64,000 nt of DNA from Nitrospira sp. (GTDB lineage: Bacteria > Nitrospirota > Nitrospiria > Nitrospirales > Nitrospiraceae), in the NCBI GenBank assembly GCA_030123565.1, contig CP126122.1, positions 4,230,800 through 4,294,799 of the forward strand, written 5' to 3'. A program made the position numbers and the translations under genes. Positions 1 to 64,000 of the stretch are shown piece after piece (position 1 is the first letter of the stretch; every line of letters begins with the position of its first letter). Below the pieces are notes generated by a model that did not search any database, had not been told where the DNA came from, and worked only from the letters and a program-made list of their open reading frames with translations.

Positions 1-1
1 G

Positions 2-43
2 ACCGATGTGATGCGGCACGTGCTGGAGTCCCGCTTTGAGTGA
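2..43 (+). CDS. 3' end of an unidentified gene (partial)
   Basis: The first bases read in one frame as the C-terminal 13 residues TDVMRHVLESRFE followed by TGA. The gene starts upstream of the window. Too little is visible to name it. It ends 54 bp before aroK on the same strand, so both could be in one operon. Confidence 0.5.
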   Translation, partial: TDVMRHVLESRFE

Positions 44-97
44 AGGGTCGGGCGTCTGCTCGGATCAAAGGCCCGCATCGGCCATCCCTTTCTAACC

Positions 98-628
98 ATG
101 GAACCCCGCAAAAATCTCGTCTTGATCGGTTATCGAGGGACCGGCAAAAGCACGGTCGGAAAGATCCTGGCTCGGAGGCTACATCGTCGGCTGGTATCCA
201 CGGATGCCGAGGTGGTGAAGCGGGCCGCATTGTCCATTCCCGAGATCGTGAAACAGTTCGGTTGGGAACATTTTCGCGACCTGGAGTCGGCCGTGTGCCG
301 GGACTTTGCCGCGGAGGAACAATTGATCATCGACACCGGCGGCGGCGCCATCTTGCGGCCTGAAAATGCGGATGGGCTGCGACGCACCGGGACGCTGGTC
401 TGGCTCACAGCCACCGTAGAGACGATCACCCGCCGCATCGGCGGCGATACCCAGCGCCCGTCATTGACCGGCACGAAATCGTTTACGGACGAAATTCGTG
501 AGGTATTGACCGAACGGACCCCGAAATACCAGGCGGCGGCCCACCACCTCGTGCCGACCGACGGCGTTTCTACGGCCGAGGTGGCGGAGCGTATCTTGGA
601 GCTGATCTCGCACAAATCGACCGATTGA
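98..628 (+). CDS. aroK: Shikimate kinase
   Basis: Phosphorylates shikimate at the 3-hydroxyl with ATP, the fifth step of the chorismate (aromatic amino acid) pathway, in the cytoplasm. The P-loop GYRGTGKST lies near residues 12-20. The substrate-binding DTGGGAI segment (around residues 78-84) and the lid region with RPSL (around 115-118) are present. At 176 aa it has the usual single-domain length. No strong Shine-Dalgarno sequence precedes the ATG. The next feature downstream is a tRNA gene, so aroK probably ends its operon. Confidence 0.95.
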   Translation: MEPRKNLVLIGYRGTGKSTVGKILARRLHRRLVSTDAEVVKRAALSIPEIVKQFGWEHFRDLESAVCRDFAAEEQLIIDTGGGAILRPENADGLRRTGTLVWLTATVETITRRIGGDTQRPSLTGTKSFTDEIREVLTERTPKYQAAAHHLVPTDGVSTAEVAERILELISHKSTD

Positions 629-700
629 TTCCCCCAAGGTGTCCATCGGCGAGGGTGGCCTACCTTCGCTATTCTTGACAACACCTCGGCAACATGGTTC

Positions 701-1915
701 TTATACCGGCGCGCGCCCGTAGCTCAATTGGATAGAGCATCGGACTTCGGATCCGAGGGTTGGGGGTTCAAGTCCCTCCGGGCGCACCATAGAATCAATA
801 GGTTGCATCGTTTCTTTCGGTTCTTCCACTTCTTCGGTCACGGTTTTGGTCACGGTTCCAGTCAGACTTCCCCGATTCACTGCGTCCCGAAGATGTCCTG
901 GTGCTAGGTGCGCATACCGCATAGTTGTCTCAATATCACGGTGCCCGAGGATTTCCTTCACCGATACGAGATCGACCCCTGCCATGACACGGCGGCTGGC
1001 TGCGGTATGCCGAAGTGAGTGCCAGCACGCCCCGATGATCCCCGCTCGCCTCAGGCCAGGCTCAAACGAACGCCGGAGGAATGCCCGGCTGTCCATAGGG
1101 TGGGTCACGTCCTTTAAGCCTGGGAACACCCAAGCCGACCGAAGAAACGAGTCAAATGACCTCAGAATCGTCTTGGCTCCTTCGCTCAAGGGCACATGCC
1201 GGGTTTTGCCTCCCTTTGGCATAGGCAGGGTCAGGACCTCGTTCTCCAGATCGACCTGGTTCCACCGCAGCGTGAACTGTTCTCCTCGTCTCAACCCTGT
1301 CTCGACGGCGAACGCGACTAATTTCCAGTCATCCGGGGGCATCACGCCCCTCAACCGGTCAAGTTCTTCACTCGTCAGGAATCGCGTCCGGTTTGCTTCC
1401 GGAAAGAACTTGAGGCTGGACACCGGGTTCTTGGTGAGCTTGTCATCTTTCACGGCCAACATGAGCACGTGGCGAAGGAAGGCAAAATGTCTATTGATCG
1501 TGGCATCCGCCCACAGCCGTTGCGGTTCCTTCGTATTCACCTTCATCTTGGCGCGCATTCTGGCTTGAATCCGCCGAAGATCGTCTACCGTAATCTGGGT
1601 GACTAGGCGACTCCCAATAAGCAGGGACCAGCGCCGACCATAGAGTACTTCGCCAGCTTTGTTTCGGTTCACAGTTCCTTCGAGGTAGCGTTTGATCCAA
1701 GCCCGAAGGGTGATGTCCTTCCGGGGCGCAAACTTCTCCGGGAAATAGGTCCCTTCCCGAATATCGGCTTTCAATCGACCATAGAGCGCTTTGGCTTGTG
1801 ATTTCGTATCACACCGGAACCAGCGCTGCCGCCCGTGCTCGTAGAGGCGCACCCACCACCCTTCGCGGCCCTTTCGCTGGGTGATCCCTCTATCCTTTCC
1901 CGCTTTTCTTGCCAC
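701..1915 (-). CDS. Tyrosine recombinase / island integrase
   Basis: Site-specific recombinase of the phage-integrase family, predicted to integrate and excise the island at tRNA-Arg. Over 404 aa there is an arm-binding N-terminus, a core-binding helical domain (about 65-160) and a catalytic domain. Visible catalytic residues: R209/R210 in TGLRRGEQ, K237, H299 and R302 in HSLRH, H325 in LGH, and nucleophile Y334 in TMRYAH. After residue 375 the frame runs antisense through the att core inside the tRNA and stops at 701, so the last 14 residues are encoded by chromosomal sequence. The start overlaps the end of the CGNR gene by 26 nt, which suggests translational coupling. Confidence 0.93.
   Translation of the reverse strand: MARKAGKDRGITQRKGREGWWVRLYEHGRQRWFRCDTKSQAKALYGRLKADIREGTYFPEKFAPRKDITLRAWIKRYLEGTVNRNKAGEVLYGRRWSLLIGSRLVTQITVDDLRRIQARMRAKMKVNTKEPQRLWADATINRHFAFLRHVLMLAVKDDKLTKNPVSSLKFFPEANRTRFLTSEELDRLRGVMPPDDWKLVAFAVETGLRRGEQFTLRWNQVDLENEVLTLPMPKGGKTRHVPLSEGAKTILRSFDSFLRSAWVFPGLKDVTHPMDSRAFLRRSFEPGLRRAGIIGACWHSLRHTAASRRVMAGVDLVSVKEILGHRDIETTMRYAHLAPGHLRDAVNRGSLTGTVTKTVTEEVEEPKETMQPIDSMVRPEGLEPPTLGSEVRCSIQLSYGRAPV
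713..789 (+). tRNA. tRNA-Arg (anticodon UCG)
   Basis: A full cloverleaf can be folded: acceptor GCGCCCG/CGGGCGC, D stem GCTC/GAGC, anticodon stem TCGGA/TCCGA with loop CTTCGGA (anticodon TCG at 747-749), and T arm with the TTCAAGT loop. The terminal CCA (787-789) is encoded. The gene is the insertion site of the adjacent integrative element. Its 3' half is duplicated at 7894-7938, so the tRNA is kept intact at the left junction. Confidence 0.97.
745..789 (+). repeat. attL core (45-bp direct repeat, tRNA 3' half)
   Basis: The sequence runs from the anticodon loop through the encoded CCA and is identical to 7894-7938. The bases on either side (744 and 790) differ from those flanking the other copy, which sets the exact limits. 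Confidence 0.92.
836..857 (+). repeat. Left pair of GGTCACGGTT decamers (possible integrase arm sites)
   Basis: Two direct copies of GGTCACGGTT start at 836 and 848, one helical turn apart, 46 bp inside the left att core. They lie in the 3' coding region of the integrase (residues about 354-360). The same decamers occur near the right end in the same orientation. Binding by the integrase is inference. Confidence 0.55.
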
Positions 1916-2555
1916 GGCGGCTCTCCTTTCGTTCTCCGGTCTTCTGGGCCTCGCGCCACTTCCTCGCCGCGACTCGGTTCTGGCAGCGCGGCTGGCAGTA
2001 TAGCTGGTCGCGCCTGATCGCTAAATAGATCCTGGCGCATTCCGGACAGCGCCGAATGTAATCCCCGGACTGGGCCAGGAGGTGGACAAATCGGTATTCA
2101 AACTCCTTGGCCTTGCGTTTCGCGATCACGAAGATCGTTCCGGTCTCGTCGGAGAAGCCGCCCGGCGATACCACGACCAGCGTCATCTGCGGAAAGGTGA
2201 AGGCGGTGTGCCCCTCGTGCCAATACTCCTCTAACTGCGCCAGGGTTGCGGCCTGAATGTCCTGAGCTTCTTTTCGGCTGGGAATCGTCTGATAGTTCTT
2301 TGCATTGGGCACCCCTTCTACGCTCCAGCCACTTTCCGGGGCCACCATCCCGCCGTATCGGTCCCCTGTCTCATCCACAAAGGCCGCGACTTCAAACGCT
2401 AAGAGTGTCCACTCCGTGGGCGTCAAGCCCTCCAGATTGGTCTGTAAAAACTGGAGTACCCACCCGACGGCGCCATCCGGCATCGTGCGGATGCGCTCGA
2501 TCGCTTTCTGGTACTCCAGTTGGAATTCCTGATCGGCTTTCCCCTGTGCGCTCAT
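1890..2555 (-). CDS. CGNR-type zinc-finger protein
   Basis: A 221-aa protein with a C-terminal finger: CPEC, about 13 residues, then YCQPRCQNR followed by a basic helix and a Lys/Arg-rich tail. This matches the CxxC...CxxxCxNR layout of CGNR zinc fingers found in putative DNA-binding regulators. The N-terminal 150 residues are not recognised. The start chosen (MSAQGK) has an AAGGA-like site upstream; the frame is open to 2639, which would add 28 residues. It overlaps the integrase start and may regulate it. The function in the island is not known. Confidence 0.7.
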   Translation of the reverse strand: MSAQGKADQEFQLEYQKAIERIRTMPDGAVGWVLQFLQTNLEGLTPTEWTLLAFEVAAFVDETGDRYGGMVAPESGWSVEGVPNAKNYQTIPSRKEAQDIQAATLAQLEEYWHEGHTAFTFPQMTLVVVSPGGFSDETGTIFVIAKRKAKEFEYRFVHLLAQSGDYIRRCPECARIYLAIRRDQLYCQPRCQNRVAARKWREAQKTGERKESRRGKKSGKG

Positions 2556-2758
2556 GCCTTCTGTTCCTTTCTCATGCCAAACCCTCTCCGTATTCCTGAT
2601 CCCAACACCACTGAAAAAAGTGTCCTGCTGAAGGGCCATCTCGACCTGAATTTGTTTGGCAAGTGTACCGCCTCCTTGCTAATGGCTGTCAAGAATAATC
2701 ACGCCTAAAAAATATCAGGCGTGATCTCGCCACAGCCATTCTTTCAAGGAGGTGCCCG

Positions 2759-2965
2759 ATGGTTAGTACAAAATTGATCACCATTCGAGAAGCCGCGAAT
2801 CGATTAGGACTCAAGGAAAGCACGATCAGGAAATACATCCTGAAACGGCAGATCGCCTATGTGAAGCCGTCTGTGCGAGCCGTGCGGATTCCTATTGAAG
2901 AACTGGAACGGATTCTGGCTGCCGGACTGAGGCCGGTGATTCCTCAGGCAGAAGGTGCCCGATGA
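2759..2965 (+). CDS. Excisionase-like / MerR-type helix-turn-helix protein
   Basis: A 68-aa single-domain protein. ITIREAANRLGLKESTIRKY forms the helix-turn-helix and VRIPIEELERIL resembles the wing of AlpA/Xis-type DNA-binding domains. A strong AAGGAGG sequence precedes the ATG by 7 nt. It opens the plus-strand block divergent from the CGNR/integrase genes and overlaps the Rep start by ATGA. It is a candidate recombination directionality factor, or regulator of the divergent promoter. Confidence 0.8.
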   Translation: MVSTKLITIREAANRLGLKESTIRKYILKRQIAYVKPSVRAVRIPIEELERILAAGLRPVIPQAEGAR

Positions 2966-3675
2966 GCCGCTGGAAGGAGTTCCGGCGGGAGCCCATTGCC
3001 GGCGAATGGACGCGAAAGCAGAAACGAGGCTATCACCGGGTCCGGTCGCTGCTCTGGTTCTGGGAATGCCATCAATTCCAAGTGCTCTGGGTCACGCTAT
3101 CCACGGCAGAAGGCGGGGACGCCGAGAAGCTGACGTACCACCACAAGCAACTGCGCCAGCGGATCGAACGCCAACTCGGGTTTCAAGGCTTGGAGTATTA
3201 CCAGGTCCGGACGGAGGAAGGGCATGGCGTGCTCCATATCTTCTGGGCCTGGCGGGTGCCTGATGGGGAACGCGCACGCCGATTCTGGATCTCCCAGGAA
3301 TGGCTCTCGTCACAATGGCGAGCCCTCCACGGGGCTCCCGTCGTCTGGATCAAGGCTTATCAACCCAGCCATCGTTCGCGGAACCGCCTCAGCCGCTACG
3401 TCATCAGCCAATACGTCCAGGATCAATGCGGCTACGTGAACATGTGTTGGTCCTGGAAACGCTCCCTTGGCTTTCCCATCAGCCGACTCTGGGAAGAGAT
3501 GCGGCACCAATGGTCTACCCGGAATGCGTATAGACGGATCAGGGGTGAGATCGAAATCCCGCGCATTGTGTTTCTCAAGACCTGGGAGGATCTGCTCTCG
3601 GGGCATCCCATTTGGTTTTGCGGCACCATTCTGCAACTCGTGTTGGGGAAGGGGCTCGTCTATCAGGAGGTGTGA
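2962..3675 (+). CDS. Putative rolling-circle replication initiator (HUH-like Rep)
   Basis: A 237-aa protein whose layout resembles HUH-endonuclease Rep proteins. Motif-1-like strand VLWVTLST is at 41-48. Motif-2-like GVLHIFWAW is at 89-97, with H92 but Phe where the second His normally sits. A motif-3-like helix with two tyrosines, RYVISQYVQDQ (Y146, Y151), follows, like the YxxKY signature. It starts inside the stop of the excisionase-like gene (ATGA overlap) and ends 3 bp before the Cys-rich gene, so the three are probably co-translated. The assignment rests on motif order; the incomplete HUH means activity is uncertain. Confidence 0.55.
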   Translation: MSRWKEFRREPIAGEWTRKQKRGYHRVRSLLWFWECHQFQVLWVTLSTAEGGDAEKLTYHHKQLRQRIERQLGFQGLEYYQVRTEEGHGVLHIFWAWRVPDGERARRFWISQEWLSSQWRALHGAPVVWIKAYQPSHRSRNRLSRYVISQYVQDQCGYVNMCWSWKRSLGFPISRLWEEMRHQWSTRNAYRRIRGEIEIPRIVFLKTWEDLLSGHPIWFCGTILQLVLGKGLVYQEV

Positions 3676-3678
3676 GGG

Positions 3679-3921
3679 ATGATCTGGCACCGATGTAGTC
3701 TCAAACTGCCAAGCCTGTTTGGTCCAGCCTGTTGCGGACGGGAAGCGACCACGTACGACCGGGCGCGGAAAGCCTGGCTTTGTCCTGAGCATGCGAAGGA
3801 ACGGTTATGTGAGTTCTGCCAGGTCGAACGAGCCTGGGTACGGTTCTGTTATTCGGAGAATGAAATAGTGTGCGAGGTCTGGCTCTGCGTGGACTGTGCA
3901 GGGCTTACGGGGCGACGGTGA
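3679..3921 (+). CDS. Small Cys-rich (zinc-binding) protein
   Basis: An 80-aa protein with ACCG, CPEH, CEFC and CVDC pairs, consistent with one or two zinc-binding knuckles. A GGAGG lies 13 nt before the ATG, inside the end of the Rep gene. It is the third gene of the excisionase-Rep unit. No family could be named; accessory role in replication or DNA binding is a guess. Confidence 0.6.
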   Translation: MIWHRCSLKLPSLFGPACCGREATTYDRARKAWLCPEHAKERLCEFCQVERAWVRFCYSENEIVCEVWLCVDCAGLTGRR

Positions 3922-4435
3922 CACGCTCTAATCAATTTCTCCCTGTCACCCGTCCACTATCCTCTACGGGTGAGAGGGAACATGCTCCGTCCTTATATCA
4001 GGCGGCGATGCGTCAGCTTGGCCGCCGCTCTGGGTGATTGTTGGTTACAAGCGTAGAGAAGAGAACAGGGATACTGAAACCATGGGGAGATTCGTCACGC
4101 AAAGACTCCGCCCAACGAGGCCGCCCGGCCGTTCCGGACCACTGGACCGGACGGCCGGGGGGATCGGGGGCGCAGCCCCCGCTTCACTTGATTCATATGG
4201 TCAAAGTAGGACATATTCTGAGAGCGACCCTTTTTCCCATTGGCGCAAACCGATCGCAACACCTCCATGTGCTATGTGGCTTTAGATACATTCATTTCTA
4301 CGTCACAATTAAATGTCGGCATGTGCCCGTCATTCATCCGCGATGGGTACTTCAATAATCACGGTTAACTTCGCTTGACTCGGGCACTGTTCGTTTGCCG
4401 GAACCATTAGACTCCTTTGAGAAGAGATTGTTGTA
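3922..4435. other. Intergenic stretch between replication block and cargo genes
   Basis: No convincing gene in 514 bp. The two overlapping frames at 4034-4358 are rich in Arg/Pro/Gly and look non-coding. A GC hairpin CGGGGG-CGCAG-CCCCCG lies at 4165-4181 and could end the Rep transcript or act as a single-strand structure. Base composition shifts from GC-rich to AT-rich at about 4200, which may mark the junction of the backbone with separately acquired cargo. Confidence 0.5.
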
Positions 4436-5017
4436 GTGATCCCATCGCATAATGAATCGGGAGTTTTGCCTCCTTTCCTAGGTGCTACTCCTGTTGAGCC
4501 GTCCGCAATGGCTCCTTATCGGGTCGCGTTACTTGATCTCGTAAAGAAATTTGCTTCAAATCAAGAACGCAGGAACATTCTCGCCGGTTTTATCGGTTAC
4601 AGGGCTGAATTGCAGAAAGTCGGATTTCTAACGGGATTTCAGTGGGTGGGTGGTAGTTTTGTGGAAAATGTGGAAACAACGTTGCATCGCCCGCCGCGAG
4701 ACATCGACATAATCACCTTCTCTTATCGTCCTGACAGCTATCGGGACGAAACTAATTGGGAAGGCTTTGTATTATCTCGACCGGATTTATTCGACCCTCA
4801 AGAAAGCAAGAAAAAATATTCATGTGATGCCTATTTCGTGGATCTGTCTCTTGGAAGCCCTACATATTTGATCGATCAGACTAAATATTGGTTCGGTTTA
4901 TTCTCGCATCAGCGGGACACTTCTTTGTGGAAGGGGATGCTTGAAATTCCCCTCACTGATGATACGGAAGTTGCTGCACTATTCGGTGCAGGAGGCACCA
5001 ATGTTGCGCAAGATTAA
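4436..5017 (+). CDS. Nucleotidyltransferase-fold protein (DUF6932-like)
   Basis: A 193-aa protein with a minimal nucleotidyltransferase signature: WVGGSFVEN (70-78) followed by RDIDI (88-92), i.e. the GS(x) and DxD metal-binding pattern of the MNT/polymerase-beta superfamily. GTG is the assumed start; an ATG at 4508 is the alternative and leaves the motif intact. It overlaps the next gene by 17 nt. Such two-gene operons in islands often act as toxin-antitoxin or abortive-infection systems, but that role is inferred from context only. Confidence 0.6.
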   Translation: MIPSHNESGVLPPFLGATPVEPSAMAPYRVALLDLVKKFASNQERRNILAGFIGYRAELQKVGFLTGFQWVGGSFVENVETTLHRPPRDIDIITFSYRPDSYRDETNWEGFVLSRPDLFDPQESKKKYSCDAYFVDLSLGSPTYLIDQTKYWFGLFSHQRDTSLWKGMLEIPLTDDTEVAALFGAGGTNVAQD

Positions 5018-5939
5018 GTTGGATGGTCTGGAAGCCGAGTTGTCTACTGTCAATGCATTGCTGGCGAAAGCTGCGGAAGCGGGCGACTTCGTCGGGAAGC
5101 TTCAGTTTTCAAAACGAAAGCAAGTCTTGGAAACAGATATTGAAGCGATCAGTCACACGTCCGAAAAGCTTGCGAGTGTCGCCTTATTATTCGGTGGAGT
5201 GCCTGTTCTTGGTTCTCGCGGAATTTCAGCCGACTTCGCCGGAAATGCATTGGAGAACTTCCAGGACCTGGTCGCCAAGACATTTGCTAAGTCGGAATGG
5301 GGATCTCTGGCTGAAAGGGGTCCCATTCCCTTGAGGGATTCCTCACATTTGATGATCACGGAAGTAGCTAGAGGCTCCTTTGGGTTTGTGTTGAATGAAC
5401 TCTCTGAGCAGACGGAAATTGCAGATACGGCTTTAAAGTTGCAGGTTGAAGAAGTTGCTACGCTTTTGCAGCGAACGGCATCGCCAAATGAATTAGATTT
5501 TGAGGAAGCGGCTGAAAGCTTGGACTCAAGGGTTCTAACGGCTTTAAAGAATTTCTTTGTGACTTTGGATTCCAACGGGGCAACGCTAAGGGTCGTGGAA
5601 GATGTTGCAGATTTCACGCTTGATGAGGCGGCTATTCATCGAGGAAGGCGACGCACTGAAGCCACCCAGATTCAGGAGAATGATCTCACAATAACTGGCA
5701 CACTGACGGGCGTTCTCCCCGACCATAGGAAGTTTGAGGCCAAAGCCGAGGATAATAGAACGGTATACGGTACGGTCTCCAAGGAAGGTATCAAGCAGTT
5801 TGACGGACTGGTAGCTAAAGGCCAAACGCCTATTGGCAAGAGATGGAACCTTAAAATTCGCCGTCGCGTTATAGCCCCATGGAATCGTCCATCTAGAGAG
5901 ATAAATACTCTCCTGGAGTTCGTCGGACAAGTTGATTAG
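5001..5939 (+). CDS. Unknown partner of the nucleotidyltransferase gene
   Basis: A 312-aa protein I do not recognise. The start at 5001 is set by AGGAGG five bases upstream, inside the preceding gene. Residues 5-50 are predicted coiled coil (Leu/Glu/Ala/Lys heptads). The middle contains EVARGSFGFVLNEL and an acidic helical stretch, and the C-terminal third is rich in beta strands with basic residues (RWNLKIRRR). No signal peptide or TM segment. Tight coupling with the nucleotidyltransferase gene suggests the two proteins act together. A terminator follows at 5966. Confidence 0.6.
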   Translation: MLRKIKLDGLEAELSTVNALLAKAAEAGDFVGKLQFSKRKQVLETDIEAISHTSEKLASVALLFGGVPVLGSRGISADFAGNALENFQDLVAKTFAKSEWGSLAERGPIPLRDSSHLMITEVARGSFGFVLNELSEQTEIADTALKLQVEEVATLLQRTASPNELDFEEAAESLDSRVLTALKNFFVTLDSNGATLRVVEDVADFTLDEAAIHRGRRRTEATQIQENDLTITGTLTGVLPDHRKFEAKAEDNRTVYGTVSKEGIKQFDGLVAKGQTPIGKRWNLKIRRRVIAPWNRPSREINTLLEFVGQVD

Positions 5940-5965
5940 AGATGGTTAAAGCGCGCAGATCTGCT

Positions 5966-5993
5966 GATGGGGGAAGCAAAATCCCATCTTTTT
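5966..5993 (+). terminator. Intrinsic terminator of the nucleotidyltransferase pair
   Basis: Stem GATGGG/CCCATC (5966-5971 and 5983-5988) followed by TTTTT. It lies 27 bp after the stop of the partner gene and ends this two-gene operon. Confidence 0.7.
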
Positions 5994-6175
5994 AGGATAT
6001 AGGGAGCGTGCAAATCCTGCCTTCTTACTCTTGGCTCTAGTGTCGATTTTATTCCCAGTTGGGAGTCCGCGTCATTCGCACCACTGATGTTAGAGATTGG
6101 CTATCAATTAGCAATGAACAGTGCGGCAAAGCAAATTGAGACGTACGGCACAGACATAACTCAGGGCGGTCACGA

Positions 6176-6706
6176 TCACTGGTCCGTCTCTTTCCCTGTC
6201 AAAAGGTTGCGGATATGGCGGTCGGGTCGGGCGTAAAAGGTCTTTCCTACAGAGGTGTGCACCTGTGCCCTTAGGAAATGAACTTTGAGTCCATGCGCCG
6301 TTCCAAGATAATCCTTTACGCTTGGAATCCAATTCTCATCCCCCAGCCCAGGCTTTGCGGACACATAGAAGTTGGCTGATTCACCGTCTCGAAGTCTGAC
6401 TGGAAGTTTCGATGAATATTCGGGAGCGCCGGGGATTTGGAATAGTTTGGTCCGCTTGAATGGGAGCGACCAGCCAATCCCTGTAATTGTGACTTCCCTC
6501 GCACCAAGGTTTACCGCAGAGATGGTGACATAATCTCGAGAAGGCATACCCGTTTGCACAAGCGTATTTAGGCTGGCTGTTACCTTTATATGGAGCCGCC
6601 TAGTTTTTGTAGCGAGGTAGAGAGAGGCTATAACAGCAGAAATGGTTCCCAAGGCGGAAAACCACGGGGCAAAGCTGTTAATGAATTGCCAGGTCTGTTT
6701 GTCCAT
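6176..6706 (-). CDS. Single-TM hypothetical protein
   Basis: A 176-aa protein with one N-terminal membrane helix (residues about 10-32, FAPWFSALGTISAVIASLYL) followed by a soluble beta-rich domain. The domain has the pattern of a small immunoglobulin-like fold (ISAVNLGAREVTITGIGW). It resembles the widespread uncharacterised one-TM proteins seen in accessory islands. It is transcribed toward the nucleotidyltransferase pair (convergent). Function unknown. Confidence 0.6.
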   Translation of the reverse strand: MDKQTWQFINSFAPWFSALGTISAVIASLYLATKTRRLHIKVTASLNTLVQTGMPSRDYVTISAVNLGAREVTITGIGWSLPFKRTKLFQIPGAPEYSSKLPVRLRDGESANFYVSAKPGLGDENWIPSVKDYLGTAHGLKVHFLRAQVHTSVGKTFYARPDRHIRNLLTGKETDQ

Positions 6707-6901
6707 GTAGGCGCGAGATGCGATTTCGTATGAGATGATATTCTACGCAGAATCACTCGCGCAATCATCTCTCGAGAATAGCGGGGCCAGTATTGTGAGC
6801 CATTTTTGAATGCTGGATGCGGCCATCGAACTAACTCCCTGAAGCTCGAAGCCCATGGTGAAATTGGGATTCAAACTGGGCTGCGGGATCCCGTCTTACG
6901 A

Positions 6902-7045
6902 TAGAAATCTGGTCACGGTTTTGGCCTCGATTGCACGTATGCCTCAGTCATCATTGATCTTCATTGATTGATGCAAAAAACATTGATCTATAAAGAGAAC
7001 ATATCCACCTGTCCTCCCTGATCGCTGTCAGTCTCTAGGGTACTT
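6902..7045. repeat. Internal degenerate copy of the island right end
   Basis: Aligns with 7719-7890, including the GGTCACGGTT decamer, the GATGCAAAAAxCATTGATCT block and the segment that encodes the integrase tail in reverse. It stops just before the point where the att core would begin. The two copies bracket the RelB/YafQ genes as direct repeats. The rest of the 6707-7142 gap holds no gene I can support. Confidence 0.8.
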
Positions 7046-7142
7046 TTTACGGCGTCTTGGCCAATGGTCTCGTTTCTGGGGGAAGGTGCGATTGTTCTGG
7101 CAGATGATTGACTTGTGCGACAAATGGCGTACAATGTGAAAC

Positions 7143-7421
7143 ATGAGGAAGGCGTCGCATCTGTCCATGTCAGACCGTATTAATGCCCGTATCGATATCG
7201 GCCTTAAAAAGAGAGCCGTGAAAATCTTCGATCGCCTGGGGATTAGTGAGGCAGAAGCCATACGGCTTTTTTATGCTCAGGTTGAACTCCATCAAGGTAT
7301 TCCCTTCCCTCTCACCATTCCAAATGCCACGACCATTGCCGCCTTTGACGAAACCAACAAGCCGGAGAAACTCCCTTCCTTTAAAACCTTCCGCGCCCTC
7401 AGAAACCAGACGGGCGTATAG
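7143..7421 (+). CDS. RelB/DinJ-family antitoxin
   Basis: A 92-aa protein. The N-terminal ribbon-helix-helix DRINARIDIGLKKRAVKIFD and GISEAEAIRLFYAQV match the RelB/DinJ DNA-binding domain, and the C-terminal tail would wrap the toxin. A second possible start is ATG at 7170 (MSDRIN). The toxin gene starts 2 bp after the stop. RelB-type antitoxins usually repress their own operon with the toxin as co-repressor. Confidence 0.9.
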   Translation: MRKASHLSMSDRINARIDIGLKKRAVKIFDRLGISEAEAIRLFYAQVELHQGIPFPLTIPNATTIAAFDETNKPEKLPSFKTFRALRNQTGV

Positions 7422-7423
7422 CC

Positions 7424-7693
7424 TTGCTCACCATCAAACCCACCAGTCGTTTTCTCAAAGATCTTAAGTTAGCCAAGAAACGAGGACAGGACATCGATGA
7501 TCTCGAGGACATCATTGACCTCTTACAATTCCAAAAAGTTCTGCCTGTCAGAAACAGAGATCACGCCCTTTCTGGGAATTGGAAGCATCACCGCGAATGT
7601 CACATTGCCCCAGACTGGCTGCTGATTTATCGAACGGATGATGAATTCCTTTACTTGGAACGTACCGGCTCCCACGCTGATCTGTTCGAGTGA
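7424..7693 (+). CDS. YafQ/RelE-family mRNA interferase toxin
   Basis: An 89-aa ribosome-dependent ribonuclease-type toxin. RDHALSGNWKHHRECHIAPD, WLLIYR and the terminal HADLF keep the His/Asp/His/Phe pattern of YafQ active sites. The start is TTG two bases after the antitoxin stop. The pair lies next to the island's right end, between direct repeats, and may stabilise the element by post-segregational killing. Confidence 0.9.
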   Translation: MLTIKPTSRFLKDLKLAKKRGQDIDDLEDIIDLLQFQKVLPVRNRDHALSGNWKHHRECHIAPDWLLIYRTDDEFLYLERTGSHADLFE

Positions 7694-7718
7694 ATGTGCC
7701 AGATCGTCTCTCATTTGT

Positions 7719-7890
7719 TAGGAAATCTGGTCACGGTTTTGGTCACGGTTCGGTCACGGTTTTAGGCACGATCGCAGGTACGCCTCAGTCGTCATTGATC
7801 CTCATGGACTGATGCAAAAAGCATTGATCTATAAAGAGAACATGTCCATCTGTCCTCCCTGATCTCTGTCTGTCTCTAAAGTGCTTTGTG
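7719..7890. repeat. Island right-end segment (second copy)
   Basis: Intact copy of the right-end sequence next to attR, with three decamers at its left side. Read on the minus strand from the att core it encodes the alternative integrase tail ending in DMFSL and TAG. The 546-bp gap 7694-8239 otherwise holds attR and the upstream region of the Pal-like gene. Confidence 0.8.
7729..7761 (+). repeat. Right triplet of GGTCACGGTT decamers (possible integrase arm sites)
   Basis: Three direct copies start at 7729, 7741 and 7752, spaced 11-12 bp, about 130 bp before the right att core. A further single copy is at 6911-6920 in the internal right-end duplicate. Regular spacing at both ends of the island is typical of recombinase or directionality-factor binding sites. 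Confidence 0.55.
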
Positions 7891-7893
7891 CGC

Positions 7894-7938
7894 CTTCGGA
7901 TCCGAGGGTTGGGGGTTCAAGTCCCTCCGGGCGCACCA
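7894..7938 (+). repeat. attR core (45-bp direct repeat, tRNA 3' half)
   Basis: Second exact copy of the tRNA-Arg 3' half. It has no 5' half of a tRNA in front of it, so it is not a functional tRNA gene. It marks the right boundary of the island; chromosomal sequence resumes at 7939. Confidence 0.92.
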
Positions 7939-8239
7939 GACAGCCCCAGCACGAATTTCTCGCCTCTCTCTCCGGTGTTCTTGCCCGCACGTTCGCTGTT
8001 CCGATGTTTTCAAACTCTGCAGGACCGATACCCCATCGGCAACAGCCTCCCATTTGGAACGCCCGGCGATCGGTCTGGGTTGGAACCGATACGGATGTTC
8101 CGCGCTAACTATTTGTATTCCCGCCGTTATCCCTTCCGCTGTCGATGTGAATCCGAGGTCCGGCCGACAGCTGCTCCGGCAGCTGCTATAGTTGTAGCGT
8201 CGGACAAAGGTAACACCCCAGCGTGAAGGAGCATGGGTC

Positions 8240-9019
8240 ATGAAGTACCGTAGCCTGTCACAATTGGTAATGGGCGGAATGGCGGTTGTCCTGTTGACGG
8301 CACCAGGATGCAGTAGCATGAAGTGGTTGCAGGGAGGATCGGAAGACCAGTCGGCTTCGGAGGGAGGGCGTTCCAATGGCCAGGGCGACTCCGGCCTAGG
8401 CTATTCTAACCAAGGCGACCGTGATGGGCAGGGGCGTTCCGGCGGTGGGCACGCAGCAGGGGAAGGTACTCATGATGGGCAATATCCCTCCATCAGCCGG
8501 CAAGAGGGTGAAATCGCTGGAGCAGAAGCAGAGGGCGGCGCGTTGCGTGGGTTTTCTCCTTTGGTGAACGGACAAATCGCCGGAGAAGAGCGACTCAGCC
8601 GGAGCAGCATGGGCATGATGATGCCGGTCGATCGCGATGAAAAATGGCGTGCCGAACTGCGCCGCGAGGAAGCGGCCGCGATGGAAGCAGGATTGAAAGA
8701 CGTCTTTTATGGATACGATCGCTATAATATTTCAGACGACGGGATGGCCTCGCTGACGACCAATGCCGACTGGCTTAAAGAGAATCCCAAGGCACTCCTC
8801 AAGATCTCCGGACATTGTGACGAGCGTGGAACACACGACTACAACCTCGTGCTCGGGGAAAAGCGGGCCAAAGCCGCCAAGCGTGTACTGGTTGATCTGG
8901 GCGTGAGTCCCAAACAAGTGGCGATTGTGTCCTATGGCAAGGATCGCCCCTTCTGTGCCGACCATGACGAGGCCTGCCATCAGCAGAATCGGCGCGGCCA
9001 TATGTTGCTGCGCAAATAG
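8240..9019 (+). CDS. pal: Pal-like OmpA-domain lipoprotein
   Basis: Peptidoglycan-associated outer-membrane lipoprotein, 259 aa. A signal sequence ends in the lipobox LTAPGC (Cys24). A long low-complexity Gly/Ser/Gln-rich linker (about 30-130) follows. The C-terminal OmpA domain has YDRYNIS, LKISGHCDERGTHDYN and LGEKRAKAAKRVL, the peptidoglycan-binding pattern. The Tol-Pal partners are not in view, and the linker is longer than in typical Pal (about 170 aa), so it may be a Pal paralogue. Confidence 0.85.
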   Translation: MKYRSLSQLVMGGMAVVLLTAPGCSSMKWLQGGSEDQSASEGGRSNGQGDSGLGYSNQGDRDGQGRSGGGHAAGEGTHDGQYPSISRQEGEIAGAEAEGGALRGFSPLVNGQIAGEERLSRSSMGMMMPVDRDEKWRAELRREEAAAMEAGLKDVFYGYDRYNISDDGMASLTTNADWLKENPKALLKISGHCDERGTHDYNLVLGEKRAKAAKRVLVDLGVSPKQVAIVSYGKDRPFCADHDEACHQQNRRGHMLLRK

Positions 9020-9027
9020 GCGAGAAT

Positions 9028-9057
9028 CCCGGCGCCTTCCCGTGAGTGGGCGCCGGG
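9028..9057 (+). terminator. GC-rich hairpin after the Pal-like gene
   Basis: Perfect 9-bp stem CCCGGCGCC/GGCGCCGGG with a 12-base loop, 9 bp after the stop. There is no T tract. A second hairpin GTCACCC/GGGTGAC sits at 9235-9256. The rest of 9020-9330 shows no gene. Confidence 0.5.
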
Positions 9058-9330
9058 GCCAGGTTCCAGGCCACAGGGCTATTCAGATCCCTTCTTCCTC
9101 CCTTCCAATCCAATCTCCTTGACCGGCGCTGAATAGGCCGGGCATTCCGCACAGGAACCAGGATCCTTCCAGGTTGAGAGTTACCGTAGGGTTTCCTGTG
9201 GACGGCAGGCCTCGTGGACACCTGTTTCCCTTCTGTCACCCGCCACATAGGGTGACAACGCGCGGGAGCTTATGGTATCTGAGCCACAACAGGTGACAGG
9301 CTTTCCGCCGCCCATTTCGTACGAAGGAGT

Positions 9331-9501
9331 ATGATTGTGAACCAGCGCTTTGGAATTACCGTGAAATTCTTGATTTCCGCCGACTCCCCCGAGGAAGCCG
9401 AAGAGATCATCGAGTCGGCATGCGAGAAGATGGCTGCGTCCGTCAATGAAGGGGACGTGAGTTACGAAGGCATCGAAGACATCGAAGAGGAAGATGAGTG
9501 A
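9331..9501 (+). CDS. Small acidic protein, 56 aa
   Basis: ATG preceded by GAAGGAGT, a good Shine-Dalgarno sequence 3-6 nt away. The product begins MIVNQRFGITVKFLIS and ends in the acidic run GIEDIEEEDE. It is a plausible alpha/beta mini-protein with no known family. It lies 76 bp upstream of the DUF3422-like gene on the same strand, so the two may be co-transcribed. Confidence 0.65.
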   Translation: MIVNQRFGITVKFLISADSPEEAEEIIESACEKMAASVNEGDVSYEGIEDIEEEDE

Positions 9502-9577
9502 TGAAGCCGTCCGTTAAGCGAGGAAGGGTTCGGCAAGGGCGAGCCTTTCGGCTGCTTCACTCAGAGGGTCGGATGGT

Positions 9578-10969
9578 ATGACGGACCCTGTCGCGTCCAC
9601 CGGAAAAGAGACCCGCCCGTCGGGATTTTTGAACCGGATCCATCAATCCAGCAAGCAGTATCTCCCGCAGTGGTTGGGTGTGCCGGCGCACATTCACCAC
9701 GTCGCCTATCGGATGGCCAACCCTCCGGTGGAACGGCCCAATAGTCGCCGTGAATTTCAACAGCTTCTCCAGGCGCTGGATATTTCCGAGGGCGCGATCG
9801 AAGAGAAGTTCGGGTATGGATTCAAGACGGCATCCAATGGGGACCGGCTGATCGTCGTCTGGGAAGCCCACACGGAATATTACAGCTATCAAGTGTGGCA
9901 TGTGGTCCATGATGCGGTGAGCCTGCTCGATTTCGGACCGATCACGTTTCCCGGCTACACGATGCCCCTGTCTCCCCTCGGCCTTCGCGTGAACGCCCTC
10001 GACATGCTGTTTTTGCCGCAAGCGCCGCCGTCGGAAGAGGAACTTCCGGCTCGGCTTCCCGGCGCCATGGTGTACGGCAGTCGTATTGTGGGGGACGAGA
10101 TCGTGGCGGTGACGAGTTTCACGCCCGACGAGTTCGACCGGGAGCGGTACCTGGTATGCTCGGTCTCCGAACAGGCGCTCAGGCAGCAGGTGGCGAAAAT
10201 CGTGGACACGATCGTCGCCATCGAAAACTATTACCATCTGGTCATGTTGCCGATGAAGGCCTTTTCCCGCGCCGTCGATCAAATTCATGATTACGAGCAG
10301 CGACACCTCTACCAGCGGGCCGTATTGATCGAACAGTTGGGTGGCACGACACCGCAGACCATGCAGAAGTGGCTGACGGTCTTGACCCAAGACCTGTTGC
10401 AAGTGAGCCGATTGGCGGAGTCGATGCGGTATCGGCTTTCTGCGTCGGTACCCTATGACCGCATCGTGCAGAGCAACATGGCATCATTGCAGGAACGGCC
10501 CTATGGGTCGCTACGCCGACTGTCGGAGTATGTGATGTGGAAAATCACCGGCGTGACGGAGGGCTATCAGCAGCTGCTCCGGCGCATCGATGCCATGGAG
10601 AAAGATTTCGAAGCCACGGTGGCCGTTCTCCGGACCCACATCGAATTGCGGTTGCAGGAGCAGAATATCGGATTGCAGGATCAGAACATGAAGCTACTGG
10701 CCAGCGTGGATTCCACCACGCGGGCGCAGGCGATTCTGCAGCGCACGGTCGAGAGCCTCTCCGTGATCGTCATTACCTACTACCTGACGGGATTGGGGAG
10801 CTATGTGCTGAAGGCTTGTTATGAATTGGGGTGGCTGAAGAACGCGACCGTGGCGACGGCGATTTTTGTGCCGATCGCCTTCGGCATTTCCTTCACCCTT
10901 ATGACGGTGGGTAGGAAAATCATCGTCAAACGGATGGTGAATTCCACCAAGGACGGCGCGGGCCATTGA
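9578..10969 (+). CDS. DUF3422-like membrane-anchored protein
   Basis: A 463-aa protein. WEAHTEYYSYQVWH (residues about 93-106) and the overall layout resemble DUF3422 proteins: a large cytoplasmic domain, a helical section with repeated Leu/Gln/Glu heptads (around 340-375), and two hydrophobic helices near the C-terminus (about 390-445: VIVITYYLTGLGSYVLKA and ATAIFVPIAFGISFTLM). The biochemical role of this family is unknown. No operon partner beyond the small acidic gene upstream. Confidence 0.7.
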   Translation: MTDPVASTGKETRPSGFLNRIHQSSKQYLPQWLGVPAHIHHVAYRMANPPVERPNSRREFQQLLQALDISEGAIEEKFGYGFKTASNGDRLIVVWEAHTEYYSYQVWHVVHDAVSLLDFGPITFPGYTMPLSPLGLRVNALDMLFLPQAPPSEEELPARLPGAMVYGSRIVGDEIVAVTSFTPDEFDRERYLVCSVSEQALRQQVAKIVDTIVAIENYYHLVMLPMKAFSRAVDQIHDYEQRHLYQRAVLIEQLGGTTPQTMQKWLTVLTQDLLQVSRLAESMRYRLSASVPYDRIVQSNMASLQERPYGSLRRLSEYVMWKITGVTEGYQQLLRRIDAMEKDFEATVAVLRTHIELRLQEQNIGLQDQNMKLLASVDSTTRAQAILQRTVESLSVIVITYYLTGLGSYVLKACYELGWLKNATVATAIFVPIAFGISFTLMTVGRKIIVKRMVNSTKDGAGH

Positions 10970-11042
10970 CCGTCTGATCGTATGTGTCGCTCCGCCTCGG
11001 ACCGGAACTGCAGGCCGGCCTCACAGGCACCCTGCGGCCTGC

Positions 11043-11714
11043 TTATGCGGCAGCCAGTTCCTGTGTCTCGGCGGCTTCAACGGCCGATTCATCGAGTAAC
11101 CGCCCGATCAGGCGCTGAATCCGGCTCTGGTCGTCCCGGCGCACTCGAATGAACTCGATGCCAGCTTTCTGATGGGCGGCCCATCGGACCTTTGCGAGCC
11201 CCACGGTGAGCGGTCTGGCCTGGTCCGGCGCCATGACCTGCAGTTCGAGATAGTCACCCGGCTTGACAGGAAGATCGGTCTGAACGGCGCAGCCAGGCAG
11301 GGAAAGGTTGATGACCGTCCCTTGACCGATCAGTGAGTCGCTCAAAAGCCGGACTGGATAGGTCACGGCGACCCGCATTGAGGAACGAAGTTCCATGTCC
11401 ATGAGAAGGCCTCCTTGCCTTGGCCCTGCTTCCTGAGGGCTTGTCGCTTTTTCGGCTGGGCCTTTCAGGAACTTGAGATGCCACAGGGCCGGAATTCCCA
11501 TCCATGAATGAAAAGGGGATGGGGCGGGCGACATCCCGGCGATCAGGGTGGAGGGTTTCAGCTGTCCGCCGAGGGGGTTGCGAAGACCGTTGCGGCGGGT
11601 CAACCACAGTGCCAAGGGGATACTGATCGGAAAAGGCAGGAAGACCAGGGCCAGGACGGTCAGGCTTCTACCGGCAGCCATCCGAAGAATCTGAAGGCAG
11701 GCGTTGGAAAACAT
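11043..11714 (-). CDS. PilZ-domain protein with N-terminal membrane segment
   Basis: A putative c-di-GMP receptor, 223 aa from this start. A hydrophobic helix (SLTVLALVFLPFPISIPLAL, about 17-36) and a linker precede a PilZ domain starting near residue 105. RSSMR (RxxxR) and NLSLPG (NxSxxG) are the c-di-GMP-binding motifs. The start at 11714 has AGGAG 8 nt upstream. A second in-frame ATG at 11402, exactly before the PilZ domain, has AAGGAGG 7 nt upstream, so a 119-aa soluble form is equally plausible. A 38-aa membrane peptide gene lies 69 bp upstream. Confidence 0.75.
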   Translation of the reverse strand: MFSNACLQILRMAAGRSLTVLALVFLPFPISIPLALWLTRRNGLRNPLGGQLKPSTLIAGMSPAPSPFHSWMGIPALWHLKFLKGPAEKATSPQEAGPRQGGLLMDMELRSSMRVAVTYPVRLLSDSLIGQGTVINLSLPGCAVQTDLPVKPGDYLELQVMAPDQARPLTVGLAKVRWAAHQKAGIEFIRVRRDDQSRIQRLIGRLLDESAVEAAETQELAAA

Positions 11715-11783
11715 GGCACGGTCTCCTCACCTCTGAAACCACCGCGCCCTTCATGGGCGCTGGCATTGGGTTGCATCGCTGGG

Positions 11784-11900
11784 TCACCGTCGTCGCGGGG
11801 TCGCCTCGGGCCGTGCATCCCGCAGGAGATCCACGACCCAATGTCCGATCAATGCTGAAAAGACGACGACTGTGATTACAAGTCCTGCTGCGTTCTCCAT
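11784..11900 (-). CDS. 38-aa single-TM peptide
   Basis: ATG with AAGGAG 8 nt upstream. The product is a hydrophobic helix (GLVITVVVFSALIGHWVVDL, about 6-25) with a basic C-terminus ending in RRR, a typical small inner-membrane peptide. It is followed on the same strand by the PilZ gene. Function unknown; a regulatory or anchoring role for the PilZ protein is speculation. Confidence 0.5.
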   Translation of the reverse strand: MENAAGLVITVVVFSALIGHWVVDLLRDARPEATPRRR

Positions 11901-12261
11901 GAGACTTCTCCTTCTGGTTGGCTCCCTCTGCTATGGTGAATGAGCAACCCTCATGCCAGCCGGTAATTGCGATGGCCCGTGCGGCTGAGTGGTAGAAGGT
12001 CCCTGATTTCACAGGACTTCGCCGTCGGATTGCCGCAGTGAGGGGCATGACGAGGGAAGTCAGGCTGCAGAAAAAGATACGCCGCGTATCTTTCCCGATA
12101 ATGCAGCGGGAGCGTCGCGGGCGGCAATGGGTCCCAGCCGGTCTCCTGCACCAAGTCGTTGATCGAAGGGGCGCCGGTTGATTTTGGCTGCGGAACAGCG
12201 TATCCATCTCAGACGGTTCCATCGACCGAACCGGTTCAGTAGGGCGTAGCAAAGGGCATTT
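11901..12261. other. Intergenic region between divergent PilZ units
   Basis: No supported gene in 361 bp. It separates the minus-strand membrane peptide/PilZ unit from the plus-strand PilZ gene and should hold both promoters. Its only clear structure is the palindrome at 12073-12093. Confidence 0.5.
12073..12093. promoter_or_regulatory. 21-bp perfect palindrome (operator-like or hairpin)
   Basis: AAAGATACGC and GCGTATCTTT are perfect inverted copies around one central C. It lies between divergent transcription units that both make PilZ proteins, which fits a shared operator. It could also form a 9-bp hairpin in RNA. Confidence 0.4.
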
Positions 12262-12582
12262 GTGGAGCGACGCGACAGTCCCCGCTATGAAATCGAGGTG
12301 CCGCTCACCTTTTCTGGCCATGCCATTGCCGGAAGCGGGCTCATCACCAGCCTCTCCAACGAGGGCTGCCACGTGGTGAGTGAGGAATCGTTGCCGGCCC
12401 GTGCTTGCCTCTCCCTCCATGTCGAATTCCCGACCCCCTATGAGCCGTTCACCGTCGAGATCGCCGAGGTTCGTTGGACCAATGCCACGGGATTTGGCTT
12501 GGTCTTCGTCCACGTGCATGCAGAGGAGCGCGCGCGGCTCCAGCGGTTTATCGATTGGCTGAAGCGGACACAGAATAATTAG
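12262..12582 (+). CDS. Single-domain PilZ protein
   Basis: A 106-aa stand-alone PilZ domain. RRDSPR near the N-terminus supplies RxxxR. SLSNEG stands where (D/N)xSxxG is expected, with Ser replacing the acidic or amide residue, so c-di-GMP binding may be altered. The start is GTG with AAAGGG 5 nt upstream. Related in length and layout to the PilZ domain at 11043-11402; the two flank a common intergenic region. Confidence 0.8.
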   Translation: MERRDSPRYEIEVPLTFSGHAIAGSGLITSLSNEGCHVVSEESLPARACLSLHVEFPTPYEPFTVEIAEVRWTNATGFGLVFVHVHAEERARLQRFIDWLKRTQNN

Positions 12583-12615
12583 CGGGCGTTCGGTGGGGGT
12601 TGTCGTTGTCCGGCG

Positions 12616-13602
12616 TCACCGGATGAAGGCGGGGAGGTCGAGATGTACATCGATGTGGGAGTCCCTGGTGCCGACCGGGAAAGGAGGAAAGGGATGGGCG
12701 TTGACCACGGCCAGGAGGGCCGCCTGGTCCAGCTCCAGATCTCCGGAACTTCGTTCAACTTCGATCAACTGGGCCTCACCGTTTGCGTAGAGCCGAAAAC
12801 CGATGCCCGGCATCCGTCGGCCGGCCGTATTGCGATGTGACGCAAGATCGTCCTCCATCCGTCGTCGGATCAGTCCCTGCAGCATCTTCCAATAGCCATC
12901 CTGACGCACCGGTCTTCCCTCTCCAAGTAGATCCTGCTCTTCCAGGCGGGCGTTAGAAGATGTCAGGTCTGCGGCCTGACCCTGGGCTTGCCGGACCGAA
13001 TCAGCCAGATGCGGCGAGAGATCAATTACCCCTGCGCCGGTGCTGTGGTCGGTATATCCTGGCGTAGCAATCGTGACGACGACGGTACGGCGGGCGAGCT
13101 CTTCCACATGCAGCCCCTGTCGGCGGGCGATCACGATTTGGATCGGGGTCGCTTTCGGAGGATCGCCCATGGTCGTGGAGAGGCGACCGAGGTCGACGGT
13201 GGCGGCATAACGATGCCGATCTCGGTCAAGATCCAGCGGGACTGTGTAGGCCGCGGATGCAGGGCGTTCAAAGCTGACAACCAACGGCTCGCCTCGGCTG
13301 GTCGGTTGTTCTGGGATATGGACCGAGACGGTGAGTCCCCGATTGATCGGGAGAGAGCCGTACAGACTGTCGGCCGGCACCTCGATGTGTACGTCTCGTG
13401 GAGTCAGTGGCGTCGCGGCGCCGTCGACCCAGCTGGTGCTCGCAAGTACACCGACCAGCCCACCGATCGTGAGCAGGCTGATCCAGCGCTTCAGCCGAAG
13501 GGCCGGCAGCCTGGAAAAATGAAACGACGATGGTCGGGATTTCAGGTGCATGGAGGTACTTGTCCGAGACGGTCGCTTGAGATGGCTCTTTATCAGTACC
13601 AT
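12616..13602 (-). CDS. TonB C-terminal-domain protein
   Basis: A 328-aa inner-membrane-anchored periplasmic protein. A basic N-terminus and one hydrophobic helix (WISLLTIGGLVGVLAS) are followed by an extended Pro/Thr-rich region. The C-terminal 65 residues read GIGFRLYANGEAQLIEVERS with LDQAALLAVVNAHPFPPFP, the TonB C-terminal fold. The start is uncertain: ATG at 13602 or 13551, neither with a clear Shine-Dalgarno; longer frames would run into zwf on the other strand. No exbB/exbD in view. Confidence 0.75.
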   Translation of the reverse strand: MVLIKSHLKRPSRTSTSMHLKSRPSSFHFSRLPALRLKRWISLLTIGGLVGVLASTSWVDGAATPLTPRDVHIEVPADSLYGSLPINRGLTVSVHIPEQPTSRGEPLVVSFERPASAAYTVPLDLDRDRHRYAATVDLGRLSTTMGDPPKATPIQIVIARRQGLHVEELARRTVVVTIATPGYTDHSTGAGVIDLSPHLADSVRQAQGQAADLTSSNARLEEQDLLGEGRPVRQDGYWKMLQGLIRRRMEDDLASHRNTAGRRMPGIGFRLYANGEAQLIEVERSSGDLELDQAALLAVVNAHPFPPFPVGTRDSHIDVHLDLPAFIR

Positions 13603-13687
13603 GGGGGCGGCGAGGTTTCTACTCAAATGCAAAAAAATCTCGGTGAGCGGGCGGTGAGGTTGCGGTTCAAGGATAGGATCAGGCAGG

Positions 13688-15250
13688 ATGGCTGATGCTC
13701 GTCGAAAGGCGTCGAACATGACCTCAGGGCACGTGCTCTCGGACCTTCCTCCCTTGCGGACACCCTGCGTCATGGTCATTTTCGGCATCGACGGCGACCT
13801 CGCGAAACGGAAGCTGATTCCGGCCTTGTACAACCTCATGGCCGGCAGGTTTCTGCCCGAGGGATTCGCCATCGTGGGACTGGATCGTCCGGAGATGACG
13901 ACGGGGGAGTTTCGCGAGAAGTTGGATCGGGTGATCGGCGACTATTTGCCGGCCGCCGTCGATCAATCGGTCTGGCTGGCGCTGTTGGAGCGCGTGCATT
14001 ACCTGGCCGGAGACTTTCAAGAGGGACTCACCTATCGCCGGCTGAACGATCTGCTCCAGCAAGTCGATGCGTCTGCCGGCACCGGCGGCAACTATATGTT
14101 CTACTTGGCGACCATTCCCAGCCTGTTCAGCCGGATCGTAATACACCTGGGGGAGTACGGCCTCACGGTCGAACGTGACGGCACCTGGCGGCGCGTCGTG
14201 ATCGAAAAACCGTTCGGGCACGACCTGCAATCGGCAAGGACTCTGACCCACGAACTCCAGCGGGTGCTGCACGAACGCCAAATCTACCGGATCGACCATT
14301 ACCTGGGGAAAGAGACGGTGCAGAATATCCTGGTCTTTCGATTCGCGAACGGCATCTTCGAGCCGGTCTGGAACCGCCAGTATATCGACCATGTGCAGAT
14401 CACCGTGGCGGAAAGCCTCGGGGTCGAACATCGCGGACGTTATTATGAACAGGCGGGAGCATTGCGGGACATGGTGCCGAACCATCTGTTGCAATTGCTC
14501 TGCTTTCTGGCGATGGAACCGCCGAACTCCTTTGCCGCCGACGCCGTGCGCGATGAGAAGGCGAAAGTTTTGCGAGGGGTCGTGCCGTTGAGTTCCCTCG
14601 ACGTGTTGCGGTTTGTCTCCTTCGGTCAATATGGCCCCGGCACGGTGAATGGGAAGTCGGTGGTGGGGTACCGGGCCGAACCGCATGTGGCGCCGGAGTC
14701 CATGACCGAAACGTTCGTGGCGATGAAGTTGTTCATCGATAATTGGCGCTGGGCCGGGGTTCCGTTTTACCTCCGGACCGGGAAACGCATGGTGCGACGA
14801 TTGACCGAGATCGTGGTGCAGTTCAAGCGGGCTCCGTTCATGTTATTTCGAAAAACCGACGTCGATCGGTTGGTCCCGAATGTGCTTGTCATCCGCATTC
14901 AGCCTGATGAGGGCATTTCGCTTCGCTTCGATGCCAAGGTGCCGGGACCGACCGTACGGATCGGGACGGTGGACATGGATTTTCAATATGCCGATTATTT
15001 CGGCAATGCCCCCAATACCGGCTACGAAACGCTCCTGCACGATGCCATGGCCGGGGACGCGACGCTCTTTCAACGGGCGGATAACATCGAACTGGGTTGG
15101 GCGGTCGTACAGATGATCCTGGATGTCTGGAGGTCGCTTCCTGAGGCGGCGGCGTTTCCAAACTATCACAGCGGAAGTTGGGGGCCGCCGGAGGCAGAGG
15201 CGTTGTTGAAGCGTGAAGGCCGTGAGTGGTGGAATGGAGGGCAGGCATAG
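13688..15250 (+). CDS. zwf: Glucose-6-phosphate 1-dehydrogenase
   Basis: Oxidises glucose-6-phosphate to 6-phosphogluconolactone with NADP, entry of the oxidative pentose phosphate pathway, cytoplasmic. The nucleotide-binding segment reads [19 protein letters not shown] (residues about 31-50) and the substrate site RIDHYLGKE carries the catalytic His. At 520 aa it is in the family range. An internal ATG at 13718 with GAAAGG 8 nt upstream is an alternative start. Divergent from the TonB-like gene; msrA follows 43 bp later. Confidence 0.95.
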
Positions 15251-15293
15251 TATTGGTGATCCGGTGATAGCTAGGTGAAAGGGGAGGTGAGGG

Positions 15294-15839
15294 ATGGGCC
15301 AGGTGGGGATGGAGATTGCGACCCTGGCGGGCGGCTGTTTTTGGTGCCTTGAAGCGGTCTATGACCAGGTCAAGGGAGTCCGGTCGGTCGAATCAGGGTA
15401 CATCGGCGGACAGGTGAATAACCCGACCTATGAGCAGGTGTGCGGTGGACGGACCGGACATGCGGAGGCGGTCCGGATCACCTTCGATCCTCAGGTGGTC
15501 ACCTATCGTGACCTGCTGAACATATTTTTCGTCATCCACGATCCCACCACGCTCAACCGGCAGGGCAACGACAGCGGGACGCAATATCGGTCCGTGATCT
15601 TCTACCATTCCCCGGAGCAGAAGCAGATTGCCGAAGAAGTAATCGCGGCAGTCTCCGAAGAGCGGCTCTACCACAATCCGATCGTGACCGAAGTGACACC
15701 AGCCGGTCGGTGGTTCGAGGCTGAGGCCTACCACCAGGAATATTTTGCGCGCAATCCGTTTCAGGGGTACTGCACCTCTGTTGTGGGTCCCAAGGTGGCC
15801 AAGTTTCGCCAGCACTTTGCCTCGCTGCTCAAGGCGTAA
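15294..15839 (+). CDS. msrA: Peptide methionine sulfoxide reductase MsrA
   Basis: Repairs methionine-S-sulfoxide in proteins. The signature GGCFWCLE near residue 15 has the catalytic Cys; HAEAVRI, GTQYRSVIFY and the C-terminal YCTSVVGPKV segment are conserved. 181 aa, the usual length. GAGGTGAGGG precedes the ATG; ATG at 15309 is also possible. Same direction as zwf, which supplies NADPH for the thioredoxin that recycles MsrA, a sensible pairing for oxidative stress. Confidence 0.95.
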   Translation: MGQVGMEIATLAGGCFWCLEAVYDQVKGVRSVESGYIGGQVNNPTYEQVCGGRTGHAEAVRITFDPQVVTYRDLLNIFFVIHDPTTLNRQGNDSGTQYRSVIFYHSPEQKQIAEEVIAAVSEERLYHNPIVTEVTPAGRWFEAEAYHQEYFARNPFQGYCTSVVGPKVAKFRQHFASLLKA

Positions 15840-15861
15840 CGGCCGCTGTGGGATGCGCGCT

Positions 15862-16299
15862 TCAGGACGAGGGTTTGAACAGGCGTTGTACGCCGTCCTT
15901 CAAGTCTTGAAGCAGGCTGGGCTGCTGTGTGACGTGGTGCCGTTTGACGAGCAGCTCCGCTTGGGGCGGACAGAACGGCCATTCGAGACGGCTCTTCCCT
16001 TGCACTTGGGCGATGATCGTGTCGTCCGATCCTTCGGCGGGAGAATGGGTCACGATCAAGGGGTCCTTCGGATCGAGTAGACAGGTAGACTCGTACCCTG
16101 CCTGTTGGTACCGATCGGGCTGAAAGAGGGGAACCTTGTGTGACCCGTTCGAGAAGACCGTGTCGCCTTCCCGGATCGGTCCGTCCGGTGCAATGGAATA
16201 GAGCACCATCGGGGTCAAGACAATCACGGCTGCGGCCAAGGCGATCGACCAGAGGGGCGGCTCCGCGCTGCGTCGCTGATGTTGTTCGAGCCGATCCAT
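15862..16299 (-). CDS. Membrane-anchored hypothetical protein
   Basis: A 145-aa protein with a short cytoplasmic N-terminus, one TM helix (WSIALAAAVIVLTPMVLYSI, about 17-36) and a periplasmic domain with two or three Cys residues (STCLLD, WPFCPP). Convergent with msrA, 22 bp apart. No family recognised. The Cys pair could form a disulfide. Confidence 0.6.
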   Translation of the reverse strand: MDRLEQHQRRSAEPPLWSIALAAAVIVLTPMVLYSIAPDGPIREGDTVFSNGSHKVPLFQPDRYQQAGYESTCLLDPKDPLIVTHSPAEGSDDTIIAQVQGKSRLEWPFCPPQAELLVKRHHVTQQPSLLQDLKDGVQRLFKPSS

Positions 16300-16422
16300 G
16301 CCGCCGAGGTTCCCTTCCGATGGGGCTTGCGTCCTCTTAGAAACTGCTTCACACTCACAACCCCGCGCAACCAGGTGATCTTACCCTAATGTGGCGGAGA
16401 AAGGCGTGTGGCAACAGTCTCA

Positions 16423-16566
16423 ATGGTCTATTGCCCAATATGTTCAGCCGGTGCCAGGCGGGTGAACCGTCATGGCTGGCGGGATTTTTTCATGCACCTG
16501 ATCGGGTTTTATCCGTTTCGATGCACCATTTGCCAGTACCGTTTCCGTCTTCGTCGCCGAACGTAG
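16423..16566 (+). CDS. 47-aa zinc-ribbon protein (copy 1)
   Basis: Reads MVYCPICSAGARRVN, then HGWRDFF, GFYPFRCTICQYRFR and a basic RLRRRT tail. Two CxxC knuckles flank an amphipathic helix. The same pattern, spacing and length recur in the next gene at 16782, and at the N-terminus of the PilZ protein at 43496. This three-way similarity is the main evidence that the short frame is real. The Shine-Dalgarno is weak. Confidence 0.6.
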   Translation: MVYCPICSAGARRVNRHGWRDFFMHLIGFYPFRCTICQYRFRLRRRT

Positions 16567-16781
16567 CGAAATCTCCAGACCTCCGGCCCCCTGTTTCTAT
16601 CGGGAGACTGCCGTCGATGGAGGGCCACGTATGTCAGTCTTGGTTGCTCATTGTGGCGGGCGAGCGACAGACGGGTCGAGCAAATTGGACTTGTAAGTTT
16701 CCAGGAAATTTCTTAGGATACTCCCCGGCAGCCCGGTTCGTCAGCTGATCTTGTATACTGCCAAACGAGTGAGCCCGCGTC

Positions 16782-16925
16782 ATGTTGTTTTGTGGCAAGT
16801 GCTCCGGTTATACGAAGCGTTCCCGCCGGCAAGGGCTTCTCGACTTTCTGTTCTTCCTGCTCGGCTACTACCCCTATCGCTGCTTGCGATGTGGTCGCCG
16901 CACCCATCAACGTCAGCGTATCTGA
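16782..16925 (+). CDS. 47-aa zinc-ribbon protein (copy 2)
   Basis: Reads MLFCGKCSGYTKRSR, then QGLLDFLFFLLGYYPYRC, LRCGRR and a basic tail. CxxC...CxxC spacing and total length equal copy 1, which lies 215 bp upstream on the same strand. Probably a paralogous pair. Role unknown; zinc binding is inferred from the cysteines. The gaps around both genes (16300-16422 and 16567-16781) show nothing else. Confidence 0.6.
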   Translation: MLFCGKCSGYTKRSRRQGLLDFLFFLLGYYPYRCLRCGRRTHQRQRI

Positions 16926-17026
16926 CCGTGGGCGTCGTTCCACGACTCCCTGTTCAGCGTCTCCCTGAAACAGCTTCTCCTGCGTAAGCGCGTCGGTTCT
17001 CTGCGAGGCCTGTGACTCGAGACGGT

Positions 17027-17902
17027 TTAGAGCAGGTCGTCTTCGGCATCGTTCCCGCCGGATTCTGCCGCACCGACATCAGTCCGAAGTGAAGAAAAAT
17101 CGAACAACCGACGGTCCAGCAGCAGGGGCGGCGCCACGTTGGAGAGGGCCGCGAACAGGCTGTCGTTGGAGCCGGGGAATCGCTCGTTCCACTCGCGGAG
17201 GAGAACCTTGACCTGTTTTCGCTTCAGATCTTCCTGTGAACCACAGAGGTCGCAGGGGATGATCGGAAATTGAAGCAAGGCGGCATATCGGGCCAAGTCC
17301 GCTTCCTTCACATAGGCCAATGGGCGGATCACCATGTGGCGGCCGCTCTTGGAACGCAGCTTCGGCGGCATGGCCTTCAGCTTGCCGGTAAAGAACAGAT
17401 TGAGCAGGAGTGTTTCAAGGATGTCGTCACGGTGGTGGCCCAGGGCGATTTTGGTGGCGCCCAACTCCGTCGCAAGCCGATAGAGGTGGCCGCGCCGAAG
17501 GCGGGAGCAGAGGGAGCAGGTGGTCTGGCCTTCCGGGATCAAACGCTTGACGATCGAATAGGTGTCGCGCGTCTCGATGTGAAACGGCACACCGTGCCTG
17601 GTCAGGTACTCCGGGAGCACATGGGCGGGAAAGCCCGGTTGTTTTTGATCCAGGTTGACGGCGATGATGTCGAAATGAACCGGCGCACGGCTGCGCAGGG
17701 ACAGCAGAATCTCCAGGAGGCCATAACTGTCTTTCCCGCCTGAAAGACAGACCATGACCTTGTCGCCATCCTCGATCATGCGGTAGTCGGCAATGGCCTG
17801 TCCCACGAGGCGGCAGAGACGCGTCTCCAGCTTCTCTGTCTCGTCGGTGCGCGAGGCCGGATGAAGGGGAGTGGTGGAGGGGGAAAGGGTAGGGCGTTGC
17901 AT
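17027..17902 (-). CDS. ttcA: tRNA 2-thiocytidine(32) synthetase TtcA
   Basis: Thiolates C32 of some tRNAs. The PP-loop ATP site SGGKDS is at about 54-59. CSLC (C129, C132) plus a later Cys in IPCDLC would hold the 4Fe-4S cluster; GHHRDD is also conserved. 291 aa from the chosen ATG at 17902; the frame is open far upstream, but that part is antisense to the phosphatase gene and looks non-coding. Divergent from the phosphatase gene, with only 31 bp between the two starts. Confidence 0.88.
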
Positions 17903-17933
17903 GGCGGGCATTGTATCGCAAGAGGGGCATGGA

Positions 17934-18410
17934 ATGACCAACATTCTCTTTGTCTGTTCGGGCAACATCTTCAGAAGCCTTGTGGCAGAGTATGCACTGA
18001 AAGCGCGGGTCGGTGCACAGGCTTGGGACCTGATCGGATCGGCCGGCATCGAGGCAGTGCCGCAGGAGATCCATCCGGTGGTCCTGGCTCGCCTTCTGGA
18101 GAAAGGGGTCGATCCCTCCCGCCACGTCCAAAGAAAACTGAACAGGGAACTGATCGAGCGCGCGACCTTGCCCATCGCGATGGGCACAAATCACCAGGCA
18201 TTCATCAGGCGAGAGTTCGGCCGAGAGGCGCCCCTCTTCAACCGGTTGTGTTATGGAACCGATCAGCCGGTTCTGGATGTCCATGAAGCGATCCCCGACT
18301 GGCAGGACCATCTCGAGCAGTCCCGCGACTATGTGCTTTCCATCATCGACCACATCTGGAACGGAATCCCCCATCTCCTCGCCCACCTTCCCCGCCATAA
18401 CCCTCGTTGA
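17934..18410 (+). CDS. Low-molecular-weight protein tyrosine phosphatase-like protein
   Basis: A 158-aa protein starting [15 protein letters not shown]; the Cys(x5)Arg-Ser P-loop CSGNIFRS is the active-site signature of LMW-PTP/arsenate-reductase-fold enzymes. The usual C-terminal DPY-type aspartate motif is not obvious; [14 protein letters not shown] occupies that region and may carry the general acid. Start chosen from the motif position and AGAGGGG upstream. Substrate unknown: protein phosphotyrosine is the family expectation. Confidence 0.75.
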
Positions 18411-18574
18411 GCCGGCGTCGTTTCAGGCAGACAGACCCCGTCTCTTGCCGCGCTCAGGTTTCCCTTGGCACGGGGCCTGGCAAGGCGAGGTAGTTTCCCG
18501 GCACAATTCCAATGGAATGCTATAGTTGAATAAGAACAAAACAGCGTCGAACGGGGCCTTTTGGTGGTCGGACG

Positions 18575-19636
18575 ATGGGGCAAACAGGAATCATCAGGCG
18601 GCAGGGGCCGCGCAGGGTCGATCACAACCAGGATTGGGAGGGGTGGAGCGACGAACAGCTCCTCGACCTGCGCATGTGCGATCTCCATTTGGCATTGGAA
18701 GGCAGTTTCTACGAGGAGCCGATTGCCCAGCTCCATCGTGAATTGGCTGTACGGGGACTCTCATTCCGGCCCCACGTCTGGCTCTCCGATGAATGGTTCA
18801 CACCGGACGGCGTGTCGGGGATTGCCGTGCCCTTCTACCTCGCGCACCCTCGGCTGGCCAAACTGGAAGCCAGCCAGATGTTGGAAGTGGAGGGCGGCAC
18901 CCAGGACTGGTGCATGCGAATCCTGCGGCACGAGGCCGGCCATGCCATTGAAAATGCCTATCTGTTGCGTCGTCGTCGCCGCCGTCAACAACTCTTCGGA
19001 CGATCCTCCCAGCCCTATCCCGAGTATTACACCCCGCGACCCTATAGCCGCAGCTTCGTGCGCCACCTGGATGTCTGGTACGCCCAGAGCCATCCGGATG
19101 AGGATTTCGCGGAAACCTTCGCCGTGTGGCTCGATCCCCAGTCGCTCTGGCGGGAACGTTATCGCGGGTGGCCGGTGATGAGGAAGCTGGATTTCATGGA
19201 ACGGCTCATGGGTGAGCTGGCCGGGGTTGTGCCGATGGTCACCGCACGGCGGCAGGTGGATCCGCTGCCCCGCATCTACAAGACGCTGCGTGATCATTAC
19301 GATGAGAAGCGGAAACATTATGGGATCGGACGCACGCCGTCGTACGATACCGATTTGAAGAAGTTGTTCTCCGACGCGCCGACCTATGCGAACAATCAAA
19401 GCGCCGCCGAGTTTCTCCATCGCATCAGGAAGGAGACCCGCCGCCGGGTCGCCGAATGGACGGGCGAATATCAATACACTATCGATCAAGTCCTGGAGGG
19501 CATGATCGAACGGTGCCATGCGTTGAAGTTGCATCTGACCCAGCAGAAGGAGCAGGCCGCGCTGGATTTTGCGATTCTCCTCACCGTACAGACCATGAAC
19601 TACCTTCACAGCGGCCGGCACAAGGTGGCCTTATGA
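18575..19636 (+). CDS. Putative zinc-binding metallopeptidase
   Basis: A 353-aa cytosolic protein with HEAGH (H119-E120-H123) inside ILRHEAGHAIENAYLL and a downstream DEDFAETFAVWL that likely gives the third zinc ligand. This matches the uncharacterised 'putative zinc-binding metallopeptidase' family. The final codons overlap the ATP-grasp gene start (ATGA at 19633-19636), so the two are translationally coupled. The substrate is unknown. Upstream 18411-18574 has no gene. Confidence 0.75.
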   Translation: MGQTGIIRRQGPRRVDHNQDWEGWSDEQLLDLRMCDLHLALEGSFYEEPIAQLHRELAVRGLSFRPHVWLSDEWFTPDGVSGIAVPFYLAHPRLAKLEASQMLEVEGGTQDWCMRILRHEAGHAIENAYLLRRRRRRQQLFGRSSQPYPEYYTPRPYSRSFVRHLDVWYAQSHPDEDFAETFAVWLDPQSLWRERYRGWPVMRKLDFMERLMGELAGVVPMVTARRQVDPLPRIYKTLRDHYDEKRKHYGIGRTPSYDTDLKKLFSDAPTYANNQSAAEFLHRIRKETRRRVAEWTGEYQYTIDQVLEGMIERCHALKLHLTQQKEQAALDFAILLTVQTMNYLHSGRHKVAL

Positions 19637-20655
19637 GACGACTGCGCATTCTCGTCTTGATGCACAAGGACCTCGTTCCCCCGGAGCAACTCAATGGGCA
19701 GGACCTCGATGCCGTGGCCTGGAAGACCGAGTACGACGTGGTCTCCACCTTGCGCAAACTCGGCCACGATGTCCGGGCGCTCGGCGTAAAAAGCGATCTG
19801 GAGGTGATTCGCGCGGCGGTGGAGGATTGGAAGCCGCACATCGCGTTCAACCTGCTGGAGGAGTTCGACGGCATGGCGGTCTATGACCAGAACGTCGTGT
19901 CCTACCTGGAGTTGATGCATGTGCCCTACACCGGGTGCAACCCGCGAGGTCTCATGCTGGCGCGGGACAAGGCGCTGGCCAAGCAGGTGATGTCGTACCA
20001 TCGCATTCCCTATCCGGAATTCATGGTGGTGCCGCTCCATCGCATGGTTCGCCGGCCCAAGTACCTCACCTTCCCCTTGATCGTGAAATCGGTCACCGAA
20101 GAGGCCTCGCTGGGTATTTCGCAAGCTTCGATCGTAGACGACGACGACAAGCTGCGGGAACGGGTGGCCTTCATCCACGACAACGTCGGCACCGGAGCCC
20201 TGGTCGAGCGTTACATCGAGGGGCGCGAACTCTATGTCGGGGTGATGGGCAATGCCCACCTGCAGGTCTTCCCGGTCTGGGAACTGGTGATGGACAAGAT
20301 GCCGGACGAAGCGAGGCGGATCGCGACCGAGCGGGTGAAATGGAGCCGGAAGTACCAAGACAAGTACGGCATCCGTTCGTGCGAAGCAAGGAACTTGCCG
20401 GAGGGAGTCATCGAGCAGATTCAGCATTTGGCTAAACGGGTCTACCGCGCATTGGGGCTCAGCGGCTATGCCAGGATCGATATGCGGATGGACAAGGACG
20501 GCAACGTTTACGTACTCGAAGCCAATCCCAATCCTCAAATCGCCAGCGGCGAAGACTTCGCCGATTCGGCCGAAAAAGCCAACCTCGCCTACAAAGACCT
20601 GCTGCAGGAATTGCTGCATGTGGGGCTCCGCTGGCGCCCCGCCCAAGCCGCGTAG
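19633..20655 (+). CDS. ATP-grasp ligase, D-Ala-D-Ala ligase-like
   Basis: A 340-aa ATP-grasp enzyme: N-terminal pre-ATP domain ending VPYTGCNPRGL with ARDKALAKQVM, ATP-binding lysines in FPLIVKSV, EEASLGIS, and the metal-binding end RIDMRMDKDGNVYVLEANPNPQIA. It resembles D-alanine-D-alanine ligase but is not next to mur/ftsQ genes. The ATGA overlap with the metallopeptidase gene suggests a peptide or amino-acid ligation and cleavage system rather than peptidoglycan synthesis. Confidence 0.8.
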   Translation: MRRLRILVLMHKDLVPPEQLNGQDLDAVAWKTEYDVVSTLRKLGHDVRALGVKSDLEVIRAAVEDWKPHIAFNLLEEFDGMAVYDQNVVSYLELMHVPYTGCNPRGLMLARDKALAKQVMSYHRIPYPEFMVVPLHRMVRRPKYLTFPLIVKSVTEEASLGISQASIVDDDDKLRERVAFIHDNVGTGALVERYIEGRELYVGVMGNAHLQVFPVWELVMDKMPDEARRIATERVKWSRKYQDKYGIRSCEARNLPEGVIEQIQHLAKRVYRALGLSGYARIDMRMDKDGNVYVLEANPNPQIASGEDFADSAEKANLAYKDLLQELLHVGLRWRPAQAA

Positions 20656-20778
20656 CGGATCTTGAAAAAGGCTTGTGGCGTCGTTCTCGCAGCACTCAAG
20701 GTCTCAACGTACGGCCCAGTGGTACGCCTCGACCTCTCGTTTGCTGCGGCCTAGCCACAAGACCTTTTTGAAGATCCG
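20656..20778. repeat. Long palindromic repeat, unit 1
   Basis: Imperfect inverted repeat of 123 bp. The outer arms CGGATCTTGAAAAAGG... and ...CCTTTTTGAAGATCCG pair over about 24 bp with one mismatch and one bulge, and an inner CGTAC/GTACG pair sits at the centre. It shares inner blocks TCGTTCTCG and GCTGCGGCCT with unit 2. It starts right after the ATP-grasp stop, so it can also act as a terminator. Confidence 0.8.
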
Positions 20779-20785
20779 CAGGAAT

Positions 20786-20896
20786 GCTCAAACGGGCTCC
20801 CAGCTTCGTTCTCGTTTCTCTCAAGACCTCGACGTACTCGAAACAGTACGTCTCAGTTTTTCGTTCACTGCGGCCTCGCTGGGAGCCCGTTTGAGC
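20786..20896. repeat. Long palindromic repeat, unit 2
   Basis: 111 bp with perfect 19-bp outer arms (20786-20804 and 20878-20896, GCTCAAACGGGCTCCCAGC and its complement) and an inner ACGTACT/AGTACGT stem. Arranged in tandem with unit 1, 7 bp apart. Looks like a dispersed family of intergenic palindromes; shortened relatives occur at 22666, 59851 and 60814. The remaining bases to 20984 show no gene. Confidence 0.8.
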
Positions 20897-20984
20897 GGCT
20901 GCGAGATCTGACGCGCAAACCAGGGGAATTGTTCTCTCAGGCTGGAGCGGCGATACTGTCGTCGCTCCAGCCTTTCGGAGTCGC

Positions 20985-21347
20985 TTACATCTTCAGGTGC
21001 TTCTTCAAAATCTCCGACTCGTAGATCGCGGCGTTGGACTTGCCGAGGTCGTGGGCTTTCTGGAAATGCGCCGTCGCACCTATATGGTCGCCGGTCTTGT
21101 CCAAAACCAGCGCGAGATCGTAGTGCGCTTCCGCCGATTGCGGATCGGACTGTTCTCCGGCCGAGAAGTGTTTCTTTGCCGTATCCCAATGGCCCATTCC
21201 ATAATGTTCGATGCCTTCGTTGAGATGACGTTCTGCCTTGGAGCCGACGGCGGCTTTCAAGGGCTGGGCCTCTTTTCCCATGCCGGCCCAAACCGACGTC
21301 GCGACCAAGAGTGCCGCAAACAGGGTGAATGCCGTGACCTTTGTCAT
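20985..21347 (-). CDS. Secreted TPR protein
   Basis: A 120-aa protein with a Sec signal peptide (hydrophobic AFTLFAALLVATSVWA, cleavage after VWA) and about two tetratricopeptide repeats (HLNEGIEHYGMGHWDTAKKH; AEAHYDLALVLDKTGDHIGA). The start MTKV has GGAGG 5 nt upstream. Likely a periplasmic protein-interaction module. Palindromic repeats lie beyond its 3' end. Confidence 0.75.
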   Translation of the reverse strand: MTKVTAFTLFAALLVATSVWAGMGKEAQPLKAAVGSKAERHLNEGIEHYGMGHWDTAKKHFSAGEQSDPQSAEAHYDLALVLDKTGDHIGATAHFQKAHDLGKSNAAIYESEILKKHLKM

Positions 21348-21458
21348 GTTGTCCTCCATGGTGAGTGGGTAAAGGGCTCGATACTCACTCTACGGAGTAG
21401 ATTCAGGCCTGGATGTATGGGCGGAGCAAGGGGAGATGGTTGCGCGGATGTGGGTGAG

Positions 21459-22031
21459 TCACGGCCCCCAGCGGATGCCGAACAGGAGGGCTACGCTGCT
21501 GTTGTCGTCCGGCACGGGCGGCGAGAGGGTGATGTGGTGCAGGTTCACCATGAGGGTGGTGGAGAAGGCGATCTTAGGGCCGACCTGATATTCCAGCGAC
21601 ATTCCGAGCGGGATGAAATGGCTGGTATCGTTGCGATCGACCTTGGTCGGGCCGCTGCCGCGGTTGAGGTCGGCATGGATGAATCCGATTCCCGCAAAGG
21701 GAACGAGGTTGAATCCACCGTTCAATCGGAGATGGTACTTCGCGACGCCGGCAATTCCGATTTGCGTCAGGTCTCCGACCGGCGTGAAGAGGGCCATCCC
21801 GCCGAACGAAAAGTTCTGGTCCATGTAGTAATCGAGCCCGAACCCCAGAGCGAAGGTGGTGTTGTTGGTGGTGCCGGTCCAGAGCCCCACATCGGTGGCG
21901 AAGCCCCAGCGGTTGCCTTCCTGGTTGACCGGCTGCGCGGGGGCGGCATTTGCCTGGGGGGGCCAGAAGGCCCACAGGCAAGCGAGGCCGATGAGCAGCA
22001 GGCGGATGGGGTGCGCGGACATCATGATCAT
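21459..22031 (-). CDS. Outer-membrane beta-barrel protein
   Basis: About 190 aa with a signal peptide (LLLIGLACLWAFWPPQANA) and alternating hydrophobic strands ending in aromatic residues; the last strand is VALLFGIRWGP. Conserved-looking segments: FAGIGFIHADL and MSLEYQVGPKIAF. Resembles small OmpW/acyloxyacyl-hydrolase-size barrels, but no specific family could be fixed. The start (22031 or 22025) is not settled by a ribosome site. Confidence 0.65.
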   Translation of the reverse strand: MIMMSAHPIRLLLIGLACLWAFWPPQANAAPAQPVNQEGNRWGFATDVGLWTGTTNNTTFALGFGLDYYMDQNFSFGGMALFTPVGDLTQIGIAGVAKYHLRLNGGFNLVPFAGIGFIHADLNRGSGPTKVDRNDTSHFIPLGMSLEYQVGPKIAFSTTLMVNLHHITLSPPVPDDNSSVALLFGIRWGP

Positions 22032-22166
22032 CTGTCTGAACGAGGCGCGGACTCTAGCATAGCCCCTGTCCTTGGACAAGAGACCAACACCTTGCCGTGG
22101 CTTGCCCTCGCAGTTGTCATTGCGCACAGGCTTTCAGTATGCTGAGACCCCTGGCGGGAGGAGACC

Positions 22167-22661
22167 ATGGCGAACGCACCGATGACCCCGGCCGAAGCGG
22201 CGGAGGCCCTCTACCAATTGATTCCGCGCCGCATTTCCGTCGAGATGATGGGTGACTACGGGATTGAAGCGACCGAAGAGCAATCGGTGGAGATGACGAG
22301 AGAGATTCTCTCCTTCACGCTCTATTGGGTATCGGCCGCGATCAATGCCCACATCCCACGGAGGTACCGCGAGGTGTTGTTTCAACGGGTACTGGAATTG
22401 ATTCAAGCGGATTGGGCCGGCGAGTTCAAGCTTACGTCGGTGAAATGGGCGGACTATCTGGTCGAGATGGAAGAACGCCGGGCGCTGTATGCCCCGGTCG
22501 GAGATGTCGAAGGAGGAGCCATGGCCGCGTCCGAGACGATCTCGGACCTGCTCGAAGACAAGGGCATCATTCAGCGGGAGGACCGGTCGAAGCTGCTCGT
22601 GTTGCTTCCCGATCTGGTGCCGCTGGACAAGTACCAGGCCTTGCTGAGCGAATGTGCCTAG
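22167..22661 (+). CDS. Conserved-looking hypothetical protein
   Basis: 164 aa, soluble, mostly helical; no signal peptide or TM segment. GGGAGGAGACC gives a good ribosome site before the ATG. Sequence such as FTLYWVSAAINAHIPRRYRE and a C-terminal degron-like acidic helix do not match a family I know. Divergent from the barrel gene. Confidence 0.6.
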   Translation: MANAPMTPAEAAEALYQLIPRRISVEMMGDYGIEATEEQSVEMTREILSFTLYWVSAAINAHIPRRYREVLFQRVLELIQADWAGEFKLTSVKWADYLVEMEERRALYAPVGDVEGGAMAASETISDLLEDKGIIQREDRSKLLVLLPDLVPLDKYQALLSECA

Positions 22662-22665
22662 GCGG

Positions 22666-22701
22666 GCAGGATGCTGAAGACGTCCGCCAGCGGCGTTCTC
22701 G
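22666..22701. repeat. Truncated palindromic-repeat fragment
   Basis: Begins GCAGGATGCTGAAGACGTCC and contains CGGCGTTCTCG, matching one arm and inner block of the palindromic family at 20656-20896; the second arm is missing. It is followed by a short GTGAAGCGTGAATCGTGAAGCG tract. Confidence 0.5.
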
Positions 22702-22783
22702 ACACCCGTGAAGCGTGAATCGTGAAGCGTATCTCGCGGGAGGCTACAGCCTGACCTCCTCGTGGTCGTAATGTCGCAAGCCG

Positions 22784-23389
22784 CTAGAGGTATCGGTGCG
22801 ACAGCACCTTTCCGTTGTCGTCGAGTTCGTATAGCAGCGGTGCCCCGGTCGGAATGTTGAGTTCCAGCACCTGTTCCCTGGTCAAGTGGTCGAGTTGCAT
22901 CACCAGCGCGCGCAGGCTGTTGCCGTGGGCGGCGATCAGAATGGTTTCCCCCTTGAGCACGCAGGGTTTGATGCGGCTGTCGTAATAAGGGAGCACCCGC
23001 TCGGCCGTGTCTTTCAAACTTTCGCCCCCCGGCGGCCTCACATCGTAACTGCGCCGCCAGATCTTCACCTGCTCGTCCCCGTATTTTTTGGCCGTCTCGG
23101 CCTTGTTCAATCCCTGCAGCTCTCCATACATGCGTTCGTTCAGTGCCTTGTCCTTTTCAATCGGAATGGCGGTCTGCCCGATTACCTCGAGAATGATGCG
23201 CAAGGTGTCGTTGGCACGGGCCAGCACCGAAGAAAAGGCGCGATCGAAGGTAAAACCTGCCAGCTTCTTCCCCGCTGCCTTCGCTTCTTCGACGCCCTTC
23301 GGCGAGAGCGGAACATCCACCCAGCCGGTGAAGCGGTTTTCCAGATTCCACTGTGATTCGCCATGACGAATGAGGACCAGTTTGCTCAT
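22784..23389 (-). CDS. gpmA: 2,3-bisphosphoglycerate-dependent phosphoglycerate mutase
   Basis: Interconverts 3- and 2-phosphoglycerate in glycolysis/gluconeogenesis. Starts [15 protein letters not shown] with the RHGE catalytic His at residue 9; [35 protein letters not shown] and the second His in AAHGNSLR are all present. 201 aa is shorter than the 247-aa E. coli form but matches the compact GpmA type. The frame upstream of 23389 is antisense to other sequence and is not part of the gene. Confidence 0.93.
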
Positions 23390-23567
23390 CGTGCCTTGTC
23401 TCCTTGTCCGGACGGATGGACCGTCTGGGGACAGGTTATGCGATTTCCCCTTCGCGCTGTCAAGTTCCAGAGCCTCAGCGGGGCCCTTGCCCATGCGAGG
23501 TCCGGTTGCAATCAGGCGAGGCAGCCAGTACCATGCCGCGGCTTTCCCTCGTACGTGGAGTGAATTG

Positions 23568-24392
23568 ATGGTTGCGATCCCGTCCTCTGAGTGGTTTCCT
23601 TTGCAGGAATGGTGGCTAGCCATGGGCCGTCGCCTGCAGGTTGAAGACCGGGTGGAGGCATTTTTTAGGCGGGCCTTGGGGGCCGGCCAAGCGTTGGTCG
23701 GAGTTACGCAGGTCGGCGGCCAGGTCGAATATGTCCTCTTTGTGCTCGTGCGGTATTGGATTCCGGTTGTGCTGCCGCCGCAGGGTCGGGAACGGGTCTC
23801 CAAGAACGATCCCGACTACTGGCTCGAATCCGAGCAGATCCTGAAGGCTGCGGCGGCGCGACTGCGGGAGCTCAAACCCCTCATCGAACTCCTGACTGCC
23901 GCCAATCCGCTGAGTCCGGGGGGCGCGGACCAGGCCCCGGTCCAACCAGTCGTCGAAGTGGAATTAGCCAACATGTTGCAGGGGATCGCCGAGTCGGCCG
24001 GGAGCTACGGTGGCCCGGACTATACGTCGGTGATCAAGACCTTCGATCCGGTCCCGCTGCGGCAGACCCAGCCCTTCAAACACAATAAGAAAAACAGCGC
24101 CGAACTCTGGGTGGTGTTCTTGCTCCGCGAGCATTTTCGGAGTCTCGGGGTAGGCAAGGACCGCTATTGGCCGCTCGTGGCCGGACTTTGTGCAGCAGCC
24201 GGCATCACCAATCCCAATGGACAGCCCTATGGTCCCGATGAACTCAAATCCTGGTGGCAGAAGAATTGGCCCCGTACCTATACCCAACTCGAACAGACTC
24301 AAGCCGCGCCCGACCTCAGCGGCGCCGCCTACCAGCAGGATTTCGAATGGTTCGTTGCCTGGATCGAGTGGCAGCGGTCACGAACGGGGTAA
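23568..24392 (+). CDS. Hypothetical protein
   Basis: 274 aa, no signal peptide or TM helix. The start [10 protein letters not shown] is supported by GTGGAG 8 nt upstream; a longer frame to 23370 overlaps gpmA antisense and is rejected. Trp- and Pro-rich C-terminal part ([21 protein letters not shown]). No family recognised. Confidence 0.6.
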
Positions 24393-24487
24393 ACGCCTGT
24401 TCGTGTCTCGCATCTCATGTCTCGTCGTTCGTTTCTCAATTCTTATTCCTGACGAGATATGTTCACGATTGACGCTTCACGGGTCAA

Positions 24488-25144
24488 CTATACGCTCGTA
24501 AAGTTTGCCGGGCGGGGTTTGGTGCCGGGTCCCTTCGATCCGTCCGGCGCGCCGTCTTTGATCATGGCGACCACGAGGCCGATCTTCAGTACGAGCAGAC
24601 CGACACCCACCCAGACGACGTAGGGTTGCACCCCTCCCAATTCCCCCAGGAGCTGTTGCCTCGTTTCGCCGCCTGCGGCCCGTTCGCCCTTGATCTTGGC
24701 GAGCTGCTCTTTCACATGCCAAAAGTAGATATAGTTGGCGCTGGCTCCCGCCATGATCCGCCAGACAATGTCTGCGGAGAGGTCCTGGGTGATGTAGAAG
24801 GCAATGGCGGGACCGATGGCATAGATCAACGCGTAGACATACATCTTCCGGTAGAGAAACCAGAGAAAGGGCTCGAAGATGAAGGCCGGCCAATGCCAGG
24901 TCAGGGTGAATTTGGGCCCCGACGGTCCGGAGAACTTCTTGAATGTCTCCAGGTACCGGTCGGCATTCGGACCGATGAAGGCTTTCCACAGTTCCGCATC
25001 CGTCTGTGGTTGCGGCGGTGGGGCAGGCGACGAGACCGGTTCCGCCGTCGCCTCCCGACTCTCGGCGGCGAAGGAGACGCCGCATTGGTGACAAAATCGG
25101 GCGTCGTCCTGGTTCTGTTGTCGGCATTGTGGACAGGATTTCAT
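24488..25144 (-). CDS. Zinc-ribbon DUF2628 membrane protein
   Basis: 218 aa. An N-terminal zinc ribbon CPQC...FCHQCG (residues 4-21) and a Pro-rich linker lead to a DUF2628-type region (FTLTWHWPAFIFEPFLWFLYRKMY, given here as its key span at about 78-101). Three to four hydrophobic helices follow. DUF2628 proteins are small inner-membrane proteins of unknown role. Divergent from argD. Confidence 0.75.
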   Translation of the reverse strand: MKSCPQCRQQNQDDARFCHQCGVSFAAESREATAEPVSSPAPPPQPQTDAELWKAFIGPNADRYLETFKKFSGPSGPKFTLTWHWPAFIFEPFLWFLYRKMYVYALIYAIGPAIAFYITQDLSADIVWRIMAGASANYIYFWHVKEQLAKIKGERAAGGETRQQLLGELGGVQPYVVWVGVGLLVLKIGLVVAMIKDGAPDGSKGPGTKPRPANFTSV

Positions 25145-25329
25145 ACCGCCACCTTATCCCATCCGCCGTCTGTTCCCGTCAAGGGACGATCCTCGCGGAA
25201 AGCCGCCACCCCTCCGACAGACCGCCCGCTGCGTTGGACGCCCTATCAGCACTTGTTTGGGCACCGGTTCGGTTGCTTTCACCTGTTCCCTATGGTAGCT
25301 TCGCCGACTCATGTGGAGCGAGTTCCGTC

Positions 25330-26538
25330 ATGCCGACAGGTGAGTTGCGTCTCAACGCCGACCAATACTTGATGAATACCTACCAGCGCCAGCCGATTTC
25401 GATCGTGCGCGGGCGCGGGAGCAAGGTCTACGACCTGGAAGGGCGGGAGTACGTCGATTTTGTGGCCGGCATCGCGGTGAATCTCCTCGGACATGGGCAT
25501 CCAGACCTGGTATTGGCGATTCAGAAGCAGGTGCAACAGCTGATCCATACGTCGAACCTCTATTATACCGAGCCGCAGGTACGCTTGGCTCAGGCCTTGG
25601 TCGAGCATTCGTTTGCGCAGAAAGTCTTCTTTTGCAACAGCGGTGCGGAAGCGAACGAAGCGGCGATCAAACTGGCCCGAAAATATTCGTACGATAAATA
25701 CGGCACCGACCGCTGCGACATCATCACGATGAAGAATTCTTTCCACGGGCGCACCCTGGCTACGCTGACGGCGACCGGGCAAGAAAAGGTCCAGAAGGGA
25801 TTCGCCCCGCTGATGCCGGGGTTCTCCTATGTGACGTTCAATGATTTATCGGAAGTCGAGCGGGCGATCACGCCGAAGACCGCCGCCATCATGCTTGAGC
25901 CCATTCAGGCCGAAGGCGGGGTGTATGTCGCGGATCGCGGCTACCTACAGGGGTTGCGGGATCTCTGCCGGGAACGCGATGTGCTCCTGATCTTCGATGA
26001 AGTCCAGACCGGCATGGGCCGGACCGGCACCCTCTTCTGCTATGAACAATTCGGGATGCAGCCGGATATCATGACCTTGGCAAAGGGGCTCGGTGGCGGT
26101 GTGCCGATCGGGGCCTGTCTGGCGACTGATGTCGTTGCGCACGCCTTCACCCCCGGGACCCATGCCTCGACGTTCGGGGGCAACCCCTTGGCCTGTGCCG
26201 CCGGCTTGGCGGTGCTGCGGGTGTTGTTGGACGGCAAGATCTTGGAGCAGGGCCGGCGAATGGGCGAGAGTTTAGCGAAGGGATTGGCCGCCTTACAGGA
26301 GCGGCATCGTGTCGTGAAGGATGTGCGCGGCCTGGGTCTATTGCAAGGCATGGAATTGGACATTGACGGGAAAGCCGTCGTTGCCGATTGCCTGGCTCGC
26401 CGGTTGTTGATCAACTGCACGGGCGATCGGGTCCTGCGGTTCGTCCCCCCACTCATTATCACGCAGCCAGAGATCGATCGCTTGCTGGACGCGCTCTCCC
26501 AGAGCTTGAGCCGGCAAACCGCCTCATCAACCCATTAA
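25330..26538 (+). CDS. argD: Acetylornithine aminotransferase
   Basis: PLP-dependent transamination of N-acetylglutamate semialdehyde, arginine pathway; may also serve N-succinyl-DAP. Starts MPTGELRLNADQYLMNTYQR. FCNSGAEANEAAIKLARK, SFHGRT, the DEVQTGMGRTG segment and the PLP lysine in TLAKGLGGGVPIGA are all present. 402 aa, normal. The frame is open 109 codons further upstream, but that part is Arg-rich and antisense to the DUF2628 gene. First gene of the argDFGH run; argF follows 18 bp later. Confidence 0.93.
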   Translation: MPTGELRLNADQYLMNTYQRQPISIVRGRGSKVYDLEGREYVDFVAGIAVNLLGHGHPDLVLAIQKQVQQLIHTSNLYYTEPQVRLAQALVEHSFAQKVFFCNSGAEANEAAIKLARKYSYDKYGTDRCDIITMKNSFHGRTLATLTATGQEKVQKGFAPLMPGFSYVTFNDLSEVERAITPKTAAIMLEPIQAEGGVYVADRGYLQGLRDLCRERDVLLIFDEVQTGMGRTGTLFCYEQFGMQPDIMTLAKGLGGGVPIGACLATDVVAHAFTPGTHASTFGGNPLACAAGLAVLRVLLDGKILEQGRRMGESLAKGLAALQERHRVVKDVRGLGLLQGMELDIDGKAVVADCLARRLLINCTGDRVLRFVPPLIITQPEIDRLLDALSQSLSRQTASSTH

Positions 26539-26556
26539 CCTTGTAGAGGGGCGCAT

Positions 26557-27546
26557 ATGTCACGGCGTCCTCGTCGGTCTACAACCGAGGCCGCACTGGG
26601 GAAAGATTTCCTGGAGCTGCTCTCGATTCCCAGCACGGAGCTCAGGACGTTGTTGCGGCTGGCCGCGCAACTCAAGGTCAAGCAACGGCGCGGCGTGCCC
26701 CATCCCCTGTTGCAGGGCCGCATGCTCGGCCTGCTCTTCCAGAAACCATCGACCCGCACCAGGGTGTCGTTCGAGGCCGGGATGAATCAGCTCGGCGGAC
26801 AGGCGATGGTGCTGCCGATGGGCGATATTCAACTGTCGCGCGGTGAGAGCGTGGCAGACACGGCCCATGTCCTGTCGCGGTATTTGGACGCCATCGTCGT
26901 ACGCACGTTCGACCATGCGATCGTGGAAGAATGGGCGCGCGAGGCGACCATTCCCGTGATCAACGGCCTCACGGATTTGAGTCACCCCTGTCAGGCCCTC
27001 TCCGACCTGTTGACCATCGAGGAGAAAAAGCGGCGGCTGAAGGGCATCAAGATCGCCTATGTCGGCGACGGCAACAACGTGACCAATTCCCTGATCGAAG
27101 CCGCGGCGAAAATGGGGATGACGATCGCCGTGGGTTGCCCGGCCGGCTATCAACCGGACCAGCATATCGTGGACCTGGCCCGCGTGGAAGCGCAGCAGAC
27201 CGGCGCCGTGATCGAGATCGGGACGGATCCCTTCGTGGCGGTCAAGGATGCCGATGTGGTCTATACCGATGTGTGGATCAGCATGGGGCGCGAGCGGGAG
27301 CAGGCGCGGCGGCTCAAGACCCTGGCGCCGTATCAGCTCAACGAGCGATTGTTGAAGCGCGCGAAACCGGATGCGCTGGTCATGCATTGTCTGCCGGCCC
27401 ATCGCGGGGAAGAGATCAGCGCCGAGGTGTTGGATGGTCCGCAGTCGGTCGTACTCGATCAGGCCGAGAACCGCCTGCACATGCAGAAGGCGATTCTCGT
27501 GCGCTTATTGGGGCGCGAGAAAGTGAGTAGACAAATTGGATTGTAA
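26557..27546 (+). CDS. argF: Ornithine carbamoyltransferase
   Basis: Makes citrulline from ornithine and carbamoyl phosphate. [11 protein letters not shown] (carbamoyl-phosphate site), [15 protein letters not shown] and [11 protein letters not shown] (ornithine site) identify the family. 329 aa, slightly long because of a 15-residue N-terminal extension. GAGGGG precedes the ATG. Lies between argD and argG with 17-18 bp gaps, clearly one operon. Confidence 0.96.
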
Positions 27547-27563
27547 CTTTGCAGAGGAGCTGC

Positions 27564-28784
27564 ATGAGTCGGTTATCGTATAAAAAAGTGGTGTTGGCCT
27601 ATTCCGGTGGGCTGGATACGTCGGTCATTTTGAAATGGCTGGAGGAAGTGTACGGCTGCACGGTCGTCGCGTTTTGCGCCGACCTAGGGCAGGGTGAAGA
27701 CCTGAAGGCCATCAAGGCCAAGGCGCAGGCGTTGGGGGTGAAAAAGGTTTACATGGAGGACCTGCGCGAGGTCTTCGTGAAGGAACATGTCTTCCCCATG
27801 CTGCGCGGGAACGCCGTCTATGAAGGCAATTATTTGTTGGGCACGTCGATCGCCCGGCCCTTGATCGCGCGGCGGCAAATCGAGATTGCCGCGAAGGAAG
27901 GCGCGGAGGCGGTCTGTCATGGGGCGACCGGTAAGGGGAACGATCAGGTCCGGTTCGAGTTGACCTACATGGCGCTCCATCCGCAGATCAAGATCATTGC
28001 GCCCTGGCGGGAATGGACCATGCGCTCGCGTCGTGAGTTGATCGAGTATGCGGAGAAACATGGCATCCCCGTCACTGCCACAAAGGCAAGGCCCTATAGC
28101 ATGGATATGAACCTGTTCCATACGAGTTACGAGGGCGGCATTCTGGAAGATCCGTGGGAAGCCCCGCCGGAGGAAATTTTCGTAATGTCCGTCTCACCGG
28201 AGCGGGCGCCCGACAAGGCACGGGAAGTGGAAATCGACTATGTCGCTGGTGACCCGGTGGCGGTGGACGGCAAGAAAATGAGCCCGGCCGCGCTGTTGGC
28301 CAATCTCAATAAGTTGGGCGGCGAACACGGCGTCGGCCGCGTCGATCTGGTGGAGAACCGCTATGTCGGCATGAAATCGCGGGGTGTCTACGAAACTCCC
28401 GGCGGCACGATTCTTCATGCAGCCCATCGCGGCCTGGAGTCGTTGACGATGGACCGGGAGGTGCTGCATCTGCGGGACAGTCTCATTCCGCGCTATGCCG
28501 AGCTGATCTATTACGGCTATTGGTATGCGCCTGAGCGGGAGATGCTGCAGACCGCCCTCGATGAGGCGCAGCGGGATGTGACGGGCACCGTCAGGGTGAA
28601 ACTCTACAAGGGGACCTGCACCGTGGTCGGCCGCAAGTCACCGCGTTCGCTCTACCGGTTGGACATGGCTACGTTCGAAGAAGACGATGTCTATCGGCAG
28701 AAGGATGCGGAAGGGTTCATCCGGTTGAATGCCCTCAGGTTGGCGATTCGGGCGCAGCGCAACAAGAAACGATCGAGCAAGTAA
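27564..28784 (+). CDS. argG: Argininosuccinate synthase
   Basis: Joins citrulline and aspartate with ATP. The N-terminal PP-loop [23 protein letters not shown], and [11 protein letters not shown] are characteristic. 406 aa. The start at 27564 is set by AGAGGAG 5 nt upstream; an upstream in-frame ATG at 27549 lacks one. Its stop overlaps the argH start (TAATG), giving tight coupling. Confidence 0.97.
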
Positions 28785-30238
28785 TGGCGACAAGCAGAAC
28801 CGGCCCTCCTCGCGCGCGCAAGCCGGCCCGGTCATCCCAACAAGCCGATCGTACGTTGCCGAAAGGCAAGGCCTGGGGCGGCCGGTTTGCCGAGCGAACC
28901 GATGGGTTGGTGGAGCAGTTCACCTCGTCGCTGGCCTACGATCGGCGACTCTACCCCTACGACATTCAAGGCAGCATCGCCCATTGCAAAACGCTTGAGC
29001 GGGCGAAGGTGTTCACGGCTCGGGAATCGGCTCAGCTCGTGCGCGGATTGCAAGCCGTGAAGGCGGAGTTGGACGGAGGGCGATTCCCGTTCTCGCCGCA
29101 GGATGAAGATATTCATATGGCGATCGAGCGCCGACTGACGGAGTTGATCGGTCCTTTAGGGGGGAAGCTCCACACGGGGCGAAGCCGCAACGACCAGGTG
29201 GCGCTGGATCTCCGCCTTTTTTTACGGGACGTCCTCACGCGGTTGATGGATCAGATTCAAGAATTTCGGCGGGTATTGGTCGGGCAAGCGCGGGCGCATC
29301 TGGATGTCGTCATGCCGGGATACACGCACTTGCAGCGGGCTCAACCGGTATTGTTGGCCCATCATCTGTTGGCCTATGTCGAAATGTTCGAACGGGACCG
29401 GGGCCGTCTGGACGATTGCCGGGAACGGCTCAACGTGATGCCCTTGGGGTCGGGAGCCTTGGCCGGATCGAACTATCCGGTCGACCGGCGATACACGGCC
29501 TCGCTCTTGGAGTTTCCGTCGGTCACGCAGAACAGTCTCGACGCCGTGTCGGACCGCGACGGGGTGGTGGAGGTGCTCAGTGCGCTGTCGTTGATCATGA
29601 TGCACCTCTCGCGTTTGAGCGAAGAGCTGATCCTCTGGGCGTCACAGGAGTTTCGCTTCGTGGACCTGCCTGATACGTTCTGTACCGGCAGCAGCATGAT
29701 GCCGCAAAAAAAGAATCCCGACGTGCCCGAACTGGTCCGAGGCAAGACGGGACGCGTGTATGGCCACTTGCTGGGGACCCTCACGCTCCTCAAGGGGTTG
29801 CCGCTGAGTTACAATCGCGACCTTCAGGAGGATAAAGAAGCGTTGTTCGATGCCGTCGATACGACGGAGCAATCGCTGGTCCTCTGTACGGAATTGATGC
29901 GGCGTTTGGTCGTCAACCGGGCGGTCCTGGCCGAGGCAGCCGAAGGGGGCGGGATGTTGGCGACGGAATTGGCCGATTACCTCGTGACGAAGGGAGTGCC
30001 GTTCCGAGAGGCCCATTCCATTACCGGACAAATTGTGCGATCCTCGCTGGAAAAACGACGATCGCTCCAGCAGTTGACCCTGGAAGAGTTGGGGGCGTTC
30101 TCGGCGCATTTCGGGCAGGATGTGCTGAACTGTCTCACGGTGCAGGGTGCAATCGACCGGAAAGGTCAGGTCGGCGGCACCGCAAGGCGTAGAGTCGAGG
30201 CCCGTATCCAGGAACTTGAGAAGGCGCTGAAGGGATGA
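28784..30238 (+). CDS. argH: Argininosuccinate lyase
   Basis: Cleaves argininosuccinate to arginine and fumarate. KAWGGRF near residue 25-31, TGRSRNDQVA, and the family signature GSSMMPQKKNPDVPEL with the flexible catalytic loop are present. 484 aa including an unusual basic 20-residue N-terminal extension. Start and stop codons overlap with argG upstream and with the lipoprotein gene downstream. Confidence 0.97.
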   Translation: MATSRTGPPRARKPARSSQQADRTLPKGKAWGGRFAERTDGLVEQFTSSLAYDRRLYPYDIQGSIAHCKTLERAKVFTARESAQLVRGLQAVKAELDGGRFPFSPQDEDIHMAIERRLTELIGPLGGKLHTGRSRNDQVALDLRLFLRDVLTRLMDQIQEFRRVLVGQARAHLDVVMPGYTHLQRAQPVLLAHHLLAYVEMFERDRGRLDDCRERLNVMPLGSGALAGSNYPVDRRYTASLLEFPSVTQNSLDAVSDRDGVVEVLSALSLIMMHLSRLSEELILWASQEFRFVDLPDTFCTGSSMMPQKKNPDVPELVRGKTGRVYGHLLGTLTLLKGLPLSYNRDLQEDKEALFDAVDTTEQSLVLCTELMRRLVVNRAVLAEAAEGGGMLATELADYLVTKGVPFREAHSITGQIVRSSLEKRRSLQQLTLEELGAFSAHFGQDVLNCLTVQGAIDRKGQVGGTARRRVEARIQELEKALKG

Positions 30239-30531
30239 TGCCCGTCGAGGGACGGCGAGTGTGGGGCTGTAGATGTACCATCGGCGTTGTGATGGTCCTC
30301 GTCGCGGTAGGCGGCTGTGGGGTGCTGGGTGCGCCGATTCCTCCCGAAGATGTCGGTGTGAGTCCGGTCATCGAGCGGCAATTGAGACGTGAGGGGCTCC
30401 TAGCCCCCGGTGTGACCGTGTGGGGCTCGGCTGCGCGGCCCAATGCGCCGAGTGCGGTGGTGATCGAAGAAGCTCCGATTCAGGTCGAGCCGCTGCCTGT
30501 TCCGCCGTTGAGGGAGATGGGGACGCGATGA
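30235..30531 (+). CDS. Small lipoprotein between argH and lysA (LptM-like position)
   Basis: 98 aa. A signal peptide with lipobox VAVGGC (Cys28) precedes a Pro-rich mature chain with no clear fold. It starts within argH (ATGATG overlap). In many Proteobacteria a small lipoprotein (YifL/LptM, helper of LptD maturation) sits directly upstream of lysA or dapF; the position fits, but the sequence is too short and Pro-rich to prove homology. Confidence 0.7.
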   Translation: MMPVEGRRVWGCRCTIGVVMVLVAVGGCGVLGAPIPPEDVGVSPVIERQLRREGLLAPGVTVWGSAARPNAPSAVVIEEAPIQVEPLPVPPLREMGTR

Positions 30532-30648
30532 CGCCGGATGTACGGGAAGGTGCTTACGTCCAGCCCGGTACCGCTGCGTTCCGGCCGAGGGCCGGCATTG
30601 GACGGGCTTTCATCGAGGGTGTAGAATTTTTGAGCGAGGATAGACACG

Positions 30649-31911
30649 ATGCATGACTTTCACTATAGGCAAGGCGAACTCTATTGCGAGGATGTGCCGC
30701 TCTCGCGCATTGCGAAAGAGGTGGGAACCCCCTGTTACGTCTACAGCCATCACACATTAGTCCGACACTTCCGTGCCTATGACGGAGCCTTCAAGAATAT
30801 TCCTCACATCGTCGCCTTTGCGATGAAGGCCAATTCAAACCTGGCGGTGCTGCGCCTCATGGCCAAGGAAGGGAGCGGGGTGGATATCGTGTCGGGAGGG
30901 GAACTCTTTCGTGCTCTGAAGGCGGGAGTGCCGGCCTCGAAAATCGTATTTGCCGGCGTCGGAAAGAAGCCGAACGAAATTCGCGATGCGTTGAAGGCGG
31001 ATATTTTGATGTTCAATGTGGAATCTTCCGCTGAACTGCAGGCGATCAACGAGGTCGCGGCCTCCATGGGAGTCAAGGCACGGGTGGCGCTGCGGATCAA
31101 TCCGGACATCGACCCCAAGACCCATCCGTATATTTCCACCGGTTTGAAGAAGAGCAAATTCGGAATTGCCGCCGATCGCGCGATTGAGGAGTTCAAGATC
31201 GCTGCGGCGTTCAAACACATCGAGGTTGTGGGTTTGCACGCACACATCGGGTCTCAATTGACGCAAGTGGCACCCTTCGTTGAGTCGTTGAAGAAGGTGT
31301 TGGGGATGGTACAGGCCCTGGCGGAGCAGGGGATCCCCATTCGCTACCTCAACATCGGAGGCGGTTTGGGTATCACCTATTCGGATGAAACTCCACCGGA
31401 ACCAAAAGACTTGGCGGAGGCAATCTCCCCGCTCGTGCGCGATTTGAATTGTGTCCTTATCATGGAGCCTGGTCGGGTGATCGTCGGCAATGCCGGCGTA
31501 TTGCTCACCAATGTGCTCTATACGAAGGATGGCGAAGCCAAACGTTTCCTGATCGTGGACGCGGCGATGAACGATCTGATTCGCCCGAGTCTGTATGATG
31601 CGTACCATGACATCAGGCCGCTCTACGAAAAGGTGACGCTGGCGCCGAAAAAGACCGTGGATGTCGTCGGGCCGGTGTGCGAATCCGGAGATTTCCTGGC
31701 CAAGGACCGGGTCCTGCCGGAAATGAACGCCGGTGATCTCATGGCGGTGATGAGTGCGGGCGCATATGGGTTTGTCATGTCTTCGAACTACAATTCACGA
31801 CCACGTGTGCCGGAGGTGCTGGTGCACGAGGGACAGATTCATGTCATTCGGTCGCGTGAGAGTTACGAGGATTTGATACGGGGCGAACAGATACCAACGT
31901 TTCTTTCGTAG
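30649..31911 (+). CDS. lysA: Diaminopimelate decarboxylase
   Basis: Last step of lysine synthesis, meso-DAP to lysine plus CO2, PLP-dependent. PLP lysine in FAMKANSN (about residue 64), HAHIGSQ, GGGLGI, the phosphate-binding EPGRVIVGNAG, and the active-site CESGD are visible. 420 aa, normal. Upstream gap of 117 bp may carry its own promoter within the arg-dap run. Confidence 0.97.
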   Translation: MHDFHYRQGELYCEDVPLSRIAKEVGTPCYVYSHHTLVRHFRAYDGAFKNIPHIVAFAMKANSNLAVLRLMAKEGSGVDIVSGGELFRALKAGVPASKIVFAGVGKKPNEIRDALKADILMFNVESSAELQAINEVAASMGVKARVALRINPDIDPKTHPYISTGLKKSKFGIAADRAIEEFKIAAAFKHIEVVGLHAHIGSQLTQVAPFVESLKKVLGMVQALAEQGIPIRYLNIGGGLGITYSDETPPEPKDLAEAISPLVRDLNCVLIMEPGRVIVGNAGVLLTNVLYTKDGEAKRFLIVDAAMNDLIRPSLYDAYHDIRPLYEKVTLAPKKTVDVVGPVCESGDFLAKDRVLPEMNAGDLMAVMSAGAYGFVMSSNYNSRPRVPEVLVHEGQIHVIRSRESYEDLIRGEQIPTFLS

Positions 31912-31947
31912 GGCTGAATTCTCACTATCCTCCTGATGGAGCCTTCC

Positions 31948-32820
31948 ATGTTTACAGGATCCTTGGTCGCCATTGTGACGCCGTTTAAGAACGGAAAGCT
32001 GGACGAGCGAACGCTCGGTGATCTCATAGAATGGCAGATCAGCAGCGGTACCCACGGGATTGTTCCCTGTGGGACCACCGGCGAGTCCGCCACCTTGACC
32101 CATGCGGAGCACGAACGGGTGGTCGCCTTCACCGTCGAAGTCGTTCGGCGTCGCGTTCCGGTCGTGGCGGGGACCGGCTCCAACAGCACCGAGGAAGCCA
32201 TTGCCTTGACCAAACATGCGAAGGAGGCCGGGGTGGACGGGGCGCTGCTGATTACGCCCTACTACAACAAACCCACGCAGGAAGGTTTGTTTCTGCATTA
32301 CAAGGCCGTCGCGGAGGCAGTGGATCTCCCGCTTGTGTTGTACAACATCCCCGGACGAACCGGCGTGAACATGGCGCCGAGCACCGTTGCGCGGCTGACG
32401 ACATGCCGGACGATCGTCGCCGTGAAGGAGGGCAGCGGCTTGGTTCAGCAGGCCTCCGAGATCATTCAACTCTGCGGCGAGCGCGTGACCGTCCTGGCGG
32501 GGGACGATGCCTTGACCCTGCCGATGATGGCGGTGGGGGCGAAGGGGGTGGTTACCGTGACGGCCAATCTCGTGCCGGGTGAGATGGCTCAGATGGTCGA
32601 TGCGTTTCTCGCCGGGCGACTCGAAGAAGCCCGTGCGAAACACTATCGGCTGTACCCGCTCTTTACGGCGTTGTTCTATGAAACGAACCCCATTCCTGTA
32701 AAAGAAGCGCTGCATATGATGGGCAAGATCGAGAGCGAACTGCGTCTTCCGCTCTGTCCAATGGGAAGTGAAAACAGAGACAAACTGTTGCGTGTGATGA
32801 AAGAAGCCGGACTCGTATAA
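31948..32820 (+). CDS. dapA: 4-hydroxy-tetrahydrodipicolinate synthase
   Basis: Condenses pyruvate with aspartate semialdehyde, first committed step to DAP. MFTGSLVAIVTPF, GTTGESATL, YNIPGRTGVN and the Schiff-base Lys in VAVKEGSG are present. 290 aa. Start chosen at 31948, where GGAG lies 7 nt upstream; the ATG at 31936 has none. Follows lysA by 36 bp. Confidence 0.96.
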   Translation: MFTGSLVAIVTPFKNGKLDERTLGDLIEWQISSGTHGIVPCGTTGESATLTHAEHERVVAFTVEVVRRRVPVVAGTGSNSTEEAIALTKHAKEAGVDGALLITPYYNKPTQEGLFLHYKAVAEAVDLPLVLYNIPGRTGVNMAPSTVARLTTCRTIVAVKEGSGLVQQASEIIQLCGERVTVLAGDDALTLPMMAVGAKGVVTVTANLVPGEMAQMVDAFLAGRLEEARAKHYRLYPLFTALFYETNPIPVKEALHMMGKIESELRLPLCPMGSENRDKLLRVMKEAGLV

Positions 32821-32850
32821 CCAGGTCCGTCGCCGTCGAAGGTTGTTGTC

Positions 32851-33654
32851 ATGATCAAGGTTGTCATTACGGGGGCTGCCGGCCGGATGGGGGCCCGCCT
32901 CGTGTCGCTGGTAAAGGACTCGGCATTTCTGACGCTGTCGGGAGCGGTGGAAAGCAAGGCCCACCATGCTGTGGGCGAGGACTCCGGTGAGGTGGCCGGC
33001 TGTGGCCGAACGGGCGTGCCGATTTCGGATGATCTTTCCAGTCTCATGGAGCGTGGAGAGGTGGTCGTTGACTTTACAACCCCCTCGGCGACGCTTGGAC
33101 ACTTGAGTATTGTGGCGCAGCATCGGCGTGGAATCGTGGTGGGGACGACCGGATTCTCTTCGTCGGAGTTGGATGAATTGAGAGGTTTTGCCAAGCAGAT
33201 TCCCTGCGTCTTCTCTCCGAACATGAGCGTGGGCGTGAATGTCATTTACAAGGTGATTGCGGAGATGGCCAAGACGCTCGGCGAAGACTACGACATTGAG
33301 GTGATCGAAGCGCACCATCGCCTCAAGAAGGATGCTCCGAGCGGCACCGCCCTAAAAATGGCGGAGGTACTTGCTCGTGCCGTCAATCGAGACCTTGGAC
33401 AAGTCGGGGTCTATGCACGAAAGGGACTGATCGGTGAGCGCAAACGGGGAGAAATCGGGATTCAAACTATCCGGGCAGGAGACATCGTCGGAGATCACAC
33501 GGTAATGTTCGCAACGATGGGGGAGCGCATTGAAGTGACCCATCGTGCCAGTAGCCGAGACACCTTCGCTCGAGGGGCGCTTCGCGCCGCTCGATGGGTC
33601 GTCAAACAGCCGCCGGGTCTCTACGACATGCTCGATGTGTTGAGCCTCAAATAG
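32851..33654 (+). CDS. dapB: 4-hydroxy-tetrahydrodipicolinate reductase
   Basis: Reduces the DapA product with NAD(P)H. GAAGRMG near the N-terminus binds the nucleotide; EAHHRLKKDAPSGTALK carries the catalytic His/Lys; the VGDHTVMF segment is conserved. 267 aa, normal. Last gene of the arg-lys run. 33655-33880 downstream shows no gene and no clear terminator. Confidence 0.96.
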   Translation: MIKVVITGAAGRMGARLVSLVKDSAFLTLSGAVESKAHHAVGEDSGEVAGCGRTGVPISDDLSSLMERGEVVVDFTTPSATLGHLSIVAQHRRGIVVGTTGFSSSELDELRGFAKQIPCVFSPNMSVGVNVIYKVIAEMAKTLGEDYDIEVIEAHHRLKKDAPSGTALKMAEVLARAVNRDLGQVGVYARKGLIGERKRGEIGIQTIRAGDIVGDHTVMFATMGERIEVTHRASSRDTFARGALRAARWVVKQPPGLYDMLDVLSLK

Positions 33655-33880
33655 GAGTTTGATGGAAAGGGGGGGATTGGAACACGAGATGATGGGGCAG
33701 GGCGCCCTTCTCGCGTTACGAGGTGCAGGTAGACAGAGGAAAGCACGCCCCCTGCTGCTAGAGACGAAGGCACCACAGCCGGCATGGTGAAAATTAAACG
33801 ACAGACTTCGAGAGGCAGCTTGCGCCGCCCGTCGCTCATCGTCGGTGAGTTGTCTCACGCCTGGTTTTTATTGCAACGGC

Positions 33881-34033
33881 TTAATGTCGAGAAGTGATCG
33901 GTCGTGGTTCTGCGTCGGCTGACTTTCGGCGCCCACAGTTAAGGCAGGCCAGTACTGTGATCGCTAAACCAGCATTCAGATCGACCGCCCGTTCCGGCAA
34001 CATCGTTCCGCGGCATTTATCACATTTATGCAT
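33881..34033 (-). CDS. 50-aa zinc-ribbon protein
   Basis: MHKCDKCRGTMLPERAVDLN then ACLNCGRRK: two CxxC knuckles with a short strand pair between, as in other tiny zinc ribbons in this window. The frame is open to 34216, but the upstream part looks non-coding. An AGGAGG lies 18 nt before the ATG, too far to be a normal ribosome site, so the start is not certain. Convergent with dapB. Confidence 0.55.
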   Translation of the reverse strand: MHKCDKCRGTMLPERAVDLNAGLAITVLACLNCGRRKSADAEPRPITSRH

Positions 34034-34218
34034 GACTGGTTTATAACATTGCCTCCTAGGACAAACCATCCATCTGAAGCACTGTGTCAGCCGGGGAAAA
34101 GGCCCCGTTGGCACAAAAGTACCTGGGCCATTTGGTCCTGACGCTGCCCAGTAGGGGATGGTTTCATACTGGTAAGAAAACGAGTCAGGTCTTACTTTTT
34201 TCTGAGGCAGAAGCAAGT

Positions 34219-34239
34219 ACCCCCTAGGATATAGGGGGT
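34219..34239. promoter_or_regulatory. Hairpin in the leader of the YHS-protein gene
   Basis: ACCCCCT (34219-34225) and AGGGGGT (34233-34239) form a 7-bp GC-rich stem, ending 18 bp before the ATG at 34258. It could occlude or space the ribosome site, or be an operator. Confidence 0.4.
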
Positions 34240-34257
34240 CATTGAGAACGTGCCACT

Positions 34258-34518
34258 ATGTATAGACTTTTATTGATCGCAGGATTGCTGATTCTTTTCT
34301 ATTATCTCCTCAGGAGGGCCATCCGGGAAATTGGAGGAGGTGGAGGGATTGTCAACAGCAGTGGAAGCCGAGCAAAGACGAATCAAATGGTGCAAGACCC
34401 CGTTTGCCGAGTCTTTATTCCCAGGGGTGAGGCTGTGCGCGAAGAGGTTGGCGGGCAGACCTACTTTTTTTGCAGTCGAGTCTGTGCCGACAGGTTTCAG
34501 AAACAACTGTCTGGCTAG
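34258..34518 (+). CDS. YHS/TRASH-like domain protein with N-terminal TM (PP0621-like)
   Basis: 86 aa. One N-terminal helix (LLLIAGLLILFYYLL) then QDPVCRVFIPRGEAV and YFFCSRVCADRF, the metal-binding Cys pattern (C...CxxxC) of YHS/TRASH domains. Matches the small PP0621-type proteins. Likely inner-membrane with a metal-binding tail. Its stop overlaps the convergent lipoprotein gene by 4 nt. Confidence 0.8.
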   Translation: MYRLLLIAGLLILFYYLLRRAIREIGGGGGIVNSSGSRAKTNQMVQDPVCRVFIPRGEAVREEVGGQTYFFCSRVCADRFQKQLSG

Positions 34519-34817
34519 CAGCCGGAATAGCTCGAATCCGAAACTATTTCATCTTTATCGAAGAACAGAATGGTTTGACATTCATTGGCCTTGAAGTTGA
34601 ATAACGGTGGGCTGGCCTTCCCTCCTGCGATTCGATTGTAAATCCATTTTTCTCCCCCGAAGAATCGAGAGGCCTTCGCATCAGGAGTCCCTAGCTCCTT
34701 TTCGATCCAGGCCTTATCCTTTCCCTTGTAACGGGTCAACGAGGCATCTAGGTATGGATTGTGGCTACAGGCTCCTGCCAGGAGCCAAATCACCAGAAGC
34801 CATGTTGGTATACGCAT
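34515..34817 (-). CDS. Small lipoprotein
   Basis: 100 aa with lipobox LLAGAC (Cys17). The mature part contains ELGTPDAKASRFFGGEKWIY, like the small SmpA/BamE-type or DUF-level lipoproteins that start 'LG.P' before a beta strand; no firm family. Tail-to-tail with the YHS gene. The 34818-35030 gap shows no gene. Confidence 0.65.
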   Translation of the reverse strand: MRIPTWLLVIWLLAGACSHNPYLDASLTRYKGKDKAWIEKELGTPDAKASRFFGGEKWIYNRIAGGKASPPLFNFKANECQTILFFDKDEIVSDSSYSGC

Positions 34818-35030
34818 AGGGGGTTATCCTCCAGAATCACAAGGCGGGGTTGTCGGCTTATTGGAATGCACGCGAAAAATTCTAGCGTTCACCGTTCTTC
34901 TCTGTCAAACGAATGCATCTTTGGAGGGTTGACGGATTGCCTTGCTCTTCGGTTACTTCTACAATAAAACGATGGAACATCGGGACTGACTGTTTCGGTG
35001 GGGGGAAGCTCAAGCAGAAAGGACATTGTC

Positions 35031-35678
35031 ATGAAGCTCTATCTCGATACGGCGAATGTAAAGGAAATCCAGGATGGGGCCAGCCTCGGCCTCATCGACG
35101 GGGTCACGACCAATCCCTCTCTCGTGGCAAAGGAGGGGCGAAGTTTCAAGGAAATGCTGCTCGAAATCTGTAACATGGTCGACGGGCCGATCAGTGCGGA
35201 AGTGGTCGCGGTCGAATCCGACGCCATGGTGAAAGAAGGTCGAGACCTGGCCAAGGTCCACAAGAACATCGTGGTCAAAGTGCCGCTCATTCCAGAGGGG
35301 CTTCGTGCCACGAAAAAGCTTGCAACGGAGGGAATTCGTGTGAATGTGACCCTGTGTTTTTCCCCCACTCAAGCCTTGTTGGCTGCCAAGGCGGGGGCAT
35401 GGTGCGTGTCTCCCTTTATCGGTCGCCTCGATGACGTCAGCTCGGACGGCATGGCATTGATCCGGCAGATCGTGACGATCTTCAGGAACTACGATTATAA
35501 AACCCAGGTGCTGGTCGCGAGTGTGCGACATCCTCAACATGTCGTGGAAGCGGCGCTGGCGGGGGGGCATATTTGCACGATGCCCTATGCGGTGTTCCAG
35601 CAGCTCGTGAAACATCCGCTGACCGATATCGGCCTGAAGAAGTTTCTTGCCGATTGGGATAAGCTGGCCAAAAAGTAG
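35031..35678 (+). CDS. Transaldolase / fructose-6-phosphate aldolase family
   Basis: A 215-aa short-type transaldolase. [27 protein letters not shown], the Schiff-base Lys in NIVVKVPL, and [10 protein letters not shown] are hallmark segments of the 'probable transaldolase' group (TalC/Fsa). Start set by AAAGGA upstream. Together with zwf it covers both arms of the pentose phosphate pathway. Whether it is transaldolase or F6P aldolase cannot be told from sequence alone. Confidence 0.93.
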
Positions 35679-35692
35679 CGCGGCGAAAACGG

Positions 35693-36391
35693 TCAGCCAT
35701 TGAACGAAGCATTCGAGAGACGGCGTTTCGCCTGTTGAAAGATCCGGTGGAACATGGGCCTGGTCAGTTTACCGGTAAAGGTATTTTGTTGGCTCGGGTG
35801 GTAAGAGCCGATCAACGTCACTCCCCAAGGGAGATCGTAGGTTGCACCATGACCGAACTTGGGGAGTGGCGTGGGTGCGTCGAGTCCCAATTCGCGACAG
35901 GCCCTGAGATAGTGATCGAACGCAATCTTGCCCAACGTCACGACCACACGCACGTGCTTCAGGAGTCGCAGTTCACCAAGGACATATGGTTGACAGGCGA
36001 TAAATTCGTCCGGGGCCGGCTTGTTGGCCGGAGGGGCGCAACGCACGGTCGCGCCGATATAACAGTCGGCCAGGGCAAGACCGTCATCGACGTGTGTGGA
36101 AAGTGCCTGATTTGCGAAACCGAATCGGTGCAACGCTTCGTATAACCAATCCCCGCTGCGATCACCCGTGAAAATCCGTCCGGTTCGATTGCCGCCATGC
36201 GCGGCCGGAGCGAGGCCAAGGATGTAGAGTCTGGCTCGCGGATCTCCGAACCCCGGGATCGGCTTCCCCCAGTAAGACCATTCGCGGAACTGGCGCTTTT
36301 TTTGCCGAGCGATGGCTTCTCTGTAAGTGACCAACCGTGGGCAGCGTGTGCAGGAGACAATATCGGCATTGAGCATCGCGAGCGTGGACAT
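35693..36391 (-). CDS. Uracil-DNA glycosylase, family 5
   Basis: Removes uracil (and other deaminated bases) from DNA. CTRCPRL near the N-terminus gives two of the four cluster cysteines. GLAPAAHGGNRTGRIFTGD is the motif-A region typical of family-5 (UdgB) enzymes, with APAAHG lacking the catalytic Asp, and GSYHPSQQNT is motif B. 232 aa from MSTL; the frame opens further to 36451. Ends 14 bp from the transaldolase gene (convergent). Confidence 0.9.
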   Translation of the reverse strand: MSTLAMLNADIVSCTRCPRLVTYREAIARQKKRQFREWSYWGKPIPGFGDPRARLYILGLAPAAHGGNRTGRIFTGDRSGDWLYEALHRFGFANQALSTHVDDGLALADCYIGATVRCAPPANKPAPDEFIACQPYVLGELRLLKHVRVVVTLGKIAFDHYLRACRELGLDAPTPLPKFGHGATYDLPWGVTLIGSYHPSQQNTFTGKLTRPMFHRIFQQAKRRLSNASFNG

Positions 36392-36485
36392 GACGAGGGA
36401 GTGTATCAAAACGAGGAGTTGCTTGTCCCCTCGGAGGCTTGTTGGTAGCATGGGCGCTCAGGTTCACTGAAAGGACGACGAGGGT

Positions 36486-37568
36486 ATGCGGCATAAGGAT
36501 TGGGGCTTACGGCTGCTCGTACTATGTTTTCTGGCTCTCGGACTGGCACTGCTGTTTGGGGAGGTGTTCGTAACATCAAAAACTGCGGCGTCGGCCGCGT
36601 CCGATCCCAAGCCGGACGACGTTCGCAGCAGCCTGGATTCGGAACGGCCCGAGGGTGCGGCAACGAACGAGCCCGAGGCGGCGTCCGAGCTTGAAGACCG
36701 GTTGGTCATTCTTCCCGAGATCAAGCGGGAGGGCGAACGATTTTTCCTCAGCTCCTTCAAGTTGCCGGACAAATTGACGTTCGCCGGCCAGCCGATCCCC
36801 CTGGATAATTGGCAGGTCCGGGAGCGTATCGAGTACGAGTTCTATCAATTCCTCGAAGATCAAGGCGAAAGCATCATTTTGGCGAAACGGACGGGCCGTT
36901 GTTTTGCGCCGGCAGAAAAACAGCTGGCCGATGCCGGGTTGCCGGATGATTTGAAATATATGTTGCTGGTCGAGAGCAAGTGCATCGCCGCCGCCTACTC
37001 GCGGGCCAAAGCCTCCGGTCCCTGGCAATTCATCAACTCCACCGGGAAGCGCTACAAGTTGCACAGTGATCGCTGGCTCGATGAGCGCCGCAACCTTGAA
37101 ATGTCCACCGAGGCGGCCATCAAGTACCTGCGCTACCTCCGGGATCTGCAGCAGGGCGACTGGTTCCTGGCGATGGCCTCCTACAATGCCGGCGAGGATC
37201 GCGTGCGTAAATTGATCAAGGAGCAGAAGGTCAATGACTTCTGGCGCATGCACGGCCCACGAGAAACCATGCGGTATGTGCCGCGGATCATTGCGGCAAA
37301 AGAAATCTATTCCCAGCCTGAAAAGTATCTCGGTCTGACCAAGAAGGATCTCTATCCTCCGTTGGAGACGGAAACGGTCACGGTGACGATCAAGGAGCCG
37401 CAACGCCGCCTCACGTCGATTGCCGAGGAGTACGGGACCTATTTCCTCGAATTGAAGATGCTCAATCCGGAGTTCACGAAGGACTACTTGCCAAAGGGAA
37501 CCTACCAGGTTAAGGTGCCGCGACAGACCTGTCCGAATCGCTGTTTCAAACAAGATAAACTGCCGTAG
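36486..37568 (+). CDS. Lytic transglycosylase (MltD-like)
   Basis: 360 aa. A signal anchor/signal peptide (LRLLVLCFLALGLALLFGEV), an acidic linker, then an SLT domain: LKYMLLVESKCIAAAYSRAK with the catalytic Glu, GPWQFINSTGK, and MASYNAGEDRV. The C-terminal TSIAEEYGTYFLELKMLNP resembles a LysM-like peptidoglycan-binding repeat. Cleaves glycan strands in the periplasm. Followed 9 bp later by the glycerate kinase gene, but the functions seem unrelated. Confidence 0.88.
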   Translation: MRHKDWGLRLLVLCFLALGLALLFGEVFVTSKTAASAASDPKPDDVRSSLDSERPEGAATNEPEAASELEDRLVILPEIKREGERFFLSSFKLPDKLTFAGQPIPLDNWQVRERIEYEFYQFLEDQGESIILAKRTGRCFAPAEKQLADAGLPDDLKYMLLVESKCIAAAYSRAKASGPWQFINSTGKRYKLHSDRWLDERRNLEMSTEAAIKYLRYLRDLQQGDWFLAMASYNAGEDRVRKLIKEQKVNDFWRMHGPRETMRYVPRIIAAKEIYSQPEKYLGLTKKDLYPPLETETVTVTIKEPQRRLTSIAEEYGTYFLELKMLNPEFTKDYLPKGTYQVKVPRQTCPNRCFKQDKLP

Positions 37569-37576
37569 TTTTCACG

Positions 37577-38914
37577 ATGCAAATCGGTGTCCTGCAGCCT
37601 GGAACCAGAGCCCTCCTCACCAGGCTTTTGCAGGCGGGATTGCGGACGGTCGATCCCTATGAGGCGGTCTGCCGCCATGTCCGATTGCAGCGGGGACGAC
37701 TCACCATCGGCTCGCGGCAGTACCCTCTCCAGAAACAGAACCGAATCGTGGTCGTCGGGGCAGGGAAGGCCTCGGCTCGCATGGCCCAGGCATTGGAGCA
37801 CCGGTTGGGGGCGCGGATCGACAGGGGCCTGGTGGTGGTGAAATACGGCCACGGCGCACCGACGAAGAAGATTCGCATCGTAGAAGCCGGGCATCCGGTC
37901 CCGGATGCTCGCGGCCTTCAGGCCGGCCGCGCGATCCTGAAACTGGTTCGGACGCTGAAGCCGGACGACCTCCTCATCGTGCTCCTGTCCGGCGGAGCAT
38001 CGAGTCTCCTGCCGGCACCGGCCCCCGGTATGAGCCTCAAGGATAAACAGCAGACCACCAAGTTGTTACTCAGGTCCGGTGCGACGATCCAGGAGATGAA
38101 CGCCGTTCGCAAGCACCTCTCCCAAGTGAAGGGAGGGCAACTTGCGTCTGCCACCGCCGCCCCTGTGGCAAGCCTGATTCTGTCCGACGTGATCGGGAAT
38201 GACCTCGGTACCATCGGGTCCGGTCCGACCGCACCGGATTCCACCACATTCCGCGAGGCCTGGGCGATTCTTGAACGGTACCGAGTGACGACGCGTATTC
38301 CCGCGTCCGTACGCCGCCGGTTGCGGGCGGGGATCGACAAGACCGTGGCGGAAACACCAAAGGCCGGAGCGTCGCTCTTTCGCCGTGTGCACAATGTTCT
38401 CATCGGAGACAATCAGGCGGCGGTCGATGCCGTCGCGAAGGCAGCGAAGAAGGAGGGGCTACACAGGCTGATCCTCTCGACGACCGTTACGGGAGAGGCG
38501 CGAGAGATCGCCAAACTGTTCGGTGCCATGGCGCGGGAAATCGCCTCATGCGGACGCCCGGTTCGCCGCCCCTGCTGTGTGATCGCAGGCGGGGAAACCA
38601 CTGTGACGGTCCGGGGACAGGGGCGGGGCGGGCGGGCCCAGGAGTTTGCCTTGGCGGCGGCAATGGAAATCGCCGGGTTGCCCGATGTGTGGGTGGCAGG
38701 CTTCGCCACCGACGGCACGGACGGGCCGACTTCCGTGGCGGGGGCCGTTGTGGATGGTGAGACCGTCGCGCGGGCGAAGCAAGGGAAGCTGAATCTGCTC
38801 CGCGCGCTCCAGGACAACAATGCCTACCCCTTCTTCAAGAAGCTCGACGGCCATATCGTGACCGGTCCTACCGGGACCAATGTGAACGACCTTTACCTCC
38901 TCCTCGCGCTGTAG
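37577..38914 (+). CDS. Glycerate 2-kinase (MOFRL family)
   Basis: Phosphorylates D-glycerate to 2-phosphoglycerate. 445 aa: N-terminal GckA domain (VVVGAGKASARMAQALE, LLSGGASSLLPAPA) and C-terminal MOFRL domain (GGETTVTVRGQGRGGRAQE, ATDGTDGPT). The product feeds enolase and thus PEP, fitting the PEP-utilising gene 15 bp downstream. Confidence 0.92.
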   Translation: MQIGVLQPGTRALLTRLLQAGLRTVDPYEAVCRHVRLQRGRLTIGSRQYPLQKQNRIVVVGAGKASARMAQALEHRLGARIDRGLVVVKYGHGAPTKKIRIVEAGHPVPDARGLQAGRAILKLVRTLKPDDLLIVLLSGGASSLLPAPAPGMSLKDKQQTTKLLLRSGATIQEMNAVRKHLSQVKGGQLASATAAPVASLILSDVIGNDLGTIGSGPTAPDSTTFREAWAILERYRVTTRIPASVRRRLRAGIDKTVAETPKAGASLFRRVHNVLIGDNQAAVDAVAKAAKKEGLHRLILSTTVTGEAREIAKLFGAMAREIASCGRPVRRPCCVIAGGETTVTVRGQGRGGRAQEFALAAAMEIAGLPDVWVAGFATDGTDGPTSVAGAVVDGETVARAKQGKLNLLRALQDNNAYPFFKKLDGHIVTGPTGTNVNDLYLLLAL

Positions 38915-38929
38915 GTACCATTCCAATCC

Positions 38930-41557
38930 ATGGCTGATCCACTGATTCTTTCCCTGGAGGAAAGTCACGATCCCAGTCTCGTCGGCGGCAAGGCAGCAGG
39001 CTTGGCGAAGCTGCTCGCAGCAGGTTTCGCGGTGCCGCGAGGCTTCTGTGTCACGACAGCCCTCTACCGGCGTTGCCTGGAAGCAGCCGGACTCGATATG
39101 ACGGAGCTCTGGAAGAAGACCTTGGGTTCATCAGACACGCAACGAGCGCAGCACCGGGCCAGGATTCAACGGCTGTTGCTGGAGCAGCCATGGCCGGCTG
39201 GATTCCAGACTGAATTAGACGGATGGCTGATGAGCCTTACAGACAGGCCCTCGATTCGTTGGGCCGTGCGTTCTTCCGCCACCAATGAAGATACGGCAGA
39301 GCTGAGTGCCGCAGGCCTCTATCGCACGGCGCTCGGACAGGCGCCGGAGGAAGTGCTGCGCGCCATTCGTGACTGCTGGATTTCCCTGTGGGACGAACAG
39401 GGTTTCCGATACCTACTGCGGTTCGGGACGGAACAAGCCTGCCCGGCGATGGCCGTGGTGATTCAACCCATGCTCGATGCAAAAATTGCGGGCGTGGCCT
39501 ACTCGATTCACCCTGTCACCGGGCGAACCACCCAAGTGGCTATCAACGCCGTGCCGGGCCTCGCCTCGTCGTTCGTCAATGGGGACGTTACGCCGGATCA
39601 GTATGTCGTGGAGGTAGGGGAATCACTCCGGCCGGTGCTGGTCCGTCGGCGTCTCTTAGCCGAGAAACCACGGAAGGTGGTGATGACAGCGGAGGGAGTG
39701 CAACCGGAACCGATTCCGACTCTTGAACGACGGCAATCGTCCTTGTCCGACGAGCAACTCTTCGAGCTTGCTCGACTGGCGAAACAAATCGAGGCGGTGT
39801 TCCGCTGTCCGGTCGATGTCGAATGGGTGTGGGATAATGAGCGGCTGTGGATCGTGCAGGCCCGTCCGATCACAGGGGTGAAACCGTCGCATGGGCTGAC
39901 GAACGATGACTGTGAGTGGACGAGGGCCAATTTCAAAGAAACCATGCCGGAATTGCCGAGTCCGCTCGGACTCTCGTTTCTTGTGCGATTCATGGAGGCA
40001 TACATCATCACTCCCTATCGCCGTCTCGGTTGTACGATTCCAGAAGGGCTTTCGTCGGTGCGTCTGTTGCACGGACGTCCCTACCTCAACGTGACCCTGT
40101 TTTACTCGCTGGTCGTGCAACTTCATGGCGATCCCGCGTATTTGACCGAACAGATGGGCGGCGAGCCCCTGACCTTCACCCCTGCTGTACGACCGCTCGG
40201 GCCGTTCACCCTCGCCCGTGCCGGCCTCAGCATGGTGTGGGAATGGCGCAGGGTGACGACGCAGGCCTCCGAAAATTTTTCCGCCATGAAACAGATGGCG
40301 GAGACCTATCGGCCGGATCGCATCGAGCATCTCTCGGTGCAGGAACTGTCCACGGCCCTCGACAATCTGGGGCGATGGCTCGATGAGCACGAAATCACCT
40401 TCGGCATTGCCGGAGGCGTGGCGCAATGTCTCCAGGCGATGGGCAGGTTTCTGCCCGGATGGCTCGGTTCTGACTGGCGAGCGCTGCTCAATGCCTCTGT
40501 GCAAGGGCAGGGGAATGTGATCAGTGCGCAACAGATTGTGCGGCTGGCCGAGCTTGTTGAGGTCGCGCGGAGAGAACCCTCGGTTCAACGTCGGTTCCAG
40601 ACGGAAGCCTGGACGGTGGATGGACTTCGAGAAGCATTCAGGGGTACGGAATTTCTTCGATTGTTCCAGCAGTACCTTGCCGACTATGGACATCGCGCAG
40701 TCGGAGAGTCCGACATCATGTCTCCGCGCATCGCGGACCAGCCGGAGGTCATTGTGGCGCTGTTGCAGCAGCAGGTGCGTTCAGGTGAGACGGCCTCTCC
40801 CGAGGAGATGTTGTCGCGGCAAGTCCGGCGGCGCGAGGAGGCACTGGCTGAGATCAAGCGGCGATTCGGCCGGCGGCGTCCCCGCTGGGTCGTCTTTCGT
40901 TGGTGGTATAGGCGGCTGGTCAGATTTTGTGTCCTGCGAGAGGAAAATCGTCACCATTTGATGTATTACTCCGCTGCGGCGCGCCATCTTCTGCTCCGTC
41001 TCGGAGAACGGATGGTGGAACAGGGAACCCTGACCCTGCGCGAGGACGTGTTTTACCTCACCCTGGACGAACGAACCGCCCTGGTCGTGGGATCAACACG
41101 CGACTGGAAGGGACTTGTGAGGGATCGTCGCGAAGAGCGTCTACGAAACGAGACCTTGCAGGTGCCGGACACCGTTCGAGATTGGCAGGAGGTCGCCGAT
41201 CGAGGCATCCTGCCGAGCGATCTCGGCAGGGACGGGGTCTTGCGCGGGATTGCCGTCAGTGCCGGGCTGGTCAGCGGCCCGGTGCGGCTGGTTCGATCGA
41301 CCGCGGATTGGAAGCGGGTGCAAGCCGGTGACATTCTTGTCGTGCCGGTGATCGATCCCGGCATGGTCCCGCTCTTTGGCATGGCGGCAGGCCTGGTGGC
41401 GGAAATGGGAGGGACACTTTCGCACGGAGCGATCATCGCTCGGGAACACGGCCTTCCGGCCCTGGTCAATGTACCCTATGCCACCAGTCTTTTGTGCGAA
41501 AACGAACAGATTCAGATGGATAGTACGAGCGGCACCATCCGACGATCGGTCGCTTGA
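38930..41557 (+). CDS. PEP-synthase / rifampicin-phosphotransferase-like enzyme
   Basis: 875 aa. An N-terminal ATP-binding PPDK_N-type domain (GGKAAGLAKLLAAGFAVPRG; RSSATNEDTAELSAAGLY; EWVWDNERLWIVQARPI), a large middle linker, and a C-terminal phosphohistidine domain, GGTLSHGAIIAREHGLPALV, with His832. This order is that of rifampicin phosphotransferase and PEP-synthase-like proteins; the C-terminal PEP-binding barrel of true PEP synthase/PPDK is absent. Substrate unknown. Next to glycerate 2-kinase. Confidence 0.8.
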   Translation: MADPLILSLEESHDPSLVGGKAAGLAKLLAAGFAVPRGFCVTTALYRRCLEAAGLDMTELWKKTLGSSDTQRAQHRARIQRLLLEQPWPAGFQTELDGWLMSLTDRPSIRWAVRSSATNEDTAELSAAGLYRTALGQAPEEVLRAIRDCWISLWDEQGFRYLLRFGTEQACPAMAVVIQPMLDAKIAGVAYSIHPVTGRTTQVAINAVPGLASSFVNGDVTPDQYVVEVGESLRPVLVRRRLLAEKPRKVVMTAEGVQPEPIPTLERRQSSLSDEQLFELARLAKQIEAVFRCPVDVEWVWDNERLWIVQARPITGVKPSHGLTNDDCEWTRANFKETMPELPSPLGLSFLVRFMEAYIITPYRRLGCTIPEGLSSVRLLHGRPYLNVTLFYSLVVQLHGDPAYLTEQMGGEPLTFTPAVRPLGPFTLARAGLSMVWEWRRVTTQASENFSAMKQMAETYRPDRIEHLSVQELSTALDNLGRWLDEHEITFGIAGGVAQCLQAMGRFLPGWLGSDWRALLNASVQGQGNVISAQQIVRLAELVEVARREPSVQRRFQTEAWTVDGLREAFRGTEFLRLFQQYLADYGHRAVGESDIMSPRIADQPEVIVALLQQQVRSGETASPEEMLSRQVRRREEALAEIKRRFGRRRPRWVVFRWWYRRLVRFCVLREENRHHLMYYSAAARHLLLRLGERMVEQGTLTLREDVFYLTLDERTALVVGSTRDWKGLVRDRREERLRNETLQVPDTVRDWQEVADRGILPSDLGRDGVLRGIAVSAGLVSGPVRLVRSTADWKRVQAGDILVVPVIDPGMVPLFGMAAGLVAEMGGTLSHGAIIAREHGLPALVNVPYATSLLCENEQIQMDSTSGTIRRSVA

Positions 41558-41653
41558 CGTTTCCATCCATTTTTCGTAGTCTCTACGGGATTTCCCTACA
41601 ACGAGCAGGCGAGAGGAATTCCAGCCATTCCGGGTGTGTCGTAGGGAAGCATC

Positions 41654-43069
41654 ATGATCGACCTCCATTCCGCGACATTCCTGATCGGTATCGTTGTCGG
41701 CCTGGTCGTGGGCGTTCTGCTCGCCGGTTGGTGGGTGACGTCTCGCGTCCAATCGCGTCTCCATGCGCAGTTGATCGAGAGTGGAGAACGGGCGCAGCGG
41801 GCCGACGTGCTGGCCGCATCGCTGCAACAACAGTTGGATGACCGGTCTGCAGAGGTGGGACAGTTGCGGCAAGCACTGGCCGAATCCCAGCAGGCCAGGA
41901 CGAAAGCCGAGACGCGCATGGAGGAAGTCGCACGCAGTCTGGAGGACCAGAAGACCGTGTTGGCGCAGGCGCGACAGGAGCTGCACGAATCCTTCGAGGC
42001 CCTGTCCGGCCAGGCCTTGAAACAGAATAACGAGGCCTTTTTGAATCTCGCGCGTGCGTCGTTTGAGACGTTGCAGGCGGAGGCCAAGGGAGAATTGTCG
42101 CAGCGGCAACAGGCGATCGACGATCTGGTGAAACCGCTGGAGGAGTCACTGCGCCGCTACGAAGAACAACTGCGGCAGGCCGAGCAGATCAGGCAGCGGG
42201 AATATGGCGGGCTGGATCAGCAGTTGAAGTTCATGGCCGAGTCGCACCAGCGACTCCAGCAGGAAACCAGCAATCTGGTCAAGGCCTTGCGGACCCCGTC
42301 CGTGCGCGGGCGTTGGGGGGAGATGACCTTGCGCCGCGTGGCCGAACTCGCGGGCATGGTCGCCCATTGCGATTTCGTCGAACAGGATACGGTAGGATCA
42401 ATGGAGGGGCTCTTGCGTCCCGACATGGTCGTGTACTTGCCGGGCGGCAGACAGATCGTGGTCGATGCCAAAACGGTGCTGGCTGCCTACCTCGACGCCT
42501 ATGAGTCGCAGGACGATCAGCAGCGGCAGGCGCATTTGCTCCGTCATGCGGGCCAGGTACGGACGAGGATGGATGCGCTCAGCCTCAAGGCCTATTGGAC
42601 TCAGTTCGCTCAGGCGCCCGAATTCGTCGTGCTCTTTCTGCCCGGCGAGCAATTTCTCGGTGCAGCGTTGGAGCAGGATCCCACGCTGATCGAAGACGGT
42701 TTTGCCCAGGGCATCGTGCTGGCGACGCCGACCACGCTGATGGCGCTCCTGCGCGCCGTGGCCTATGGCTGGAGGCAGGAGCAATTGACCGAGCATGCCG
42801 AACAGGCCGGCCGGCTGGGGAAAGACCTGTACGAACGGATGGCCGTCCTGACCGACCACCTCAACGACATCGGCCAGGCCCTGGGAAAGAGCGTCGCGGC
42901 CTACAACAAGGCGGTCGGCTCGCTGGAATCGAGGGTGTTGCCGGCGGCGCGGAAGTTCAAAGAACTGGGGATTTCATCGGAGAAAGAGATTGGATCGTTG
43001 GAAGCGGCCGATATCGCGCCGAGGACGGGGCTTCCGTTTACGGAGGAAAATGTGAGGACATTGGGATGA
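41654..43069 (+). CDS. rmuC: DNA recombination protein RmuC
   Basis: 471 aa: N-terminal TM anchor (FLIGIVVGLVVGVLLAGWWV), long coiled coil (about 35-200), then the RmuC nuclease-like domain with GRWGEMTLRRVAELAGM, RPDMVVYLPGGRQIVVDAK and EFVVLFLPGEQFL. The family limits DNA inversions at short inverted repeats. The stop overlaps the next gene (ATGA). Confidence 0.94.
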   Translation: MIDLHSATFLIGIVVGLVVGVLLAGWWVTSRVQSRLHAQLIESGERAQRADVLAASLQQQLDDRSAEVGQLRQALAESQQARTKAETRMEEVARSLEDQKTVLAQARQELHESFEALSGQALKQNNEAFLNLARASFETLQAEAKGELSQRQQAIDDLVKPLEESLRRYEEQLRQAEQIRQREYGGLDQQLKFMAESHQRLQQETSNLVKALRTPSVRGRWGEMTLRRVAELAGMVAHCDFVEQDTVGSMEGLLRPDMVVYLPGGRQIVVDAKTVLAAYLDAYESQDDQQRQAHLLRHAGQVRTRMDALSLKAYWTQFAQAPEFVVLFLPGEQFLGAALEQDPTLIEDGFAQGIVLATPTTLMALLRAVAYGWRQEQLTEHAEQAGRLGKDLYERMAVLTDHLNDIGQALGKSVAAYNKAVGSLESRVLPAARKFKELGISSEKEIGSLEAADIAPRTGLPFTEENVRTLG

Positions 43070-43494
43070 TCGATCAGCAGGCGATGGTGGAAGAGTTTCA
43101 TCGGAAGTTCGAGATTGCCGTCAATGCAGTGCCGACGATCCCGGAGGAGGCGATTCATCAACTGCGGGTGCGGCTGATTCAAGAGGAGTTCGATGAACTC
43201 AAGGAAGCGATGGCGGTCAAGGACCTCACAGGCATCGCGAAGGAACTGGCCGATCTGTTGTATGTGGTCTACGGAACGGCTGTGTCCTATGGGGTGGACA
43301 TGGAGCCGGTGTTTCAAGAGGTCCATCGGTCGAACTTGAGCAAGGTCGGGGGCTACAAGCGGGCCGATGGAAAATGGGTCAAACCACCGACCTATTCTCC
43401 GGCTCAGGTGGCGCCTCTGATCGCGGCGCAAGTTGCTGGAAGCATCCTGTCCGCCTCGACCATGGTGGCGGGGTCCCACGTGTCAGAGTCGTAG
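43066..43494 (+). CDS. MazG-like/PRA-PH-fold nucleotide pyrophosphohydrolase
   Basis: 142 aa. All-alpha NTP pyrophosphatase pattern: LIQEEFDELKEAMA (ExxE) and IAKELADLLYVVYGTAV (ExxD), followed by HRSNLSKVGG. Likely hydrolyses a (d)NTP to the monophosphate; house-cleaning role. The ATG overlaps the rmuC stop, so it is translated with rmuC. C-terminal 25 residues are Ala/Ser-rich and probably disordered. Confidence 0.85.
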   Translation: MIDQQAMVEEFHRKFEIAVNAVPTIPEEAIHQLRVRLIQEEFDELKEAMAVKDLTGIAKELADLLYVVYGTAVSYGVDMEPVFQEVHRSNLSKVGGYKRADGKWVKPPTYSPAQVAPLIAAQVAGSILSASTMVAGSHVSES

Positions 43495-43495
43495 G

Positions 43496-44005
43496 ATGAA
43501 AGAGCTTCATTGTCCGGCGTGCGGGACGCCCTTTGTCAGAGTGACTTCCGGGTCCAGCCTCGTCGAGAAGGCTCTGAATCGTTTCCACGTCTTCCAATTC
43601 CGATGTCAGCTCTGCACCACCCGCTTTCGCGCCAGGAGGCCGGGAAATCGGCAGACATCGCAGGCGTTCGACCGCCGCGAGTATCGTCGGCTGCGGGCCA
43701 ATTTCGTGGCATCGTTGGTCCTGGATCAACCGGCGGTGGACGGCCTCGTCACCGACATCTCCATGGGCGGATGCACCTTGCGGGCGACCACGCCGCTTCC
43801 GCGCGGCACATTCGTGAAGGTGCTGTTGCGCGCTCCCGGCGGACAGCCCGACATCAAGATCGACGCAGCCATGATTTGCTCGATCCAGCCGCTCTCGATC
43901 GGGGTAAAATTCCTCGAATTTCACCCCGACGACAAACAACGGATGGGCCAACTGGTCCTCGATCTCCTCGCTTCTCAACACCTGCCTCCCAACGTCAGCG
44001 CCTAG
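43496..44005 (+). CDS. Zinc-ribbon and PilZ fusion protein
   Basis: 169 aa. Residues 1-50: CPACGTPFVRV ... FQFRCQLCTTRFRARRPG, a two-knuckle zinc ribbon very like the two stand-alone 47-aa proteins at 16423 and 16782. Residues 60-160: PilZ domain with RREYRRLR and DISMGG, so c-di-GMP binding is expected. ATG lies 2 bp after the MazG-like stop (TAGGATG). A c-di-GMP sensor with a nucleic-acid or protein-binding zinc module is the likely design. Confidence 0.82.
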   Translation: MKELHCPACGTPFVRVTSGSSLVEKALNRFHVFQFRCQLCTTRFRARRPGNRQTSQAFDRREYRRLRANFVASLVLDQPAVDGLVTDISMGGCTLRATTPLPRGTFVKVLLRAPGGQPDIKIDAAMICSIQPLSIGVKFLEFHPDDKQRMGQLVLDLLASQHLPPNVSA

Positions 44006-44108
44006 CACCGTTCGTAGTCGTTTTTTCCAACCGCTGGTCTGGCGATTTCCGTGAAAAGGGCGATGGTTCATATTGACATATTGATGCCATTGCAATATGT
44101 CTTGATGC

Positions 44109-44360
44109 ATGCGGACAACGGTTCGGCTGGATGACCAATTACTCAGAGCCGCCAAGCGATTCGCCCATGACACAGGGAAGTCCCTGACGGCCGTGATCGA
44201 GGACGCCCTTAGGCTGCTGCTTTCGCCTCGTGCGGCGAAAGCACCTCGCAAACGGATCAAACTCACCACGGTTTCCGGTCAGGGTGTTCGACCAGGGGTC
44301 GATCTTGACGACTCCGCAGCACTCTTGGCCGTCATGGAAGAACCCCGTGGTCCTGCTTGA
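44109..44360 (+). CDS. VapB-type antitoxin
   Basis: 83 aa. MRTTVRLDDQLLRAAKRFAH and GKSLTAVIEDALRLLL form a ribbon-helix-helix domain; the C-terminal tail would bind the toxin. Overlaps the PIN toxin start by 14 nt. VapB-type proteins repress their own promoter. Confidence 0.88.
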   Translation: MRTTVRLDDQLLRAAKRFAHDTGKSLTAVIEDALRLLLSPRAAKAPRKRIKLTTVSGQGVRPGVDLDDSAALLAVMEEPRGPA

Positions 44361-44775
44361 CGTCAATGTGCTGGTCTATGCGCACCGCGAGGATACACAG
44401 GACCACGAAGCCTACCTGGCCTGGCTCGAAAACCTGGTCAATTCCGACCAGGCCTATGGTCTGTCCGATCTCGTGCTGAGCGGGTTTCTTCGAGTCGCGA
44501 CCCATCCGAAAGTTTTTACACGGCCAAGCACGATGGGGGAGGCTCTGGCCTTCGTCCAGGAACTCCGCGGGCAGCCTAACTGCTCAGTGATTGCTCCCGG
44601 CTCTCGGCATTGGGAGATCTTTTGTCGCCTGTGCCGGGCGGCAGCCATCAAAGGCAACCTGGTGCCTGACGCCTACCTCGCAGCATTGGCGTTGGAAAGC
44701 GGCAGCGAATGGATCACGACAGATCGCGACTACCATCGTTTCCTCGGCCTTCGTGTGCGTCATCCGTTGAGATAG
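44347..44775 (+). CDS. VapC-type PIN-domain ribonuclease toxin
   Basis: 142 aa from GTG at 44347. LLDVNVLVYAHR gives the first acidic residue, with EAYLAW, DAYLAALALE and ITTDRDYHRF supplying the other PIN-domain acidic positions. Typical VapC targets are tRNA or rRNA. GGAAG lies 6 nt before the GTG, inside vapB; the long upstream frame in this phase is antitoxin sequence out of frame. Confidence 0.88.
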   Translation: MVLLDVNVLVYAHREDTQDHEAYLAWLENLVNSDQAYGLSDLVLSGFLRVATHPKVFTRPSTMGEALAFVQELRGQPNCSVIAPGSRHWEIFCRLCRAAAIKGNLVPDAYLAALALESGSEWITTDRDYHRFLGLRVRHPLR

Positions 44776-44846
44776 GGCACTGCGTCGCGATAGTCTCACC
44801 ACCTGTGACCTGTCACGGACGCGCGGCGCTACAGGGCCCGCCCCGC

Positions 44847-45695
44847 CTACTTCGTAGAAACCAGGATGTTGTCGAGCAGCCGGACCGATCCGATACGGAC
44901 AGCTCCGAGCAAGACGGCCTTGCGCCGAACCGTGGAGAGAGGCTCAAGGGTGAGGGGATCGCAGACGGCGAGATAGTCCGGAGTCGCCAGCGGTTCTTGT
45001 GCCACGACCAGAGCCATGCGGCGTCGGATTCGCGCGCCGCGCCGCTCCCCGGCGCGAACGGCCGCCGCCCCGGCTTGAAGCGCGCGATAGAGCACCGGCG
45101 CGGCTTGCCGGTGCGGAACCGAGAGGTAGACATTGCGGGAACTCATCGCCAACCCGTCGGCCTCCCGCACGGTCGGATGGATGATCAGACGTACTGGCAG
45201 GTTGAGGTCCTTCACCAACCGTTGCACCAGGGCCGCCTGCTGATAGTCCTTCTGGCCGAACCAGGTGATGTCCGGTTGAACGAGGCAGAGCAATTTGGTG
45301 ACGATGGTCGCCACCCCTTGAAAATGGTGCGGTCGCGCCGCTCCTTCCCAACGATGCGCAACGGCTGGAACCGTCACGACGGTCTGAGTGCCGGGGGGGT
45401 ACATCGTTTGCGTATCAGGCGCAAACACCATATCGACGCCTTCAGACCGGCACAACGCCCGGTCGAGTCCGAGCCGGCGCGGATATTTCGAGAGGTCTTC
45501 CGCCGGACCGAATTGCGTCGGGTTCACGAAGATGCTCACGACCACCGCATCGCAGGCCAACCGGGCGGCTCGGATCAAGGCGCGATGGCCGTCATGCAAG
45601 GCCCCCATCGTCGGGACGAACCCGATCGTGACGCCTTCGCGATGGAGCCGGCGACTCCAGGCTGCCATGGCTGCCGTCGAGCGGATGGTCTTCAC
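44847..45695 (-). CDS. panC: Pantothenate synthetase
   Basis: Joins pantoate and beta-alanine with ATP. VPTMGALHDGH (HxGH), VVSIFVNPTQFGPAEDLSKYPR, FGQKDYQQAALVQRLVKDL and MSSRN are diagnostic. 282 aa, normal. Start overlaps the folK stop by 4 nt (ATGA), so folK-panC form an operon. Confidence 0.96.
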   Translation of the reverse strand: MKTIRSTAAMAAWSRRLHREGVTIGFVPTMGALHDGHRALIRAARLACDAVVVSIFVNPTQFGPAEDLSKYPRRLGLDRALCRSEGVDMVFAPDTQTMYPPGTQTVVTVPAVAHRWEGAARPHHFQGVATIVTKLLCLVQPDITWFGQKDYQQAALVQRLVKDLNLPVRLIIHPTVREADGLAMSSRNVYLSVPHRQAAPVLYRALQAGAAAVRAGERRGARIRRRMALVVAQEPLATPDYLAVCDPLTLEPLSTVRRKAVLLGAVRIGSVRLLDNILVSTK

Positions 45696-46255
45696 GCGCG
45701 AGGCCCGGCGACCGGAGATGGACTGCAGGCGGGACGCGATCCGTAACGAGAGTTCGGCTGAGGATCGAGCAGACGAACGACCGGCGCATCGGCGAGTTGC
45801 GCCAAGAGGTCGCGCAGGCTCCGCCCGAGAACCGGATGTCGCCGGTCTGGATCGAGTTCGACCAGCGGGGCGAGGACGAATCGCCGTTGGTGCAGGCGCG
45901 GATGCGGGAGGGTCAGACCCGGCTCGTCGAGAATGCGATCGTCGTACAACAGCAGGTCGAGGTCGAGCGTGCGAGGTCCCTTACGATTGTCCTGGTCTCG
46001 ACCCAATGCCCGTTCGATCTCACGGCAAATGTCCAAAAGGCTTGCGGGCGCAATGTCCGTTTCGATCTGTACCACACCGTTCAAGAACCATTCAGGACCG
46101 GGGGCGGCTCCGTCGTCGACCGGTTCGGTCTCATACAGCGAAGATACCGAGTCGAGGCGTGAATGGGGCAGGAGGCTCAGCAGGGTCACAGCCCGGTCAC
46201 AACAGTCGATCCGGTTGCCCAGATTGGATCCGAAGCCGATGAAGGCAGTCGCCAT
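45692..46255 (-). CDS. folK: 2-amino-4-hydroxy-6-hydroxymethyldihydropteridine diphosphokinase
   Basis: Pyrophosphorylates the pterin precursor in folate synthesis. FIGFGSNLGNR, SSLYETEPV, FLNGVVQIET, the RKGPRTLDLDLLLYDD metal/ATP site and LPHPRLHQRRFVL all match HPPK. 187 aa with a short variable C-terminus. First gene of the folK-panC operon. Confidence 0.95.
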   Translation of the reverse strand: MATAFIGFGSNLGNRIDCCDRAVTLLSLLPHSRLDSVSSLYETEPVDDGAAPGPEWFLNGVVQIETDIAPASLLDICREIERALGRDQDNRKGPRTLDLDLLLYDDRILDEPGLTLPHPRLHQRRFVLAPLVELDPDRRHPVLGRSLRDLLAQLADAPVVRLLDPQPNSRYGSRPACSPSPVAGPRA

Positions 46256-46272
46256 GATTCAAACCGTAAGGT

Positions 46273-46340
46273 GTGAGGCGTAAGGCGTGAGGGGTTGGCT
46301 CGAAGTCCTTTCACCGAACCCCTTACGCTTCACGCCTCAC
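46273..46340. terminator. Long hairpin between dapL and folK
   Basis: 24-bp arms (46273-46296 and 46317-46340) pair with only three mismatches, all of which could be G.U in RNA, around a 20-base loop. It ends 5 bp beyond the 3' end of dapL on the minus strand, a good position for a terminator. The arms consist of GTGAGGCGTAAGGCG-like short repeats. Confidence 0.6.
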
Positions 46341-46344
46341 GACC

Positions 46345-47520
46345 CTAGAATCCCGCTTTCTTGATTCGTTCCACCGCTTCGGCCAACCGTTCCTTCGATG
46401 TACAGACCGTCATGCGGATGTACCCCTCGCCCGGTGCGCCGAAGCCGTTGCCCGGCGTCGTCACGATTCCGGCCTTCTCCAGCAGATGGGCCGTACACGA
46501 AGCGGAGTTGTAGCCCTTCGGCACCGTTACCCACACATAGAAGGCGGCGGGCGGTGCATCGACGTCCAACCCCAGCCTCTTCAACCCTGGCACGAGGGTG
46601 TCGCGCCGTTCCTGATAGATCTTTCGGATTCCGTCGGTGACGGAATCGTCCAATCCCAACGCCGTGATGCCGGCTGCCTGCACCGCTTCGAACACGCCCG
46701 AGTCCAGGTTGCTCTTCACCTTGCCGAGCCCCGCCAACACGTCCTTGTTGCCGACGACGAAGCCGATGCGCCAGCCCGTCATGTTGTAGGTTTTCGAAAG
46801 CGAATGAAACTCCACGCCCACGTCCTTGGCGCCGTTGATTTCCATAAAGCTCGCCGGCCGCTTGCCGTCGTAGTAGATCTCGGAATAGGCCGCGTCATGG
46901 CAGACGATCACCTGGTTCTCCTGCGCGAAGGCGACCACCCGCTTGAAATAATCCTTCGTCATGATGACCGACGTCGGATTGTTCGGCGAATTCAACCACA
47001 TCAACTTGGCCTTCTTCGCCACGTCCTTGGGGATGGCGTTCAAATCTGGCAGGAAGCCGTTGGCCTTTGTGAGCGGCATGATATGTGAGACTCCGCCGGC
47101 GAAACTCGTCCCGACCGGATAGACCGGATAGCCGGGGCTGGGCACCAGGACGATGTCGCCGGGATCGACGAAGGCCAGGTGAATGTGCCCGATCCCTTCC
47201 TTCGAGCCGATCAAGGTCAGGACTTCGTCGGCCGGATCGAGCGTGACGTTGAACCGGCGTTGGTACCAATCGGCGACCGCCTTGCGGAAGGCGAGCATGC
47301 CTTCATAGGACGGATATTGATGGTGCTTCTGGTTCTTGGCCGCTCGGCTCAGGCTTTCGATGATCGGATCGGGGGTCGGCAGGTCCGGGTCGCCGATGCC
47401 GAGGTTGATGATATCGACGCCGCGCGCGATCGCCTCCTGCTTCATCTTGTCGATGGCGGCGAACAGATAGGGAGGCAGTGTCTTGATGCGGGTTGCGTAT
47501 TCGATCGGAAAACCGGACAT
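46345..47520 (-). CDS. dapL: LL-diaminopimelate aminotransferase
   Basis: Converts tetrahydrodipicolinate directly to LL-DAP with glutamate, bypassing acylated intermediates. 391 aa: INLGIGDPDLPTP, GSKEGIGHIHLAFVDPGD, NSPNNPTS, and the PLP lysine in SLSKTYNMTGWRIGF. Start MSGFPIEYA with AAAGGAG 9 nt upstream. Other class-I aminotransferases are similar, but the KEGIGH/NPTS pattern and the presence of dapA, dapB and lysA nearby favour dapL. Confidence 0.85.
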   Translation of the reverse strand: MSGFPIEYATRIKTLPPYLFAAIDKMKQEAIARGVDIINLGIGDPDLPTPDPIIESLSRAAKNQKHHQYPSYEGMLAFRKAVADWYQRRFNVTLDPADEVLTLIGSKEGIGHIHLAFVDPGDIVLVPSPGYPVYPVGTSFAGGVSHIMPLTKANGFLPDLNAIPKDVAKKAKLMWLNSPNNPTSVIMTKDYFKRVVAFAQENQVIVCHDAAYSEIYYDGKRPASFMEINGAKDVGVEFHSLSKTYNMTGWRIGFVVGNKDVLAGLGKVKSNLDSGVFEAVQAAGITALGLDDSVTDGIRKIYQERRDTLVPGLKRLGLDVDAPPAAFYVWVTVPKGYNSASCTAHLLEKAGIVTTPGNGFGAPGEGYIRMTVCTSKERLAEAVERIKKAGF

Positions 47521-47799
47521 GCGTGGAGACTCCTTTGTTGGCCTGAACGGCGCGGTCCAGCTTTCGACCATACGGGGCTCGGCGACCGTCAGCGTGGTAT
47601 CAGCAAGGGGCTAGGGTACCCCAGGACCGTTCCCGCAATCAACGAGCGGATGGGAAGGCTGGCCCTGGCTCTTCCTCCGTCCACTGAGCGCACAGAGGTA
47701 GCGGGTGGCCTGCCACAGAGGGGAAGCGGTTGACAGGGAGAGAGACCCTCATTACAGTTCGCCAAACGGTTGGTCCTGTAACCGGCTGTATGAACGCCC

Positions 47800-48156
47800 A
47801 TGAAGCATCTGGCGCCCTGCCCCTCAAGTCCCAACTGCGTGTCAACCACCGCTCAAGACCAGGAGCACGCCATCACGCCGTTTCGTTATGAAAAGAGCCA
47901 GGCGGAGGCGCAGGAGGCGTTGAAGGCCATCCTACGTTCCTTGCCGCGCACCAGGCTCGTCGAGGAAGATGAGTCGTACCAGCATTATGAATTCACCAGC
48001 CTGTTGTTGCGGTTCGTCGACGATGTGGAGTTTCTGTTCGACGAGGCAACCAAGACGATCCATTTTCGTTCCGCTTCCCGGACTGGCCATAGCGACTTAG
48101 GCGTGAACCGGCGGCGGATGGAAGAGATTCGGAAACTGGTCGAAGGGAAACTATAA
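47800..48156 (+). CDS. DUF1499 family protein
   Basis: 118 aa. LAPCPSSPNCVST near the start, the central FRYEKSQAEAQEALKAIL and the end SRTGHSDLGVNRRRMEEIR match the DUF1499 pattern (SPNCVSS...SRxGxSDLGxNRxR). Role unknown. No signal peptide. Single-gene unit, divergent from dapL. Confidence 0.88.
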   Translation: MKHLAPCPSSPNCVSTTAQDQEHAITPFRYEKSQAEAQEALKAILRSLPRTRLVEEDESYQHYEFTSLLLRFVDDVEFLFDEATKTIHFRSASRTGHSDLGVNRRRMEEIRKLVEGKL

Positions 48157-48444
48157 CATGCGGCCGGTGATGGGTGGTGTAGGTCCTGAGCTGGCACAGC
48201 GGACGATGGGCAAAAAGTCTCGGGCCATGGCTTAGCCCGAGGGGCGGCCAGTCACTGCCGGCTGTGGCAGGCATAGCGGCTAACTCTGTGAATGTGTGAC
48301 CGTTCTTCATCCCTTACAGCAACCCTCCACGATCACCAGATCCCCTCTGCCCGTTCAGCTTTCCTGCGTACTTCACCCCTCTTGGCTCTTTCTCCCAAGT
48401 GGTAGGTAGGATAATCGGGTGGGCTCACCAAGGGGAGGTGGGTT

Positions 48445-49086
48445 ATGAAACAGGTATTCCGGAACGTGCTCCCCCTGATGGGGGTCGGTATGGTCTTCTC
48501 CCTGCTGGCGGCAGGCTGTGCAACCTCTTCGGACGTAGAAAAGCTCGATCGGAATCTGAGCCATAAAATGGATGCGCAGAGTAAGGCCATGCGCTCAGAG
48601 GTGAACAGTCTGCATGAGCAGGTCAAGAACGTAAGCGCTGTAACGGAAGGTCTTCGCACACAGGTGCGCACGTTTCAGCTCGACACGAGTGCAGCGCTCG
48701 AACTGGTGAAAGAGCAAGGTGTGATCAGGGAGCAAGCCTTGAGGGATCTCTCGACTGTGACAGTCAGTACCAGGAGGGAACTGGAGGGGTACGGTACAAA
48801 GGCCCGTGAGCACTTCGGCAAGATCGAGGAGATGACAGGGGAGGTGACGAAACAGATTCGGGCTATCCAGCAAGTCGTCTCCGGGTTCAGCGGCCGCATC
48901 GACCAGCTTCCTCCGCTCGTTTCCGCACTTGGAACAGAGGTCCGGTCGCTCACCGAAACCTTACTGGGAAGCTACGAATTAGAGGAGGTGGCACTGAGGG
49001 ATCGTCTCCGGGCGGTTGAGGAAATGAAGAAACGGCTGAGGCCGCTTGAGGCCCGACAATCGAGTGGATCAGGTCCGGAGAAATGA
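48445..49086 (+). CDS. Coiled-coil lipoprotein
   Basis: 213 aa. Signal peptide with lipobox LLAAGC (Cys25); the mature chain is almost fully helical with long coiled coil (KLDRNLSHKMDAQSKAMRSE). Likely anchored in the outer membrane and reaching into the periplasm, like Lpp-type spacers. Followed on the same strand by a second coiled-coil lipoprotein, 51 bp away. Upstream gap 48157-48444 shows no gene. Confidence 0.7.
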   Translation: MKQVFRNVLPLMGVGMVFSLLAAGCATSSDVEKLDRNLSHKMDAQSKAMRSEVNSLHEQVKNVSAVTEGLRTQVRTFQLDTSAALELVKEQGVIREQALRDLSTVTVSTRRELEGYGTKAREHFGKIEEMTGEVTKQIRAIQQVVSGFSGRIDQLPPLVSALGTEVRSLTETLLGSYELEEVALRDRLRAVEEMKKRLRPLEARQSSGSGPEK

Positions 49087-49137
49087 GGATCAGGTCTTAT
49101 GGCAGGAAGACCAGGTTTGAGAAGAGGAGGGCGAGCC

Positions 49138-49527
49138 ATGAACACTACAGCTCGGAGGACGCGTCTCCTGTCGGTTGTGGCCATCCTGGGATTTTGTGTG
49201 CTGTCGGCTCCTGGGTGCGTGAGTAGCAGTACCTATCAGTTGGCCAAGAAGGAGGCCGAGGACCTTCGACAGGAATTGCAGCAGGAACGCCTGAAGGTCC
49301 ATGCTATGGAGAAGATGCATACTCAACGCATCAAGCAGCTGGAAGATTTGACGAGTCGACTTGGCTCGTCGGTCGAACGTTTCGACGGTATAACGAAGAA
49401 CTGGAGCGATCTTCGCAATGAGCTCGTCAGGCTCAGGATCAATCGAGAATTGGAGCGCCAAACAGGTGGAGGGAGGATAGGGATCGTCTTAGAAAATGAG
49501 TCCTCCAGCGTTCCTTCGGAGAGGTAG
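49138..49527 (+). CDS. Second coiled-coil lipoprotein
   Basis: 129 aa. Signal peptide with lipobox LSAPGC (Cys28), then a coiled coil (YQLAKKEAEDLRQELQQERL). Start MNTTARR with GAGGAGG 8 nt upstream. The frame ends inside the next, frameshifted gene. Paralogous in design, though not clearly in sequence, to the lipoprotein upstream. Confidence 0.7.
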   Translation: MNTTARRTRLLSVVAILGFCVLSAPGCVSSSTYQLAKKEAEDLRQELQQERLKVHAMEKMHTQRIKQLEDLTSRLGSSVERFDGITKNWSDLRNELVRLRINRELERQTGGGRIGIVLENESSSVPSER

Positions 49528-49862
49528 AGCCGCTCCCGCGCTCTACTTGCACATCATTCCTCCCGCTCCCCCGGCCACGCCCAGTACCATTCATGCGCCA
49601 GGTGAGAAGGATCTCTATGAGTTTCAGGTCGCGGCAGAAAAGAAGTACAGGATCGAAACACAGGGCGGGTCAGATGTGATCATGACCCTGTTTGGCCTAA
49701 CAGCACCACCAGAAGGTTGCGGAGGATGACGATGGTGGAGAAGGGTCCAATTCGAAGATCGCACAGGCCTTGAAGCCGGGAGCTTACCGGGTTGAAGTCC
49801 GGCACTATTCACCGATCGGTACCGGAGGCTATCGAATCTGGGTTCGGCAGGATGGGCCATGA
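49496..49862 (+). pseudogene. Frameshifted beta-sandwich (PPC-like) gene
   Basis: The first frame (to 49729) gives KDLYEFQVAAEKKYRIETQG and SDVIMTLFG, like the bacterial pre-peptidase C-terminal domain. Near 49712 the sequence shifts by +1 and continues as DDDGGEGSNSKIAQALKPGAY and YRIWVRQDGP up to TGA at 49860-49862, which completes the domain. No signal peptide is seen at the 5' end, so the gene looks both frameshifted and 5'-truncated. An assembly error of one base is the alternative. Confidence 0.7.
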
Positions 49863-50027
49863 CGAGCCGGCGAGTCGGTGGTCGGGAAGTGGCGCACCAT
49901 GATTTGCGGTTGAATTAGCCCGTTCATCTTGTCAGTATAGAAGGAGGTTGAAGCCCGACAACCAGATCTGTGGACGGCAGGTCGGGTGTGAGCCGTCGGT
50001 GCAGCACTCGGTGGGAGAAAGCCTCGT

Positions 50028-50549
50028 ATGACATACATTACTCGTAGCCTCTTGCTGTTGCTCCTTGCGCTCACGGCCGCCTGTGTATCCGTGCAGGTCG
50101 ATCCCTTGACCGGGGCGACCTTCGAGCCACGAGCTGGGACCGATGGGGTCAAGACCTTGCAGCGTGAGCCGAACCACGGCTATGTGCAAATCGCCCGTAT
50201 TGTCGCCACGAGTGAATATGCCAGCGAGGAGACGTTGCGGGACCGCATTCTTGCCAGGGCGAAGGATCTCGGCGCCGACGCCGTGGTACTCGGAGAGGCA
50301 GACGTGCGCCGCCTTTCCGACCGAGGGCCGACGTTCCAATCGACCATGAGTCCTGCCATTCCCGGCGCGGTGACGAACAATTCCTACCGGAGCGGGTATT
50401 GGAATCCATTCCGGATGGACGCCTGGAGTTTCAGCCAGGGGGCCGGCGGCGGGCAGGGCTGGATGCTGCACATGTCCGGGTTGGCGATCCGGTATGTCTC
50501 GGAGGAAGAGCTGCGCGCCGCTCCAAAGAATCCGCCGGCCACACCGTAA
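50028..50549 (+). CDS. Lipoprotein with YbjQ/DUF4156-like segment
   Basis: 173 aa. Lipobox LTAAC (Cys19). The middle, RDRILARAKDLGADAVVLGE, is typical of small heavy-metal-associated or DUF4156-like folds with a conserved ARxxGADAV helix; the C-terminal part is Gly/Ser-rich. Outer-membrane or periplasmic. Family name not certain. Confidence 0.65.
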   Translation: MTYITRSLLLLLLALTAACVSVQVDPLTGATFEPRAGTDGVKTLQREPNHGYVQIARIVATSEYASEETLRDRILARAKDLGADAVVLGEADVRRLSDRGPTFQSTMSPAIPGAVTNNSYRSGYWNPFRMDAWSFSQGAGGGQGWMLHMSGLAIRYVSEEELRAAPKNPPATP

Positions 50550-50728
50550 CCCGATCTTCACGGCCGGCCTGACCCCACGTCATCCGTTCCTGAGTCTCCC
50601 TTTCTCCGGCCGATTTCCTTCAGATCCTGCGCCTCATTGTCGACAATTCATTAATCGCTCCGCGATGGAGGGAGAGTGCGCTACGATTCGCCGTAGCTGT
50701 GGCTGATGATTCTCGACAGAGGACGTGC

Positions 50729-50932
50729 ATGGGTTCCCGGTCCGACGACGGACAGCAGGCACAGTTGGAGTTGGCCGGATTGAGGCGTACGCTGGAATGG
50801 ACCAGGATTCAGCGCGAACAGCTCCTGGATCGCCTGGACCTGCTGCGTCTGGACAATCAACGGTTGCAGGAGCGCGTGGAGGATCTGGAGCGCCGATTGG
50901 CGGAGATCAAGCAACAGCAACCGCTGTTTTGA
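50729..50932 (+). CDS. Small coiled-coil protein
   Basis: 67 aa, almost entirely a coiled coil (REQLLDRLDLLRLDNQRLQE). The ATG at 50729 has GAGG 6 nt upstream; a GTG at 50699 would add 10 residues. No signal peptide. SlyX-like in size and character, but without its conserved PPHY ending. Confidence 0.6.
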   Translation: MGSRSDDGQQAQLELAGLRRTLEWTRIQREQLLDRLDLLRLDNQRLQERVEDLERRLAEIKQQQPLF

Positions 50933-51061
50933 CGCCGATGAACAGGCGTCGCCTCGTGCTGCCGTTCCCTTCCCGCCCCATGTCTTCACCGGCGTCGGCA
51001 TGATACAGTAGTCGAGCGGCGGCCATTGGTCGACCGTGGGCGCCGAGGTCGTGAGACAGCC

Positions 51062-51880
51062 ATGAATCATTCCATCAAGACCGGAGAAGACCTTCGCTGG
51101 TTTTTGACACACACGCAGGGGTTTCGCGACGGACAGGTGACCGATGTGCATCTGTCCAGGCGCCGGATCTTCGATGAAGAGTCCGGACATGACCTCCCGG
51201 CAGGCAGTACGGTCACGGTGGTGCTGCGCTATCACCTCCACGGCATCCTGCGGGTCGCCAAGCTCACCATGCAAGGCGTCTCCGATCTGTCCATCTTCGA
51301 GCAGGACGGAGCAGACGGTTCTTCATTGGGTGTCGTGCAGGTGGAGTTGAACGAAGGGAAGCTGCGCTTTTGGTTCGACCCGCAGGGTGAATTCTACGTG
51401 GTCTGTGAGGAGGCGTTGTTCGAAGAGGTCTCGCTTCCGTACTGTGATGGGGACCTGGAAGGCACGGTGACGCAGTGGGTGTTTCAGGCCGATTCCGGCG
51501 AGGTTCCTACCGTGGCCTGGCTGCTCGATCGGCTCGACCACGCAGGGGTGCCCTGCATCTGGAGAGAGGCGGGGCTTGAGGCGGGACGCCATCGAGGTAT
51601 CTGTTGGGAAGGTGAATTAACGGCGGCAAGCGATCTGAACGCCGGCCTTGCGGCGACGGTCGTGGTACGGACCTATGGGCCGATCGATGGCGCCGGTTTC
51701 GGAATGCAGGTGCGTCTCCGCCCTTCCGCCGGTCGATCAGGCGGGTGCTTGTTGGACCTGGTGGCCGATCTGGTCACGCAATGTTTTCCCGGCACCTGTC
51801 TCGTGGGGCAGGGGTTTCTTTTACAGGAAGAGCGGTCGAATCGGAGATCGCCCGGCCGCGCGCAACCGGCGCGTTTGTGA
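51062..51880 (+). CDS. Hypothetical protein
   Basis: 272 aa starting MNHSIKTGEDLRWFLTHTQG. Soluble, beta-rich, acidic; no motif recognised. Segments such as TVTVVLRYHLHGILRVAKLT suggest a beta sandwich. Same strand as the small coiled-coil gene, 129 bp downstream. Confidence 0.6.
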   Translation: MNHSIKTGEDLRWFLTHTQGFRDGQVTDVHLSRRRIFDEESGHDLPAGSTVTVVLRYHLHGILRVAKLTMQGVSDLSIFEQDGADGSSLGVVQVELNEGKLRFWFDPQGEFYVVCEEALFEEVSLPYCDGDLEGTVTQWVFQADSGEVPTVAWLLDRLDHAGVPCIWREAGLEAGRHRGICWEGELTAASDLNAGLAATVVVRTYGPIDGAGFGMQVRLRPSAGRSGGCLLDLVADLVTQCFPGTCLVGQGFLLQEERSNRRSPGRAQPARL

Positions 51881-51902
51881 TCGTGAGGCGAGAGTACCGG
51901 CG

Positions 51903-52598
51903 TCAGCTGTGGTGACTGTGCCTTCCGTTCCCGTGTCCATTCCCCTTGACATGCCCATTCGCGCTACCGTTCGTCCCGTTCTTCCGATTGACACATTCCA
52001 CCAAGTGCCAAAACTTCATCGGATTCACTTTTTCTTTTCGGGCAACGTGCAGGTCGGTTCCTTCGAGGACGTGGTTCAGGGAGAGGTCGGTGCGGAAGCC
52101 GATGTGTTTGCAGAGGGGAGAGATGACTTTTTCCACGGCGGCGATCAACTTGTTGCCGTTGCTGAAGTGGTTCAACATGATGATGCGGCCGCCCGGTTTG
52201 CAGACCCGAATCATTTCATTCACGACTTTACGATAGTCCGGCACGGCGGTCACCACATAGGCCGCCATGACGGTGTCGAAGCTGTCGTCGGCAAAGTCCA
52301 TCTTGCCCGCATCCATCAACATGAGCCGCACATGGTCCAGGTGATAGTGGGACTGGCGCTGCCGGGCCTTGGCCAACATGCCTGAGGAGAGGTCGATGCC
52401 GATGATTTCGCAGTTCTTGGGATAGTATTCCAGGGCGATCCCTGTTCCCACGCCGACTTCCAGAATTTTTTCTTCGGGCCGGATCCTGAGGTTGCGCACG
52501 GCGGACTCGCGCGACTCATGGAAGATTTTCCCGAAGATATGATCGTAGACCCCGGAATAATTGGTGTACACTCGCTCGACTTTGGCGATATCCATCAT
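51903..52598 (-). CDS. SAM-dependent methyltransferase (PmtA-like)
   Basis: 231 aa class-I methyltransferase: motif I LEVGVGTGIALEYY (residues about 45-58), GIDLSSGML, FDTVMAAYVV and PGGRIIMLNH. The pattern resembles phosphatidylethanolamine N-methyltransferases (PmtA) and UbiE-like enzymes; substrate not determined. The last 25 residues are a Gly/Asn/His-rich tail (NGHGNGRHSHHS) that could bind metal. Confidence 0.8.
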   Translation of the reverse strand: MMDIAKVERVYTNYSGVYDHIFGKIFHESRESAVRNLRIRPEEKILEVGVGTGIALEYYPKNCEIIGIDLSSGMLAKARQRQSHYHLDHVRLMLMDAGKMDFADDSFDTVMAAYVVTAVPDYRKVVNEMIRVCKPGGRIIMLNHFSNGNKLIAAVEKVISPLCKHIGFRTDLSLNHVLEGTDLHVARKEKVNPMKFWHLVECVNRKNGTNGSANGHVKGNGHGNGRHSHHS

Positions 52599-52811
52599 CC
52601 CTCCGCAAAATCACACCCCTCTGCCCGCACACTCTGCAGTGCAGAAGTGACGGTGTTGAACGGTGTGGCGTGGAAAAAAACTATGAAGGCGGGACCGTGA
52701 CCCGGATGATTCGTCCGCACCCGCCGGATGAGAACGGGCTTAATGTAGCCAAAGCCCTTATGGGGAGTCAACAGGTTCCTCCGTTTTCAGCCGTCTTCTT
52801 TCCGTCCCGGC

Positions 52812-53468
52812 TTGATTCTCCGCAGGGCCCTGTGGGAAGTTTCCACCATGGTGTTGGCCGGTGCGTTCGCAATCGTCTTGTTCATCGGGCTGATCGTCGG
52901 CGACTGGATGTATTTCGCCCGCTTGTCGTCCGACGCCAGCCGGTATGGGTACGGGATCGGACAGGTGCAGGATCAGGTCGCCGCGTTGACCGCCGAGAAA
53001 CTGGTGCGGAGCTGTGATACGAACGGGTTTCTTGCTTTACCGCACGGCGTCGCGCGGGTCTTTCCCGAAGCGAATCGAGTGGTGATCCGACCGACCTGCC
53101 GGTTGTTTTCCATGCGTTTCCGCACGGCCTGGCCGCTGAAGGGGTCCATCGAATGGGCGCCGGAGGCCGACGGTCTGCGGTTGATCTGCACCAAGCGGGT
53201 GCCCTGGTCTTCCTCGATCCTGACCTTCCTCTGGTTCGGTCTTGTGGGGTTCGGGACGCTGGGATTCCTCATCAATTATCTGCTGCAGGGAGGGCTGGAA
53301 TCATTGGGAGGGCTATTGCTGGGAGTCGGAGTGACCGGAGTGGGGTTGATCGTGGTGGCCTTCGGTCTCTTGACCGTTACAGTCGCTTACCGGATCGAGA
53401 ACACGAGACTCATGCAGGTGTATACAGAATTCCGGACGGCGGCGTTGCAAGGCAAGGGAGCGGCTTAG
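52812..53468 (+). CDS. Integral membrane hypothetical protein
   Basis: 218 aa from TTG; an in-frame ATG at 52848 is the alternative. One N-terminal TM helix (LAGAFAIVLFIGLIVGDWM), a periplasmic or cytoplasmic middle domain with four Cys, then two C-terminal hydrophobic segments (about 135-155 and 165-190). No known family. Convergent with the next gene, sharing 4 nt. Confidence 0.6.
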   Translation: MILRRALWEVSTMVLAGAFAIVLFIGLIVGDWMYFARLSSDASRYGYGIGQVQDQVAALTAEKLVRSCDTNGFLALPHGVARVFPEANRVVIRPTCRLFSMRFRTAWPLKGSIEWAPEADGLRLICTKRVPWSSSILTFLWFGLVGFGTLGFLINYLLQGGLESLGGLLLGVGVTGVGLIVVAFGLLTVTVAYRIENTRLMQVYTEFRTAALQGKGAA

Positions 53469-53839
53469 CGGCCGGTGGTATACAGGTCGAGCAGGTGATC
53501 GAATTCCGGCGGCAGGTCCAGCGACTGTCGAGTGCGCGCCAATCCCGCGATGATGCCGCGATGTTTCAGACTCAAGCCCGACTCGATGAAGGCCTGCCGA
53601 AAGTGCGCCCAGCGCTGTGCCTTGTCCCGGGACAGGTTCTGAAGCTCCTCCTGCGGCAGATCTTTGAGCCTGGCCGTCAAGTGTCCCAAGGCCTTTTCGA
53701 CCGAGTCATAGGGAGCGGCCAGTTTCAGCCGGCTGTAGAAGAGTTCGAGTTGTTCCCGGAACTCGTCCCGGAGCGATTCCGCCGGACCGGTTCCTCGATG
53801 GTGACCCATATGATGGCTTCTGCCGTGCCCCTGCACCAT
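53465..53839 (-). CDS. Small helical hypothetical protein
   Basis: 124 aa, His-rich N-terminus (GHGRSHHMGHHRG), the rest helical (FREQLELFYSRLKLAAPYDS). The design, with a His-rich head and helical body, recalls Spy/CpxP-type periplasmic proteins, but no signal peptide is seen. Divergent from the Spy-like lipoprotein gene 95 bp away, which supports a related role. Confidence 0.5.
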   Translation of the reverse strand: MVQGHGRSHHMGHHRGTGPAESLRDEFREQLELFYSRLKLAAPYDSVEKALGHLTARLKDLPQEELQNLSRDKAQRWAHFRQAFIESGLSLKHRGIIAGLARTRQSLDLPPEFDHLLDLYTTGR

Positions 53840-53934
53840 GACGGTTGCGGAGAAGCTTACGGCAGGAACGGCGTGACACGCAACGCGTTTTCATTCACAG
53901 GAGTCATTTTTTCTCTTTATCCATGGAGGTCCAG

Positions 53935-54423
53935 ATGAGCCGTCGATTGGTAGTTCTCGTTATCGGATTGATCCTGACCGGGTTCGTGGGTTGCTCGTCC
54001 CATCACGGGAGTTATGGGTATGGGAAGGGAGACTACTATTGGAGTAAGGCCGGGAAGGACATGAGCGGATTGGTCGAGAAACATGTCAAGGACCCGGAGA
54101 AGGTGAAGCAGGTGAACGTGGTGATGGGCGAGATCATCACCGAGATCAAATCGGCGCGGGAGCAGCAGCGCCAATACCATCGCGCGCTCTACGAGCTGAA
54201 TGCGAACTATGCCGCGCCGCCCGAGGACTTCACGAAGATCCTCGACGAGGCGAATAACAGCCGGATGCGGTCGTCGGCCAAGATCCTCGGGCTGCGTTTC
54301 AAGATGAAGGCGCTGCTGACGGCCGAAGAATGGACGGCGCTCTCCGAGGAAATAAAGAACTATGGGAGCCGGTATTATGGCAAGGGGACGGATACGCCGA
54401 CTCCCGCCGCGTCACGGCCGTAA
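53935..54423 (+). CDS. Spy/CpxP-like lipoprotein
   Basis: 162 aa. MSRRLVVLVIGLILTGFVGC gives a signal peptide with lipobox (Cys20), then a helical mature chain ending with LTAEEWTALSEE, like the LTxEQ motif of Spy/CpxP periplasmic chaperones and metal-responsive proteins. Start set by GGAGG 6 nt upstream. Likely envelope-stress function. Confidence 0.65.
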   Translation: MSRRLVVLVIGLILTGFVGCSSHHGSYGYGKGDYYWSKAGKDMSGLVEKHVKDPEKVKQVNVVMGEIITEIKSAREQQRQYHRALYELNANYAAPPEDFTKILDEANNSRMRSSAKILGLRFKMKALLTAEEWTALSEEIKNYGSRYYGKGTDTPTPAASRP

Positions 54424-54434
54424 GCGAAGCCCGT

Positions 54435-55043
54435 TCACAGGAGTCGGTCCAGCCCCGGCCGGTGGTTGAGGAACAGGAGTCGGACCGACTCTCCGTCGAA
54501 ATCCAGCGCGCTGACCGAGGCATGGTCGATCGTGGCCTGTCGGATGGTCGCCAGGTCGAGCTGAAGATAATGGGACAGGATCGCCCGGATGACGTCGGCG
54601 TGGGACACGAAGACGTAGGGCGCTTCCTGCGCGTTGTCGATCGCCTGTTCTAACGCCGCCACCGCACGGGATTGCACCTCGCGCAGCGTTTCCCCGCCGG
54701 ACGGACGTGCGTGCTCCGGGTGGGTGTACCAGTCACGCTTCGCCGGGTCATCGGCGAGGTCCAGCCAGTAGCGATTGATCCAGTCGCCCACGCCTATTTC
54801 ACTCAGTCCCGGCAGGTGATGCAGCGGTAAGCCGTGCGGTCGGCGCAGGATCTCGGCGGTTTGCAGGGCGCGCAAGACGGGGCTGCTGAAGATGCCGGCG
54901 AGCGGTGTGCGGGACAAGGCCTCGGCGCAGGCCTGAGCTTGGCGTTCGCCGTTCCGGTTGAGGGGAATCGGCTGGTCGCCCATCACGCGGCCGGACCGGT
55001 TCCAGTCGGTTTCTCCATGTCTGACGAGCAAGATGGTCGGCAT
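54435..55043 (-). CDS. Histidine phosphatase (phosphoglycerate-mutase-like)
   Basis: 202 aa. LLVRHGETDWN carries the catalytic RHGE His; FSSPVLRALQTAEIL, the second His in FVSHADVIRAIL, and GESVRLLFLNHRP follow. Branch 1 of the histidine phosphatase superfamily; cofactor-independent small phosphatases such as CobC or broad-specificity enzymes are likelier than a true mutase. No operon partner. Confidence 0.88.
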   Translation of the reverse strand: MPTILLVRHGETDWNRSGRVMGDQPIPLNRNGERQAQACAEALSRTPLAGIFSSPVLRALQTAEILRRPHGLPLHHLPGLSEIGVGDWINRYWLDLADDPAKRDWYTHPEHARPSGGETLREVQSRAVAALEQAIDNAQEAPYVFVSHADVIRAILSHYLQLDLATIRQATIDHASVSALDFDGESVRLLFLNHRPGLDRLL

Positions 55044-55059
55044 GGTCGAAATTGCCCGG

Positions 55060-56130
55060 TTACGGTGAGACCGAAGCGACGCGATTCGTCAGGGGGACCG
55101 GTATCCACGTGGCTCCTCCGTCGATCGAGCGGTACAATCCGCTCCCGTTCGTGCCGGCAAAGAGGAGCTGCGGGTCGCGCAGGCTGATGGCGAGCGTGCG
55201 TACATTCAAGGTGGCGAGTCCTTGATTGTACGCCTGCCAGGTTTTCCCGCCGTCGAGGGTCTTGAGGACGCCGGCCGGCCCGCCGACATACATGATGCTG
55301 GGATTCGTCGGATGCATGACCAACGTACTGATGAATTGGTCCGACAGCCCTTGCCCGATCTGCTCCCAGTACTCCGCCCGGTTGGTCGTTCGAAAGAGCC
55401 CCTTGGTGGTTCCGGCGTAGACGGTGTTGGAATTCGTCGGATCGACCACCAGCACATTCACGCCGAGGGCCATCGCGGCGTTGAGGACGTCGTCCGGAAT
55501 CAGTCCCCGGTTCATTTTCTGCCACGTGCCGCCGCTGTCCTCGCTGCGATAGGTGCCGCCGGTCGTTCCGGCATAGAGGACGCGGGGGTGTTTGTGGTCC
55601 ATGGCGATGCAGGTGACGATGTGGACTTCTTTCATCCCCGCCATCCGTTCCTCCCACTCGCGGCCTCCGTCCTTTGAGACGAAGGCGCCGACCGTGGTGG
55701 CGAGGTAGATCAACTCGGTATTGTCCGGATGGAAGATGATTTCGTTGACGAAGGAGACGTGTTCCTTGAGCCCCACATTGTGCGGCAGCCAATGTTGGCC
55801 GCCGTCCGGGCTTTTGTAGATCGCATCTCCCATGGTGCCGGCATAGACCGTGGCGGGGAGCTTCGGGTCGATGGCCAAGGTCGTGACGCGACGGGCGCTG
55901 AAGCTCGGGAACTGCTCCCAGGTTCGGCCGCCGTCCCGTGTCTTGTGGACCGCGTCGTTCGTGGCGATATAGAAGATATTGGGGTTCGTCGGATGGAGTG
56001 CGATCGAAACCACCGCCGCTTCCTGTTTCCCGCAGGCCGGGAGGAGCAGGATGAGCAGCAGGAAGAACCACGAAACAGCAGGGAAGATGTTGATCGTGAT
56101 GGGCATTACAGTGGCCGCAGACCTAACCAC
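55060..56130 (-). CDS. BNR/YCF48-like beta-propeller lipoprotein
   Basis: 356 aa. Lipobox LLLPAC at the end of a signal peptide. At least six repeats of the SKDGGREWE / TLDGGKTWQ type with blades of TVYAGTTxG, the hallmark of BNR and YCF48/sortilin-like propellers. Likely a periplasmic or outer-membrane assembly factor; YCF48-type proteins help assemble photosystem II in phototrophs, but the role here is unknown. ATG at 56106 is an alternative start. Confidence 0.8.
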   Translation of the reverse strand: MVRSAATVMPITINIFPAVSWFFLLLILLLPACGKQEAAVVSIALHPTNPNIFYIATNDAVHKTRDGGRTWEQFPSFSARRVTTLAIDPKLPATVYAGTMGDAIYKSPDGGQHWLPHNVGLKEHVSFVNEIIFHPDNTELIYLATTVGAFVSKDGGREWEERMAGMKEVHIVTCIAMDHKHPRVLYAGTTGGTYRSEDSGGTWQKMNRGLIPDDVLNAAMALGVNVLVVDPTNSNTVYAGTTKGLFRTTNRAEYWEQIGQGLSDQFISTLVMHPTNPSIMYVGGPAGVLKTLDGGKTWQAYNQGLATLNVRTLAISLRDPQLLFAGTNGSGLYRSIDGGATWIPVPLTNRVASVSP

Positions 56131-56165
56131 AGCGGAAGCACTGAGTCAAGGTCGTGCCCATGGCG

Positions 56166-57320
56166 TTACAACCGTTGCGTGAACCGTTCGGCATAGCCGG
56201 TGAGTTCCACATAGCCGCGTCCTGAGACCGGTGCACCCTGCGCCAGGCCGGTGGCGGATACCGCCCCTTCCCAATAGGTCACGCGGGTGCTGCGCGCCGT
56301 ATCCAGTTCCTGATCCGCCAGCAATGAGGTCACGTCCAAATCCAGTCCCATCGAGGGAGCGGTGATGCGCCAACGTTGCGGATAACGGGCTTTCGATCGC
56401 GGGCTGGTCCAATGGGAGAGTGTTGCGACCGTCAGGTCGTGGGCATGGAGCGGGTGGGTTCGTCCGTCGGCGAAGACCAGGGTGCCGCTGGAAACCGGAT
56501 CGACCGATCCGTCGGTACGCCGCAAGGAGTACCACATGAGTTCCGTCTTGTCGCTCAAGTGCAGGCTGAACCAATCCCACCCCACCACATCCCGGCCCAG
56601 GTCGGCCGAGCCGAATTCGTGATCCATCCAGCTCAGGCCGGTGACGGTGAAGGTCTCCGCACCCACCCGAATCTGCCCTTCGGTCGCGAGATGGGTGAGC
56701 GAATAGTAGTGCGAAGCCTGCTCGGGGGAAGCGCCCTTGCGGCTGATGCCATCTCGGCCATGCAGGACGGGAGGCTTCTGCTGGGTCACACGAAGATCGA
56801 TGGACAATTCGTCGGTGGCGGCCTGGAGCCTCTGGCCGTTCGGCGTTCGGTCATCCGTTGAAACCGACCAGTGATCGATCCAGACGTGCAGCCGGCCCGT
56901 CTCCGCTCCTGCCTTGCCGAGGCCTTCGCGACTGACCGTATCGACGTAGTGGAAGCGGCCGTTCTCAAGGTCCGTCACGGCGAAGTGGGCAAAGTAGAGT
57001 TGCCGGATGGACCATTTGGAGGGCCATGTCTTGACCTGGTCGGGCGGAATGCCGCGACGAAAAAACGTGAGCTGAAAGCCGAAGCGCCTGCCGCCGGTGG
57101 TGGTGAGATGGCCGGTGTAATACCACCATTCCGTTCGGAACCGTTCATGGGCGCCGTGGTCTTCAGGAAACCGATAGTCGTAACCGGGCGTGGCGATCGC
57201 AAACGCTGGCGGCTCATTCGTGGCGACGGACGGTGAAGCGAGGGACAACAGCAGCACCATCGCCACGGCCGTTCCACGTCTCCACCGCAGGAGCGCGATC
57301 GCGCGAACGCCAGTATTCAT
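56166..57320 (-). CDS. AttH/CrtC-like lipocalin protein
   Basis: 384 aa from MNTGVRAI, with an N-terminal signal sequence (AMVLLLSLASPSVA). FPEDHGAHERFRTEWWYYTG and LSWMDHEFGSADLGRDVVGW match the AttH / carotenoid 1,2-hydratase (CrtC) double-lipocalin family. In bacteria without phototrophy these are secreted or periplasmic proteins of unknown ligand. 35 bp from the propeller lipoprotein on the same strand, so possibly an operon. Confidence 0.82.
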   Translation of the reverse strand: MNTGVRAIALLRWRRGTAVAMVLLLSLASPSVATNEPPAFAIATPGYDYRFPEDHGAHERFRTEWWYYTGHLTTTGGRRFGFQLTFFRRGIPPDQVKTWPSKWSIRQLYFAHFAVTDLENGRFHYVDTVSREGLGKAGAETGRLHVWIDHWSVSTDDRTPNGQRLQAATDELSIDLRVTQQKPPVLHGRDGISRKGASPEQASHYYSLTHLATEGQIRVGAETFTVTGLSWMDHEFGSADLGRDVVGWDWFSLHLSDKTELMWYSLRRTDGSVDPVSSGTLVFADGRTHPLHAHDLTVATLSHWTSPRSKARYPQRWRITAPSMGLDLDVTSLLADQELDTARSTRVTYWEGAVSATGLAQGAPVSGRGYVELTGYAERFTQRL

Positions 57321-57401
57321 CAGGGTTTTTTGACGGTCATGGGCTCTGGGCGGCGCTGCGGCGCCGTTGACAATTTTGCAAAGCATCAGCTATCGTGAGC
57401 C

Positions 57402-58091
57402 ATGTTTCTTGAGCCGGATCGCGATCAATCGAGCCGTCAATCGTCGGGAAAGGCCCAGCCCTTTCCCGTGCCGGAACGCATTCCCCTGTTTCCCCTGCCG
57501 AACGTCGTCTTCTTTCCCAAGACCTATCTGCCGCTCCATGTGTTCGAACCGCGTTACCGCCGGATGGTAGCGGATGCGGCGGCAGGAGGGCAATGCATCG
57601 GCATGGCGCTGCTGAAGGAGGGGTGGGAAGAGCAGTACGACGGAAATCCGCCGATCTTTTCGGTGGGCTGTGTCGGGCGTCTGGCCAGTGTTCAGAAATT
57701 GCCCGATGGCCGCTCGAACATCCTGCTCCAGGGCATCGAGCGCTACGAAATCCACGAAGAGTTCTTCGAAAAAAGTTATCGTGAAGCCCGCGTGACGCTG
57801 AAACCGAGGGACCGCGCCCTTCCGATGGAACCGGCCTTGCGCCGGTACCTGATGGATGTCCTCGGTGAATATCTTCAGGCGGATGAAGAGGCGTCGCCGC
57901 TCCATAGTCTGGTTCAGCCGGATGTGAGCGACGAGGTATTCGTGAATTCCCTCTCCACCTATCTCGACTGTAGCCCGCTGGAAAAACAATTCTTGTTGGA
58001 GGCCGAACACCTGCCGCAGCAAGCTCGACGCCTCGGCGACTTGATCCAGTTCAAGCTGGCGGAGCGCCGCGGAGCCGGAGGGTGGGGGTAA
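57402..58091 (+). CDS. Lon substrate-binding-domain (LAN) protein
   Basis: 229 aa with PERIPLFPLPNVVFFPKTYL, LHVFEPRYRRMVADA and GCVGRLASVQKLPDGRSNIL: the N-terminal (LAN) domain of Lon without AAA or protease domains. Stand-alone LAN proteins are common; role unclear. The stop overlaps the ABC ATPase start (TAATG), so the two are coupled. Confidence 0.9.
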   Translation: MFLEPDRDQSSRQSSGKAQPFPVPERIPLFPLPNVVFFPKTYLPLHVFEPRYRRMVADAAAGGQCIGMALLKEGWEEQYDGNPPIFSVGCVGRLASVQKLPDGRSNILLQGIERYEIHEEFFEKSYREARVTLKPRDRALPMEPALRRYLMDVLGEYLQADEEASPLHSLVQPDVSDEVFVNSLSTYLDCSPLEKQFLLEAEHLPQQARRLGDLIQFKLAERRGAGGWG

Positions 58092-59056
58092 TGTCGCGGG
58101 CGGTCGCCATCGACGTGTCGCACCTGGGGAAGGTGTACGACCAGGTACGGGCCGTCGATGACCTCTCCTTTCAGGTCTATGGCGGGGAGATTTTCGGTTT
58201 GCTCGGGCCGAACGGCGCGGGCAAGAGTACCACGCTACGCATTCTGATCACCCTCCTCCATCCGACCGTTGGGTCGGCCACTATTCTCGGGCTGGATTCG
58301 GTCAAGGATGCGGACCGCGTGCGGCAGACCATCGGGTACGTGCCGCAGGAGCGGGCCATCGATCGGTTCCTGACCGGGAGGGAACATCTCGAACTCCTTG
58401 CGGACCTGTATCACCTCTCGCCAAACGAAGCGTCCCAGCGCATTCCCCGGCTGCTGAAGCTGGTGGAACTGGAGGAACATGCGGATCGCCCCGCCAAGAC
58501 CTACTCCGGCGGCATGAAGCGGAAGTTGGATATCGCCTGCGGGTTGTTGCCCGATCCGAAGATTCTCTTCCTGGACGAACCGACGCTCGGGTTGGACGTG
58601 CAGAGCCGTCTCCGCATCTGGGACCATGTGCGGGCGATGAGGGAGCGAGGCATCACCGTCGTCATGACCACCAACTATCTCGACGAGGCCGATCAGCTCT
58701 GCGACCGGATCGCCATCATCGACGGGGGCAGGATCAAGGCCCTGGGTTCTCCCACGGAATTGAAGGTCGGGTTGGGCGGCGACCTGGTATCGTTGACGGT
58801 GTGTGAGCAGAATCGTGTCGAGGCGCTGGCTGGCGCGGTGAAGTCCCTGCCGGCCATCCGCGCCGTCATGACCAGGCCGAACGGATTGGATATCCGCGTC
58901 GATTCTCCCGAGAAGGCCCTGCCGGCCATTCTCGAAGCGGCCAACCGTTTGACCTGCCGGCTGGAATTCATCGACTATCACCGGCCGCGACTGGACGACG
59001 TGTTTATTGCGCACACGGGCCGCCGCATTCAGGAAGAGGCACCTACGGAGGAGTGA
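58091..59056 (+). CDS. ABC transporter ATP-binding protein (DrrA-like)
   Basis: 321 aa. Walker A GPNGAGKST (about residues 41-49), signature YSGGMKRKLDIA, Walker B KILFLDEPTLGLD, and a C-terminal ~80-residue DUF4162-like tail after the ATPase, typical of drug/Nod-factor exporters (DrrA/NodI group). Start at 58091 by GGAGG upstream; overlaps the LAN gene. Works with the permease next door. Confidence 0.92.
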   Translation: MSRAVAIDVSHLGKVYDQVRAVDDLSFQVYGGEIFGLLGPNGAGKSTTLRILITLLHPTVGSATILGLDSVKDADRVRQTIGYVPQERAIDRFLTGREHLELLADLYHLSPNEASQRIPRLLKLVELEEHADRPAKTYSGGMKRKLDIACGLLPDPKILFLDEPTLGLDVQSRLRIWDHVRAMRERGITVVMTTNYLDEADQLCDRIAIIDGGRIKALGSPTELKVGLGGDLVSLTVCEQNRVEALAGAVKSLPAIRAVMTRPNGLDIRVDSPEKALPAILEAANRLTCRLEFIDYHRPRLDDVFIAHTGRRIQEEAPTEE

Positions 59057-59070
59057 AGAGAGTTGGAGTT

Positions 59071-59850
59071 ATGCGACAGTACTGGCAGGAAGTTCGAGCG
59101 TTGACGATGCGGTGGGTGCGGCGGTTGAGCCGTGAAAAGTTCAGCATGCTCTTCACCCTGGTGCAGCCGATGTTGTTCTGGCTGATCTTCTTCGGCAATC
59201 TGTTTCAGCGCGCGGCGGATATGCAGGTGACCCAGGCCCCCAGCTATATCAGCTTCCTTGCCGCCGGCGTGGTCGTCATGACCGTGCTCAACAACGGATT
59301 GGCGGGGGGCGTCGATCTCCTCTTCGATAAGGAAAATGGGTTTCTTGAGCGACTCATGTCGACACCGATTCACCGGACTTCGGTGATCCTGAGCCGGTTT
59401 ATTTTTGTGATGACCATCACCTCGCTGCAAGTCCTGGTGATTCTCGGCGTCGCCTGGCTGTTCGGTGTGCAGCCTGCCACCGGCCTGTTGGGAATCGCGA
59501 CGATTCTAATCATCGGCATGCTGTTCGGCGTCGGGCTGACGGCGATTTCGATGGCGATGGCCTTTTCCGTGAAGAGCCACGGCGACTTCTTCTCCGTCCT
59601 CGGGTTCCTCTCCCTGCCGATGATTTTTTTGAGTTCGGCGCTGGTCCCCTTGAGCGCGATGCCGGGCTGGATGGGATTCCTGGCGCAGTTCAATCCCATG
59701 ACCTGGGCGATCGACGCCGTGCGGCCGTTGATCCTGCAGGGGTGGGCCGAAGCGCTGCCCCATGTCGGCATGGTGATCGTGGTGATGGTACTGTTCGACG
59801 CCCTCTGCCTCTATGGGGGGGCGCGGGCCTTCCGCAGAGCGATCGGGTGA
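59071..59850 (+). CDS. ABC-2 type permease (DrrB-like)
   Basis: 259 aa with six predicted TM helices (e.g. PMLFWLIFFGNLF; VVVMTVLNNGLAGGVDLLFD; PMIFLSSALVPLSAMP) and the ENGFLERLMSTPI motif of ABC-2 exporters. Forms the exporter with the preceding ATPase, of unknown substrate (lipid, drug or polysaccharide). The start at 59071 follows GTTGGAG; GTG at 59053 is also possible. Confidence 0.9.
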   Translation: MRQYWQEVRALTMRWVRRLSREKFSMLFTLVQPMLFWLIFFGNLFQRAADMQVTQAPSYISFLAAGVVVMTVLNNGLAGGVDLLFDKENGFLERLMSTPIHRTSVILSRFIFVMTITSLQVLVILGVAWLFGVQPATGLLGIATILIIGMLFGVGLTAISMAMAFSVKSHGDFFSVLGFLSLPMIFLSSALVPLSAMPGWMGFLAQFNPMTWAIDAVRPLILQGWAEALPHVGMVIVVMVLFDALCLYGGARAFRRAIG

Positions 59851-59877
59851 GCAGGATGGTGAAAAAGTCCGCCGGCG
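59851..59877. repeat. Truncated palindromic-repeat fragment
   Basis: GCAGGATGGTGAAAAAGTCC followed by GCCGGCG matches the end of the palindromic family at 20656-20896. It starts directly after the permease stop. Confidence 0.45.
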
Positions 59878-59953
59878 AAATCTCTGCGTTGTCGGGAGAC
59901 GCGATTCGGTGTTGCAACGATCGAGCAGGGTCTGTTGCGACGAGGACCGGCGC

Positions 59954-60814
59954 ATGTTCGTGAATGAAAGCCAGATCCGCGCGTTGATTCGACTCCTCGG
60001 CGACGAGGACGAACGGATCGTCAAGACCATCAGCGGCAAACTCATCGACTACGGCGACACCGCCGTGCCGTTGCTGCAAGAGGCCGAGATCGAGCAGCCG
60101 GACATGGCCGACCGCATCGTCACCGTGTTGGAAGAAATCCGCGGGACGAAGTTGGAGGAAGAACTCCGCGACCTGATCGCGCAACCGGACGATCTGGTCG
60201 ATCTTGAGACAGGGGCCTTCATCCTGGCTCGCTACGCCTATCCGATGCTCGATGTGCAGGCCTACCGGCGGCAACTGGATCGAATGGCGCGGGAGGTGCG
60301 GGAGCAGATCGGGTCCCGCGTCTCGGGTGAAGAGACCGTCAGGGCGCTCAATCGCTATCTGTTCACGGAAGCCGGTTTCAAGGGGAACACCAAGAACTAC
60401 TATGAAGTCGAGAACAGTTACCTCAATTGCGTGATCGACCGGAGATCCGGAATTCCGATCAGCCTCTCGACCGTGTATTTGCTCATAGGGAAGCGGTTGC
60501 ACCTGCCGGTGCAGGGGATCGGCATGCCGGGCCATTTCCTCGTCAAGTTCGACTCGGACAAGTACAAGATCTTCATCGACTGTTTCAACGGCGGCGCGCT
60601 CCTGACGGAAAAAAATTGCGCCCGTTTCCTCACCGAGGCCGGTTATGGTTTCGAAGACCGGTTCCTGCAGAAAAGCCCGACCCGCGCGATCCTGACCCGC
60701 ATGATCAAAAATCTGCTGGCCATCTACAGCAAGCTCGACGAGCCGCTGAAAAAAACCCGCCTCTCCCGGTTCATTGGAATTTTGGGCTGTGAGCAGCGAG
60801 AAGACGGCCTCTAG
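59954..60814 (+). CDS. SirB1/transglutaminase-like protein
   Basis: 286 aa. An N-terminal helical part with HEAT-like repeats (ALIRLLGDEDERIVKTISGKL; about 10-80) is followed by a SirB1-type transglutaminase-like core: NYYEVENSYLNCVIDRRSGI with the Cys, PISLSTVYLLIGKRL, IGMPGHFLVKF with the His, and FIDCFNGG with the Asp. Catalytic Cys-His-Asp is plausible. Start by GAGGACCGGCGC upstream. Confidence 0.82.
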   Translation: MFVNESQIRALIRLLGDEDERIVKTISGKLIDYGDTAVPLLQEAEIEQPDMADRIVTVLEEIRGTKLEEELRDLIAQPDDLVDLETGAFILARYAYPMLDVQAYRRQLDRMAREVREQIGSRVSGEETVRALNRYLFTEAGFKGNTKNYYEVENSYLNCVIDRRSGIPISLSTVYLLIGKRLHLPVQGIGMPGHFLVKFDSDKYKIFIDCFNGGALLTEKNCARFLTEAGYGFEDRFLQKSPTRAILTRMIKNLLAIYSKLDEPLKKTRLSRFIGILGCEQREDGL

Positions 60815-60840
60815 CAGGATGCTTAAACAGCCCGCCTGGA
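60814..60840. repeat. Truncated palindromic-repeat fragment
   Basis: GCAGGATGCTTAAACAGCCC with CGCCTGGA matches the arm of the palindromic family. It begins at the stop codon of the SirB1-like gene. Confidence 0.45.
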
Positions 60841-60849
60841 TGATCCCTG

Positions 60850-61608
60850 TTAGCCGCGCAGGGCGAGCAGGTCCTGCGCCATCCTGATTCGCCCCGAGAA
60901 GTGATTTCCCGCCTGGCCCCCTACGTCATACCGTTCGGCGATCGGATAAAAATGGGACAGCACGAGCTGATCGATCCCCGCTTCCTGCGCTACCAGACCG
61001 CATTGCCCTGCGTGGAGATGCCCGGCACCTGGGCGGTTCTCAGGAAAGGAGCAATCCAGGATGGCCAGGTCTGCTTCACGGCAGAGCCGGATTAGGCTGT
61101 CGCAATAGAGTGAATCGCCGGAATAGGCGACGACATGGTTCTGGTATTCAATCCGATAGCCGAGGCAATGGAGGCGGGGCGCATGGGTGACGGTGGCGGG
61201 CCTGATGAGGGTGTCTCCCAGGCGGAAGCTGCGATCGGAGACCTCGCGAATCGTGACGCGAAACGGCGCCCGGTTGAAGCTCGGAAACGTCGTCATCATG
61301 GCCCCCATGAGGCGTTTGGTCCCACGGGGACCGATGAGGGTCAACGGCGGTCTGGCGCCGCCTTGGTATTTGCAGAAAATGACGGCGTCGAAAAAGAAGG
61401 GGATGAAATCGGCAAAGTGGTCGGCATGGAAATGGGAAAACAGAATGTGCGTGATCCGGTGGCGATCGACGCCGGTCTTGATCAAATTGGACAGGGTCCG
61501 GGGACCGAAATCGAGCAGGAAGGTCTGATCGGTTCTGACCAGATAGCCGGCTGCGGCGCGAGAGGGGTGGACGTTGGTGCCGGACCCCAAGACCGTGACG
61601 CGGATCAT
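60850..61608 (-). CDS. Metallo-beta-lactamase-fold hydrolase (RNase Z-like)
   Basis: 252 aa. HFHADH (HxHxDH) in ILFSHFHADHFADFIPF, GDSLYCD and HLHAGQCG provide the two-metal site of the MBL fold; layout is of the ribonuclease Z/arylsulfatase subgroup. The frame starts with ATG overlapping the MarR gene stop (61605), so it is co-translated with the regulator. Substrate unknown. Confidence 0.85.
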   Translation of the reverse strand: MIRVTVLGSGTNVHPSRAAAGYLVRTDQTFLLDFGPRTLSNLIKTGVDRHRITHILFSHFHADHFADFIPFFFDAVIFCKYQGGARPPLTLIGPRGTKRLMGAMMTTFPSFNRAPFRVTIREVSDRSFRLGDTLIRPATVTHAPRLHCLGYRIEYQNHVVAYSGDSLYCDSLIRLCREADLAILDCSFPENRPGAGHLHAGQCGLVAQEAGIDQLVLSHFYPIAERYDVGGQAGNHFSGRIRMAQDLLALRG

Positions 61609-62063
61609 GCGTCCGGCGCTTCCTGGAAGCTCCGGCGCAGGCGAAGCAGCAGCATACGCAGTTGCTCGGCTTCCGTGCTGGTCAGGGCCCGTTCAAAGTA
61701 GGGGCGGATGAAGGCGATGTGCGCCGCGAAGGTTTTTCGGAACAGACGGTCGCCTTTCTCCGTGAGGCAGATCCTGGTGCTGCGCCGATCACCCGCCACA
61801 GGGATGCGTCGGATCAGTCCCTTCGCCGCCAGACGGTCCAGCACGCCGGTCAAGGTTCCCTTCGTCACCAGCGTGGCGGCGGACAGGTCGGCGCAGGTGA
61901 GCCCTTCGGTGTCGCCCAACGTGGCGATCACGTCGAATTGTGAAGGCGTGAGCCGCAACGAACGGACGTGGCGGCTGTCCGTGCGCCAAAATGCGAGGTA
62001 GGTTTCGACCAGCGGGCGCAGCACCTTGAGGTGCGGGTCGTCTTTGAGGTCAGGAAGTTCCAC
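61605..62063 (-). CDS. MarR-family transcriptional regulator
   Basis: 152 aa. Winged-helix core LTPSQFDVIATLGDTEGLTC, recognition-helix region TKGTLTGVLDRLAAKGLI and wing VAGDRRSTRICLTEKGD fit MarR. Probably controls its own operon with the MBL hydrolase. Ligand unknown. Promoter would lie between 62064 and 62151. Confidence 0.92.
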   Translation of the reverse strand: MELPDLKDDPHLKVLRPLVETYLAFWRTDSRHVRSLRLTPSQFDVIATLGDTEGLTCADLSAATLVTKGTLTGVLDRLAAKGLIRRIPVAGDRRSTRICLTEKGDRLFRKTFAAHIAFIRPYFERALTSTEAEQLRMLLLRLRRSFQEAPDA

Positions 62064-62151
62064 TGCGCGGGCAGCCTAGTCACCACATCGGGTGCCTGTC
62101 AAGAGTCGAGCAAGGGGGTTGCGTTGACGCCGTGAGGACCGGCCCCCTATC

Positions 62152-62796
62152 ATGTCGCCTGCCATGCCTCGTCACGCGCAATCGGGTCAAGCCAACCTGA
62201 CCGCCATCCTCCTGTTATTGGGCCTGGTGGTCTCGGGCGTCTGGATCTGGAAACGTCTATCGCCGGAGGTGCAGGATGTCGTCATCGATCAGGCCGTTCC
62301 CCTCGCGGCACTCCTGCTGCTGTTGTCGGCCCTGCTGTGGATCGTCGTCGGAAAGATCAAGAAGCGGCGAAAGCAGCGCCAAGAGCGAACGCGGTTGATC
62401 ACGTTGCTGGAACGTCAGACTTCTCCCGAGAAGCGACTCGCATTGGCCTTCGCGATCATCGAAGTGAATGGATATCGACGGGCGGGGCTTGAGGCAGTCG
62501 CGCCGCAGCTGCAGGAGTTGTTCGTGACGACGTTGAAGCGGGCGCTGGGGGACAAGCAACATCGGGTGCGGGGAATGGCGGCCAGCCACTTGGGAGTGAT
62601 CGGCGATGAGGCGGCTGTCGCCCATCTCCTGGCGGCGTTGGAGGACGACCATGCCTATGTGCGTTCGAGCGCGGCGCTGGGACTCGGGCGCATGCGCGCC
62701 TCCGCCGCAAAAGAGAAACTGACCTATGTCAGCAAAGAGGATTGGGACCAAACGGTGCGGAGCCGTGCCCGCGAGGCATTGGAACGTATCCGGTGA
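62152..62796 (+). CDS. Membrane-anchored HEAT-repeat protein
   Basis: 214 aa. Two N-terminal TM helices (ANLTAILLLLGLVVSGVWIW and AVPLAALLLLLSALLWIVVG), then basic helices and C-terminal HEAT/PBS-lyase-like repeats (HRVRGMAASHLGVIGDEAAV; AYVRSSAALGLGRMRAS). Probably a scaffold on the inner membrane. ATG at 62164 could also be the start. Confidence 0.7.
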   Translation: MSPAMPRHAQSGQANLTAILLLLGLVVSGVWIWKRLSPEVQDVVIDQAVPLAALLLLLSALLWIVVGKIKKRRKQRQERTRLITLLERQTSPEKRLALAFAIIEVNGYRRAGLEAVAPQLQELFVTTLKRALGDKQHRVRGMAASHLGVIGDEAAVAHLLAALEDDHAYVRSSAALGLGRMRASAAKEKLTYVSKEDWDQTVRSRAREALERIR

Positions 62797-62833
62797 CGAT
62801 TGAGGAGCGAAGGGGCCGAGGGCGGCGGACCGG

Positions 62834-63667
62834 TTACGCGGTCCAGTCGAGGAGGACGATTTCAGGCGCGCAGTTGAAACGAGCGGGAAGGACCGACCAG
62901 CCCAGTCCCCTGTTGACGTAGAGGCGGTGCCCGCCCTTCTCGTACAGGCCGTTGGTCCGACCATGACAGCCGGGCGGCAGCCAGAACGTCGGGACATAGG
63001 GGATCCGCCATTGACCGGCATGGCTATGCCCGCAGAGGGTCAAGTCGACGTGGTGCCGAGGCGTGAGTTGCTCCAGGATATTGGGCGCATGGGCCAGCAC
63101 GAGCGTAAATCGCCCCGGTTGCGGAGAGGGAATGCAATGCAGGTCTGCGCGATGGAGCGAAGGGTCGTCGAGCCCGACGATCGCCAACTCTCCGGATTCC
63201 TGGGGGATGAACGTCACCTGGTTGACCAAGAGTGTCACCTTGCGGCGATCGAAGTGCTCGGCGAATTCATCGATCCGCACGCCGCTGTAGTGGTCGTGGT
63301 TGCCGAGGGTGACGAAGACCGGGGCGACGCGCCGCAACTCAGACAGAAAACGCAGGACATGGGGCAGGCCGTCCCGGACATTCAGGAGATCGCCGGTGAT
63401 GAAGATCCAATCAGGCGCAAGCTCGGCCACGGTGCGGACGACGGCGCGATGTCGTGGACGATACCGGTCCAGATGCAAGTCGCTGAGATGCACCGCGCGA
63501 CGTCCGGCCAGGGAAGCATGCACCAGCGGGAGGCGGGTGACGGCGGCGGGGGAAAGGCCGAATTCGACGCCGGGCATCAGGTTGAACAGGTGGTGGAAGG
63601 GCCGGCTCAGCCAATGGCCGATCCAGATGCGCGCCAGTTCTTGCCACCGCACCAGCGTGGCGATCAT
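62834..63667 (-). CDS. Metallophosphoesterase
   Basis: 277 aa. HLSDLHLDRY (DxH), FITGDLLN (GD), TLGNHDHYSGV (GNHD) and GHSHAGQW (GHxH) spell the calcineurin-like two-metal phosphoesterase site. Similar to YkuE/YaeI-type phosphodiesterases. The ATG overlaps the stop of the next gene (63664), so the two are coupled. Confidence 0.92.
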   Translation of the reverse strand: MIATLVRWQELARIWIGHWLSRPFHHLFNLMPGVEFGLSPAAVTRLPLVHASLAGRRAVHLSDLHLDRYRPRHRAVVRTVAELAPDWIFITGDLLNVRDGLPHVLRFLSELRRVAPVFVTLGNHDHYSGVRIDEFAEHFDRRKVTLLVNQVTFIPQESGELAIVGLDDPSLHRADLHCIPSPQPGRFTLVLAHAPNILEQLTPRHHVDLTLCGHSHAGQWRIPYVPTFWLPPGCHGRTNGLYEKGGHRLYVNRGLGWSVLPARFNCAPEIVLLDWTA

Positions 63668-64000
63668 TCCATCACTCGATTCAGGTTGGCCCTGTCGGCG
63701 GGGGTGACACGATAGCCCTGGTCATAGAGTTTACCCATGCCGGCCATGAGCGCCTCCATGCCGCGGGCATCGTGCAGGGTGTCGAAACTCGAGGTGAGTG
63801 AGTGCAGATGGGCTTCCGTTCCCAGCGACGCTTCGGATGAGAGGTTGAGCGCGAGCAGGACATCTCGAAGCTCGCGGGCGCTATAGAGCGCATTGTCGTC
63901 GCCGTCGCCCACCAAGGCGAACTCATAAAAGGTCAGGGTCAGGGAGAGAAACGCTTGGGTGCGTTGGAAGTCCGTACGTACCGCGTCCAAGCCGCCGGGA
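63664..64000 (-). CDS. Hypothetical protein, partial (5' end outside window)
   Basis: About 112 C-terminal residues with an acidic, helical composition (ALVGDGDDNALYSARELRDV; GMEALMAGMGKLYDQGYRVT). The frame stays open to the window edge, so the gene starts beyond 64000. Upstream of and coupled to the metallophosphoesterase (ATGA). No family recognised from this part. Confidence 0.55.
   Translation of the reverse strand, partial: PGGLDAVRTDFQRTQAFLSLTLTFYEFALVGDGDDNALYSARELRDVLLALNLSSEASLGTEAHLHSLTSSFDTLHDARGMEALMAGMGKLYDQGYRVTPADRANLNRVME

Follow-up and report, generated by a model that had tools for sequence, protein, structure and literature searches.

How does a toxin–antitoxin pair come to lie inside the end of a genomic island, bracketed by two copies of that end? 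The question is raised by a 7.1-kb island in Nitrospira sp. (GenBank assembly GCA_030123565.1, contig CP126122.1, a single-contig genome of 4.6 Mb). We analysed it within a window, i.e. the whole 64,000-nt stretch from 4,230,800 to 4,294,799 of the contig; coordinates below are window positions, on the forward strand unless stated otherwise. The target is a tRNA-Arg gene with anticodon TCG (713..789; ARAGORN), and a perfect 45-bp direct repeat gives the left att core (745-789) and the right att core (7894-7938), the latter identical to the tRNA 3′ end. The site is empty in G021, the closest relative by flanking genes (aroK 94% identical), where the tRNA runs directly into DNA resembling the window past 7938. 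A tRNA gene and its displaced 3′ fragment bracket an integrase-bearing insertion, which is the arrangement of a tRNA-targeting integrative genomic island. The tyrosine integrase (701..1915, reverse strand; an ORF with PF00589 at E 4e-26) adjoins the tRNA within the island and, when integrated, reads through the core into the tRNA. Besides an HTH/excisionase-like gene, the island has conserved backbone ORFs and cargo that includes a DUF6932 protein, and the RelB/YafQ pair sits at its far end. The remaining backbone ORFs had no match in Pfam or NCBIfam, and no conjugation genes were recognised in the window island with these collections. The backbone is common to all compared islands up to about 4212 (window 3941-4212), after which the contents differ; the region between it and the right end (4213-6903) is a cargo hotspot. 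The DUF6932 cargo is also present in G004, an island with a single right end.

The right part of the island is ordered RE1, link, RelB/YafQ, RE2 and core. RE2 (7722..7893), identified by its repeats, right-end alignment and tail reading, is the working right end, and RE1 (6904..7051) is an inner right end whose core is missing. The two are 85-87% identical over 136-146 bp (6911-7056 and 7752-7897; blastn E 1.6e-41 in the whole genome), and blastn found no third copy of the right end in the whole genome. An earlier sequence-only reading had proposed this homology, placing the copies at 6902-7045 and 7719-7890; its spans were right to a few bases and are refined here. It had also claimed that the first copy breaks off just before the expected att core, to be checked against related right ends. 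In that alignment, RE1 keeps to the family up to core base one or two and diverges from there: its homology ends at ~7051, no more than about 2 bp from where the core would begin, and the link beyond has no core homology. RE2 starts with GGTCACGG-type repeats (arm-like repeats at 7722-7773; repeat and blastn matches), which RE1 carries only in part. In the left end, 23 bp of them recur at 836..858 as the GGTCACGGTTTTGGTCACGGTTC repeat, identical to part of RE2 (repeat and blastn matches). Occurring on both sides of the attachment site, the GGTCACGG-type repeats are probably arm-type sites of the integrase. The left-end repeat falls inside the integrase coding sequence (TVTKTVTE).

Both right ends were also said to read as an alternative integrase tail, and the same 22-residue tail is indeed found when the integrase frame is extended through the core: EAVKSTLETDSDQGGQVDMFSL in RE1, where it is a relic (6988-7051, reverse strand), and EGAQSTLETDRDQGGQMDMFSL in RE2 (7829-7893, reverse strand). 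The right end probably encodes the integrase C-terminus used in the circular island, and the C-terminus would then differ between the two states, with a tRNA-derived tail when integrated and the RE2 tail in the circle. Among 16 right ends regarded as functional, the nonsynonymous-to-synonymous ratio of changes was ~0.32 in the tail frame, compared with ~1.17 and ~1.15 when the same strand was read in its two other frames, and variation in the tail frame clustered at third positions (permutation p 0.005); since related sequences are pooled in these counts, they are indicative only. From this pattern of substitution, the circular-form tail looks to be under selection. Phage Mx8 has attP inside int, and there too integration swaps the integrase C-terminus, so that the free and integrated forms encode different tails (PMC6070905; PMC4383910). 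Unlike Mx8, the island targets a tRNA gene, and its predicted circular-form tail is encoded by RE2.

Between the two right ends lies an intact toxin–antitoxin pair. A sigma-70-like promoter, called from its match to the consensus (TTGACT-16-TACAAT; 7108..7135), precedes a RelB/DinJ-family antitoxin (7143..7421; PF04221 E 3.6e-12, TIGR02384 above cut-off) and a YafQ-type toxin of the RelE/StbE superfamily (7424..7693; PF15738 E 1.5e-35, E. coli YafQ structures E 1.5e-20). The toxin passed TIGR02385 (RelE/StbE) and scored 75 with TIGR00053 (YafQ family), below the cut-off of 87.25. As in the E. coli DinJ-YafQ type II system, the antitoxin gene stands directly before the toxin gene and the DH, AHxxPDW and GxHAxLF motifs are kept; apart from the sub-cut-off TIGR00053 score, nothing about the window proteins is unusual by that comparison. 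In every context, the left boundary of the pair is the -35 hexamer of this promoter. What adjoins it on the left varies, being the RE1-link, integrase residue 335 or integrase residue about 322. All ten copies of the pair in the genus sit at tRNA-Arg(TCG), with the tRNA end of one (G022) on a separate contig. In other genera, the homologous pairs lack neighbouring right ends of this kind and differ in their upstream DNA.

The link between RE1 and the pair (7052..7103), delimited by sequence comparison, holds a match to the end of an IS3-family element (7060-7087). It is homologous in all six genomes with this composite end, each of which holds such a match of ~30 bp; the matches are short (about 30 bp, 86-90%), with the G011 version the best (E 2.6e-5). 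Across the family, the same IS3-family end recurs in many genomes and is multicopy in several of them; the copies inspected sit upstream of an IS3-type OrfA. Two other origins for the link were considered and rejected. A degraded att core had no support, since, in tests with shuffles and control windows, three link versions showed no core homology (shuffle p 0.49-0.89), about half or more of the shuffles aligning to the core equally well. The link was not original DNA upstream of relB either, given the different upstream DNA of the homologous pairs in other genera. The IS3-family end suggests an IS-associated deletion of the inner core, with the IS as its possible cause. Because the RE1-link-pair junction is common to all composites, it formed once and then spread. 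On the alignments, the core that once ended RE1 was lost in a single IS-marked event before the six copies diverged. A different origin of the junction would be recombination of RE1 with a core-like site in an IS beside the pair, which would put the junction exactly at the crossover point. That RE1 homology ends about 2 bp or less from the start of the core fits this, yet alignment finds no core-like sequence in the link, where only a short CTT..GG resemblance can be seen by eye, and we consider such an event highly improbable. The sequence-only reading had described a composite island formed by adding the pair with a second right end. Composite it is, but it was not assembled in the window genome, as the junction with its IS3-family remnant is common to six genomes.

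To place these features, we searched 29 genomes from the genus and 175 from the family and retrieved the loci; draft contigs cut G022 and others. Four states were seen at tRNA-Arg(TCG) among the retrieved loci. First, a single right end without the pair occurs in G003, G004, G017 and G018, whose integrases are 92-95% identical to that of the window; such islands were to be looked for according to the sequence-only reading. Second, the composite end (RE1, link, pair, RE2, core) is found at six loci: the window, G001, G011, G019, G023 and G022, the last counted as far as its contig reaches. Third, G010 has a 0.9-kb mini-island consisting of tRNA/core, integrase residues 335-404, pair, right end and core, with the cores 935 bp apart. 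Fourth, an older lineage of the pair (about 83% DNA identity) lies by an integrase-tail fragment next to the tRNA in G001, G012 and G028; G001, Candidatus Nitrospira defluvii (FP929003), has it besides its composite end. In G012 and G001, a decayed right end and then a fossil core come after the older pair, and a further right end with a core lies beyond them. The fossil inner cores match at 37/45 positions with one gap (G012) and at 20/25 (G001), and 0/500 control windows were as good. We read these matches as direct evidence of tandem accretion at the tRNA-Arg(TCG) site. A scan of genome contigs with YafQ revealed no new composite, a plasmid search with the right-end region gave no match, and one viral contig had the integrase (92%) and backbone, with no pair or right end in the stretch examined. 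On that IMG/VR contig (L231 3041-4353), the integrase, backbone and tRNA core are accompanied by a second, distant integrase (31%) just past the tRNA, which is perhaps another element at the same locus.

The pair, right end and core are common to the composites and the mini-island, and diverged in the older lineage, while the RE1 side occurs only in composites. The right end that follows the pair is therefore the one to which the pair belongs. We consider it likely that the pair arrived as a non-autonomous mini-island in tandem (accretion), that the core between was lost, and that the composite end spread afterwards. The anatomy, the relatives that represent each intermediate state, the fossil inner cores, the IS end and the mosaic divergence are read from the DNA itself, and from them we infer the order of events. 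relB-yafQ would first have become linked to a family right end as core, integrase remnant, pair, right end and core, i.e. a non-autonomous mini-island. It would have been set down beside a single-right-end island at tRNA-Arg(TCG), in tandem, by the integrase of an intact island, presumably acting in trans. A later deletion, perhaps caused by the IS3-family element whose end lies at the break, would have taken out the core and the integrase remnant that separated RE1 from the pair and left RE1, IS end, pair, RE2 and core. The composite end would finally have spread between islands and species, with cargo swapped by homologous recombination, perhaps in RE1. No locus with a tandem of the window's pair lineage and an intact inner core was found among the loci searched. 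Accretion, as the sequence-only reading had it, is supported by the single-end islands, the G010 mini-island, the fossil cores of G012 and G001 and an RE1-type terminal sequence with intact core and no pair in G017. It is not necessary, however, that a full island was added second, since the pair occurs in these genomes as a non-autonomous mini-element with only an integrase-tail fragment.

In the reverse order, with the composite end ancestral, RE1 x RE2 recombination would have removed the pair to give single-end islands, and a deletion reaching from the integrase to the promoter would have given mini-islands. Mini-island breakpoints fall just left of the promoter, where they would be expected were the pair to select against being deleted, and direct repeats of 136 bp at 87% identity could recombine. 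Indeed, the G010 mini-island could be a deletion product of a composite and not its source, and some single-end islands might derive from loss of the pair between RE1 and RE2. An ancestral composite is nevertheless unlikely, because a right end without a core cannot be an original boundary: RE1 has none, yet G017 has an RE1-type end with core and no pair. The older pair lineage, arranged as core, stub, pair, right end and core, is also against it. The sequence-only reading was to be refuted if both repeats always flanked the pair, and they do not: 4 of the 10 pair copies in the genus lack an adjacent RE1.

Identities between composites were uneven along the right part of the island: 100% for the promoter, 94-100% for relB and yafQ and 88-92% for the link, compared with 57-93% for RE1-left, 67-88% for RE2-left and 57-97% for the right ends overall. 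Between the window and the other composites, the backbone was 87-91% and aroK 77-81% identical; the cargo between backbone and RE1 differed among the composites compared, and the composites were scattered on the local aroK tree. A pair that is 94-100% identical where aroK is only 77-81% identical implies that the composite end spread, and by these comparisons it probably moved horizontally between species. To judge from their uneven identity, RE1 and RE2 have probably since recombined mosaically with other right ends.

The same data bear on a simpler history, in which an in-place duplication of the right end was followed by insertion of the pair between the copies, with no second element involved. 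Such a local duplication would suit the 87% identity of RE1 and RE2 in the window, and copies from the same genome are slightly more alike (76.6%) than those from different genomes (74.4%), with 4/120 pairings as good. So small an excess argues against a recent local duplication but allows some gene conversion or shared ancestry. In G011, G019 and G023, by contrast, RE1 and RE2 share only 71-74% identity, which is no more than right ends of unrelated islands share, and a recent duplication is thus disfavoured by the divergence in three of the five composites. Mini-islands that join the pair to a right end and core without RE1, and the fossil tandem cores at the tRNA-Arg(TCG) site, also speak against local duplication, which we hold to be improbable.

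Accretion followed by core loss has consequences for how the island can leave. With only the outer cores left after loss of the inner one, the integrase would excise 745-7893 as a single unit that contains the pair, so that the pair would leave only with the whole island. While the two elements still stood in tandem, the island would have been free to go by itself and the pair could not have protected it; loss of the inner core would have brought the pair within the excised unit, where island loss leaves YafQ unopposed. Loss of the present island would poison the cell, as RelB decays and YafQ persists, in the manner expected of post-segregational killing. The pair may in this way stabilise the island. 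We raise as a tentative idea, less probable than the accretion itself, that a sub-kilobase toxin–antitoxin mini-island is mobilised in trans by full islands, docks next to them and becomes a permanent stabilising cap after inner-core loss, with deletions stopping at the promoter because the pair selects against its own loss.

Accretion of this kind is established in streptococci, e.g. Streptococcus salivarius, where CIMEs accrete next to related ICEs or IMEs, often distal to the target gene (PMC7563491). As in CIMEs, a decayed element without working recombination genes but with both att sites kept would have come to lie in tandem with an integrase-bearing relative (PMC7563491). Unlike in CIMEs, the parent is a small island with no recognised conjugation genes, the decayed part is a sub-kilobase toxin–antitoxin element, and the inner core was lost (PMC7563491). 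G010 is a decayed, integrase-less element bounded by att cores, and fossil inner cores remain in G012 and G001. The window has no inner att core between elements, as its link lacks core homology, and its island is therefore a former, now fused, accretion composite. The nearest known case with a toxin–antitoxin pair is the composite island CGI48 of Shewanella, for which stabilisation by HipAB of the captured GI21 was reported from experiment (PMC8978831). There too the captured part brings a pair beside its right attachment site. GI21, by contrast, is complete: inserted within CGI48, it keeps attachment sites of its own and is able to leave by itself, as the window pair would not be, and stabilisation of CGI48 was tested whereas that of the window island is predicted (PMC8978831). 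We take the window case to be CIME-like accretion combined with a presumably stabilising toxin–antitoxin pair, which is neat and not unprecedented; its unusual points are the sub-kilobase toxin–antitoxin mini-island and the series of intermediates. This series (single end, mini-island, fossil tandem, fused composite) illustrates how a stabilising pair can join a genomic island, and from the inner-core loss a testable rule may be drawn, namely that an island can be protected by a pair lying within its excision unit but not by one outside it. A full-text literature search returned no paper on Nitrospira with genomic island, tyrosine recombinase and toxin–antitoxin, and such islands seem little described in this nitrifier genus.

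The right-end family was also seen joined to other cores, with tRNA-Gln in G012 and G023 accompanied by more distant integrases, and a G004 island at tRNA-Arg(TCT) ends in sequence resembling the Gln-type core (loci L062 12025-12265, L069 14040-14280 and L058 3815-4055). Finally, the older pair copy of G012 has the start of yafQ interrupted by a ~180-bp MITE-like insert (L112 about 7490-7670) whose ends, GGAGTCTGTCCGAG...CTCGGACAGACTCC, are inverted.
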